A DNA stretch of 39,671 bases from Eubacterium sp. GTDB taxonomy: Bacteria; Bacillota; Clostridia; Lachnospirales; Lachnospiraceae. Below the pieces are notes generated by a model. The model worked only from the letters and a program-made list of their open reading frames with translations. It did no database searches and was not told the DNA's origin. This document shows positions 1 to 39,671 of this stretch, one piece after another. The position numbers were made by a program, and so were the translations under genes. Numbering within the stretch: the first letter of the stretch is position 1; each line of letters opens with the position of its first letter. The stretch is taken from assembly GCA_017477505.1 (NCBI GenBank), contig JAFUVQ010000001.1, forward strand, positions 1 through 39,671, given 5' to 3'.

Positions 1-28
1 AGGTGTTTTTATTGCGCTCTTTTTTCAT
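1..28 (-). CDS. Possible 5' end of a leftward gene leaving the window
   Basis: On the minus strand an ATG at 28 (bases 26-28 read cat on the plus strand) opens a frame M-K-K-E-R-N-K-N-T that runs off the window. An AAAGGA-like ribosome binding site lies about 8 nt upstream (37-42). Only nine residues are visible, so no family can be named. If real, a leftward gene starts just beside the point where the kinase gene is broken, which would fit an insertion into the kinase. The call rests only on start-site geometry. Confidence 0.25.
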
Positions 29-59
29 CAAATAGTTCCTTTAGTTATTTATTATCCGA

Positions 60-83
60 GGAATCTGACCATAGTCAGATTCC
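60..83 (+). terminator. Perfect 10-bp hairpin, terminator-like
   Basis: GGAATCTGAC (60-69) and GTCAGATTCC (74-83) pair perfectly around a CATA loop. A T-rich tract follows at 84-95. It could end a rightward transcript coming from outside the window, including a lost 5' half of the kinase. No rightward gene is visible upstream of it here. Confidence 0.5.
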
Positions 84-102
84 TTCCTTGTTTCTAATCA
101 TG

Positions 103-133
103 ATTGCGGAACTCGCGCAGCGAGTTTCGCAAT
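103..133. repeat. Palindromic hairpin with a GCA triloop
   Basis: Bases 103-116 pair with 120-133 in a 14-bp stem with one G-T wobble, closed by a GCA loop. The GNA loop closed by C-G is the same design as the mini-hairpin array at 16562-16778. Recognisable kinase coding sequence begins within a few bases of its right end, so it marks the breakpoint of the kinase gene. Confidence 0.6.
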
Positions 134-140
134 TACCTAT

Positions 141-2297
141 ATATACATAACCTCCGCAGGAGAGATAAAGCTTCTGGACTTCGGTGCGGCAAGATACAGC
201 CTCGGTGATAAGAGCCGAAGTCTTGATGTCGTACTTAAGCACGGCTTTGCTCCGAAGGAGCAGTATACCAGAAGAGGTAAGCAGGGACCATATACAGACG
301 TATATGCACTTGGCGCCAGCTTCTATTATGCGATCACAGGCAAGAGACCGCCTGATTCGGTTGAACGTATGGACGAGGATGAACTGGTTTCTCCGAGCAC
401 ACTGGGTGCGGAAATTGGAAGATCCGCGGAACAGGCAATACTTAAGGCTCTTAGTGTACAGCCGGCTGACCGTTTCCAGACCATGACCGAGTTTAAAGAC
501 GCAATGTTCTCATCTGTTAAGACGGATGTTGAAGAGAAGGCATATACTACTCAGACACAGTACAATACCACTACCTATGGTCAGGACAATTATGGTAACA
601 GTGCATATGGCGGAACAGGCGGCAGCCAGGGCCAGAATGCATACGGAACCCAGGTCGGCCAGAGTGGATACGGCAGTCAGGGCCGGAGCGCCTATGGTGC
701 ACAGGGCGGCCAGAATGCATACGGCAGTCAGGGCCAGAATGCCTATGGTGCACAGGGCGGCCAGAGCTCATACGGCAATCAGGGTCAGAATGCTTACGGT
801 GCACAGGGTGGCCGTAATGCGTATGGCAGTCAGGGCCAGAATGCCTATGGTGCGCAGGGCGGACGGAATGCATATGGCAGTCAGGGCCAGAATGCTTATG
901 GTACTCAGGGACAGGCACCTTATGGCGGTCAGAATCAGGCAGGAAAGACCGTAGCGGCCTACGGACAGGGGAATTCACCGTATGGTCAGAGTGGAGGAGT
1001 TTCCTATAACCAGTCTCCAAGTGGATATAATATGCAGCAGCCTCAGAAGAAGTCCAAGACCGGTATGATAATCGGAATAGTGGCCGGGGCAGTCTCGCTT
1101 CTTATCATAACCATAGTAGTTATAGCCATGGTTAGGAAAAATAAAGAAAAGAATACTACAGAGTACGCATCATATACAACAACTGAGTATACATATACCA
1201 CAACGGAAGCTACGACGGTATCAACCTATGATCCTCCGGCAACCACTGAAACAGTCACAACAGAAGCCACGACAGAGGCTACGACTGCATTTTCCGGAAC
1301 AGCAGGCATGTTCCAGGAGGTTCAGGGCGCACGACCGGGTGATATTTCAAACATGGGTGTCGTATGTATAGATGCAAATGGCCAGGAGTATGATGCTGAC
1401 TACGTTGGACAGAGGATACTCCGCTACAGCAAGGACGGAAATGATACGGTTCTTCTGGACGGAAGTTATGTATGGAGTCTTTCAATCTATGGCGATAACA
1501 TGTATTTCGTCAAGGGGCAGAGGGCTTATACCATGGGTAAGGACGGAAGCGGGCTTCAGCAGATCAGCGAGCTGTCAAGTTATGAGCATGTCGAAGCCAT
1601 ATACGTTACCGAAGAGACTTATCTTATCTACCAGTATGATAAGGACAGCAACCTCTCAAGACTCGTATCAGTTGAGAAGGGCAGCGGAGATGAACTTGGA
1701 ACTATAAAGTTCGGACGTGAGACGAATTCGGATGAAAAAATCTCATCAAGACATTTTACATTTGCAAATGGATGGCTTTTCTATCTGCTTAAGTCTGACG
1801 ACGGAATTACATATTCATCAACTGCAACACAGCGCGTATGGAAAGTTGCGGCAGGCGACATAGAATTCGAGCCTGAGGCGGTTTATCAGTTCAGCAAGGA
1901 AGCAACCCAGATAACCATAGATGGTGATTATATGTATTACCTCTATAAAGAGAATGACAAAGTAAACGGTATAGGAATGGCATATATCTATGACTTCACC
2001 AAGAATGCCGACTATACATGGGATGAAAATGAAGTTGATTTCTCCTATCTTACAGTTTACGATTCTCACCTTGCAGTGCTTTCAAAGAAGGATGACAAGT
2101 GTATGATTTATTCTGAGGACCCGGATATTGATTCTCAGAACTGGACACTTGATCCGGTTTATCAGATAGATGAGGGAGACAATTTTGTATTCGGTCTCTG
2201 CTCGACAAAAGCAGGATATTATTTTATCCAGACAGACGTTGGTGTTCAGTTTGTGGACAGAAGCGGCAATGGATTTACTAATATATCAGAAAGATAA
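141..2297 (+). pseudogene. Truncated transmembrane Ser/Thr protein kinase (C-lobe, YG/QN-repeat linker, TM, external sensor)
   Basis: The frame is open from 75 (in-frame stop at 72-74). Kinase similarity starts at about 141 with a KLLDFGAAR segment, the DFG magnesium loop, followed by APKEQY and TDVYALG, typical of the activation segment and helix F of bacterial PASTA-like kinases. The N-lobe, the ATP-binding glycine loop and the HRD catalytic loop are missing. After the C-lobe come 51-bp repeats (about 606-930) encoding NAYGSQGQNAYGAQGG-type units, one TM helix (near GMIIGIVAGAVSLLII, 1062-1134), a Thr-rich stalk, and an external domain of about 320 residues that resembles DUF5050-type beta-propeller repeats. 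Without a start or N-lobe it cannot be an active kinase. An ATG at 369 could still give a 642-residue protein without kinase activity, but no good ribosome binding site precedes it. The rest of the phospho-signalling cluster lies directly downstream. Confidence 0.72.
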
Positions 2298-2317
2298 TAT
2301 ATTGAGGAGGTATAAAG

Positions 2318-3088
2318 ATGGCTATAGTTGAATGTGGAAACGGACATCTCTATAACACAGATCAGTATGCTTCATGTCCATATTGCGGCGGCAGCATCAA
2401 TCGTGTTGAATTTGGGTATGGCGGGGACAGCAACATAGGAAAGACAGCACCGGCAGGTGGATTTGGCGGACCTGATTTTGGGGCACCGCAGTCTTCCTTC
2501 GGTGGACAGCCTGATTTCGGTTATGGCGGACAGGTATACGGGGCACCTGATAACTATGGGGCAACAGTTGCACCGAGCGGTTATAATCCCGGAGCATCAC
2601 CGAATATTACACCTGTAAATGAAGAGCTTGGATCAACAGTAGCACCGGCTTCATATCAGGCAGCGGCAAAGCAGGAAGAACCTAAAGAGGATGAGGATAC
2701 AGGAAAGACTGTAGCAGTCCTTAGGAAAAACCTTTCCATAGATCCTATCGCAGGCTGGCTCGTATGTATCGAGGGAAGCGACAAGGGCAAGGATTACAGG
2801 ATCATGGCCAAGAATAATTCTATCGGCAGAAGTGAGAAGATGGATATATGTATAAAGGGTGATGCAACTATATCACGTGAGAATCATGCACGTATTGCAT
2901 ATGACCTTAAGCACAATGCATTTCATTTGATTCCGGCAGACAGCACCAATGGTATTTATGTAAATGGAGAGCCTGTTTATGTGCCTACAGTTCTGAATGC
3001 CTTTGACGAGCTGGAATTCGGAGAAAGCAAATTCATGTTCGTACCTTTCTGCAGTGACAAATTCCAGTGGCAGAAAGAGGAAAAATAG
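2318..3088 (+). CDS. Soluble zinc-ribbon FHA-domain protein
   Basis: This 256-residue cytoplasmic protein starts after a GAGGAGG site. A short metal-binding ribbon (C6, H10, then C20-P-Y-C23) opens it. An aromatic/Gly-rich linker follows (about 30-120). An FHA domain fills 148-243 and keeps the phosphothreonine-binding residues: G170-R171, S186 with H190, and N211-G in an STNG motif. FHA domains bind phosphothreonine peptides. The linker carries four similar sites: GKTAP (T43), GATVAP (T83), GSTVAP (T107) and GKTVAV (T131). The last sits just before the FHA domain, a placement like the phospho-switch of mycobacterial GarA. It lies 20 nt after the kinase remnant and 9 nt before a PP2C gene, so it is probably co-transcribed and acts as the phospho-dependent adaptor. 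Partner identity is inferred. Confidence 0.9.
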   Translation: MAIVECGNGHLYNTDQYASCPYCGGSINRVEFGYGGDSNIGKTAPAGGFGGPDFGAPQSSFGGQPDFGYGGQVYGAPDNYGATVAPSGYNPGASPNITPVNEELGSTVAPASYQAAAKQEEPKEDEDTGKTVAVLRKNLSIDPIAGWLVCIEGSDKGKDYRIMAKNNSIGRSEKMDICIKGDATISRENHARIAYDLKHNAFHLIPADSTNGIYVNGEPVYVPTVLNAFDELEFGESKFMFVPFCSDKFQWQKEEK

Positions 3089-3097
3089 GAGAGAAGT

Positions 3098-3862
3098 ATG
3101 GAGAGAAGAAATCTTTCATACAGAATAGGCAATCTGCAAGGCGTTGGAGCCCGCAAAAGACAGGAGGATTCCTTTTCGGTCATGAATGCATTTGATGCAG
3201 CTCAGATCATGGAACAGGGACTCTTCTTCACGGTATGTGACGGAATGGGCGGAATGAAGGACGGAAAGCTTGCAAGCGAGACGGCGGTAGCATCTTTACG
3301 CGCTTCATTTACAGATATGGACAGAAGAGGCGATATATCAGCTCAGCTTAAGGAAGCCTGCTACAGGGCATCGGATAAGGTTGAGGAGATTATAGGCGGC
3401 AGTGGCGGAAGTACAACTGTTACCGGAGTCATCTTTAAGGAAAAGCTTTACTTCGCAAGCGTTGGCGACAGTTATTTTTTCCTTCTCAGGGATAAGAAAC
3501 TCTACAAGCTCAATCATGAGCACAATCTTCTTCATGAGAAATATCTCCAGGCTATAAAAGGAGGATATCCAAATCCCAAGGATTACGAGGGAATGAATGA
3601 GGCAGAGGCCTTGACACAGTTTCTGGGAATGATCGGACTGTCTGATGTGGATGGGACGGTAAGACCGATACCGCTGAAGGAGGGCGATGTCCTGATGGCA
3701 TGCTCTGACGGGGTAGGCGGAGTTCTGACAGAGGATGAGGTAAGAAGATGCCTTTCATTTGTATCAGAAAGATCAATGTGTCAGCAGATAGAACAGTTCC
3801 TGGTAGCACATGCAAGAAAAAACCAGGATAATTATACAGCACTTATAGTTAAGTGTGAGTAG
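3098..3862 (+). CDS. PP2C-family Ser/Thr protein phosphatase (first copy)
   Basis: This 254-residue cytoplasmic protein has the PP2C metal-site motifs in order: RQED (D24), VCDGMGG (D48), SVGDSY (D124), ACSDGVGG (D204) and QDNYTA (D244). All the acidic residues that hold the two metal ions are present, so it should be an active Mn/Mg-dependent phosphatase removing phosphate from Ser/Thr. It sits 9 nt after the FHA gene with its own GGAGAG site. Its expected job is to reverse the cluster's kinase signal. The substrate is not visible from sequence. Confidence 0.92.
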   Translation: MERRNLSYRIGNLQGVGARKRQEDSFSVMNAFDAAQIMEQGLFFTVCDGMGGMKDGKLASETAVASLRASFTDMDRRGDISAQLKEACYRASDKVEEIIGGSGGSTTVTGVIFKEKLYFASVGDSYFFLLRDKKLYKLNHEHNLLHEKYLQAIKGGYPNPKDYEGMNEAEALTQFLGMIGLSDVDGTVRPIPLKEGDVLMACSDGVGGVLTEDEVRRCLSFVSERSMCQQIEQFLVAHARKNQDNYTALIVKCE

Positions 3863-3931
3863 GTATGAAAATGCCTGAAAGGTAACTTCGGAGGGGTTAC
3901 CCTTGATTTCAAGGAAAGTGAGGAAATGTAA

Positions 3932-5329
3932 ATGAAGAAAAGAATGAAGAAATTGGTGGCGGCAATCGTCCTTACCATCATCATGGCGGTAGGAATCCTT
4001 CCTATCAAGTCATCTGCAGCCTTTGATACAGGCGTCAGAGACGGTGTCTGCGTAGTGCTCGGTATACTTGTTGATGCTGAGACCGGTGTTATCTATGACG
4101 GCGGACAGGGTTCCGGTTTCTTTATAGGTGACCCGGGTTCTAATCCGGAGTATCTTATAACAAATCATCATGTTATTGATACATATCTTACATACGGTAA
4201 AGGTGAGAAATGGCAGGCAGAGCTTACAGACGGCAGAACCGTTTATGTAAGAGCTTCCATCAGAGTTTATTTCTCAAGCGTTGAGTATGTAGAAGCAAGA
4301 GTTATCGATTCGGACGACATTGCAGACGTTGCAGTGCTCAGACTTTCAGCTCCTACAGATCAGAGAAAGGCACTTCCTCTTCATGAGGTTTCAGACAGCG
4401 AGATCGGAAGCAGCGTATACTGCGTAGGATATCCGGGAGTTGCTGAGAACTTCTATATCGAGTCCAATTCAAAGTGGAACAAAGAGGATGCCAGCGTTAC
4501 ATCCGGTACAGTAAGCCGACTTATCACTCTTAAGGGTACAGCTGTTAAGGCTATCCAGACAGATGCTCAGATCAATCACGGAAACTCAGGCGGACCTATG
4601 GTAAATGATAATGCCGAGGTTATCGGTATCAACTCATGGGGCGTTAATGTTGACGGTGAAGCTGAGAACTATGCAGTTGACATTTCAGAAGTAACTGCAA
4701 TGCTCAACAGAAACAATATCAGTTATTCTACATCAGGCGGAAACAACAACTCCAACCCGGGTGGTGAGGATGGAACAGAGACAGATACAACAACTCCTCC
4801 TGCACCTGAGAAGAAGGGCATGAGCACAGGCCTCCTTATAGGAATCATCCTTGGAGCACTTGTTCTTATAGCAGGTGTCGTAGTTCTTATAATCGTTCTT
4901 TCAAAGAAGGGCTCATCTGCACCTGCGCCGGCACCACAGCCAGCACCGGCACCTATGGGCGGCGGAGCTACCATGGCAGCTCCAAGACCGGCACCACAGC
5001 CATCAAAGAGACCTATGCTCAGATCACTTTCAACCCAGCATGGCGGTTCTACATTCCCTGTTGGAAATACACCTGTCATGATCGGTCGTGACGCTTCAAG
5101 CTGCGCTATAGTATTCCGTGAGGGTACAGCAGGTGTCAGCGGAAGACACTGCCAGGTTGCATTTGATGCAGCATCAAACAGCTTCGTAGTTACAGACCTT
5201 CGTTCATCTTATGGTACATTCCTTATGAACGGAACACGTCTTCCGGCAAATGCACCTTACAAGCTTCAGCCGGGCGACAGCTTCTATGTTGGTGACAAGC
5301 AGAACGTTATCCGTACTGAATTGGGGTAA
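3932..5329 (+). CDS. Membrane-anchored trypsin-like serine protease with cytoplasmic FHA domain
   Basis: This protein has 465 residues. A signal peptide covers about 1-29. A trypsin/HtrA-like domain spans about 35-260 with an apparently complete triad: H80 in TNHHV, D132 in DIADVAVL and S219 in GNSGGP. There is no PDZ domain. One TM helix (about 299-323) is followed by a Pro/Ala-rich cytoplasmic linker that contains GATMAA (T347). An FHA domain at about 381-455 keeps G385-R386, S403 and H406 in SGRH, and N433-G. The predicted topology puts the protease outside and the phosphothreonine reader inside, so cytoplasmic kinase signals could control external proteolysis or its placement. It lies 69 nt after the first PP2C gene and 3 nt before the second. 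Protease substrate unknown. Confidence 0.9.
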   Translation: MKKRMKKLVAAIVLTIIMAVGILPIKSSAAFDTGVRDGVCVVLGILVDAETGVIYDGGQGSGFFIGDPGSNPEYLITNHHVIDTYLTYGKGEKWQAELTDGRTVYVRASIRVYFSSVEYVEARVIDSDDIADVAVLRLSAPTDQRKALPLHEVSDSEIGSSVYCVGYPGVAENFYIESNSKWNKEDASVTSGTVSRLITLKGTAVKAIQTDAQINHGNSGGPMVNDNAEVIGINSWGVNVDGEAENYAVDISEVTAMLNRNNISYSTSGGNNNSNPGGEDGTETDTTTPPAPEKKGMSTGLLIGIILGALVLIAGVVVLIIVLSKKGSSAPAPAPQPAPAPMGGGATMAAPRPAPQPSKRPMLRSLSTQHGGSTFPVGNTPVMIGRDASSCAIVFREGTAGVSGRHCQVAFDAASNSFVVTDLRSSYGTFLMNGTRLPANAPYKLQPGDSFYVGDKQNVIRTELG

Positions 5330-5332
5330 AAA

Positions 5333-6055
5333 ATGATAATTGATGTATATGAATACAGCAATCAGGGTGGACGCAGCTACAACGAGGATTCCACCGGCCA
5401 TCGTATCGAAGGCGAAAATGGAATCTTCGTAGTGGCAGATGGCCTGGGCGGACACGCACACGGTGAAGTGGCTTCGGCTGCTGCAGTGGAGACGGTAACG
5501 ACGGATTGGACTCCGAATGTACCGAATCGCATGGCATGGTTCACAGAAGAGATTGCAAAAGCAAATGCAAATATTATGGGTATCTCCCAGCAGATGGGAG
5601 ATACTATGAAGAGCACCATAGTTACATTATCCATTGACAATGGAATGGCTGTGTGGGCTCATTCAGGAGATTCCAGACTGTATTACTTCCACCGCGGATG
5701 GATAGCGGCAGTGACAGATGATCATTCCGTAGCCTATAAGAAATATAAGGCGGGAGAGATCGATAAGGATGAGATAGCCTTTGATGAGGATCAGTCTGCA
5801 CTGCTCCGTACACTTGGCGGTGCCGATAGATTTGAGCCGGATGTAAATGGCTGGCCGGAGCTTCTGGAACCGGGAGATGCGTTTTTCCTTTGTTCAGATG
5901 GAGCCTGGGAATTTCTGAAAGATGAAGAAATACTGATAGATCTTCTGAAGGCTGAGAATGCAAAGCACTGGGCTGAACTTATGATGCTCAGGATGATGGA
6001 CAGAATAAAGGGTGGAAATGATAATTTTACCCTTCAGACAATTATGCTCAGCTAG
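5333..6055 (+). CDS. PP2C-family Ser/Thr protein phosphatase (second copy)
   Basis: This protein has 240 residues and PP2C motifs: SYNEDS (D19), VVADGLGGH (D36), HSGDSR (D113), LCSDGAWE (D189) and GGNDNFT (D230). It is closer to the classical PrpC/Stp1 form than the first copy and only distantly similar to it. The start lies 3 nt after the protease stop, with GGGG overlapping the end of that gene, so translation is probably coupled. Two phosphatases beside one kinase suggest separate targets or a backup copy; which is not visible here. Confidence 0.92.
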   Translation: MIIDVYEYSNQGGRSYNEDSTGHRIEGENGIFVVADGLGGHAHGEVASAAAVETVTTDWTPNVPNRMAWFTEEIAKANANIMGISQQMGDTMKSTIVTLSIDNGMAVWAHSGDSRLYYFHRGWIAAVTDDHSVAYKKYKAGEIDKDEIAFDEDQSALLRTLGGADRFEPDVNGWPELLEPGDAFFLCSDGAWEFLKDEEILIDLLKAENAKHWAELMMLRMMDRIKGGNDNFTLQTIMLS

Positions 6056-6076
6056 AAAAAACCGGAGGAATAATTC

Positions 6077-7327
6077 ATGAGAAAAAAACTGGGGTTATGG
6101 CTGGTTGCGGCTTCACTGGTACTGGGATACGGTACATCGGCAGAAGCTGCAGAGATAAAGAACATACAGCCGGATACCGGAATTGTTTTCGAATTAACTG
6201 ATATGGCCAAGGGCACTCCGGGAGGAGATAGCAGCGGAGGTGATCAGCCGGGCGTTGCTGAGCCGGGCGGACCTGCGGACGAAGGACCGAGTGAGCCGAC
6301 TACCGGATCCGATGGTTCGGTAATTGATGCTCCGGGCGGTGCGGCAGGGGATGAAAGACCGACAGAAGAGCCTACGACAGAGGGCCCTGTTGTTGAGGAA
6401 CCCACAACAGAGAAACCGGCAGATAAGCCAACTGAGAAACCGGATGAAAAGCCAACTGAGAAACCGGATGAAAAGCCAACCGAGGAGCCTGAAACAGTTG
6501 AAGAAACCAAGGGTAATGATTCAGATAAATCCGGGCTTAAGTCCGATAAGGATAAGGATGCCGTAGAAATGGCAACCGGAGATGCAAAGCCTGCAGGCGG
6601 TATAGATAGTAGCAGACTTATGCCTATAATTGTAATTATTGCGGGAATAGTACTTGTGGCAGTAGGAGTGATAATCCTTGTGATTGCTCTGGTTGCTGCA
6701 AAGAAAAAAGACAGTGCGTCAGAAGCCGTGCCTGATAATACAGGAGATGTTTCGCCGACAGGAAATGACTTTACGGCAGATACACCACCGGTACCGCCTG
6801 CATTTTCTGGAAATACACCGTCATATAATAATGCATTCCAGCCTGCACAGAACCTGGACACTACAGAAGCATCAGTAAGCGGAGCATTTGGTGGAGCCGG
6901 AGCATATGGAGCTGCAGCAGGAATGGGCATAGCAGCCGGAGCGGGCACAGCGGCAGGAATGGGCGCAGCTGTCGGAGCAGGAGTAGCGGCAGGAGTCATC
7001 GGTGCAGCATCCAGAGTGCCGGTAGAAGGCGCATTGCCTGTCAAAGTAGAAATCTATAACGGACAGGTTGCCGAGAACGACTTCATGCTCTATATGACAA
7101 GTGAGATCATCATAGGAAGTGATCCGGGTTGTGACATCGCATTCCGTGAGACCTGTGTGGATTCCAGAAATTCACGAATCTTCATAGCAAACGGAAGCCT
7201 ATACATAGAAGACCTCAGATCCACAAACGGCACTTCAGTAGCCGGATTAAGAATCCAGGGGCAGAGCGTACTCCGCAGCGGAGACGTAATCTCCATCGGA
7301 ATCGCAGAATTCTGCGTTAAATACTGA
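6077..7327 (+). CDS. Single-pass membrane protein with external Pro/Thr-rich stalk and cytoplasmic degenerate FHA domain
   Basis: This protein has 416 residues: a signal peptide (about 1-25, ending near SAEA), an external stalk rich in P, T, E and K (about 45-170) with KPTEKPDE repeats, one TM (about 181-207), an Ala/Gly-rich cytoplasmic linker (about 265-312) and a C-terminal FHA-like domain (about 322-414). The FHA fold is recognisable by IIIGSDPGCDI and RSTNGTS. The usual Arg after the first Gly is Ser348, and the usual S-x-x-H is replaced by residues near NSR. It may therefore not bind phosphothreonine in the normal way. It is the last gene of the cluster and has the same in/out design as the protease-FHA protein, so it may be a structural partner. 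The external stalk has no recognised enzyme domain. Confidence 0.85.
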   Translation: MRKKLGLWLVAASLVLGYGTSAEAAEIKNIQPDTGIVFELTDMAKGTPGGDSSGGDQPGVAEPGGPADEGPSEPTTGSDGSVIDAPGGAAGDERPTEEPTTEGPVVEEPTTEKPADKPTEKPDEKPTEKPDEKPTEEPETVEETKGNDSDKSGLKSDKDKDAVEMATGDAKPAGGIDSSRLMPIIVIIAGIVLVAVGVIILVIALVAAKKKDSASEAVPDNTGDVSPTGNDFTADTPPVPPAFSGNTPSYNNAFQPAQNLDTTEASVSGAFGGAGAYGAAAGMGIAAGAGTAAGMGAAVGAGVAAGVIGAASRVPVEGALPVKVEIYNGQVAENDFMLYMTSEIIIGSDPGCDIAFRETCVDSRNSRIFIANGSLYIEDLRSTNGTSVAGLRIQGQSVLRSGDVISIGIAEFCVKY

Positions 7328-7361
7328 TGGACAGTCCCAATTCTTCCAATATGAAAAAAAG

Positions 7362-7389
7362 AGAAGCGACATCCGTGGGTGCCGCTTCT
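7362..7389. terminator. Bidirectional terminator between the FHA cluster and the Rpn gene
   Basis: AGAAGCG pairs with CGCTTCT, with an inner CATC stem and one mismatch. An A-tract lies on its left and a T-tract on its right, so it can end transcripts from both sides. It sits between two convergent genes. Confidence 0.75.
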
Positions 7390-7399
7390 TTTTGATTAT

Positions 7400-8584
7400 T
7401 CATGCTTTCTTCAGATCTTCTAATTCTTTTTGTAAAGCAGAAATCAGAGCTCTGCTTTCATCGAGGGCCTTATCCTTTTCGTCAAGTTCTTTATTTTTTT
7501 CGTCAAGGGCCTTATCTTTTTCGTCAAGGGCCTTATCTTTTTCGTCGAGTTCCTTATCTTTTTCGACAAGTTCCTTGTTTTTTTCGTTAAGCTCCTTGTT
7601 TTTTTCGTCAAGGATCTTATATTTTTCGTCGATCTCTTTTTCTTTCTTAGCAATTACACTCTCTAGTTCATCGATTCTATCCGTAAGCTTATCGGTTATC
7701 AGGTCAAGTGATTGATCATATAACATGTTTTCGACCTCCTTCACATTGCTGTATTTTGAATAGAGGTAGTTCATAAGTCTGGTGGTTATGTCAACCAAAT
7801 GTATTGTATCATTACGGCTGATTTCACCACGCTTGAAGCTTCCTTCTATTGTCTGGATTATATCACTTTCCCATATGTTTCTCAACTCGTCTATCACGGA
7901 TTTAAGCTTCTCATTGGCTACTATTATATCCGAATCCGATGATTCTTTTACGGCCTCGTCATATGCTTTTCTGAAGCGGTCTCGGACTTTGAGGAGCTTA
8001 AACGGGAGCAGTATTATCATATGCTTTTCTCTTATCTGATCCAAAGACTCATTCTGGAATTTGATAGTCGGAATGTAGTATTTGATTTCTTTTTCATCAT
8101 CAAAAATGATATTTACAAGATACTCATCAGGAATATTTCCAGCCGGATTGAGATAGATGACAATCTGCCTCGGGAATCTTAGCCTTACGCCGCATCGCCG
8201 CCCATTTTCATCAAAAATGTCTTCTGAATTTCGTTTGGAGTGGCTGTAGCCATAGTCAAAAACCCTGAGCATGATGGAATTATCATCTTTATACATCTGA
8301 GCTTCAAGATGATAACTGTCCGTACCGTTGATAGTGATAATCGTATCGGAAATGGTATGCTTCATATCCTTATCCACATTTTCGGTCCAGTTGTAGGTGA
8401 CAGTACTGTCGAGAGGATAATCAGTACCGAAGAGCCCGTTGATAAAATTAACGATAGTCGGGTGGGACAGCGAGACTATCCGCTTAAAAGACAGGTCGAA
8501 AATGTCATGCGGATAATCCGGTGTTCTGTCATTTGCAGCAAGCTGAGATTTGGTTTCAATGTTCATTTGTTCTTTCTGATTCAT
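7400..8584 (-). CDS. Rpn/PD-(D/E)XK nuclease family transposase-like protein with heptad-repeat tail
   Basis: This protein has 394 residues and starts 9 nt after GGAAGGAG. The N-terminal part (FDLSFKRIVSLSHP, then FINGLFGTDYP, then SDTIITI and YHLEAQMY) matches the Rpn/YhgA-like PD-(D/E)XK nuclease group, with Asp and E-x-Q as the likely catalytic positions. Family members in E. coli (RpnA) are DNA endonucleases that promote RecA-independent recombination; many Firmicutes carry several copies. The C-terminal about 100 residues are a coiled coil built from eight seven-residue units of LDEKDKA/LDEKNKE type, encoded by near-identical 21-bp DNA repeats (about 7450-7625). The repeat number could vary between strains. 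It is transcribed against the FHA cluster and toward its terminator. Confidence 0.85.
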   Translation of the reverse strand: MNQKEQMNIETKSQLAANDRTPDYPHDIFDLSFKRIVSLSHPTIVNFINGLFGTDYPLDSTVTYNWTENVDKDMKHTISDTIITINGTDSYHLEAQMYKDDNSIMLRVFDYGYSHSKRNSEDIFDENGRRCGVRLRFPRQIVIYLNPAGNIPDEYLVNIIFDDEKEIKYYIPTIKFQNESLDQIREKHMIILLPFKLLKVRDRFRKAYDEAVKESSDSDIIVANEKLKSVIDELRNIWESDIIQTIEGSFKRGEISRNDTIHLVDITTRLMNYLYSKYSNVKEVENMLYDQSLDLITDKLTDRIDELESVIAKKEKEIDEKYKILDEKNKELNEKNKELVEKDKELDEKDKALDEKDKALDEKNKELDEKDKALDESRALISALQKELEDLKKA

Positions 8585-8743
8585 TTGTTTGTTCTCCTTC
8601 CTATTTACATATTTTTGATTTTTAGTGGGGAGATACTATCACAAAAAAATCCATTTGTCATAAATATGCCAGTAATACTAGCAAAATGCTACACCTACTG
8701 TCCTTTTTGATGTCGATTTGAGGATTCCATGGTGAATGATTTC

Positions 8744-8772
8744 TTGTAAAAAATCTGTTAATGAATTAGAAT
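8744..8772 (+). promoter_or_regulatory. SigA-type promoter for the toxin-antitoxin operon
   Basis: TTGTAA (8744-8749) and TAGAAT (8767-8772) are separated by exactly 17 nt. They stand about 50 nt before the antitoxin start. The following AGGTATAGGTGTAT contains a short direct repeat that could be the autoregulatory operator, but that is a guess. Confidence 0.55.
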
Positions 8773-8824
8773 ATGAATAGGTATAGGTGTATATATTTAA
8801 GTAGAAAGACGAGGTGATGATATC

Positions 8825-9076
8825 ATGAATACATATGAGTCTACAATTTCCCTTATGAGTACTCTTCCGGAGAAAGATTTGTTGAAAATAAAAGAATTTG
8901 TCAGTCGCCTTATTTCAAAACCTGAGGAGCGGACTGAGATGTTTAATCCATATAAGCATCTTACTAGAGAAGAGGTTATAGAACAGCTGGCTATTGCCAG
9001 AAGTCACGCAGAAGATGGAAGAACGATGGATGCTCATGTGGCTTCAGCAGGAATTAGGGAAAAGTATGGCTTATGA
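8825..9076 (+). CDS. Antitoxin of a type II toxin-antitoxin pair
   Basis: This 83-residue acidic protein follows a strong GAGGTGAT site. The N-terminal half is helical (SLMSTLPEKDLLKIKEF). The middle, YKHLTREEVIEQLAIAR, resembles the toxin-binding arm of small antitoxins found with ParE/RelE toxins. Its stop overlaps the toxin start (ATGA, 9073-9076), the usual arrangement with antitoxin first. No clear DNA-binding fold can be assigned by eye. Its role is inferred mainly from the partner. Confidence 0.75.
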   Translation: MNTYESTISLMSTLPEKDLLKIKEFVSRLISKPEERTEMFNPYKHLTREEVIEQLAIARSHAEDGRTMDAHVASAGIREKYGL

Positions 9077-9387
9077 AGACTTGGAATGTGATAGTTACTG
9101 ATGATGTACAGAATGATTTAGATAATTATGTGTATTATCTATTAGCAGAGAAACTTAATGAACAGGCTGCTCGAGCATTGCTTGATGACTATGATGAGAC
9201 GGTAGATATTTTGTCAGGAATTGCCGGGTCATTAAGGAATCTCGAGGATCCTGAATTGTCTATGTATAAAAAAATACGGTTACAAAGACATGATTACTAT
9301 CTTTTGTATCGCATAGTGGATGATTATGCTATAGTTGATCGTATGTTCCATGATTTACAGGATATTGATAAGGCATTAAAAAGCTAA
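9073..9387 (+). CDS. RelE/ParE-family toxin
   Basis: This 104-residue protein shows the RelE/ParE pattern: an N-terminal WNVIVTDDVQNDLDNYVYY strand-helix, a helical middle, then the strands KKIRLQRHDYYLLYRIVDDYAIVDRMFHDLQD. The last strand and the R-x-x-Y-L-L-Y-R stretch are typical. RelE members cut mRNA on the ribosome and ParE members poison gyrase; sequence reading alone does not separate them here. It overlaps the antitoxin by 4 nt, so translation is coupled. Confidence 0.82.
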   Translation: MKTWNVIVTDDVQNDLDNYVYYLLAEKLNEQAARALLDDYDETVDILSGIAGSLRNLEDPELSMYKKIRLQRHDYYLLYRIVDDYAIVDRMFHDLQDIDKALKS

Positions 9388-9473
9388 AAGGGATATTGGT
9401 ATGTTTATTAATCGCTATTAGTTGTTTATAAAGAGAAAGACGAAGAGTGTTTTAAGTATATAAATTGGGGCTA

Positions 9474-9605
9474 TTGAAAGAGCAAGCAGCTATTATAAAT
9501 GCGCAAGCTAAGGAAATAGAAGAATTGAAGTTCAGAGTTGAAGAGATAGAGAAGCATTTAGGATTCCCGCTTAGGTATCCTAAAATTCTAGATTATACGG
9601 AGTAG
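9474..9605 (+). pseudogene. Coiled-coil C-terminal gene remnant or tiny ORF
   Basis: From a TTG at 9474, 43 codons run to TAG, encoding a helical segment (AQAKEIEELKFRVEEIEKHL) that ends in GFPLRYPKILDYTE. A GGGG lies 5 bp upstream, but the start is weak. The peptide resembles the coiled-coil end of a larger protein such as a transposase or Rpn-type nuclease, so it is more likely a leftover 3' end than a working gene. The family is not certain. Confidence 0.35.
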
Positions 9606-9630
9606 TGTAAGATTTATTAGAACAACCAAC

Positions 9631-9665
9631 AATGGGTGTTGCGTAGCATGAACGTAACACCCATT
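9631..9665 (+). terminator. 14-bp hairpin, terminator-like
   Basis: AATGGGTGTTGCGT pairs with ACGTAACACCCATT with one wobble around a 7-nt loop. Only a weak T-run follows (TTTGTTAT). It probably ends the toxin-antitoxin transcript or the remnant. Confidence 0.55.
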
Positions 9666-9782
9666 TGTTATACTCTGCTGAATACAAAACTGGGACGTCT
9701 GATATCTAATAAAATAATTATTGCAAGAAAGCAAAAACACTAGTATTATTAGGATGTTTTTATCATTGCGTTTGGGACTTTT

Positions 9783-9807
9783 GGACACGGGGAGAGTCCC
9801 CATGTCC
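9783..9807. repeat. GGGAC/GTCCC-type palindrome upstream of pncB
   Basis: GGACACGGGGA (9783-9793) pairs with TCCCCATGTCC (9797-9807) with one mismatch around GAG. A further GGGAC at 9774-9778 could pair with the GTCCC inside 9804-9808 instead. Related GGACAGTCCC pieces occur at about 7329-7338 and 32426-32440, which suggests a dispersed repeat. Confidence 0.45.
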
Positions 9808-9829
9808 CATTTAAGAGAGGTAGGGGATT

Positions 9830-11278
9830 ATGACTCAGTATGACAAGCGAAATATCAGTATGATGATGGATTTCTACGAGATGACCATGGCATATGGTTA
9901 TTTCTGTGAGAATGCAAATGATGCAAGGGTTACTTTTGATGTGTTTTACAGGAGAAATCCGGATAATGCTTCATTTTCCGTATTCGCAGGACTGGAACAG
10001 ATTATTGAATATGTTGAAGATCTTCATTTTGATGAAGATGATATAGAGTATTTCAGAAGTCTTTCTCTATTTGATGAGAAGTTCCTGGAATATCTTAAGG
10101 GATACAAGTTCAAGGGCGATATTTATGCATTTCCTGAAGGAACTATTATGTATCCAAATGAGCCGATTATTACGGTTTCTGCACCTCTTCTGGATGCGCA
10201 GCTTATCGAGACAGCGATACTCGCTCAGGTAAATCATCAGTCTCTTATTGCTACAAAGACCAGAAGGATAGTTAAGGCGGCCAGAGGCAGAGCGGTTTCT
10301 GATTTCGGTGCGAGACGTGCTCACAACGTTGATGCTGCCGTATATGGAGCAAGAGCAGCATATATTGGCGGTGCTACAGGAACAGCAACTGTCCTTGCAG
10401 GTCAGATGTTTGATATTCCTATAAGCGGTACCATGGCGCATAGCTGGGTTATGTACCATGATGACGAATATACCGCATTTAAAAAATATGCCGAAACTTA
10501 CCCTGACGCTACGCTTCTTCTGGTTGATACTTATGACGTTCTTCAGTCAGGTATTCCAAATGCCATAAGAGTTGCAAAAGAAGTGCTTCAGCCGATGGGC
10601 AAGAGACTTAAGGGCGTAAGACTTGATTCGGGCGACTTGGCGCTCCTTTCGAAGCAGGTAAGGGACATGCTTGATGACGCAGGACTTGATGACTGCAAGA
10701 TTGTTGTTTCTAACAGCCTAGATGAGTTTACCATCAGTTCCATCCTTCAGCAGGGCGGATGCATCGATTCATTTGGCGTTGGTGAAAGACTTATTACAGC
10801 AAAGAGTGATCCAGTCTTTGGCGCAGTTTATAAGATTGCATCTGCAACAAAGGATGGAAAGACGGTTCCGAAGATCAAGATTTCCGAGAATCATGAGAAA
10901 ATCACAAATCCGGGCAGGAAGAAGGTTTACCGTGTATTCAATTCCGAGGGACTTGCGATAGCAGATCTCATCGCCGGATATGATGAAGTTATAGATATGT
11001 CACAGCCATTCAGATATGTTGATCCTGAGAAGCCATGGAAAAACAGAAGCTTCGAGGGCTGCACAGTAAGAGAACTTCAGCAGCTTGTTGTTAAGGATGG
11101 CGAGAGAGTATATGAGAAGAAGACTATGAATTATCTCCGCGAGTTCGTTCAGAACCAGCTTAGAGATGAGATTCGTAAAGAGGAGCAGCGTTTTGAGAAT
11201 CCTCACATTCACCTTCTTGCAATGACTCCTGATTACTATGAGATGAAGATGGATCTGTTGAAGTCATATGAACAGTAG
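9830..11278 (+). CDS. pncB: Nicotinate phosphoribosyltransferase
   Basis: This protein has 482 residues. The opening MMMDFYEMTMAYGYF and VFYRRNP, then SDFGARRAHN, VRLDSGDLALL and FGVGERL, are hallmarks of the PncB/NAPRT family. It joins nicotinic acid to PRPP, with ATP hydrolysis, to make nicotinate mononucleotide, the first step of the Preiss-Handler route to NAD. Length matches the long Gram-positive form. A GAGAGG-containing site precedes the ATG. It appears to be a single gene, with purE 101 nt downstream on the same strand. The palindrome at 9783-9807 in its leader could affect expression, but no known NAD riboswitch was recognised. Confidence 0.93.
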   Translation: MTQYDKRNISMMMDFYEMTMAYGYFCENANDARVTFDVFYRRNPDNASFSVFAGLEQIIEYVEDLHFDEDDIEYFRSLSLFDEKFLEYLKGYKFKGDIYAFPEGTIMYPNEPIITVSAPLLDAQLIETAILAQVNHQSLIATKTRRIVKAARGRAVSDFGARRAHNVDAAVYGARAAYIGGATGTATVLAGQMFDIPISGTMAHSWVMYHDDEYTAFKKYAETYPDATLLLVDTYDVLQSGIPNAIRVAKEVLQPMGKRLKGVRLDSGDLALLSKQVRDMLDDAGLDDCKIVVSNSLDEFTISSILQQGGCIDSFGVGERLITAKSDPVFGAVYKIASATKDGKTVPKIKISENHEKITNPGRKKVYRVFNSEGLAIADLIAGYDEVIDMSQPFRYVDPEKPWKNRSFEGCTVRELQQLVVKDGERVYEKKTMNYLREFVQNQLRDEIRKEEQRFENPHIHLLAMTPDYYEMKMDLLKSYEQ

Positions 11279-11379
11279 GATTATATGCTGCAGATGGGGA
11301 ATGCACGGAGTGCATGTACCAGGATGAAGCGTTCACTTAGAGCGGTAGGTGCGTGAGTATATATAGAAAGGAAAGTAAA

Positions 11380-11868
11380 ATGAAAGTAGCAATTATCATG
11401 GGTTCCACCAGCGACCTTCCAAAGGTTGAGCCGGCTATAGGAATCCTCAAAGATTATGGTGTAGATGTAAAAGTAAGATGCCTCTCAGCTCACAGGGCGG
11501 CAAGGCACCTCACAGCATTTATAGATGAAATTCATAATGACGGCACTGAGGTTATCATCACTGCAGCCGGCATGGCAGCAGCTCTTCCGGGCGTTGTAGC
11601 ATCTCAGACAGTACTTCCTGTTATAGGTGTACCGCTTTCGGGATCAGTACTTGACGGTCAGGACGCACTTTATTCAATAGTTCAGATGCCACCCGGAATT
11701 CCGGTTGCAACAGTTGCCATAAATGGCAGCAAGAATGCAGCTTATCTGGCACTCCAGATTATGGGTGGAAAGCATGATGAGATAAAGACCAGACTTCGTC
11801 TTGAGAGAAAGTCCATGGAAGAGGCAGCTCTGAAGGCAAATGCAGAAGTTATGGCTAAATACGAATAA
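11380..11868 (+). CDS. purE: N5-carboxyaminoimidazole ribonucleotide mutase
   Basis: The start is set at ATG 11380 because AGAAAGGAAAG lies just upstream and MKVAIIMGSTSDLP is the family's usual N-terminus; an upstream GTG at 11353 would add nine unlikely residues. The 162-residue protein has the active-site loops MGSTSDLP, SAHRAA and AGMAAALPG of class I PurE. It moves the carboxyl group of N5-CAIR to give CAIR in purine synthesis. Ordinary PurE has SAHRTP; the RAA here is a mild variation. No other pur genes are adjacent; hisS follows 65 nt later. Confidence 0.95.
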   Translation: MKVAIIMGSTSDLPKVEPAIGILKDYGVDVKVRCLSAHRAARHLTAFIDEIHNDGTEVIITAAGMAAALPGVVASQTVLPVIGVPLSGSVLDGQDALYSIVQMPPGIPVATVAINGSKNAAYLALQIMGGKHDEIKTRLRLERKSMEEAALKANAEVMAKYE

Positions 11869-11933
11869 CTCCGGCGATGTAAGTACTGCCGGAATATGAC
11901 AGATACAAATAATAGAAATAAGGAAATAGTAAA

Positions 11934-13193
11934 ATGGCATTAAAGAAGACCCCTGTTAAGGGTACATGTGACATGCTTCCATCAGATATGAGACTGAGAG
12001 AGCATGTTATCGGAATGATTAAAGAAAGCTACGGAAGATACGGATTCATGGAGATCGAGACTCCGGTTATGGAGCATATCGAGAACCTTACAAGTAAGCA
12101 GGGCGGCGACAATGAGAAGCTGATCTTCAAGATTATGAAGAGAGGCGCTGATCTTATGAGAGCCCTGGAGAAAGAGGATGGCGAACTGGCTGACTGTGGA
12201 CTCCGCTATGACCTGACACTTCCGCTTGCCAGATATTATTCCAACAACAAGGATGTACTTCCTTCACCGTTCAAGGCGCTTCAGATTGGAAATGTATGGC
12301 GTGCCGACAAGCCGCAGAAAGGTCGTTTCAGACAGTTTACCCAGTGCGACATAGATATTCTTGGCGATAACTCCAATCTTGCGGAGATAGAACTTATCGG
12401 TGCAACAAGTGATATGCTGAGAACCATTTTCAGTGAAGTTGGCATTGAAGGATTTACAGTACACATCAATGACAGGCGATTCCTTATCGGTGCTGCAAAG
12501 AATGCGGGCTTCAAAGATGAGGATATAGAAGGAATACTTATTACTCTTGATAAGTTTGACAAGATAGGTATAGACGGCATCAGAGAAGAACTTCTCGGCG
12601 CAGGACAGGATGAGGCAGTGGTAGATAAATACCTTAAGCTTTATTCAGATCTTGAAAATGTAAGCATAGAAAGCTTCGTTTCGGATATAGATGAGAGCTT
12701 CCTTCCAAAGGATGCGGTGGATGGTCTTACGGAGATACTTACCTGTGCCAAATCCATGGTGGATAAGAGTATTACCGTAGTATTTGATCCGACCCTGGTA
12801 CGTGGAATGGGTTATTATACAGGTCCGATATTCGAGGTGACAATCGATGGTTACAACTTCTCCATCGCAGGCGGCGGAAGATATGATAAAATGATCGGCC
12901 GCTTCACCGGACAGGATACACCTGCAACAGGGTTCTCCATTGGATTTGAGAGAATCATTACCATTCTTAAAGATAAGATGGGTGAAGGCTACAGAGTTGA
13001 CAGTGACAATGTTGCAATACTTATAGGCAAAAAAGTCAGTCTTGAGAAGAAGGTTGCCATACTCGAAGAAGCGAAAGAATTACGTGCAGCAGGCAGGACC
13101 GTACTCATCCAGCCTATGCAGAAGAATATGGGACATCAGATTGAGATGCTGGAAAAAGAAGGATATACTGAATTCCGTAAGGAATTTGAATAG
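11934..13193 (+). CDS. hisS: Histidyl-tRNA synthetase
   Basis: This protein has 419 residues, the normal bacterial length. It shows LTLPLARYYSNN, the motif 2 segment VWRADKPQKGRFRQF, the histidine-specific VRGMGYYTG, and motif 3 AGGGRYDKM with GFSIGFERI. A short anticodon-binding domain closes the protein (NVAILIGKKVSL to YTEFRKEFE). It charges tRNA-His. HisZ paralogues lack the anticodon domain and the complete motifs, so HisS is preferred. AAGGA precedes the ATG. The 65-nt gap from purE is too short for a T-box leader. Confidence 0.93.
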   Translation: MALKKTPVKGTCDMLPSDMRLREHVIGMIKESYGRYGFMEIETPVMEHIENLTSKQGGDNEKLIFKIMKRGADLMRALEKEDGELADCGLRYDLTLPLARYYSNNKDVLPSPFKALQIGNVWRADKPQKGRFRQFTQCDIDILGDNSNLAEIELIGATSDMLRTIFSEVGIEGFTVHINDRRFLIGAAKNAGFKDEDIEGILITLDKFDKIGIDGIREELLGAGQDEAVVDKYLKLYSDLENVSIESFVSDIDESFLPKDAVDGLTEILTCAKSMVDKSITVVFDPTLVRGMGYYTGPIFEVTIDGYNFSIAGGGRYDKMIGRFTGQDTPATGFSIGFERIITILKDKMGEGYRVDSDNVAILIGKKVSLEKKVAILEEAKELRAAGRTVLIQPMQKNMGHQIEMLEKEGYTEFRKEFE

Positions 13194-13204
13194 TGAAGAT
13201 AAAG

Positions 13205-13240
13205 GAATCGGACCCTGATTTTTGGTTCGATTCTTTTTTT
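13205..13240 (+). terminator. Rho-independent terminator after hisS
   Basis: GAATCGGACC pairs with GGTTCGATTC (one wobble), followed by seven T residues. It ends the purE-hisS transcript. Confidence 0.9.
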
Positions 13241-13293
13241 GTACTTAAATCCCAAATGCAAAATTAAGATATTTCAATAAACCCACCGAAAAC

Positions 13294-13350
13294 TCAATAT
13301 ATATATCGAAAACCCAAAATGTAAAGAAAATCAAATATATGTATCGAAAA
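13294..13350. promoter_or_regulatory. AT-rich direct repeats, possible operator of the ABC exporter
   Basis: Two similar boxes, TCAATATATATATCGAAAA (13294-13312) and TCAAATATATGTATCGAAAA (13331-13350), stand 37 nt apart just upstream of the promoter. A regulator bound there would sit at or above the -35 region. No regulator gene is adjacent. Confidence 0.4.
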
Positions 13351-13363
13351 AATCAAATAATTG

Positions 13364-13392
13364 TTGACAAGAAAAGTAAATGGGTGTATTTA
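13364..13392 (+). promoter_or_regulatory. SigA-type promoter of the ABC exporter
   Basis: A perfect TTGACA (13364-13369) is followed after 17 nt by TATTTA (13387-13392). The distance to the ATG at 13457 leaves a leader of about 55-60 nt with AAGGAG before the start. Confidence 0.7.
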
Positions 13393-13456
13393 TATACAAG
13401 AACATATGAACAAACATTCAGATGTTATATATAACTAACTAACTAAGGAGTATACC

Positions 13457-14155
13457 ATGTTTCTTGAACTTAGACAGATCAAAAAATCATTCGGAGAAGG
13501 CGAGAATAAGGTAGAGGTTCTGAAGGGCATAGACTTTACCCTGGATAAGGGTGAATTCTGTGTCCTTCTTGGGCCTTCGGGTTCAGGTAAATCAACTCTC
13601 CTGAATATTATCGGGGGGATAGACACAGCTGATTCCGGTGAGATAAGCATTGACGGGGACATGATGTCGAATATGAAAGAGAAGGCACTGACTCAGTATC
13701 GAAGAAAGCACCTCGGCTATATATTCCAGAGATACAATCTGATTCCGAATCTTACAGTGAGAGAGAATATAGAAGTTGGTTCTTATCTTGCGGACAATCC
13801 TCTGGATGTAAATGAGCTGATAGACATCCTGGGACTTCACAGCCACAGACATAAGTATCCCAACCAGCTTTCCGGAGGTCAGCAGCAGAGATGCTCCATC
13901 GGAAGAGCCATAGTAAAGAATCCGGACATTTTGCTCTGCGACGAACCTACAGGAGCGCTTGATTCCAAGACCTCGGTTGAGATCCTTAAGCTAATAGATA
14001 CAGTAAACAAAACTTATCATAATACCATTATCATGGTTACACATAACGATGGCATCAAGGATATGGCTGACAGAGTCATCAAACTGAAGGACGGAGCCAT
14101 CCGAAAGAATTATGTAAACGAAACAAAGAAAACAGCCGAAGAACTTGATTGGTAG
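13457..14155 (+). CDS. MacB-like ABC transporter ATP-binding protein
   Basis: This 232-residue ATPase has Walker A GPSGSGKS (39-46), Q-loop IFQRYNLIPNLT, signature LSGGQQQR (138-145), Walker B ILLCDEP (158-164) and the D-loop ALDS. The ALDSKTS segment and small size place it in the MacB/LolD type that partners FtsX-like permeases. Such systems use ATP to drive movement of periplasmic or membrane parts in peptide export, bacitracin-type resistance or lipoprotein release. The permease gene follows 86 nt later. Confidence 0.93.
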   Translation: MFLELRQIKKSFGEGENKVEVLKGIDFTLDKGEFCVLLGPSGSGKSTLLNIIGGIDTADSGEISIDGDMMSNMKEKALTQYRRKHLGYIFQRYNLIPNLTVRENIEVGSYLADNPLDVNELIDILGLHSHRHKYPNQLSGGQQQRCSIGRAIVKNPDILLCDEPTGALDSKTSVEILKLIDTVNKTYHNTIIMVTHNDGIKDMADRVIKLKDGAIRKNYVNETKKTAEELDW

Positions 14156-14241
14156 TTATATTCCAAACCGGCAAAGAGAAATAAACCGGAAAAAAGAACC
14201 GGATCGGCAACTACAACGAAACCGACAACGAGGAAATAGAC

Positions 14242-16560
14242 ATGCGTAACCCACTTAACAAAAGACTTCTCAGAGATTTCAAATCCGATCTCGGTAAGTA
14301 TATGGTCATTTTCATAATGATGACTCTGTCGATAGGCATGACTTCGGGATTTCTGGTGGCAGGCGAAAGCATGCTGAAGGCCTATAATGACAGCTTTGAG
14401 AAGTACAATACGGAAGACGGTAATTTCAGAACCGAAAAGAAGATAAACAAAGCAGGAATTAAGCATATAGAGAAGACGGGCGTAAAGCTTTATGAGAATT
14501 TCTATGTGGAAATGAAAATGGATGGCGGTCAGGACGTCAGGACATTCAAGATCAGAAATGAGGTCAACAAGGCCGATGTCCTTAAGGGAAGACTTCCTGA
14601 AACCAAAGATGAGATTGCCATCGACAGAATGTTTGCTGATAACAATAAGATAAAGACAGGTGACAAGATAAGCTGTGACGGGAAAGAATATACAGTTTCG
14701 GGACTTGTGGCACTTTCAGATTACAGCGCACTCTTCAAGAATAACAACGATGCAATGTTCGACGCAAGTAAGTTTTCAGTGGCAGTCGTAACTGAGGAGG
14801 AATTCGAATCATTTAAGAATAAAGTCATTTTCTATGATTATTCATGGAAATATGATGATCCGCCGGCCAAAGGCAAGGACGAGCAGGACAGAGGACTTGA
14901 TCTTATGAAAGTCATAAATGAGACTGTATCCCTTGAAGGCTTTGTCCCGCGTTACGCTAACCAGGCAATCAATTTTACCGGAGAAGATTTCGGTGGCGAC
15001 GTAGTCATTATGACGGTTGCTTTCTATATGATAGTAGTAATCATGGCATTTATCTTTTCAGTCACGATCAATAATACCATAGAACGTGAGGCAGAGTTCA
15101 TAGGTACACTCCGTGCCACCGGATATACGAGAGGTGAAATGACACTTCATTACATGTCCATGCCGCTTATAATCACCTTGATAGGAGCGCTGGTCGGAAA
15201 TGTAATGGGCTATACCTTCATGAAAGATTTAATGGCGGCTCTCTATTACGCCAGCTACAGCCTTCCGAGCTACGTGACGATATGGAATGCGGATGCATTT
15301 GTGAAAACCACAGTGGTTCCGCTTATAATAATGATAGTTGTTACATACTTCTCACTTTCAAGCAAGCTCAGGCTTTCACCGCTCCGTTTCATCAGAAGAG
15401 ACCTTTCGAAGAAGGGCAGGAAGAAAGCATTCCGCCTCAGTCCGAAGATCAATTTCTTTACGCGATTCAGGCTGAGAGTCATTTTCCAGAATATCAGCAA
15501 CTACATAGTTCTTTTCTTCGGAATTCTTTTTGCAAATATACTGCTGATGTTCGGGCTTACATTCCCGCAGGTACTGAAGGATTATCAGAATAATATAGGC
15601 GATAACCTTTTCTGCAAATATCAGTACATGCTGACAGTTCCATCGGATGTAATAGGAAATGACAGCAAGGTCGAGGGGCTTATAGCCGGCATGCAGTATA
15701 TGTCGGATGTTGAGACAGATAACCGGGATGCGGAGAAATTCACGGCTTACGGACTTGAGACAACAAACAAAAAGTACAGGATTGAGGAGATAAGCCTTTA
15801 CGGAATCGAGAAGAAAAGTAAGTACATAAAGCTGAATATCAAAAATGATGAGGTTTATGTTTCAAGGAGTCTTGCGGAGAAGCAGCAGCTGAAACCGGGA
15901 GATACCATAACCCTTAAAGAGGAATATGAGGACAAAGAATATACATTTACCGTGTCAGGGGTATATGACTATATGGGAGGGCTTGCTGTCTTTATGGACA
16001 GAGAGTACATGAATAAGATATTCGACTTTGGTGAAGGATACTTTTCGGGATATCTGTCAGATACAAAAATCACGGATGTGGACGCAAAATATCTCGGAAC
16101 AGTCATTGATTACGACAGCATAACCGCTATCTCAAGGCAGCTGCTCATTTCAATGGGCTCAATTATGAATGTACTTGCATATATTTGTGTTATAATATTC
16201 ATGGTGGTCATTTACCTCCTCACAAAAGTGATCATCGAGAGGAATACACAGAGCATCAGCATGGCGAAGATACTCGGCTATACCAGTGGTGAGATCAGCA
16301 AGCTTTACGTGCATGCGACCACATATGTGGTACTGTTGTTTATATTCCTGACAATCCCTATTTCGGATTTTCTTGTAAATGTAGTGTTTAAGGCGCTGCT
16401 CAGAACTGAGATGAACGGCTGGTTCGACATATACCTGCCACTTAAGATAAAGCTGATAATGATAGGAATGGGTATAGGAACCTACGCCATAGTAGCGCTT
16501 TTGGAGTATAGGAAAGTCAGACGCGTACCGATGGAAGACGCCCTAAAGTACGATGAATAA
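14242..16560 (+). CDS. FtsX-like ABC transporter permease
   Basis: This 772-residue protein starts after GAGGAAA. One N-terminal TM (about 19-40) precedes a first external domain. Three TMs follow (about 255-372), then a fifth (about 415-440), a second external domain of about 190 residues, and three C-terminal TMs (about 635-755). It therefore contains two FtsX units with eight TMs, as in the large permeases of Firmicute antimicrobial-peptide or lipoprotein exporters. FtsX signatures include NTIEREAEFIGTLRATGYTRGEM and SISMAKILGYTSGEI. It pairs with the upstream ATPase. The substrate is unknown. Its TAA stop is also the first three bases of a repeated 51-bp unit in the hairpin array that follows. 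Confidence 0.92.
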   Translation: MRNPLNKRLLRDFKSDLGKYMVIFIMMTLSIGMTSGFLVAGESMLKAYNDSFEKYNTEDGNFRTEKKINKAGIKHIEKTGVKLYENFYVEMKMDGGQDVRTFKIRNEVNKADVLKGRLPETKDEIAIDRMFADNNKIKTGDKISCDGKEYTVSGLVALSDYSALFKNNNDAMFDASKFSVAVVTEEEFESFKNKVIFYDYSWKYDDPPAKGKDEQDRGLDLMKVINETVSLEGFVPRYANQAINFTGEDFGGDVVIMTVAFYMIVVIMAFIFSVTINNTIEREAEFIGTLRATGYTRGEMTLHYMSMPLIITLIGALVGNVMGYTFMKDLMAALYYASYSLPSYVTIWNADAFVKTTVVPLIIMIVVTYFSLSSKLRLSPLRFIRRDLSKKGRKKAFRLSPKINFFTRFRLRVIFQNISNYIVLFFGILFANILLMFGLTFPQVLKDYQNNIGDNLFCKYQYMLTVPSDVIGNDSKVEGLIAGMQYMSDVETDNRDAEKFTAYGLETTNKKYRIEEISLYGIEKKSKYIKLNIKNDEVYVSRSLAEKQQLKPGDTITLKEEYEDKEYTFTVSGVYDYMGGLAVFMDREYMNKIFDFGEGYFSGYLSDTKITDVDAKYLGTVIDYDSITAISRQLLISMGSIMNVLAYICVIIFMVVIYLLTKVIIERNTQSISMAKILGYTSGEISKLYVHATTYVVLLFIFLTIPISDFLVNVVFKALLRTEMNGWFDIYLPLKIKLIMIGMGIGTYAIVALLEYRKVRRVPMEDALKYDE

Positions 16561-16778
16561 GGCATGGATTCACGAAGTGAATCCATGCTCCGAGCGAAGC
16601 GAGGATGCGTTACGCGAAGCGGAACAAAGACATGCGAAGCATGGATTTCATATGAGCGAAGCGCATATGGCACAAGTAAGGCATGGATTCACGAAGTGAA
16701 TCCATGCTCCGAGCGAAGCGAGGATGCATCGTGCGAAGCACGATAATTCGGCGAAGCCGAATCAAGACTGCGAAGCAG
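16558..16778. repeat. Array of ten GAA-triloop mini-hairpins (GCGAAGC family)
   Basis: Eight copies of GCGAAGC (starting 16594, 16614, 16634, 16656, 16713, 16733, 16751 and 16770) and two long CAC-GAA-GTG hairpins fill this gap. The long ones (16562-16588 and 16681-16707) have perfect 12-bp stems around GAA. Others are perfect with 7 bp (16728-16744, 16746-16762), 5 bp (near 16634) or 4 bp (16768-16778). Some carry mismatches beside the GC closing pairs, mostly A-G. A 51-bp unit (16558-16608) repeats at 16677-16727. d(GCGAAGC) is known as an exceptionally stable DNA mini-hairpin. The array lies between permease and lipoprotein genes. Confidence 0.85.
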
Positions 16779-16809
16779 GCTTGGCACAAAAAAGGACATG
16801 GAGGAAGAG

Positions 16810-18642
16810 ATGCATATAATAAAGAAAAAAACTGTAAAAGCAATAGCAGGCGTTCTTATCGCAGCTTTAATGCTTACTTCCTGCGGAAAGAAGGCAGGGG
16901 AAACAACTGATCAGACTACGGCTGCGGATACCGAAGCCGTGACAGAAGCTGAGGAAGAGGCTGTCGACATCGACAGGAGCAAGGCGGTATTTGCAGGCTC
17001 GAGAGAAGAAAGTGTCAGCATCAAAGCGGCTGCGGACGGAACTATAAAAGAAATCAAGTCGGAGATACTTCTTTCGGACCTTCCGGAAGGAAAGCCCGTC
17101 AAGGATGCCGCAAGGCTTTCGGATATACTGAATAAAGAAGGCGACGAAGAATATGTAGTCGACGGCGACTTTGTTTACTGGGAGAATAAGGGTGCGGACA
17201 TAAGCTACACCGGAAAGAGCGAGGAAAAGCTTCCGTTTGAAGTAAAAGTCACGTATTACCTTGATGACGAGAAGACTTCGCCGGAGGAAATGGCAGGAAA
17301 AAGCGGCAAGGTCAAGATCAGATTTGATTATAAGAATAATACCAGGGAGAACGTTAAAGTTGACGGGGAAGCCTACAAAGTGAACGTTCCATTTGCATTT
17401 ATATCTGCCGTGACTCTCGATGATGAGAAGTTCAAAAATATACAGGTGGAAAACGGAAAGGTTACGAAAATGAGCGGCCAGACCATGGCAATCGGATATG
17501 CCTTCCCCGGCCTTAAAGAAAGCCTGAAGCTCGATACATTTGATAAAGATATAAATGTATCGGATTTCGTTGAGATTACGGCTGACGCCACGGAGTTCGC
17601 GCTCGACTTCACAGTTACCATGGTTGTTTCGGGACTTCTGGAAGATATCGACGTGGCATCTATAAATGATGCGCGGGAACTTTCAGACAACATGAAGGAT
17701 CTGGGCGATGCCAGCGACGAGCTGGCGGATGCGGCTAATAAGCTTGCAAATGGTGCGAGTACCTTCGGCGGGGCCCTGAATCAGTATATTTCCGGAATGA
17801 ATCAGCTGAACAACGGTGCGGCCAGCCTTAGGGACGGCCTCGGACAGATAAACGGAAATACTGCAGCCCTGGTTGACGGGGCAAACAAGCTCAGCTCGGG
17901 ACTTACTGCGCTGGATCAGGCAATCCAGAAGGTAGATACTTCGGGAGGCGGAATAAGTGAGACAGATATGGCAAATCTCCAGGCGGCATTTACGGGCCTT
18001 GCGCAGGATGCAGGAACCATGGGACAGAGCATAGGTGCCCTGCAGCAGAATCTTGCAGTTTTATCGGAACAGGTGAATGCGGTTTCAGGACAGTATCCTG
18101 ATATAGATACAAGTGCGGCCATGGCGAATATCAATACACTTTCGGGCAGCCTTGCAAGTATGGGCAATAACGTTTCTACACTTCAGAGTTCACTTCAGAA
18201 TATCAGTAATGCCATGGAAGGCATGAAGGACATGACGTCGGGACTTGAACAGCTGAAGCCTACCATAAGCGCTCTGGCATCAGGCAGTAACGAGCTTGCA
18301 ACAGGCATAGCGGCATACGGACAGGGAGTCAGCGCTGCATATGACGGCGCCGCAAAGCTTGTTCAGGGTACGAACCAGCTTGCCGGTGCAGGCGGACAGC
18401 TTTCATCCGGTTACAGCGCACTTGCAGGCGGACTCAGAGAATATGCAAATGGCATGCGCACATTTGACGAAGAGGGAATACAGGAGCTTTCAGAGCTTGC
18501 AGGCGACGACCTGGGAGTTGTGATAAAGCAGCTTAAGGCCGTCAAACTTGCAGATGATAACTACACAACCTTCTCGGGAGGAAGAGATGTAAAACAGTCC
18601 ACGGTAAGATTTGTTATCGAGACCGAGGGAATAGAAGAATAG
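16810..18642 (+). CDS. Lipoprotein with X-X-X-L-X-X-G heptad repeats, ABC-exporter associated
   Basis: The start is set at ATG 16810 because GGAGGAAG lies directly before it; an ATG at 16798 has poor spacing. The 610-residue product has a lipoprotein signal with lipobox LTSC (Cys25), an acidic linker, a beta-rich domain (about 45-290) and a long helical part (about 295-580). The helical part repeats Leu-x-x-Gly patterns (ANKLANGASTFGGAL, AAKLVQGTNQLAGAG), the heptad type seen in YhgE/Pip-like and RND-associated proteins. Unlike YhgE it has no C-terminal TM block, so it is probably surface-tethered by lipid only. Position after the ATPase and permease suggests an accessory or adaptor of the exporter; this is an inference. 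Confidence 0.82.
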   Translation: MHIIKKKTVKAIAGVLIAALMLTSCGKKAGETTDQTTAADTEAVTEAEEEAVDIDRSKAVFAGSREESVSIKAAADGTIKEIKSEILLSDLPEGKPVKDAARLSDILNKEGDEEYVVDGDFVYWENKGADISYTGKSEEKLPFEVKVTYYLDDEKTSPEEMAGKSGKVKIRFDYKNNTRENVKVDGEAYKVNVPFAFISAVTLDDEKFKNIQVENGKVTKMSGQTMAIGYAFPGLKESLKLDTFDKDINVSDFVEITADATEFALDFTVTMVVSGLLEDIDVASINDARELSDNMKDLGDASDELADAANKLANGASTFGGALNQYISGMNQLNNGAASLRDGLGQINGNTAALVDGANKLSSGLTALDQAIQKVDTSGGGISETDMANLQAAFTGLAQDAGTMGQSIGALQQNLAVLSEQVNAVSGQYPDIDTSAAMANINTLSGSLASMGNNVSTLQSSLQNISNAMEGMKDMTSGLEQLKPTISALASGSNELATGIAAYGQGVSAAYDGAAKLVQGTNQLAGAGGQLSSGYSALAGGLREYANGMRTFDEEGIQELSELAGDDLGVVIKQLKAVKLADDNYTTFSGGRDVKQSTVRFVIETEGIEE

Positions 18643-18650
18643 ATTAATTG

Positions 18651-18689
18651 AGCCGGTGGTTTTGATTTACGGGAATAAGACCATCGGCT
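18651..18689 (+). terminator. Terminator-like hairpin after the lipoprotein gene
   Basis: AGCCGGTGGT pairs with ACCATCGGCT (one wobble) around a 19-nt loop. The following TATTATAT tract is a weak U-run. Confidence 0.6.
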
Positions 18690-18850
18690 TATTATATAGG
18701 GGATACGCACTCTCTATTATTACGTCACTTAACTTGCGTGATTTAATCGATTATAGTAAAATCAAAAGTTGAAATGTCCTGCATATGACTGTTTTTTCAC
18801 TGCCGGGCAAATTTTAATACGTTAGAGTATTTAGAAAAGAGGAAAACATT

Positions 18851-19786
18851 TTGGAGTATATCAACACATTAAGAGAAGGAAGTAATGTTTCGGATATTTA
18901 CTTCTGCAAATCAAAGACAGTGGCTCAGACTAAGGCCGGAAAGACATATTATAACGTGACTCTGCAGGATAAGACCGGAACTCTTGACGCAAAGATATGG
19001 GAGCTTTCAAATGCCATCGAGCATTTTGAGGCTATGGATTATATTAAGGTGGAAGGCTCAATCGTTTCATTTAATAACAACCTTCAGCTGAATATCAGAA
19101 GACTGAGAAGAGCATCCGAAAATGAATATGATATTTCAGAATATATGCCTGTTTCCAAAAACAGTGCGGATGAAATGTACAAAGAACTTATCCGCCTTGT
19201 AGACTCAGTTAAGGAGTCGCATCTTCAGGAACTTCTCAGGAGCTTCTTCGTGGAAGACACCAAGTTTGCCGATGGTTTCAAGAAGCACAGCGCGGCAAAG
19301 TCTATCCACCACAGCTTTATCGGAGGACTTCTCCAGCACTCACTGGCAGTTGCGAAGATATGTGATTTCCTGGCATCTCAGTATCCGGTTCTTAACCGTG
19401 ATCTTCTCATAACCGCGGCACTCTGCCACGATATCGGAAAAATGTATGAATTATCAGATTTCCCACACAATGATTACACAGACGAGGGACAGCTCCTTGG
19501 CCATATAGTAATGGGCGCGATGATGGTAAGGGACAAAGCCAACAATATAGAAGGCTTCCCGGCGAATCTTCAGAATGAACTTATACATTGCATACTTTCG
19601 CACCACGGCGAACTGGAATTCGGTTCACCGAAGAAGCCTGCCATAATCGAGGCAGTTGCACTTTCTTATGCCGACAATATCGATGCCAAGATCGAGACCT
19701 TCCAGGAACTTCTTGAGGGTAGCAGCCAGAAAGAAGACTGGCTCGGCTTCAGCAAGCTTTTTGATTCTAACGTGCGACGTACTTGA
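18851..19786 (+). CDS. YhaM-like HD-domain nuclease (OB-fold plus HD)
   Basis: This 311-residue protein starts at TTG 18851, with AGAGG 8 nt upstream and no better in-frame start. An OB-fold-like nucleic-acid-binding domain lies at about 13-90 (YYNVTLQDKTGTLDAKIW). An HD domain follows with H153/H154, H163 and the H193-D194 pair in LCHDIGK. This layout and the C-terminal FDSNVRRT match the YhaM family, a 3'-5' exonuclease acting on single-stranded RNA or DNA in Bacillus. It appears monocistronic or loosely joined to the downstream lipase. Confidence 0.88.
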   Translation: MEYINTLREGSNVSDIYFCKSKTVAQTKAGKTYYNVTLQDKTGTLDAKIWELSNAIEHFEAMDYIKVEGSIVSFNNNLQLNIRRLRRASENEYDISEYMPVSKNSADEMYKELIRLVDSVKESHLQELLRSFFVEDTKFADGFKKHSAAKSIHHSFIGGLLQHSLAVAKICDFLASQYPVLNRDLLITAALCHDIGKMYELSDFPHNDYTDEGQLLGHIVMGAMMVRDKANNIEGFPANLQNELIHCILSHHGELEFGSPKKPAIIEAVALSYADNIDAKIETFQELLEGSSQKEDWLGFSKLFDSNVRRT

Positions 19787-19799
19787 AATAATACATATG

Positions 19800-19900
19800 A
19801 TTAGAGTGAAATGCATGTAGTCGTGCGTGTATGAAGAGGCATGACAGGCAATTAGAGTCAGGTGCCTGCAGTAAGGCATGTGCATGAAGAAATATGACTG
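19800..19900. repeat. Imperfect 51-bp tandem duplication
   Basis: Segments starting ATTAGAGT at 19800 and 19851 align over about 50 bases (both end ...ATGAAGA..ATGAC.GG). The second copy leads into the lipase ribosome binding site. The copies have diverged, so it is an old local duplication. No function is apparent. Confidence 0.55.
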
Positions 19901-19919
19901 GAAAAAAGGTAATTCATAA

Positions 19920-21131
19920 ATGAATGATCGTAGAACAGAAAAACCACTTACATCGAAAAGACTGAATGTACTGGGCTTCGGAAGCGGACTCCTTACATTT
20001 TTCCTTATATCGGTTCTGATACTTGCAATCGGTGCGATTGTGATGATATCAAAACTGGGCTTCAAGGAATTCTTCCTTGGTTACTGGGGATGGCTTCTGG
20101 GACTCGCCGTTCTTGAGATAATCATTTTCTGGACAGGCATCATCATGGTATATGTTACCAGTGTGCAGCTGGGAATGAAAATGAGGATTATAGGCATCCT
20201 GTGTGGAATGATTCCGATAGCTCATATAATCGCTCTTATCTTCATAATTAAGATAACCTCCTCCGAGGCGAGATTTGAGAAGAAGAAGATAAAACTGGAC
20301 AATCAGAGAAAGGATCAGCAGATATGTAAGACAAAGTATCCGCTTCTGATGGTGCATGGCGTATTCTTCAGAGATTTCAAGTACTTCAACTACTGGGGCA
20401 GAGTACCCGAAGAACTGAAGAGAAACGGCGCAACAATCTATTACGGTAATCACCAGTCTGCGGCATCCGTTGAGGACAGCGCGAGAGAACTGGCGATGCG
20501 TATACAGCAGATAGTACAGGAGACGGGCTGCGGAAAAGTGAATATCATCGCCCATTCCAAGGGCGGACTCGATACCAAGACTGCGGTATCCTGTCTTGGA
20601 ATGTATCCTTATGTGGCATCCATTACAACCATCAATACACCACACCGCGGATGTGAATTTGCGGAATATCTGCTGGGCAAGGCACCACAGGGACTTAAAG
20701 ACAGAGTATCAAATGCATATAATACAGCGCTGCATAAGCTTGGAGACCCTAACCCCTCATTTATAGCTGCGGTAACGGATCTTACCGCATCAAGATGCAG
20801 AATGATATCAGATATAACCGACAACTTTGATTACCGCGCGGCGGGAGTCTATACCCAGAGCTACGGGTCCTGTATGAAGAAGGCCACCGGCGGCGCATTT
20901 CCCCTCAATATGAGCTATAACCTGGTGGGACGCTTTGACGGAAAGAACGACGGCCTGGTGGGTGAACCTTCATTTCACTGGGGCGAAGATTATACATACA
21001 TTGAAAATAAATATAAAAAAGGCATTTCCCACGGGGACATGATCGACCTCAACCGCGAGAATATCAAGGGCTTTGACGTCAGAGAATTCTACGTACAGCT
21101 TGTGGCAGGCCTTAAAGCCCGCGGACTTTAA
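19920..21131 (+). CDS. Membrane-anchored lipase/esterase-like alpha/beta hydrolase
   Basis: This 403-residue protein has three N-terminal TM segments (about 17-43, 53-80, 88-112), then an alpha/beta hydrolase domain. LLMVHGVFF supplies the oxyanion-hole HG (146-147), and NIIAHSKGGLD carries the nucleophile Ser213. The YWGRVPEELKRNGATIYYGN and TINTPHRGCEFA stretches are typical of triacylglycerol-lipase-like proteins of the LipA/lactonizing kind. The three TMs suggest activity at the membrane, perhaps on lipids, rather than secretion. Substrate not determined. Confidence 0.85.
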   Translation: MNDRRTEKPLTSKRLNVLGFGSGLLTFFLISVLILAIGAIVMISKLGFKEFFLGYWGWLLGLAVLEIIIFWTGIIMVYVTSVQLGMKMRIIGILCGMIPIAHIIALIFIIKITSSEARFEKKKIKLDNQRKDQQICKTKYPLLMVHGVFFRDFKYFNYWGRVPEELKRNGATIYYGNHQSAASVEDSARELAMRIQQIVQETGCGKVNIIAHSKGGLDTKTAVSCLGMYPYVASITTINTPHRGCEFAEYLLGKAPQGLKDRVSNAYNTALHKLGDPNPSFIAAVTDLTASRCRMISDITDNFDYRAAGVYTQSYGSCMKKATGGAFPLNMSYNLVGRFDGKNDGLVGEPSFHWGEDYTYIENKYKKGISHGDMIDLNRENIKGFDVREFYVQLVAGLKARGL

Positions 21132-21147
21132 TATGAAATATCTTTCG

Positions 21148-21166
21148 TTAAGATTATATTAAGATT
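21148..21166 (+). promoter_or_regulatory. TTAAGATT direct repeat, possible OmpR-type response-regulator site
   Basis: TTAAGATT occurs at 21148-21155 and again at 21159-21166, an 11-nt period. Tandem direct repeats of about 11 bp are typical for OmpR/PhoB-family dimers. The operon downstream encodes such a regulator, so autoregulation is likely. Confidence 0.5.
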
Positions 21167-21271
21167 TGCCCATTTCAGTGGTAAGAATCGGATGCTAATA
21201 TGTACACATAACAAAGAGAAAAGCGCCGAAATTCGAGCGCTCGATATACCGCATAGGAGGGAGAATGAGTT

Positions 21272-22585
21272 ATGTGGACAAGAAGAGAATTAAAGGAAAG
21301 AGGTAAGAAAGCATTTAAGGCTCACTACTGGAAATGTGTTCTGGTAGCATTGATCCTCGGTATCGTGATCGGTACAGGAACGGGATTTAGTGGAAGTTTC
21401 GGCGTACCGGGCATGGGAGATCATGAGATTTTCGGCTTTGACGAAGACGACTTCAAGTACGGTCATTCCGGAAAACATAAACCCGGTGATGATTTCTACG
21501 TAGAAGAAGACGATGACGACGATGAAGACGACGATGACGACGCAATAGTAGATACTGACAAAGATGACGATGATGAAGATGCAGACAAAGCAACAGTATC
21601 GGACGCAGATGTTCAGATAACCGGCGACGGTGACAGTTTCAAGGTTAATGTAAAATCAGACGGCGAAACATTCAGCTTTGATATGAGCGGTGAAGGGATC
21701 AACATCAACGGCGATGAGGTTACGATCGATCCAAGTTCAATATCGGTTCACACCGACGATGATGATGTAGATGTTCAGGTTGACGGTGATACGATCATAA
21801 TCAACGGCAAGAAATTTACACCGGATGATTTTGAGGAAGATGTAAAAGAAACAATCCGTGCTAACAAAACACCGTTCATAGCAATGGGCATAGCATTTAT
21901 AGTAGTATTCCTGGTAGTATTCGTAATAGTAATGGCATTTGTAATAGCACTTGACATTCTGATATTCAACCCGATTGAGATGGGCTGCCAGAGGTTCTTC
22001 AGAAAGAATGCAGATGATACATCAAAGCTTTCAAATATAGTTTTCGCATTCGATCACAACTATAAGAACACAGTTAAGATCATGTTCTTCAGGGATCTTT
22101 ATATAACACTTTGGTCACTTCTCTTCGTAATACCTGGTATCATCAAGTCTTACGAATACAGAATGATTCCATACATCATCGGTGACAATCCTACAATCAG
22201 CAAGGCAGAAGCATTCAGACTCAGCAAGGAAATGATGGCAGGAAACAAATGGAGAGCATTTGTACTGGATCTTTCATTCATCGGATGGGATCTTCTCTCA
22301 GTACTTACATGTGGTATCCTTTCAATCTTCTTCGTAGATCCTTATAAGTACGCAACAGATGCAGAACTTTACCTGGCACTTAAGGGTGACGACGTAGGAA
22401 CATTTGGATCTGAAACAGTTCCTGCAGGCCCTGTAGTAGAAGTAGATACAACAGATTATGATAACACATCAGATAACAATAAGTCAGTCAGCTCAGAAGA
22501 CAGCAGCTCAGACTACAGCAAGTCAGACGACAGCATAACAGATGGCGGCTCCGATGACAGCAAGTCAGGCGATACCGAGCAATAA
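21272..22585 (+). CDS. DUF975 membrane protein with large acidic external insert
   Basis: This protein has 437 residues and an AGGAGGG site 9 nt upstream. The N-terminal WTRRELKERGKKAFKAHYWKC and the C-terminal core (NPIEMGCQRFF, IPGIIKSYEYRMIPYII, AEAFRLSKEMMAGNKWRAF) mark the DUF975 family of unknown function. Between TM1 (about 21-37) and TM2 (about 201-231) lies an unusual insert of about 160 residues. It holds a run of mostly Asp/Glu (78-105) and then a beta-rich repeat-like stretch (111-180), probably outside the cell. The C-terminal tail is Ser/Asp-rich. It is the first gene of an operon with a response regulator and sensor kinase, so it may feed or be controlled by that system. Confidence 0.85.
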   Translation: MWTRRELKERGKKAFKAHYWKCVLVALILGIVIGTGTGFSGSFGVPGMGDHEIFGFDEDDFKYGHSGKHKPGDDFYVEEDDDDDEDDDDDAIVDTDKDDDDEDADKATVSDADVQITGDGDSFKVNVKSDGETFSFDMSGEGININGDEVTIDPSSISVHTDDDDVDVQVDGDTIIINGKKFTPDDFEEDVKETIRANKTPFIAMGIAFIVVFLVVFVIVMAFVIALDILIFNPIEMGCQRFFRKNADDTSKLSNIVFAFDHNYKNTVKIMFFRDLYITLWSLLFVIPGIIKSYEYRMIPYIIGDNPTISKAEAFRLSKEMMAGNKWRAFVLDLSFIGWDLLSVLTCGILSIFFVDPYKYATDAELYLALKGDDVGTFGSETVPAGPVVEVDTTDYDNTSDNNKSVSSEDSSSDYSKSDDSITDGGSDDSKSGDTEQ

Positions 22586-22617
22586 TTATTAAAGATCAGA
22601 TAAACTGAGAGGTTACT

Positions 22618-23298
22618 ATGGGATATAGAATTCTTATAGCAGATGATGAGGCGGAGATCAGAGATCTTCTCCGCCTCTACCTTGAAAATGAAGGGTATAA
22701 GTGCCTTGAGGCCGGCGACGGTGTCGAGGCACTGAACCTCGTTAAAGAGGAAAAACCGGATCTCTGCATCCTGGATATAATGATGCCGAAGATGGACGGC
22801 TACAAGGTGCTCCGTCATATACGCGAGGAGAGCAACGTGCCGGTCATGATACTTTCAGCGAAGGACGCGGATTCAGAGAAAATACTGGGACTTAACCTGG
22901 GTGCGGATGATTATATGGCAAAGCCTTTTAATCCGCTGGAAGCAGTAGCGAGAGTCAATTCAAACATACGTCGTTTCTACAGTCTCGGGGCAAATGAAAA
23001 GAAGAAGGATACTTTGAGACACAAAGATCTCGAGCTTGATACGGAGGCCTGTACTCTTAAGAAAGGCGATGAATTTATCGACCTCACATCAGTAGAGTAT
23101 AAGGTAATGGAGCTTCTGATGGAGCATCCCGGAAAGGTTTTCACCAAGCAGCAGATATACGAATATGCATGGGGAGACGAGTTCTTCGTAGCTGATAACA
23201 ACATAATGGTATGTATCAGCAAGCTCCGTGGCAAACTGTCAGATGATCAGTCGGAATACATAAAGACCATGAGAGGGCTTGGCTACAGGCTGGGTTAG
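22618..23298 (+). CDS. OmpR/PhoB-family response regulator
   Basis: This 226-residue protein has a receiver domain with the acidic pair D9-D10, phospho-acceptor D53 in ILDIMMPKMD, and Lys103 in AKPFNP. A winged-helix DNA-binding domain follows (LTSVEYKVMELLMEHPG to IKTMRGLGYRLG). It is closest in style to VanR/CssR-like regulators. It sits 32 nt after the DUF975 gene and 3 nt before the sensor gene. Confidence 0.95.
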   Translation: MGYRILIADDEAEIRDLLRLYLENEGYKCLEAGDGVEALNLVKEEKPDLCILDIMMPKMDGYKVLRHIREESNVPVMILSAKDADSEKILGLNLGADDYMAKPFNPLEAVARVNSNIRRFYSLGANEKKKDTLRHKDLELDTEACTLKKGDEFIDLTSVEYKVMELLMEHPGKVFTKQQIYEYAWGDEFFVADNNIMVCISKLRGKLSDDQSEYIKTMRGLGYRLG

Positions 23299-23301
23299 AA
23301 T

Positions 23302-24507
23302 ATGGAAGAATTAAAGAAACTCAGGGGATACCTTATATCGAGGTTCCTGATAAGTATAGTATTAATAATCAGTGCAGAGTATGCCGTGTTAGTTTTACTG
23401 CGGCATACTCTTATTCCATTTGTAATGGAAAACTATTTCTTCGGTGCGGATATTAAAAATGCAAATATTTTCGTGATACCGGCGGGGATGCTGCTCACAC
23501 TGCTGATACTCATACTGGAACTTGTCAGAAACATACTTCCGAATCAGAGTGCATTCATAATCGATTCATTTATCACATCTCTCAGAGTTACGGTGGTGAG
23601 GCTCTTCATGGGAAGCGGGAAAGAGATCAATCTTACGGCCAAAGATGAACTGATACTTTTGGTATTCCTTCTGGCCATGCTGATACTGATACTCCTGCCC
23701 AGCGCGATTGGAGCAGTTTACTATACGACCATAGTTCTGAAGAGGTTGAGAAGGCTGGAGGCAGCCGAGAGAAGGAAACTGGATGAGTACAATCAGAGAA
23801 GAAATCTGATGCTTTCGGACATAGCCCATGACCTGAGGACACCTATAACAACAGTTTCGGGATATGCCAAGGCGCTTGCAGACGGAATGGTTCCAAAGGA
23901 GAGAGTGCCGGAATACCTGGACTCTATACAGAAAAAATCAGAAAGAATGAACGAACTGATATCTCTTTTGTTTGACTATGTAAAACTTGACAGTGACGGC
24001 TTCAAGCTTGCAAAGGAGAAGTCGGATATATGCGAGCTTCTCAGAGAGACAGCGGCTGTGCTTTATCAGGATGTGGAAGATAAAGGGGATACTTTTGATA
24101 TAGATATTCCGGAAGAAGTAATAGTTCTGGAGCTTGACAGAATGCAGTTCTCCAGAGTTATTTCGAATCTTATAACAAATGCAGTGAAGCACAATGAATC
24201 CGGCACAGAGATCGGACTCTTTCTCAGAAACAGAGAAGATGAGGATATACGAATAATCGTTGCCGATACAGGAGAAATGATACCCGATGACAAAAAAGAT
24301 ACCATATTTGATCCATTTGTCATGGGAGACGAATCCCGCCAGAGCAAGGGCGGCTCAGGGCTCGGACTCTCAATAGCCCGTAAAGTAGTCGAGATGCACG
24401 GCTACAAAATCCGCCTTGTTCAAGGCACTGACGTGAAAAAACTCGGTGTCAAAACTGAAGATGGCACCGAGTTCACTAAAGCGTTTGAGATTAGAATTCC
24501 GCAGTAA
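23302..24507 (+). CDS. Membrane sensor histidine kinase
   Basis: This 401-residue protein has hydrophobic segments at about 14-34, 56-75 and 117-146, then a HisKA domain with the phospho-acceptor H176 in DIAHDLRTPITT. An HATPase domain follows with N-box NLITNAVKHN, G1 ADTGE and G2 GGSGLGLSIA. The loop between the hydrophobic segments is short, so the stimulus may be sensed in the membrane or through the DUF975 partner. It pairs with the response regulator immediately upstream. Confidence 0.94.
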   Translation: MEELKKLRGYLISRFLISIVLIISAEYAVLVLLRHTLIPFVMENYFFGADIKNANIFVIPAGMLLTLLILILELVRNILPNQSAFIIDSFITSLRVTVVRLFMGSGKEINLTAKDELILLVFLLAMLILILLPSAIGAVYYTTIVLKRLRRLEAAERRKLDEYNQRRNLMLSDIAHDLRTPITTVSGYAKALADGMVPKERVPEYLDSIQKKSERMNELISLLFDYVKLDSDGFKLAKEKSDICELLRETAAVLYQDVEDKGDTFDIDIPEEVIVLELDRMQFSRVISNLITNAVKHNESGTEIGLFLRNREDEDIRIIVADTGEMIPDDKKDTIFDPFVMGDESRQSKGGSGLGLSIARKVVEMHGYKIRLVQGTDVKKLGVKTEDGTEFTKAFEIRIPQ

Positions 24508-24521
24508 ACTAACTAAGTCAC

Positions 24522-24675
24522 GATTGTTCAGTAATCTATACCCACTCGTAAACACGCCTCTCGGCTCAAATTCGCCACGCAGCGGTACTAAACTCCCGAA
24601 CATCGTTCCGATGTCCGGATCGTTAAGTACCGGCGGTCTCATATGGTTTCTCGTGGGCACAATTACTGAACAATC
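24522..24675. repeat. 154-bp structured element with perfect 14-bp inverted ends (MITE-like or ncRNA-like)
   Basis: GATTGTTCAGTAAT (24522-24535) and ATTACTGAACAATC (24662-24675) are exact inverse complements. Further nested pairing is visible: CCCAC (24541-24545) with GTGGG (24653-24657); CGGTACTAAAC (24583-24593) with GTTAAGTACCG (24622-24632), one mismatch; and ACATCG-TTC-CGATGT (24600-24614). It lies between convergent genes. It could be a miniature inverted-repeat element, a structured RNA or a two-way terminator. No clear target-site duplication is seen. Confidence 0.7.
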
Positions 24676-24695
24676 TGTCTTGGTAAGTATATTAA

Positions 24696-25712
24696 TTAAT
24701 TATCGTACTTAGTAAAGAACTCCAGTAATTTTGATTTGTATAATTTTGGGTTTTCGTATGAGCTGCATAGGTGGCGGGCTCCCGGGACGATTACGAGTTC
24801 CTTTGGGGCTACGCATGCATTGTAGTTTTCAATTGAGTGCTTTGGAAGCACATATGTATCTTCCATGCCGTGGAAGAAAAGTACAGGGAGCCGGTTCTTT
24901 CTGAGAGCCTTCTCTGTTTCCGTATCCTTCATACGGAAGCTTGCAAAGTAGTTGCAGAGCAGATCGACTCTGAGAAGCATGAAATCAATTCTGTTCAGAT
25001 GGAACCATCCCGACGCCAGGTCGCGGAGTTGTTCCTTCATGCTGTGGAAACCGCAGTCAGCTATGATGCCTTTTACTTCCGAAGGAAGTTTATGCCCTGA
25101 GGCAAGTAAAACCGAAGACGCACCCATGGACTGTCCATATATGTATATGGGCAGTTTTTTGTTGTCCCTGTCTGTATCATTGGCCCCGTTGAGTTTATTG
25201 CCCCTGTCCGTATCATTGGCCCCGTTGATCTTAATGCCTTTGTCCGCGATCCCCGTATTATGGAGCATACGTATCCAGCATAGTATGTCATACTGCTCCT
25301 TGGAACCGAAGGTTATATAATTTCCTTCACTTTCATCGCAGCATCTCTGATCTATGAATAGAAGATTGCATCCCTGTTCGTGCAGGAATTCTGCCATGTG
25401 GCAGACGCTTCCGAAACGGCTTCCTTTGTAGCCGTGGCATAGTATCACAGTACGTACTGGATTCCTGGCAGGAAGGTATGAAGCATGAAGTGTAAGTCCA
25501 TCAACTGACTTAATATAATAGTCCTTCATATCCTGATTTTTGCACCAGTTCATGGCCTGATCCAAAGCATCCTTATACTTATGCTTCGGATGGTTGATGC
25601 TTGAGTTTCTGGCAATGATTTTGTTGTGGCTGTTAAAATACGATTTCTTTTGTTCTTTACCCGCATAGGTTATGAATCTGAACAGCGGGTAGGCTATCAT
25701 AGTGAGTATCAT
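24696..25712 (-). CDS. Alpha/beta hydrolase with N-terminal membrane segment
   Basis: This protein has 338 residues. A short hydrophobic N-terminus (MILTMIAYPLFRFITYA) probably anchors it. The fold shows VILCHGYKGS (oxyanion HG), FIDQRCCDESEG and the nucleophile elbow YGQSMGAS. The C-terminal FHGMEDTYVLP and PGARHLCS supply the likely Asp and His. It matches the BAAT/YqkD-like serine hydrolases common in Firmicutes. An insert of two 12-residue repeats (NGANDTDRGNKL, NGANDTDRDNKK) before the nucleophile comes from a recent 36-bp duplication. Its ATG overlaps the stop of the upstream HD gene by one base (TAATG), so translation is coupled. Confidence 0.88.
   Translation of the reverse strand: MILTMIAYPLFRFITYAGKEQKKSYFNSHNKIIARNSSINHPKHKYKDALDQAMNWCKNQDMKDYYIKSVDGLTLHASYLPARNPVRTVILCHGYKGSRFGSVCHMAEFLHEQGCNLLFIDQRCCDESEGNYITFGSKEQYDILCWIRMLHNTGIADKGIKINGANDTDRGNKLNGANDTDRDNKKLPIYIYGQSMGASSVLLASGHKLPSEVKGIIADCGFHSMKEQLRDLASGWFHLNRIDFMLLRVDLLCNYFASFRMKDTETEKALRKNRLPVLFFHGMEDTYVLPKHSIENYNACVAPKELVIVPGARHLCSSYENPKLYKSKLLEFFTKYDN
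25164..25235 (-). repeat. 36-bp tandem duplication inside the hydrolase gene
   Basis: Two adjacent 36-bp units on the minus strand encode NGANDTDR-GNKL/DNKK. They differ by only a few bases, so the duplication is young. The frame is kept. Confidence 0.7.
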
Positions 25713-26245
25713 TATTTATCCTTTATGCCATGCCTTTTATTAGGTGGCAGTATCTTACGTTTTAATCTGTTTCCGATGATTTTTCCGTTTCCCGCAAAGC
25801 TTTCCCGTGAGGAAATCATCTTATCGGCTATACAAACTATAGCGGCCTCTCTGGATTTTGGAATCTTCGTGAGAGTCAGCGGCCACATATGCGTCTTAAT
25901 GATAGAGGCTTCGTGGTCGGTCACGTTGAAGTCGCGCTTTGCATTTTCGGCTGCGATAGCCGGATGGTGGTAGCCGTGGAGCCGGTCCCCTTTGTTATGC
26001 CAGTCATAGAGGAAGTAATCATGCAGGAATGCACCCTTGACCAGCGACTTCTCATTTGTCTTAATCTTAAATCTTTTAACAATGAAGAAACAGAGAAGTG
26101 CAACCGCCATGGCATGCCGATAGGTGGATACGTCAGCGTGCTGGATATAATTCTTCATTTCCTGAGCGGACTTGTGCGTGGCAGTATCCTTGATCAGGTT
26201 TTTGAAATCCTTCAGCTCATGCGGTTTTAATCTGAATTTCGCCAT
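25712..26245 (-). CDS. HD-domain phosphohydrolase-like protein
   Basis: This 177-residue protein has an HD-superfamily pattern: YRHAMAVALLC, then GAFLHDYFLYDWH with the HD pair, then HHPAIAAENA and a following TH. The KIPKSREAAIVCIADKMIS stretch is usual in small HD hydrolases of Firmicutes, and H-D-x-F-L-Y-D-W-H is seen in this subgroup. The substrate is unknown. It leads the leftward pair and overlaps the hydrolase start by one base. Confidence 0.82.
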   Translation of the reverse strand: MAKFRLKPHELKDFKNLIKDTATHKSAQEMKNYIQHADVSTYRHAMAVALLCFFIVKRFKIKTNEKSLVKGAFLHDYFLYDWHNKGDRLHGYHHPAIAAENAKRDFNVTDHEASIIKTHMWPLTLTKIPKSREAAIVCIADKMISSRESFAGNGKIIGNRLKRKILPPNKRHGIKDK

Positions 26246-26509
26246 ATGCAGTCAGTGCTCCCCGGTAGTCGATTCGTCGGCGCCATTGCCCAAGACCGAA
26301 TGTCTTTCTGTGACGCGCTCCATTTGAAATTATAAACGCGTTACACCGCTTTATCAAACAGTTTTTTGAAGAGTGTTCGATATGTTTCGGTCATTTTTCA
26401 CGGCACTGTTCATTAAGTCTTTAGGGGTATTGCAATTATTTTGGAAATGTAATAATGTCTGACTCGTCAACAGGAAAAAGGTAAGAGGAAAGATACGAGG
26501 AGAAATGAA

Positions 26510-27895
26510 ATGAGAAACGAGTACCCGCTGACAGCGGCACAGAACATGCATTACCAGTGGATAAGAGAGTACAACACCCAGCAGGTTTCGGGTGTGAGCA
26601 TCGTAGCAAGTCTTAAGGCTGAACTTGATTTCGGACTTTTCAAGAAATGCATTCAGCTTGAGATAGAGAGATACGGATGCACAAGACTCAGATTTACAAA
26701 ACCTGACAAGGACGGAAATATCAAACAGTACATCATAAAGCATGACGCAAGAGACATAGAACTTGTAGACATGACTGGAATGACCCTGGCTGAGGCAGAT
26801 GACACGATGCAGCGCTGGGCATACGAAACACTGGACGGAAACAACGTTCCGATGTGCGAGTTCAAGATGGTCAAGCTTCCGGAAGGATATAACGGGTTCT
26901 TCGTTCACATGGATCACAGACTTATAGATTCCTGCGGACTGGTGGTTATGGTAAATGATCTTATGAAGCTCTACACTCATTTCAGATTCGGAAGCGAATA
27001 TCCATCAGACCTTGCAGATTTCGAAACCGTATTAAAGAACGATCTTGATAAGGCATCAAATGAAAAACGTTTTGCCAAGGACAAGAAGTTCTGGGACGAC
27101 CAGCTAGATGCACTCGGCGAGCCGCTCTACTCGGATATTCAGGGACCATCGGTACTTGAGGAATCCAGAAAGAAGCATAAGAATAAGAAGCTCAGAGCTG
27201 CCGACATCGAGAGAAAGGAACTCTTCGTGGCAGTCAAGGATTACTACCTTGAGCCTGAGTCAACCAAAGGTCTTATCGATTTCTGTATGAATCATCAGCT
27301 TTCCATGACCAACCTTCTTCTTCTCGGAATAAGGACTTACCTTTCAAAGGTAAATAACGGACAGGAAGATATAACCATAGAGAATTTCATTTCCCGAAGA
27401 TCTACTCATGACGAGTGGACCTCAGGCGGAAGCAGAACGATAATGTTCCCTTGCAGAACAGTCATTCCGGCTGATACAGATTTCATGTCGGCAGCATACG
27501 AGATACAGAATGTTCAGAACAGAATCTACATGCACAGCAATTACGATCCGGCGCTGATAAGAGAGGAAATGAAGCGAAGATACAATACGCCGGATGATAC
27601 AACCTACGAGAGCTGCTACCTTACATACCAGCCAATGCCGGTCAAGCCTGATAATCCATACCTTGCAGGACTCGAGATGCATAACAGATGGTTCGCAAAC
27701 GGAGCCGCAACCAAGAAGATGTATCTCACGGTTTCACATACAGCGAACGGCGGCATGTGTTTCTCATATCATTATCAGACAGTAAAGCTTACAGAACACG
27801 ATATGGAACTGCTTTACTACTACATGATGAGAATACTTTTCATGGGAATCTCAAATCCGGAGATGACAGTTGGAGAGATCATGGAGACAGTGTAA
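26510..27895 (+). CDS. Free-standing condensation-domain (NRPS C-domain-like) protein
   Basis: This protein has 461 residues, the size of one NRPS condensation domain. It opens with YPLTAAQNMHYQW, like the C1 motif, and has RYGCTRLRF (C2-like). The catalytic HHxxxDG appears as MDHRLIDSCG: Asp135 replaces the first His, while the second His (H136, normally the active one) and Asp140 remain, and the final Gly is Ser141. C-domain proteins join acyl or aminoacyl groups to amines or hydroxyls. No carrier or adenylation domain is fused; these follow as separate genes. It starts after GAGGAG. The product could be an amide- or ester-linked lipid or peptide; that is inferred. Confidence 0.85.
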   Translation: MRNEYPLTAAQNMHYQWIREYNTQQVSGVSIVASLKAELDFGLFKKCIQLEIERYGCTRLRFTKPDKDGNIKQYIIKHDARDIELVDMTGMTLAEADDTMQRWAYETLDGNNVPMCEFKMVKLPEGYNGFFVHMDHRLIDSCGLVVMVNDLMKLYTHFRFGSEYPSDLADFETVLKNDLDKASNEKRFAKDKKFWDDQLDALGEPLYSDIQGPSVLEESRKKHKNKKLRAADIERKELFVAVKDYYLEPESTKGLIDFCMNHQLSMTNLLLLGIRTYLSKVNNGQEDITIENFISRRSTHDEWTSGGSRTIMFPCRTVIPADTDFMSAAYEIQNVQNRIYMHSNYDPALIREEMKRRYNTPDDTTYESCYLTYQPMPVKPDNPYLAGLEMHNRWFANGAATKKMYLTVSHTANGGMCFSYHYQTVKLTEHDMELLYYYMMRILFMGISNPEMTVGEIMETV

Positions 27896-27929
27896 GGCAC
27901 TGACTGACATATACGATCAGACAGATCAC

Positions 27930-28037
27930 GAGACAGATAAGCAGGCAGACAGCCTGACAGATAATGAAACAGATAAGCAGGCAGACAGCCTGACAGATAA
28001 TGAAACAGATAAGCAGGCAGACAGCCTGACAGATAAT
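27930..28037 (+). repeat. Three 36-bp tandem repeats, each with a CAGGC/GCCTG hairpin
   Basis: Units at 27930-27965, 27966-28001 and 28002-28037 are identical but for one base (GAG versus GAA at the start), and a partial fourth follows. Each contains CAGGC-AGACA-GCCTG, a 5-bp stem. The units follow each other with no spacers, so this is not CRISPR. They lie in the 208-nt gap between the condensation gene and the carrier gene. Confidence 0.85.
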
Positions 28038-28103
28038 GAAACAGATAGACAGATAACGATATAAATCAAGTATAGATAAAGATAAGAAAAGGAGATTATA
28101 AAA

Positions 28104-28340
28104 ATGGACAAAGCAATGGAATTTAAGAAGATGATAGCACAGTATTCAAACGTAAAGGCAGAGGATATGACAGATGAGATGAGCGTACGTGATGACCTCG
28201 GGCTCAGCTCACTTGACTTCATGACCTTCCTTGGCGAGCTTGAGGATACATTTGATATAGAGATCGACCTTGATGAGGCAGTGAATATCAACACAGTAGG
28301 CGAGGCAATCACCATGATGAACGAGCTTGTTGCTGCTTAA
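28104..28340 (+). CDS. Acyl/peptidyl carrier protein
   Basis: This 78-residue acidic four-helix carrier has the phosphopantetheine site in LGLSSLDFM, with Ser36 the expected attachment residue (SSL instead of the usual DSL). AAGGAG precedes the ATG. It sits between a condensation-domain gene and an AMP-forming ligase gene, so it should carry the activated acyl or aminoacyl group between them. It differs from the housekeeping fatty-acid carrier, which normally sits with fab genes. Confidence 0.93.
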   Translation: MDKAMEFKKMIAQYSNVKAEDMTDEMSVRDDLGLSSLDFMTFLGELEDTFDIEIDLDEAVNINTVGEAITMMNELVAA

Positions 28341-28440
28341 TTAATATGACCGGGCAGTAAACAGAGAAGCGGTTAAACTGATAAACAGCGAAGCAGATAA
28401 CATTTGAAATTGAGATGGTAAATACTGATGGAGGGAAATA

Positions 28441-29967
28441 ATGAATACCGTTCGTGAAATATGGGACTTTGCATCTAAGGAATACGCTGAACTGACAGCA
28501 GTGAAGTGGCTTAAGAAGAAGGAGATTATTGAGAGAAGCTACGCCGGACTGAATGACGACGTGGTAAAAGTAAGAAAGGCTCTTAAAAGAGAGGGCTTTG
28601 ACGGGGCCCATATATCACTTATAGGAACGGCATCGGTTGAATGGATAAGTGCTTATCTTGGAATCACAACCGGTAACAATGTAGCAATACCGCTGGATGC
28701 AGGGCTTCCTGCAGAAGATCTTATCGCACTCCTTCAGGACTGCGATGCAGAGGCACTTTTCCTCATTCCAAAGGGGAAGTTAGTGGCAGAGGCTGTAAAA
28801 GCCGCATGCCCTAAGATTAAGAAGATATGGCTGCTCCAGGAAGAGAAGGATGACGCCTTCGAAACACTGGCAGACCTTAAAGAAAAAGCAGAGGGTCAGG
28901 ATGATGTGGCAGGCCGCAGGGCAGAAGACATCGCAACCCTTATCTATACATCAGGAACAACAGGAAAAGCCAAGGGAGTTATGCTTACACAGGCAAATCT
29001 TGCGAACAACGTTGGGGCAGTTCCATTTTCTTCCCATCCGGGAACTGTACTTCTCAGCGTACTTCCCATTCATCACGCATTCTGCCTTGTCATGGACTGG
29101 CTTAAAGGATTCTCCCTTGGCGCGTCGGTGGCCATAAACGATTCATTTATGTATATGGTCAGGAACATGGGCATCTTCAAGCCTGAAGTAATGCTCATGG
29201 TTCCCCTCATGATAGAGACAATATATAAGAAGCTTTCCACTGTAGATCCTTCTCTTCCGAAGGCGGCTGTGGCTGCAAATGTATTTGGAGAGAATCTGAA
29301 GATCATATTCACCGGCGGGGCACACCTTGATCCGTTTTATGTTGAAGCTTTCGCTGAGTATGGCGTGAAGGTTCTTGAGGGCTACGGTATGAGCGAATGC
29401 TCACCGGTTATCAGCTCCAATACACCTGATGATTACAAAGTCGGTTCCATAGGAAAGCCGCTTTCAAATGTAAAGATACGTTTTGTAAATGATGAGATTC
29501 AGGTACAGGGCAGCAGCGTTATGCAGGGCTACTACAGGATGCCGAAGGAGACAGAAGAGACCATCGGTGACGGCTGGCTCCATACAGGAGATAAGGGCTA
29601 TATCGACGAGGACGGTTTCCTCTTTATTAACGGCCGTGTCAAGAATCTTATTATCCTTTCAAATGGAGAGAATATCTCACCTGAAGAGATAGAAAACAAG
29701 CTTGGAATCAATCCACTTGTCGGAGAAGTGATCGTGACAGGAGAGAACAACGGACTGGTTGCGAGAATTTATCCTGACCAGGATGTTGTGAAGGCAAAGA
29801 ATCTGGATGAGGATGCCATTAAGGCAGGCCTCGAGGCAGCTATCAAAGAATTCAACAGAAATCAGCCTACCTATAGACAGATCATTTCGGTAGTTGTGAG
29901 AAAGAATCCTTTCCACCGCAACTCTACCAGAAAGATAGTCAGAGCTGACGCCGAGATTGATGAGTAG
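28441..29967 (+). CDS. AMP-forming acyl/aminoacyl ligase (adenylation enzyme)
   Basis: This protein has 508 residues with the ANL superfamily motifs: phosphate loop YTSGTTGKAKG (169-179), EGYGMSECSPV, HTGDKGYIDEDGF, GRVKNLIILSNGENISPEE and the C-terminal catalytic Lys in RNSTRKIVR. The substrate class, fatty acid or amino acid, cannot be fixed by eye; EGYGMSECSP is more usual in fatty-acyl ligases. Together with the carrier and the condensation protein it probably loads the carrier. GGAGGG precedes the ATG. Confidence 0.92.
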   Translation: MNTVREIWDFASKEYAELTAVKWLKKKEIIERSYAGLNDDVVKVRKALKREGFDGAHISLIGTASVEWISAYLGITTGNNVAIPLDAGLPAEDLIALLQDCDAEALFLIPKGKLVAEAVKAACPKIKKIWLLQEEKDDAFETLADLKEKAEGQDDVAGRRAEDIATLIYTSGTTGKAKGVMLTQANLANNVGAVPFSSHPGTVLLSVLPIHHAFCLVMDWLKGFSLGASVAINDSFMYMVRNMGIFKPEVMLMVPLMIETIYKKLSTVDPSLPKAAVAANVFGENLKIIFTGGAHLDPFYVEAFAEYGVKVLEGYGMSECSPVISSNTPDDYKVGSIGKPLSNVKIRFVNDEIQVQGSSVMQGYYRMPKETEETIGDGWLHTGDKGYIDEDGFLFINGRVKNLIILSNGENISPEEIENKLGINPLVGEVIVTGENNGLVARIYPDQDVVKAKNLDEDAIKAGLEAAIKEFNRNQPTYRQIISVVVRKNPFHRNSTRKIVRADAEIDE

Positions 29968-30003
29968 GCATACGAATGCAGCATGAAAATGCATACAGAT
30001 AAA

Positions 30004-30567
30004 TTACTTCGATAAATAAGGTAAAATACCTGACATAAAAATCTTGGAAAGAATATCAGCAATATCTTCAGCGGGGGTCGAAAAGGCCTCCGCTGTCCAT
30101 TTGTGAAGGACACCGATGGTGCTTCCGATGGCGCCGGCTATCATAAACGAGAATTCCGTACTTCTTGCGGAAGCCGGAGTCACATCCGTTACATAACGAT
30201 GAAACATGGTGAGAGCCTTCTCAAAGAAAGCATCGCCACGGGGAGACTGCAGCAGATTCGCCAGGAAAGGATTCCTCTTCGTATAATTACATACAGCAAG
30301 GAAATAAGAATGACAGAAATCATGATCATTCTTCGGATGGAAGCTCTCCATCATCTTAAATATATCCTGAATGGTCTTATCCTCGGCAGCTTCGATGAGG
30401 GACGGTACATTTTCATAATGATTGTAAAATGTACTGCGTACTATTCCCGCCTTTTTTATAACATCAGATACACTGATCTTATCCAGATCCTTTTCTTTGA
30501 GAAGAAGGAAAAAGGCTTCAAATATCGCTTCTTCGACAGTACTGTATCTTTCATCTAACTGGTTCAT
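30004..30567 (-). CDS. TetR/AcrR-family transcriptional regulator
   Basis: The start is set at ATG 30567 because AAGGAAG lies just before it, inside a longer reading frame from 30582; the product has 187 residues. The N-terminal helix-turn-helix (DKISVSDVIKKAGIVRSTFYNHY) is of TetR type. The C-terminal half is a helical ligand domain of the TetR_C_33-like kind. It is convergent with the ligase gene and divergent from the GGDEF gene, so it may regulate either; an acyl ligand is plausible given its neighbours but unproven. Confidence 0.88.
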   Translation of the reverse strand: MNQLDERYSTVEEAIFEAFFLLLKEKDLDKISVSDVIKKAGIVRSTFYNHYENVPSLIEAAEDKTIQDIFKMMESFHPKNDHDFCHSYFLAVCNYTKRNPFLANLLQSPRGDAFFEKALTMFHRYVTDVTPASARSTEFSFMIAGAIGSTIGVLHKWTAEAFSTPAEDIADILSKIFMSGILPYLSK

Positions 30568-30730
30568 GGTACTTCCTTTCATAACATCGTGCAGCGCGTC
30601 TCAGGGAGATGCATCTTTGAAATTAATTATACATACTAATTCTTAAAATCTCAATATTTCAGATGAAATCATATTCAAAATGTATTAATATTACTATAAC
30701 TGTACTGAGTTTTTTATTACGGGTATCCAT

Positions 30731-32341
30731 ATGAATGTGACACATCTGACCTATCAGGAAAAGAACATCATCAAATGGAACGGGGTCCTGAAGGCCGCCA
30801 TCGGTCTTTGCTGGGCTGTTTTTACTGTGGCTACTTTTCTGGAAATGGAAATGGTATACGATGCCGTTTCCATAGTTCTGACCCTTCTATCGGTTATTCT
30901 TTACATTAAATCCAAGTCTATCATAGGTAAATTCTGGAACGTGGCCAGATGGTTCTGCGCGGGAACCTTCATATGGTTCATTGCTGATATCGTCTGGTTT
31001 CTAAATGGGAATTTCTTCCCTGATAATGCCGTACTTTCATTCCTTTCCGACGGTCTTTATCTTCTGCCGGATTATATGTTCCTGATAGGACTTGTTTTCT
31101 ATGCAAAGGACAGATTCGATAAAACTGATTTTCAGATGGTATTTATCGATGCCTTCGTAATAGCCATCATTACATTTCTCTTTTCACAGATACATTTTAA
31201 GAAATATAATGGCTATACATTTGTCATGAGTTTTCATTCTGTCAGCATTCTCCTTTATTCATTTGTTACCCTGTTCATATTCATGATCCTGGTGGTCATA
31301 TACATAAAGACGGGGCTGAAGAAGCATACAGTGCAGTTCTATATCATATCGGCGGCACTGATGATCTTCGATGCATTTGAAGTAAGATATACATTTTTCA
31401 TGTTTGAGGATAAGGATCCCGAGAGCCCGTTTATAGATATCATCTTCCTTCTCTGCATAGCGACCATTGCTATATTCTTTTCAGATGTAAAACTCCGGGA
31501 CATAGACTTTTCGGGAGATAAAGCGGGAAGCCGGATCTCACAGTTTATAACCGGTCATTTCACTCTGGTTTACTGGGTCAATACGGTTATCATGCTTGTG
31601 GTGACAGTGGTGCTTTACTACATACATTTCTTTGATATGACAAATGTATTTTATATGGTCACCATTTCCCTGGCCTACGTCATAATGTGCAAGACCATTC
31701 AGGCAAATATACTTTCGGAGGAGCTGATCGCCCGTCAGAAGGATGAAAACGCAAGGCTTGAGAGAATGGTTGAGGAGAAGACCAGAGAGCTTAAGGAGAT
31801 GAATGAGCATCTGGAATATATTTCAAATGTGGATGCTCTGACCGGAATATACAATCGCCGCTACGGCGTGGAGCTTCTTGCAAAATTCATAAAGGATGAG
31901 AATGCCTATCCGGTGACATTGTTTTCCCTTGATCTGAATCATTTCAAACCGATAAATGATAATTACGGCCACGACATGGGTGACGTGGTTCTGAAAGAAG
32001 TCGGGCACAGACTCGGAAATCTCGGACAGGATCGCTGCACAGCCATAAGAGTAGGCGGTGATGAATTCCTGCTCATTTTCAGAAATTCCAACAAGGCGGC
32101 CATAGAAAACATGGCTAAGCTTATATGCGAAAGAATGGATCAGCCTATAGAAGCACACGTGGTGGATGAGAACAAGGCAGAAATAAACCATACTCTGCAT
32201 ATATCCGCATGTATAGGAATCGCTTCATTTCCAAATGATGCAACTGATATAGAGACACTTTACAAGATGGCTGATGAAGCGCTTTATTCAATAAAACATA
32301 AATATGACCACAGCGCATATATGCGATACGATGCAATGTGA
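30731..32341 (+). CDS. Membrane diguanylate cyclase (GGDEF)
   Basis: This protein has 536 residues. About eight to nine hydrophobic segments fill residues 15-320, an integral-membrane sensory region without a recognised name. A coiled coil follows (ARLERMVEEKTRELKEMNEHLEY), then a GGDEF domain with DALTGIYNRRYG and VGGDEFLLIF (GGDEF at 442). The active-site motif is intact, so it should make cyclic di-GMP. The inhibitory I-site RxxD is absent at the usual place (GQDRCTAIRVGGDEF). The ribosome binding site is weak. Confidence 0.9.
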   Translation: MNVTHLTYQEKNIIKWNGVLKAAIGLCWAVFTVATFLEMEMVYDAVSIVLTLLSVILYIKSKSIIGKFWNVARWFCAGTFIWFIADIVWFLNGNFFPDNAVLSFLSDGLYLLPDYMFLIGLVFYAKDRFDKTDFQMVFIDAFVIAIITFLFSQIHFKKYNGYTFVMSFHSVSILLYSFVTLFIFMILVVIYIKTGLKKHTVQFYIISAALMIFDAFEVRYTFFMFEDKDPESPFIDIIFLLCIATIAIFFSDVKLRDIDFSGDKAGSRISQFITGHFTLVYWVNTVIMLVVTVVLYYIHFFDMTNVFYMVTISLAYVIMCKTIQANILSEELIARQKDENARLERMVEEKTRELKEMNEHLEYISNVDALTGIYNRRYGVELLAKFIKDENAYPVTLFSLDLNHFKPINDNYGHDMGDVVLKEVGHRLGNLGQDRCTAIRVGGDEFLLIFRNSNKAAIENMAKLICERMDQPIEAHVVDENKAEINHTLHISACIGIASFPNDATDIETLYKMADEALYSIKHKYDHSAYMRYDAM

Positions 32342-32350
32342 TGAAATGCA

Positions 32351-32385
32351 AAAGGCTTGCCTGCTTATACAGCAGGCAGGCCTTT
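32351..32385 (+). terminator. Strong terminator after the GGDEF gene
   Basis: AAAGGCTTGCCTGCT pairs with AGCAGGCAGGCCTTT (15 bp, one wobble) around TATAC. The T-run is built into the right arm, with more T after it. Confidence 0.8.
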
Positions 32386-32425
32386 GTTGCGCATTTGTTG
32401 CTTTTAGGGGGCTATAATGGGTTTG

Positions 32426-32440
32426 TGAGACAGGGGGACT
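32426..32440. repeat. GACAG/CTGTC palindrome of the GGGAC family
   Basis: GACAG and CTGTC pair around a GGGGA loop. Outer GGGTT and AACCC (about 32418 and 32451) can extend the pairing. It resembles the palindromes near 7329 and 9783. Confidence 0.45.
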
Positions 32441-32510
32441 GTCCCACCGAACCCACCGCAGGGTGCTCGTGTCACATATTAGATAAAGTAAGAGAAAGGA
32501 AAATGCAGTT

Positions 32511-33374
32511 ATGGAAATAATGGAAATATCATTACTCACACCACTTGACCTGGATAAATTTGCTCATCTTTATCCCGAAAGTATACTGGGTGAACTCCCC
32601 GCAGATGCTATTTTGATCGGATGTATCATTACCGAGCCTATTGATGCGGCAGGTATTCTTATGGCACATGTTGATGATACAGATATTGTGATCGACTGGC
32701 TCTATGTGGACGAGATGTACAGAAGAAAAGGCTGTGCCAGCACTATGATGAAGGTTCTTCTTGATGCTGCCGCGGAGTCAGGTGAGCTGGACAGCGTAAC
32801 TATCATTTTCTCAGAAGAAGATGAGGGAATGAGTGAATTCCTTAGGATAAATGAGTTTATGGTGACTTACCGTGGAGGAGATAAGGGATTCAGTACACGA
32901 CTTGGAAAGATTCCGGTTCTTCCGGTTAACGAGAAACTGAAAGGCCAGCTTAATTTCCTCGATGATGTACCCGAAACTGAGTTCAGCCGCTTCAGAAGTC
33001 TTCTCAATGAAATGGTCATACCGGGGGTGGCTATCAAACTTCCATTTGAAAAGAGAAATTATCTCCCCGAAAGTAGTGCTATTATGGAAAACGGAATCAT
33101 CCGCGCAATCTTCCTTGTAAGAAAGATGGATGAATCAATCGAAGTATCCTGGGTTTATAACAACACCAATCAGGCGGCCGCTTTTCCGGCATTGATTAAT
33201 GCCAGTGTAAACCAGCTGAAGAAAAGCTACCCTGAAGATAATGCTTTCTGCTTTGCAAGTGTAAGCAGTAAGATGGACGAATTCATAGAAAGATGTATTC
33301 CGGTAGAATCATCATCCGAGATTTATTTTGGATCTTATATGTTTGGAGATGATTTTGGAGCCGAATTTGAATAG
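32511..33374 (+). CDS. GNAT-like acetyltransferase
   Basis: This protein has 287 residues. The N-terminal part shows a GNAT pattern: a beta strand AAGILMAHV, then DWLYVDEMYRRKGCASTMM, where R-R-K-G-C-A is the acetyl-CoA pyrophosphate loop (usually R/Q-x-x-G-x-G/A). A second, weaker domain fills the C-terminal half. The acceptor is unknown. AAGGA stands about 11 nt before ATG 32511. It lies 21 nt upstream of the alpha/beta hydrolase, so the two are probably co-transcribed. Confidence 0.78.
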   Translation: MEIMEISLLTPLDLDKFAHLYPESILGELPADAILIGCIITEPIDAAGILMAHVDDTDIVIDWLYVDEMYRRKGCASTMMKVLLDAAAESGELDSVTIIFSEEDEGMSEFLRINEFMVTYRGGDKGFSTRLGKIPVLPVNEKLKGQLNFLDDVPETEFSRFRSLLNEMVIPGVAIKLPFEKRNYLPESSAIMENGIIRAIFLVRKMDESIEVSWVYNNTNQAAAFPALINASVNQLKKSYPEDNAFCFASVSSKMDEFIERCIPVESSSEIYFGSYMFGDDFGAEFE

Positions 33375-33395
33375 AAATAAAGGAGGGAATCAGCT

Positions 33396-34820
33396 ATGCC
33401 AAGCCCTGAAAAGAAAACATTAGAAGAAATAATGAGTGATATTTATACCATGCAGCAGGCATCTAATAAAAAACCTGAAGTTAAGGAAGAAGAGATTAAA
33501 GAATATATACAGAATGAGCTTGAAAACAAAGCTGTCGACAAAAACAGCAAGGTTGCAAAGCACATTACAGAGCTTATGGCCAGAAATCCGATGGTAAGAA
33601 AGGAGCTCAAGGCGTCCCTTCCACAGGCAGATAAGGCAAGGAAGGAAAAGATGAATCAGCTCAGAACAGACGCTAAACGTTCCGGAATGTCTAAGCTGTG
33701 GAATGATTTTTCAGGCCGCAAGAAGCGCAATGCTAAAAAGGAACTTAAAGAGATAGCCCAGGCCAAAAGGAAAAGTGTCAGCGGTGACAAGCTGCATAAA
33801 AGTGCTTCCGACAAGATTAGTACAGGCCGAGGACGCCATATATTTACAAGCATGGTAAATGAACAGGCCTTGGGAACATTCGATGAACGTCATAATAATA
33901 AATTTACCTACAAAGAAGATAAAAATACTAAGATCATCAATCACAGAACCTCGGAGGGAATGCTGAATGGAGCGGTTCATTCGCCTGCGCCTGAAAAAGA
34001 CACCGGAAAAGTGGTGCTGTTTTTCTCGGGAAGCGGTGCCCCTTCGGCCAAATTAGTGAATACGGTACTCCAGGAATATTTGGATATGGGAGCTACAGTA
34101 GTTTCCATGGATTACAGAGGTTTTGGTAAGAGCGAGACACTGGACAGGAAAGGAAAGAAAAAAGGAACTCCTCTCAGCGAAAACTCTATTTACCAGGATG
34201 GACAGGAGATGCTTAACTATGTAATGAAGGAAATGAATGTTAAGCCTGAAAATATTATCCTTCACGGTTATTCAATGGGTGGTGCGGTTGCATCAAAGGT
34301 TGCGGCTGATTTTGCGCAGACCCAGCAGAAAAATGCACTTGAAACAGGAAGAAATGTAAAGAAGCTCGGCGGTGTTGTTTTGCACAGCCCTATGGCAACA
34401 ATGTATGAAGCTGCATACGAAGAGACCATCGAAGGTAAGGAAAGAACCTTCGGAAACAGATTCCATGCCGGCTTCATGGCAGGCGGTGGCAAGATGTTCG
34501 GAGGAGCTTACAATACACGCTCTCACATGAGGAGACTCCGTAAATTCGATCCTGATATGCCGGTTCACTACACATCCGGAGACTATAATGCAGGAGATCA
34601 ACTGGCTCTTGATGCAACTGATATTGACAAGGATAAGCAGGCTCACTTTAAGAATTCATCGAGTAACTACGGTGAATTTGACCATGAAGGCAGAAACCTG
34701 GATATAAATAATGGATTATTAAAGACCATGATAAATGGTACCCGCAAAGACGTACCTGTTCAGAAACAGCAGCAGCCACAGCAGCAGCGCGAGAGTAACG
34801 CGCACTCACTTGGAATATGA
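33396..34820 (+). CDS. Cytosolic alpha/beta hydrolase with long charged N-terminus
   Basis: This 474-residue protein has no signal peptide or TM. Residues 1-150 are helical and highly charged (KKRNAKKELKEIAQAKRK). The hydrolase core follows: VVLFFSGSGAPSAK, VSMDYRGFGKSE, the nucleophile elbow LHGYSMGGAV with Ser293, and a late NYGEFDHEGR that may hold the catalytic His. The C-terminus is Gln/Pro-rich. The layout is unlike ordinary metabolic esterases and closer to large multi-domain hydrolases of unknown role or effectors. AAGGAGG precedes the ATG. A strong terminator separates it from the next gene, which has the same low-complexity Gln/Pro flavour. Confidence 0.82.
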   Translation: MPSPEKKTLEEIMSDIYTMQQASNKKPEVKEEEIKEYIQNELENKAVDKNSKVAKHITELMARNPMVRKELKASLPQADKARKEKMNQLRTDAKRSGMSKLWNDFSGRKKRNAKKELKEIAQAKRKSVSGDKLHKSASDKISTGRGRHIFTSMVNEQALGTFDERHNNKFTYKEDKNTKIINHRTSEGMLNGAVHSPAPEKDTGKVVLFFSGSGAPSAKLVNTVLQEYLDMGATVVSMDYRGFGKSETLDRKGKKKGTPLSENSIYQDGQEMLNYVMKEMNVKPENIILHGYSMGGAVASKVAADFAQTQQKNALETGRNVKKLGGVVLHSPMATMYEAAYEETIEGKERTFGNRFHAGFMAGGGKMFGGAYNTRSHMRRLRKFDPDMPVHYTSGDYNAGDQLALDATDIDKDKQAHFKNSSSNYGEFDHEGRNLDINNGLLKTMINGTRKDVPVQKQQQPQQQRESNAHSLGI

Positions 34821-34824
34821 TTTT

Positions 34825-34853
34825 TACACCCCTGTGTTGCACACAGGGGTGTA
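34825..34853 (+). terminator. Perfect 13-bp terminator hairpin
   Basis: TACACCCCTGTGT pairs exactly with ACACAGGGGTGTA around TGC, preceded by TTTT and followed by TTATTTA. It ends the GNAT-hydrolase transcript. Confidence 0.85.
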
Positions 34854-34903
34854 TTATTTAGGCGTCGTATGAAACAAGTTACATTTTTCAAGGAGGTAAT
34901 GAT

Positions 34904-37900
34904 ATGCCACGTAATATAGACCCGTCAAAAGTAAAGTATAATTATGATGATATCAAAAAAGCATTTGAAGCCCTTAAGGACAGGGATAACAGTGACATTG
35001 TCAAGATATTTGATGTTGAACTGAAGAATCCTGATCTTTCAGGTGGTCTGACTCCTCTGATGACTAAGACAAACGGACTTGTCCATAATCAGCTTGCGAT
35101 AAAATTCGATGAGATATTTGGAGATATTCTGAGAGATCAGAGATATGTTATGGAAGAAAATGACGAGGAGCCGGATCCACTCGATCATTTTGGTATTCTG
35201 GATGATGATGGAGATTTCAACGGAATCTGGGATTATGTGGCTTATAATGTTTATGACAACTCTCACCTTGAATATGATCGAAACATGTGCAAGGCGGGTA
35301 TTCTTGCCCTTTTATGTGATAAAAAAGTAAATATACTTTATGCTCCGGAAGTGATAAAGGGTAACGATGTTGTTACGACTAAGCCTGAAGAAGCTGTTCA
35401 TGTAGGTGCTGCTATTATGACCAGACCTCAGAGAGAGAGGGAAGCAGCTAAAAATACATTTGTCAATACTATGAAAGGACAGCTGGATGAGATAGCTAAG
35501 GGCAATCATTCGGAAATATTTGATCTTAAGATTAATAATCATAAAAACAGACGTGTCGGATACTCGGATCGCGACAACTCCGGTATTATGTACTATAAGT
35601 TCAACCAGCTTTCGGAAGAGATGCGGGATGAAGCTGTAAGCAAGTTTGATGAGCTGTATGGCAAACTGCTTGAAACGGATAAGGATTTTCTTGACCACGT
35701 AACCATATTTAATAACGAGAAAGGAAGAAGTACAACCATCCCTAAGCTACTTAATCTTTCAAAAGAATTAACCGAGAAAGAGGAACGAGGAAGACATGCT
35801 CTGAAGGGGCCGGACAAGCTTCGCTGGAAGAAGATTCTCTTCATGCGCACTCTTACCGAACCTAATGTAACAATATCTTACAAGGATAAGGAAAGGGATA
35901 TTTCTGTCCCTATAGATATTCCTCCGATGTCAGATGCATATCTGAATGAGTTTCGTGCGGAGGAAATGCATGATTCAGCACATCCTGTTATTTCTACGGA
36001 GTCACTCTATGGTTTTAGTTTTAATTCGGCTGAGAACTTCAATAGACGTCTTGAAATGAGTGATGTGACTGAGGAGGAACTGAACAAGGCATCCGATACA
36101 TTTGACAAAGCCTATGAAAAGTTGATAAAAGCAGATAGAGGCGTTCATAAGAATATTGTAGAAATCTTTGAGTTCCAGCCTGACGATGACATGGAATATA
36201 CAAATGTAATGGATTATGTCAATGAGGTCCATGCCATAGATAATCTTACACCTGAGCAGGCTGTTAAGTATGCAAAGGCATATATACTTCATGCTCTTGT
36301 AGATCCACGTGAAGCTGTAAAGATCAACTTCGATGTCATAGATCTGAAAACAGGAAATACCGTAAGAGAGATTAAGGGATACGGTAAAGACAGAAATTCA
36401 ACTTTTAAAGGCAGACCCCCAAAGGATTATCCTAAGGAAGTAAAATTTGACCTTGTTAAGGATAGTAAAAAGAAGAAAAAGAATAAGGGAAATGAGCCGA
36501 AGAAGCTTGATGCCTTTAATCAGCTCCAGTTCAATAAGGCTGGCAAGAACCAGATAAAGGAAGAGAAGGTTCGCCAGGAAGATGTTATACAGGAAGTTGA
36601 TGAACTCGACGATGATGAGAAGGTTGTTGAGAACAAGATCGTCGATGAGAAGAAGGAAGATAAGAAGGTCGATGATAGGAAGGTAGTAAAGCAATTTAAG
36701 AACAAGCCTGTAAATGTAATTGTCGACGAGGAAGACGAAGATGAATTAGAGGGTAAGGTAGTTCAGAACAAGATTCTCAATGATGTTATTCATAAGGAAC
36801 CACCTGTACAGAATGTTGCACCACAGAATACGGGGTCACAGAACGTAGCACCACAGGTGAATAACGTAGGCCCACAGAATGCAGGTCCGCAGAACGTACC
36901 ACCACAGGTACAGAATGTACAGCCACAGGCAAATAACGTAGTACCGCCGCAGCAGGTACAGAATGTACAGCCACAGGCAAATAACGTAGTACCGCCACAG
37001 CAGGTACAGAATGTACAGCCACAGGTACAGAACGTGGCTCCGCAGCCTCACAATATAAATGATTTCGTTGTACATAATCGTCAGATGAAGGAAGGTCCGG
37101 ATAATCCGGGTGCTCGACGTATCGAAGCGTTTTCACATGGCGTTAAGGATTTAAATGCAGGCGTTAGTGCCATGATTGAAAAACTTAAGAAAGTTAAGAA
37201 GCAGCTGCTTAGGAGCCAGACTGACAAGGACAGGAATTTCGGCGGCGCCGAGAAGGAAGGATCAAAGTCTTATCAGAAAATGACTAATGATCTCCATGAT
37301 CTTTTGACTAAGCTTGAAGACAGAAATACTTTACCAGGTGAAATCCGGGCTGCAATGATGAAGCTTTATAAGTCATCAACTGATTATTACAAGAGCCACC
37401 TTACATTTTCAGGCAAAAAGCATTCTGATAAAGGTCAGTGGAGACTTGATGCTTCTGAATATATGGTGAACAGACTTCCTGTTATGATGAATATGTACAG
37501 TAATCTCAGAACAGGCGTTTCATATATAACTGATCCGGACGGACGCGCATACGGCAACAAGAGTCTTGCGGAAGTAGAGCAGGCCGGCCAGAATATTCTG
37601 AATAATCATAATGACTTAAAGAATTATATAGATTCTCAGAATTATAATCCGCCATCATATGAAGATATGGCGAAGATGTCCAGAATACAGCTTCAGATGC
37701 GTGAGAAGATAGGAAAATTCAGCAAGACCATGGCAAGGGTTTACGAATATACCAAGGGCTATGATTTTTATCTCTCAGTAAAGAGCAGTGAAAATGTAGT
37801 CGATAAGGCAAAGTACTTTACAGCAAAGAAGTATCTTGACAGAGTATATAATCCAAAGACATCGCTGCATGAGGCTGAAATGCTTGAGCATGTATTTAAT

Positions 37901-38497
37901 AACGATACATTTAAAAGAGAATATGAGGCACTTGCAAAGAACCCTACATTTAAGGCATTTATAAGAAATAATCCGCAGAGCGCACTCAGTGGATGGGCAG
38001 CGATTGATAAAAGAACTGATAATATTCTCGAGCAGATGCAGACAGCAACCACTCCGGAAAAGATAGAGGAGATTCAGACAAAAGTTGCAAATGATCTGAC
38101 ACAGATTCAGAATCAGCAGAATCAGCTGAATGAACAGCAGAAGAAGACCAGGATGGATGCCTGCGTGAAGGAAATCGCTGAGGCGATCACAAACCAGATA
38201 CTTCTGAGCGATAAGATGCGTCCTGTTGTAAATGAGATAGCTGCAGAACCCGGTAAGCTTATCAGGAACAGCATTATAGAAAGCGTAAAAAATACTATTA
38301 ACAGAACCCATATTCTGGAAAGACGCGGAAATGAGTCGAGTAGTGCAGCTGTTGAGAGAGTGCTGAATGATAATAACTTCAAGTCAACAGCAATGAAGGA
38401 TTATCAGAGATTCGTTACCACAGCCCGCGGACGTGAGGCTATGAACCCTGAAGCGGTAATGCAGCAGGGCCATGGTATGAATAATGGACACCAGTAG
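34904..38497 (+). CDS. 1197-residue protein of unknown function with three internal repeats
   Basis: I do not recognise the family. There is no signal peptide or TM. Three divergent repeats are visible in the first half. Each has an FDE-x-YG-x-LL helix (68-76, 248-256, 400-408) and, 61-65 residues later, an IL-hydrophobic strand ending in V-x-I-x-Y/F (133-146, 311-326, 461-476). A Lys-rich stretch follows (about 520-530), then an acidic/Lys region (560-620), then a Pro/Gln/Asn/Val linker with QNVQPQANNVVPPQQ repeats (about 630-725). A long helical C-terminal domain (about 735-1197) completes it. AAGGAGG precedes the ATG. The Gln/Pro linker resembles the tail of the adjacent hydrolase, so the two may belong to one system. 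Confidence 0.85.
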   Translation: MPRNIDPSKVKYNYDDIKKAFEALKDRDNSDIVKIFDVELKNPDLSGGLTPLMTKTNGLVHNQLAIKFDEIFGDILRDQRYVMEENDEEPDPLDHFGILDDDGDFNGIWDYVAYNVYDNSHLEYDRNMCKAGILALLCDKKVNILYAPEVIKGNDVVTTKPEEAVHVGAAIMTRPQREREAAKNTFVNTMKGQLDEIAKGNHSEIFDLKINNHKNRRVGYSDRDNSGIMYYKFNQLSEEMRDEAVSKFDELYGKLLETDKDFLDHVTIFNNEKGRSTTIPKLLNLSKELTEKEERGRHALKGPDKLRWKKILFMRTLTEPNVTISYKDKERDISVPIDIPPMSDAYLNEFRAEEMHDSAHPVISTESLYGFSFNSAENFNRRLEMSDVTEEELNKASDTFDKAYEKLIKADRGVHKNIVEIFEFQPDDDMEYTNVMDYVNEVHAIDNLTPEQAVKYAKAYILHALVDPREAVKINFDVIDLKTGNTVREIKGYGKDRNSTFKGRPPKDYPKEVKFDLVKDSKKKKKNKGNEPKKLDAFNQLQFNKAGKNQIKEEKVRQEDVIQEVDELDDDEKVVENKIVDEKKEDKKVDDRKVVKQFKNKPVNVIVDEEDEDELEGKVVQNKILNDVIHKEPPVQNVAPQNTGSQNVAPQVNNVGPQNAGPQNVPPQVQNVQPQANNVVPPQQVQNVQPQANNVVPPQQVQNVQPQVQNVAPQPHNINDFVVHNRQMKEGPDNPGARRIEAFSHGVKDLNAGVSAMIEKLKKVKKQLLRSQTDKDRNFGGAEKEGSKSYQKMTNDLHDLLTKLEDRNTLPGEIRAAMMKLYKSSTDYYKSHLTFSGKKHSDKGQWRLDASEYMVNRLPVMMNMYSNLRTGVSYITDPDGRAYGNKSLAEVEQAGQNILNNHNDLKNYIDSQNYNPPSYEDMAKMSRIQLQMREKIGKFSKTMARVYEYTKGYDFYLSVKSSENVVDKAKYFTAKKYLDRVYNPKTSLHEAEMLEHVFNNDTFKREYEALAKNPTFKAFIRNNPQSALSGWAAIDKRTDNILEQMQTATTPEKIEEIQTKVANDLTQIQNQQNQLNEQQKKTRMDACVKEIAEAITNQILLSDKMRPVVNEIAAEPGKLIRNSIIESVKNTINRTHILERRGNESSSAAVERVLNDNNFKSTAMKDYQRFVTTARGREAMNPEAVMQQGHGMNNGHQ

Positions 38498-38507
38498 ATA
38501 ACAGACA

Positions 38508-38521
38508 CTGGCATATGCCAG
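38508..38521. other. Perfect 14-bp palindrome between convergent genes
   Basis: CTGGCATATGCCAG is fully self-complementary. It lies just after the 1197-residue gene and before the 3' end of the AEC transporter. No T-run follows, so a terminator role is uncertain. Confidence 0.35.
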
Positions 38522-38554
38522 ATACTGACAAGTGACAGGTACTGACAGGTCGGG

Positions 38555-39478
38555 CTATACATTTGCGCAGAATATCGACATCAGTATAGTAATGATAAAT
38601 ATTGAGGCAATCGTAGTGATTGTTATGGATGAGGAGAGGAGCGAAGTATCCTCTCCCATTTTTTCGGATTGAATAAGTGGCAGGTTTCCTATTGGCATGG
38701 CTGCCATAAGGCAAAGCGCGAGAATGGAAACCGAATCACATTTGAAAGCTTTGAGAATGAGGAACATTGCTACGGGGAGCAGTATCATTCTCACGGCGAT
38801 ATAAATCCATACACGGATATTCTTAAGACCGTCGCTGAACTTCGATCTTGCTATGCTGACTCCGAGAAGAGTCATGGAAAGGAATATAGTTGCATTTCCT
38901 ATAAATGTAATGCTGTTCGATATTATCGGCGGTGGTGTAAGTCCGAACCAGAAGATAACAAGGCTCAGGATAGCCATGATGGTTCCTGGACTTGCAACCT
39001 TCTTTATATTCATTTTCTCCCTGCCGTTTGAAAGGATGATGATTCCGTGAGTGTAGAAGAGCAGGCAGTACATGACATTGCACACAATGACATAGAGTAT
39101 TGCGTTCCCCGGCAGGATGGCACGGGCAACAGGAATGCCGATAAAGCCTACATTTGTATAAACAGTCATGAGATTGTAGAAGCGGCGTTCGTCCTTCTTC
39201 GTGCCCATCATAAGGGGCAGCAGGAAGCCGAGAACGACGAGAAAGGCGTAGAAAGCTGCGCCGAGAATCATCGCATTTATCAGATCCTTGTGGGTGGCCG
39301 TGATGTTGCCTGACAGAATCGACGCCATGATCAGCGCCGGATTGCAGATGTCCATGACAATAACCGACAGCTTCTGAGAAACGTTGTTATCCACAACTTT
39401 CTTCTTATATAGATAAAAACCAATCGCAACCAGAATGGTGATAACACCCATCTGCTGCAGAACAATACCGGTGCTCAT
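38555..39478 (-). CDS. AEC-family (auxin efflux carrier) transporter
   Basis: The start is set at ATG 39478 because GTGAGG lies 6 nt upstream; the longer frame would start inside that site. The 307-residue membrane protein has about ten hydrophobic helices. VMDICNPALIMASIL and TVYTNVGFIGIPVARAI, with Asn-Pro and Asn-x-G-F-x-G-x-P signatures, are typical of the AEC family. Members export organic anions such as malate or related acids. It is transcribed toward the 1197-residue gene. Confidence 0.9.
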   Translation of the reverse strand: MSTGIVLQQMGVITILVAIGFYLYKKKVVDNNVSQKLSVIVMDICNPALIMASILSGNITATHKDLINAMILGAAFYAFLVVLGFLLPLMMGTKKDERRFYNLMTVYTNVGFIGIPVARAILPGNAILYVIVCNVMYCLLFYTHGIIILSNGREKMNIKKVASPGTIMAILSLVIFWFGLTPPPIISNSITFIGNATIFLSMTLLGVSIARSKFSDGLKNIRVWIYIAVRMILLPVAMFLILKAFKCDSVSILALCLMAAMPIGNLPLIQSEKMGEDTSLLSSSITITTIASIFIITILMSIFCANV

Positions 39479-39567
39479 ATGAAACCTCACTTATCTGAAA
39501 CAAAACAACGACCGTATGGAATGATATATTGTCTTAACTTCCGATGTTTTTGACACTCAATGAGTCT

Positions 39568-39671
39568 TCATATGTCCATCAGGTCGTATTCTGATATGAT
39601 TCTGTCTACCACTTTCTCCGGTGGCTCGTTGTTGATAAATATCCGATTCTGTACTCTGAGTTCGGTATATA
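39568..39671 (-). CDS. 3' end of a leftward gene (partial)
   Basis: On the minus strand a frame enters from the right edge and stops at TGA (39568-39570), encoding YTELRVQNRIFINNEPPEKV and ending ISEYDLMDI. The composition looks coding, but the 34 visible residues are too few to name a family. It may be co-transcribed with the AEC gene, which starts 90 nt further on. Confidence 0.45.
   Translation of the reverse strand, partial: YTELRVQNRIFINNEPPEKVVDRIISEYDLMDI

Follow-up and report, generated by a model that had tools for sequence, protein, structure and literature searches.

The window analysed here, the whole stretch of 39,671 nucleotides from a Lachnospiraceae genome (Eubacterium sp., contig JAFUVQ010000001.1), carries near its start six adjacent genes for a transmembrane kinase, two PP2C phosphatases and three FHA proteins, one of which joins its FHA domain to a trypsin-like protease, and the locus raises the question of whether phosphorylation inside the cell controls proteolysis outside it. 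Our preferred answer, held tentatively and at a little under even confidence, is a signalling complex at the membrane: the kinase would phosphorylate threonine tags in a soluble adaptor, and the membrane-anchored protease would be recruited or switched through its internal FHA domain.

A conserved kinase-PP2C-FHA-protease cluster

The first-pass annotation had described six adjacent genes, and this layout was borne out: all six are on the + strand, separated by 3 to 69 bases, with FHA above the Pfam cut-off in three proteins, PP2C in two and Trypsin_2 in one. Membrane topologies in the list are predicted from sequence.

1..139, no strand: end of a multi-copy insertion element, recurring at other contigs, that splits the kinase gene and opens the contig
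140..150, +: 11-bp target site duplication, TATATACATAA; its reverse complement stands at C1:202-212, next to the element's other end
about 140..2297, +: C-terminal part of the kinase, with the DFG half, a Gly/Tyr/Gln-rich linker, a TM helix and a beta-rich domain predicted outside
2318..3088, +: soluble adaptor with an N-terminal zinc ribbon, a Thr-tagged linker predicted to be disordered and a C-terminal FHA domain (Pfam FHA 5.1e-13; AlphaFold2)
2387..2752, +: linker of the adaptor, in which four G-[KASDQ]-T-[VAI]-[APG] tags are candidate phosphorylation sites
3098..3862, +: PP2C phosphatase 1, QEDS / DGMGG type (Pfam PP2C 4.9e-10)
3932..5329, +: trypsin/HtrA-like protease predicted outside, TM helix and FHA domain predicted inside (Pfam)
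5333..6055, +: PP2C phosphatase 2, NEDS / DGLGG type (Pfam PP2C_2 5.2e-11)
6077..7327, +: single-pass protein with a signal-peptide-like start, Pro/Thr/Glu-rich stalk, TM helix and degenerate FHA domain (Pfam FHA 3.9e-12)

Of 129 loci scanned, 45 hold a called protease+FHA open reading frame (46 before L236 was removed as a copy of L115). The loci were picked by protease similarity and their regions chosen by hand, and the counts describe the protease family rather than all genomes; they leave out module loci without a called protease+FHA open reading frame, such as L095, L101, L120, L122, L123 and L141. Domain labels apart from the Pfam results come from profiles built in this analysis. A PP2C gene lies on the same strand within 10 kb of 42 of the 45 non-redundant protease+FHA genes, and a kinase gene does so for 38, a count that scores the window as lacking a kinase although the N-terminal half of its kinase sits on contig C1. 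Neither a PP2C nor a kinase was found near the protease at any of 61 control loci whose protease has no fused FHA domain. These controls, many from other phyla, are the loci with a protease domain among the 62 in the range L124-L185; the one without is likely L141, because it holds adaptors.

The order adaptor-PP2C-protease/FHA-PP2C is uninterrupted at 12 of the 45 loci and is followed directly by a TM-FHA or vWA-TM-FHA gene at 9. QED/DGMGG in the first phosphatase and NED/DGLGG in the second recur together at L086, L088, L089, L106, L108, L109, L110, L112 and L115. A PrsW-FHA gene is present in 4 of the 29 adaptor loci, confirmed by Pfam in L086 and L088; the figure of 29 is three too few, the adaptors of L087, L239 and L242 being labelled F where elsewhere they are Zn-FHA. 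The cluster has the components of a Ser/Thr kinase-PP2C-FHA module, namely a kinase with HRD...N and DFG motifs (taken from the intact homologue P0241), PP2C metal-site motifs and an FHA reader. The six genes are a real, conserved cluster shared by some Clostridia. Its distribution is patchy: among 250 family genomes, 7 (counting this one) have a protease match at 1e-30 or better, and the sole same-genus genome sampled has a match of just 1.4e-7.

An insertion element splits the kinase gene

The kinase had been annotated as broken, and the break is genuine. A contig edge alone was rejected as its cause, as an element end and a target duplication were both found. The 139 to 143 bases of the element end are repeated at C62:1, at C34:1 and at the end of C17 with 99-100% identity, and also inside C23 with 87% identity, while the last 118 to 142 bases of the other element end, on C1, recur with 98-99% identity at another six contig ends. 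On C1 the N-terminal half of the kinase occupies the minus strand, reaching C1:709. The C-terminal part, with one predicted TM helix at about 1065-1136, is 93% identical to residues 167-867 of P0241 and by itself falls under the Pfam cut-off (20 of 31.7 bits).

With the cluster's own kinase split, we infer that the module in this genome is either kept unphosphorylated or depends on a different kinase; the genome has 14 kinase matches and 19 FHA matches. A decaying remnant whose function has gone is unlikely, though it is an alternative to be taken seriously, given the split kinase and a last protein in which no vWA domain was found. Against decay, the five other genes are open with their catalytic motifs intact, the exactness of the 11-bp duplication suggests a recent insertion, and 12 kinase matches exist besides the two split halves.

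The outer domains of the kinases vary among genomes (DUF5050, MORN, LRR, DUF6273 or none recognised) while the remainder is constant, so that this part looks like an exchangeable sensor. For the ectodomain encoded here, a known sensor family was sought and rejected, the only protein match being the 98% homologue P0241; there are weak local matches to L088, L095 and L110, and the structural model (mean pLDDT 52) places beta-propellers at the top of the Foldseek list, which is a hint only. The fragment scores 43.6 of the 450 bits set for PASTA kinases of the PknB/PrkC type (NF033483), and no PASTA repeats were matched in P0241.

Phosphothreonine contacts in the three FHA domains

The protease (Trypsin_2 1.1e-23, FHA 2.5e-13) has a catalytic triad, H80, D132 and S219, that is invariant in 26 protease rows, as are G385, R386, S403 and H406 of its FHA domain. 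Over the 45 loci the contact His is kept in all, and the Arg position is Arg in 33, Lys in 11 and Ser in 1; the usually-Asn position is Tyr, His or Phe in 27 of 45 and Tyr in the window protease. The adaptor FHA keeps the Arg in 30 of 31 cases. The Arg, Ser and His phosphothreonine contacts are all present in both the adaptor and the protease of the window, in columns taken from an automatic alignment in which the adaptor His is unsure.

The last protein differs. Its FHA has S, D and N in place of the R, S and H contacts; 8 of the 9 other tree-set members that have such a protein have likewise lost at least one of the three. The soluble FHA adaptor and the final FHA protein of the first-pass annotation are both present, with the corrections that the former has a zinc ribbon and the latter a degenerate FHA. 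A vWA domain occupies the position of its stalk in relatives, where, as the annotation had guessed, von Willebrand proteins flank the module; one hidden within 6077-7327 was rejected, a Pfam search giving no match.

It is rather improbable that all these FHA domains are structural docking parts working free of phosphorylation, as reported for EssC and EssB, with the kinase and phosphatases acting on other targets. The lost contacts of the last protein would fit such a role, as would the FHA domains of T7SSb EssC, reported to lack the site and to bind a pseudokinase (PMC11217815), but the near-invariant adaptor Arg and the invariant protease His argue against it.

Threonine tags in the adaptor linker

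The zinc ribbon residues C6, H10, C20 and C23 are invariant across 42 adaptor rows, in which T43, T107 and T131 are at least 90% conserved. The window linker has 4 tags where 0.03 are expected, and 0 of 20000 shuffles reach as many; over 27 adaptor linkers 41 were seen against 3.8 expected, although 7 of them (L089, L107, L115, L116, L118 and two of L141) lack the pattern. This pattern was set after viewing the sequences. In a second comparison tags were again far above shuffles; it covered 110 mutually related linkers, 10 of 120 proteins having been dropped because they lacked an anchor. The repeated G-K-T-V-A threonine is the best candidate phospho-site. AlphaFold2 placed the tagged linker at low confidence and gave no support for its docking on FHA.

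Protease linkers carry few tags. Over 64 kinase linkers or tails there was no enrichment (6 seen, 3.5 expected), and kinase-linker threonines were rejected as a general FHA ligand, although the window's own kinase linker has one GKTVAA. The expectation that both FHA tails bind the phosphorylated kinase linker is accordingly weakened, the more so with the contacts missing from the last FHA.

GarA and OdhI have a flexible N-terminal Thr site and a C-terminal FHA domain. A comparable arrangement, in which the adaptor is itself the output, its unphosphorylated form binding or tuning cytosolic enzymes while the protease and vWA proteins serve only as sensors or quality control, seems improbable here. 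The similar layout and low-scoring NCBIfam hits to FhaB and OdhI point towards it. Against it stand scores far below cut-off, 37.3 of 125 bits for FhaB and 32 of 200 for OdhI, together with the adaptor's zinc ribbon and its several tags; an FHA fused to a protease would also be left unexplained.

Type VII secretion as a required output is unsupported

The genome has a type VII secretion system (T7SS) elsewhere, with another protease/TM/FHA protein in its T7SS locus at C39, where there are two WXG100 matches, the second barely above cut-off. On C41 the own-genome search gave no FtsK/SpoIIIE match and only sub-cut-off WXG100 matches (17.2 and 12.3 bits); the cluster does not have the EssC-type ATPase plus WXG100 required in a T7SSe locus. 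A further protein, on C60, combines the three parts in the opposite order, FHA then TM then protease; its protease was called by local profile.

EssC was found within 10 kb at none of the 29 adaptor loci and at 3 of the 16 loci without an adaptor, L050 (this genome's C39 locus), L096 and L097; L099 has an LXG/GHH toxin gene. Some FtsK-type match exists in 16 of 16 genomes searched, yet for 12 of the 14 whose protease is of the adaptor side, two of these 12 being one-contig genomes, no EssC-like match extends beyond one ATPase region. In the tree, the window protease falls within a 13-row set that is entirely adaptor-linked (SH-aLRT 98), and 11 T7SS-type rows form a separate set (93), with L239 and L242 misassigned to the T7-like group in the labelling. 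T7SS as a necessary output is not supported, though a sister protease class does sit in T7SS loci.

That the module regulates type VII secretion, with a mycosin-like processing protease and phosphorylation gating the EssC machine, is therefore very unlikely, for although that sister class and the kinases, PPM phosphatases and FHA proteins reported from T7SS subtypes (PMC11217815) speak for it, the adaptor loci lack EssC, most adaptor-side genomes match one ATPase region only, the protease classes separate in the tree, and G395 and G320 come close to being closed genomes that carry the whole module but lack a T7SS.

A proposed model for inside-out control of proteolysis

In the membrane signalling complex that we favour, the outer part of the kinase would sense a signal and the kinase would phosphorylate the G-K-T-V-A tags. 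The FHA domains of adaptor and protease would read these phosphothreonines, phosphorylation deciding between self-folding of the adaptor and its bridging to the protease, whose clustering or activity would be altered. The two distinct PP2C enzymes may act to reset two targets, the adaptor and one other. The vWA/TM/degenerate-FHA protein may act independently of phosphorylation, as a partner that retains a ligand or substrate outside the cell, putatively reduced to its stalk in the window. The earlier proposal that internal phosphorylation controls external proteolysis stands in part: the evidence supports a single module, its gene order shared by other genera, whose protease is joined to an FHA domain by one predicted membrane helix, and docking on the kinase linker is the part that is weakened.

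A wider version, which we regard as possible and hold more loosely, is that kinases with exchangeable sensors act through a phosphotagged zinc-ribbon/FHA hub to gate FHA-wired proteases (HtrA-like and PrsW) and surface vWA adhesion-type proteins, with no known secretion system needed. If the outward-facing protease works in this way, it would link phosphorylation in the cytosol directly to proteolysis at the cell surface, opposite in direction to the usual outside-to-inside cascade.

Comparison with known systems

A literature search, mostly short of full texts, recognised no published description of this cluster. TerY-P triads bring vWA, kinase and PP2C together. The module shares this grouping with them and with T7SSc (PMC11217815), whose vWA protein is likely cytoplasmic; the passages on T7SSc in that paper do not mention an FHA-fused protease. 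T7SSe and related subtypes likewise cluster a membrane kinase (TseD), a PPM phosphatase (TseF) and an FHA protein (TseJ), and the module's sister protease class lies in T7SS loci, whereas its own adaptor loci are without a neighbouring EssC; the main text of PMC11217815 uses "trypsin" and "peptidase" 0 times and "protease" twice. ArnA-ArnB of Sulfolobus, as described in passages of PMC6509490, combines a zinc-finger/FHA protein and a vWA protein with Ser/Thr kinases and a phosphatase, as the module does, but controls archaellum expression, whereas in the module a protease is fused to FHA and the vWA of relatives is on a membrane protein.

The surface proteases HtrA/DegP and MarP share the trypsin-like fold and triad with the module protease, which differs in having no PDZ match, an FHA domain across the membrane and scores under the NCBIfam cut-offs listed (84 of 416 bits for the HtrA/Do family). 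GarA and OdhI share with the adaptor a Thr-bearing stretch ahead of a C-terminal FHA domain, to which the module adds a zinc ribbon, several tags and membrane partners.

Organization of the module and interruption of its kinase gene

The six genes at 141 to 7327 form a genuine and conserved module, an apparently undescribed variant of bacterial kinase/PP2C/FHA signaling whose mechanism we infer. A literature search covering mainly open-access papers returned none that we recognized as an account of a module with an FHA-fused trypsin-like protease; the papers it returned included PMC7159879 and PMC1262709, which deal with vWA and kinase architectures. The window is contig C41 in full, from a genome of 3.2 Mb in 76 contigs, and the module genes, spaced 3 to 69 bases apart, are in the following order.

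Kinase fragment, + strand
Soluble zinc-ribbon/FHA adaptor, + strand
PP2C phosphatase, + strand
Trypsin-like protease with a transmembrane (TM) helix and FHA, + strand
Second PP2C phosphatase, + strand
Single-pass protein with FHA (the last protein), 6077-7327, + strand

The FHA, PP2C, and trypsin domains scored over the Pfam cutoffs, and the kinase fragment fell below. Directly after the module, the - strand gene at 7400-8584 encodes a protein whose tail carries EKDKELDEKDKAL-like repeats and which matched no family over the cutoff. Two short overlapping genes at 8825-9387 resemble an antitoxin/toxin pair by eye and have no NCBIfam match. A further row at 32511-38497 consists of a GNAT-like gene, an alpha/beta hydrolase, and a 1,197-residue protein with PQ-rich repeats for which no Pfam match was found.

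The first-pass annotation had called the kinase broken, and the assembly bears this out: the gene is interrupted within the kinase domain by an insertion element, the middle of which is lost between contigs. This is concluded from the repeated contig ends, a shared 11-base sequence, and the alignment of both halves to P0241, an intact 867-residue homologue from a metagenome-assembled genome (MAG) named Eubacterium sp. that is close to the window organism. Bases 1-139 of the window are repeated at C62:1, at C34:1, and at the end of C17, with an 87% copy inside C23. The other kinase half lies on the minus strand of C1, covers Pkinase positions 1-131, and leads into a different repeated end; copies of the terminal 118 to 142 bases of that end are found at six other contig ends. 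The 11 bases TATATACATAA at 140-150 of the window are found as the reverse complement at C1:202-212. The C1 half matches residues 1-174 of P0241 at 97%, with the element itself supplying the codons for the final few residues next to the junction, and the window half aligns to residues 167-867 at 93%. On C1, the kinase is preceded upstream by a divergent gene that looks SAICAR synthase-like.

Conservation of the module

Loci were drawn from surveys of 250 genomes in the family and 391 in the class and from a contig search (80 loci kept from at least 556 relatives); they were taken with their flanks, and genes were labeled using profiles built in this analysis. Removal of one copy from 46 protease-plus-FHA open reading frames left 45. 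An adaptor was present on the same strand within 10 kb in 29 of these 45 loci (32 if three loci labeled F are added). All 29 adaptor loci contained PP2C (two or more copies in 23), 25 contained a kinase, 19 a TM-FHA or vWA-TM-FHA protein, and 4 a PrsW-FHA fusion; the other 16 loci included a kinase in 13, PP2C in 13, and EssC in 3. Among 61 control loci with the protease domain without a fused FHA, none had a PP2C, kinase, or FHA gene nearby. In line with the first-pass annotation, the genes behave as one module whose order recurs in other genera; the full adaptor-PP2C-protease-PP2C run is uninterrupted in 12/45 loci.

The distribution of the module is patchy. The protease was detected at an E value of 1e-30 or better in 7/250 family genomes, counting the genome under study, and at 1e-20 in 19/391 class genomes, some of them of the type VII secretion (T7-type) class. 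Names given to protease relatives include Lachnospiraceae, Clostridium, and Ruminococcus, and the adaptor-locus hosts, where named, include Lachnospiraceae, Oscillospiraceae, Ruminococcus, Christensenella, and one Chloroflexi MAG. In a quick protease tree with SH-aLRT support only, the window protease falls in a set of 13 rows, every one adaptor linked (support 98). A second set of 11 rows (support 93) comprises ten of the twelve proteases labeled T7-like and the second protease of locus L099; the two other T7-like rows are mislabeled adaptors, and the deepest forks are weakly supported.

Adaptor and putative sensor

The kinase regions outside the kinase domain vary between loci, while the rest is constant, and carry the following extra domains.

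DUF5050: L088 and L117
MORN: L089 (L108 below the cutoff)
LRR: L111
DUF6273: one of the three kinases of L086

No extra domain exceeded the cutoff in L109, L110, L115, or P0241. Within a small local set, the window ectodomain weakly resembles parts of the kinases of L088 (E = 1.6e-9), L095 (5.3e-6), and L110 (2.3e-4); its structural model is poor (pLDDT 52), with beta-propellers as top matches.

The adaptor shows no variation at residues C6, H10, C20, and C23 across 42 rows. AlphaFold2 predicted the FHA domain confidently, the ribbon fairly confidently, and the linker with low confidence, and the linker is likely disordered. It carries short repeated Thr motifs (tags): KT[VIAM] occurred 216 times in 110 adaptor linkers versus 10 by shuffling, and a broader tag occurred 41 times versus 3.8 in 27 linkers below 70% identity, 20 of which contained it. 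The window linker has four tags versus 0.03 by shuffling, and the final tag, DTGKTVAV or alike, directly precedes the FHA domain in most adaptor rows printed. A similar pattern was not enriched in 64 kinase linkers or tails (6 versus 3.5); a single GKTVAA is nevertheless present in the window kinase, and a single GATMAA in the linker of the window protease. This distribution makes the adaptor the best candidate, on sequence grounds, for the kinase substrate.

FHA-containing proteins

Phosphothreonine-contact residues of FHA domains are reported for Rad53 and ArnA in PMC6509490. The Arg, Ser, His, and Asn positions scored here follow these and the residues usual in FHA domains. The protease FHA retains His in 45/45 loci, with Arg in 33, Lys in 11 (seen in T7-type loci), and Ser in 1, and the adaptor FHA keeps Arg in 30/31. 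The last protein of the window has Ser, Asp, and Asn where Arg, Ser, and His are expected. Its type occurs in ten loci of the 13-row set, with all three residues kept only in L121; outside that set, L042, L244, and L246 keep all three. A vWA domain was above a Pfam cutoff in relatives from L086, L089, L111, L112, and L042, was under it in L088, L120, and L121, and was not found by Pfam in the last protein of the window or L115. All eight vWA forms scanned have a MIDAS-like D-x-S-x-S.

A 561-residue protein on contig C60 of the same genome (L249:434-2119) has FHA, TM, and a putative trypsin-like part with GNSGGP, the reverse of the domain order in the window protease, and would be expected to have the same sidedness. 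Together with the PrsW-FHA fusion that recurs beside the module, this protein points to a theme of phospho-readers inside and proteases in or outside the membrane. C60:1-38300 (L041 and L042) is a long cluster with seven kinase matches, the first cut by the contig start and six of these kinase genes bearing an N-terminal zinc-ribbon pattern. Also encoded there are numerous FHA proteins, two PP2C phosphatases, S-layer/LRR surface proteins, and a vWA-TM-FHA protein. At L086:13698-18338, a dynamin-like GTPase fused to FHA lies beside a second dynamin-like protein and adjoins a PrsW-FHA gene and the module.

Relation to type VII secretion

The first-pass annotation had named type VII secretion and von Willebrand proteins as possible neighbors; the latter are found in relatives, and EssC is near none of the 29 adaptor loci. 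EssC was searched in 16 genomes with a single query, taken from the type VII secretion locus on C39 of the genome under study (L050, C39:92000-103000). That locus also gave two WXG100 matches and encodes an FHA protein as well as a paralogous protease/TM/FHA. Some match was obtained in all 16, over the full length in the T7-type controls G207 and G153. Among 14 genomes with an adaptor-side protease, more than one ATPase domain was matched only in the genome under study and in G147, where matches were in pieces, one with an internal TAG; the other 12 gave no match beyond one ATPase domain, although with one query and two of the 12 less than 85% complete, misses are possible. The scarcity of multidomain EssC matches argues that secretion would not be the needed output of the module. 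On the basis of the T7-type sister class of the protease, we suggest that the fused protease has moved between type VII secretion and stand-alone modules. Contig C55 of the same genome carries a PP2C-kinase-TM-giant Ig-like protein row, which resembles the T7SSe set as described in PMC11217815.
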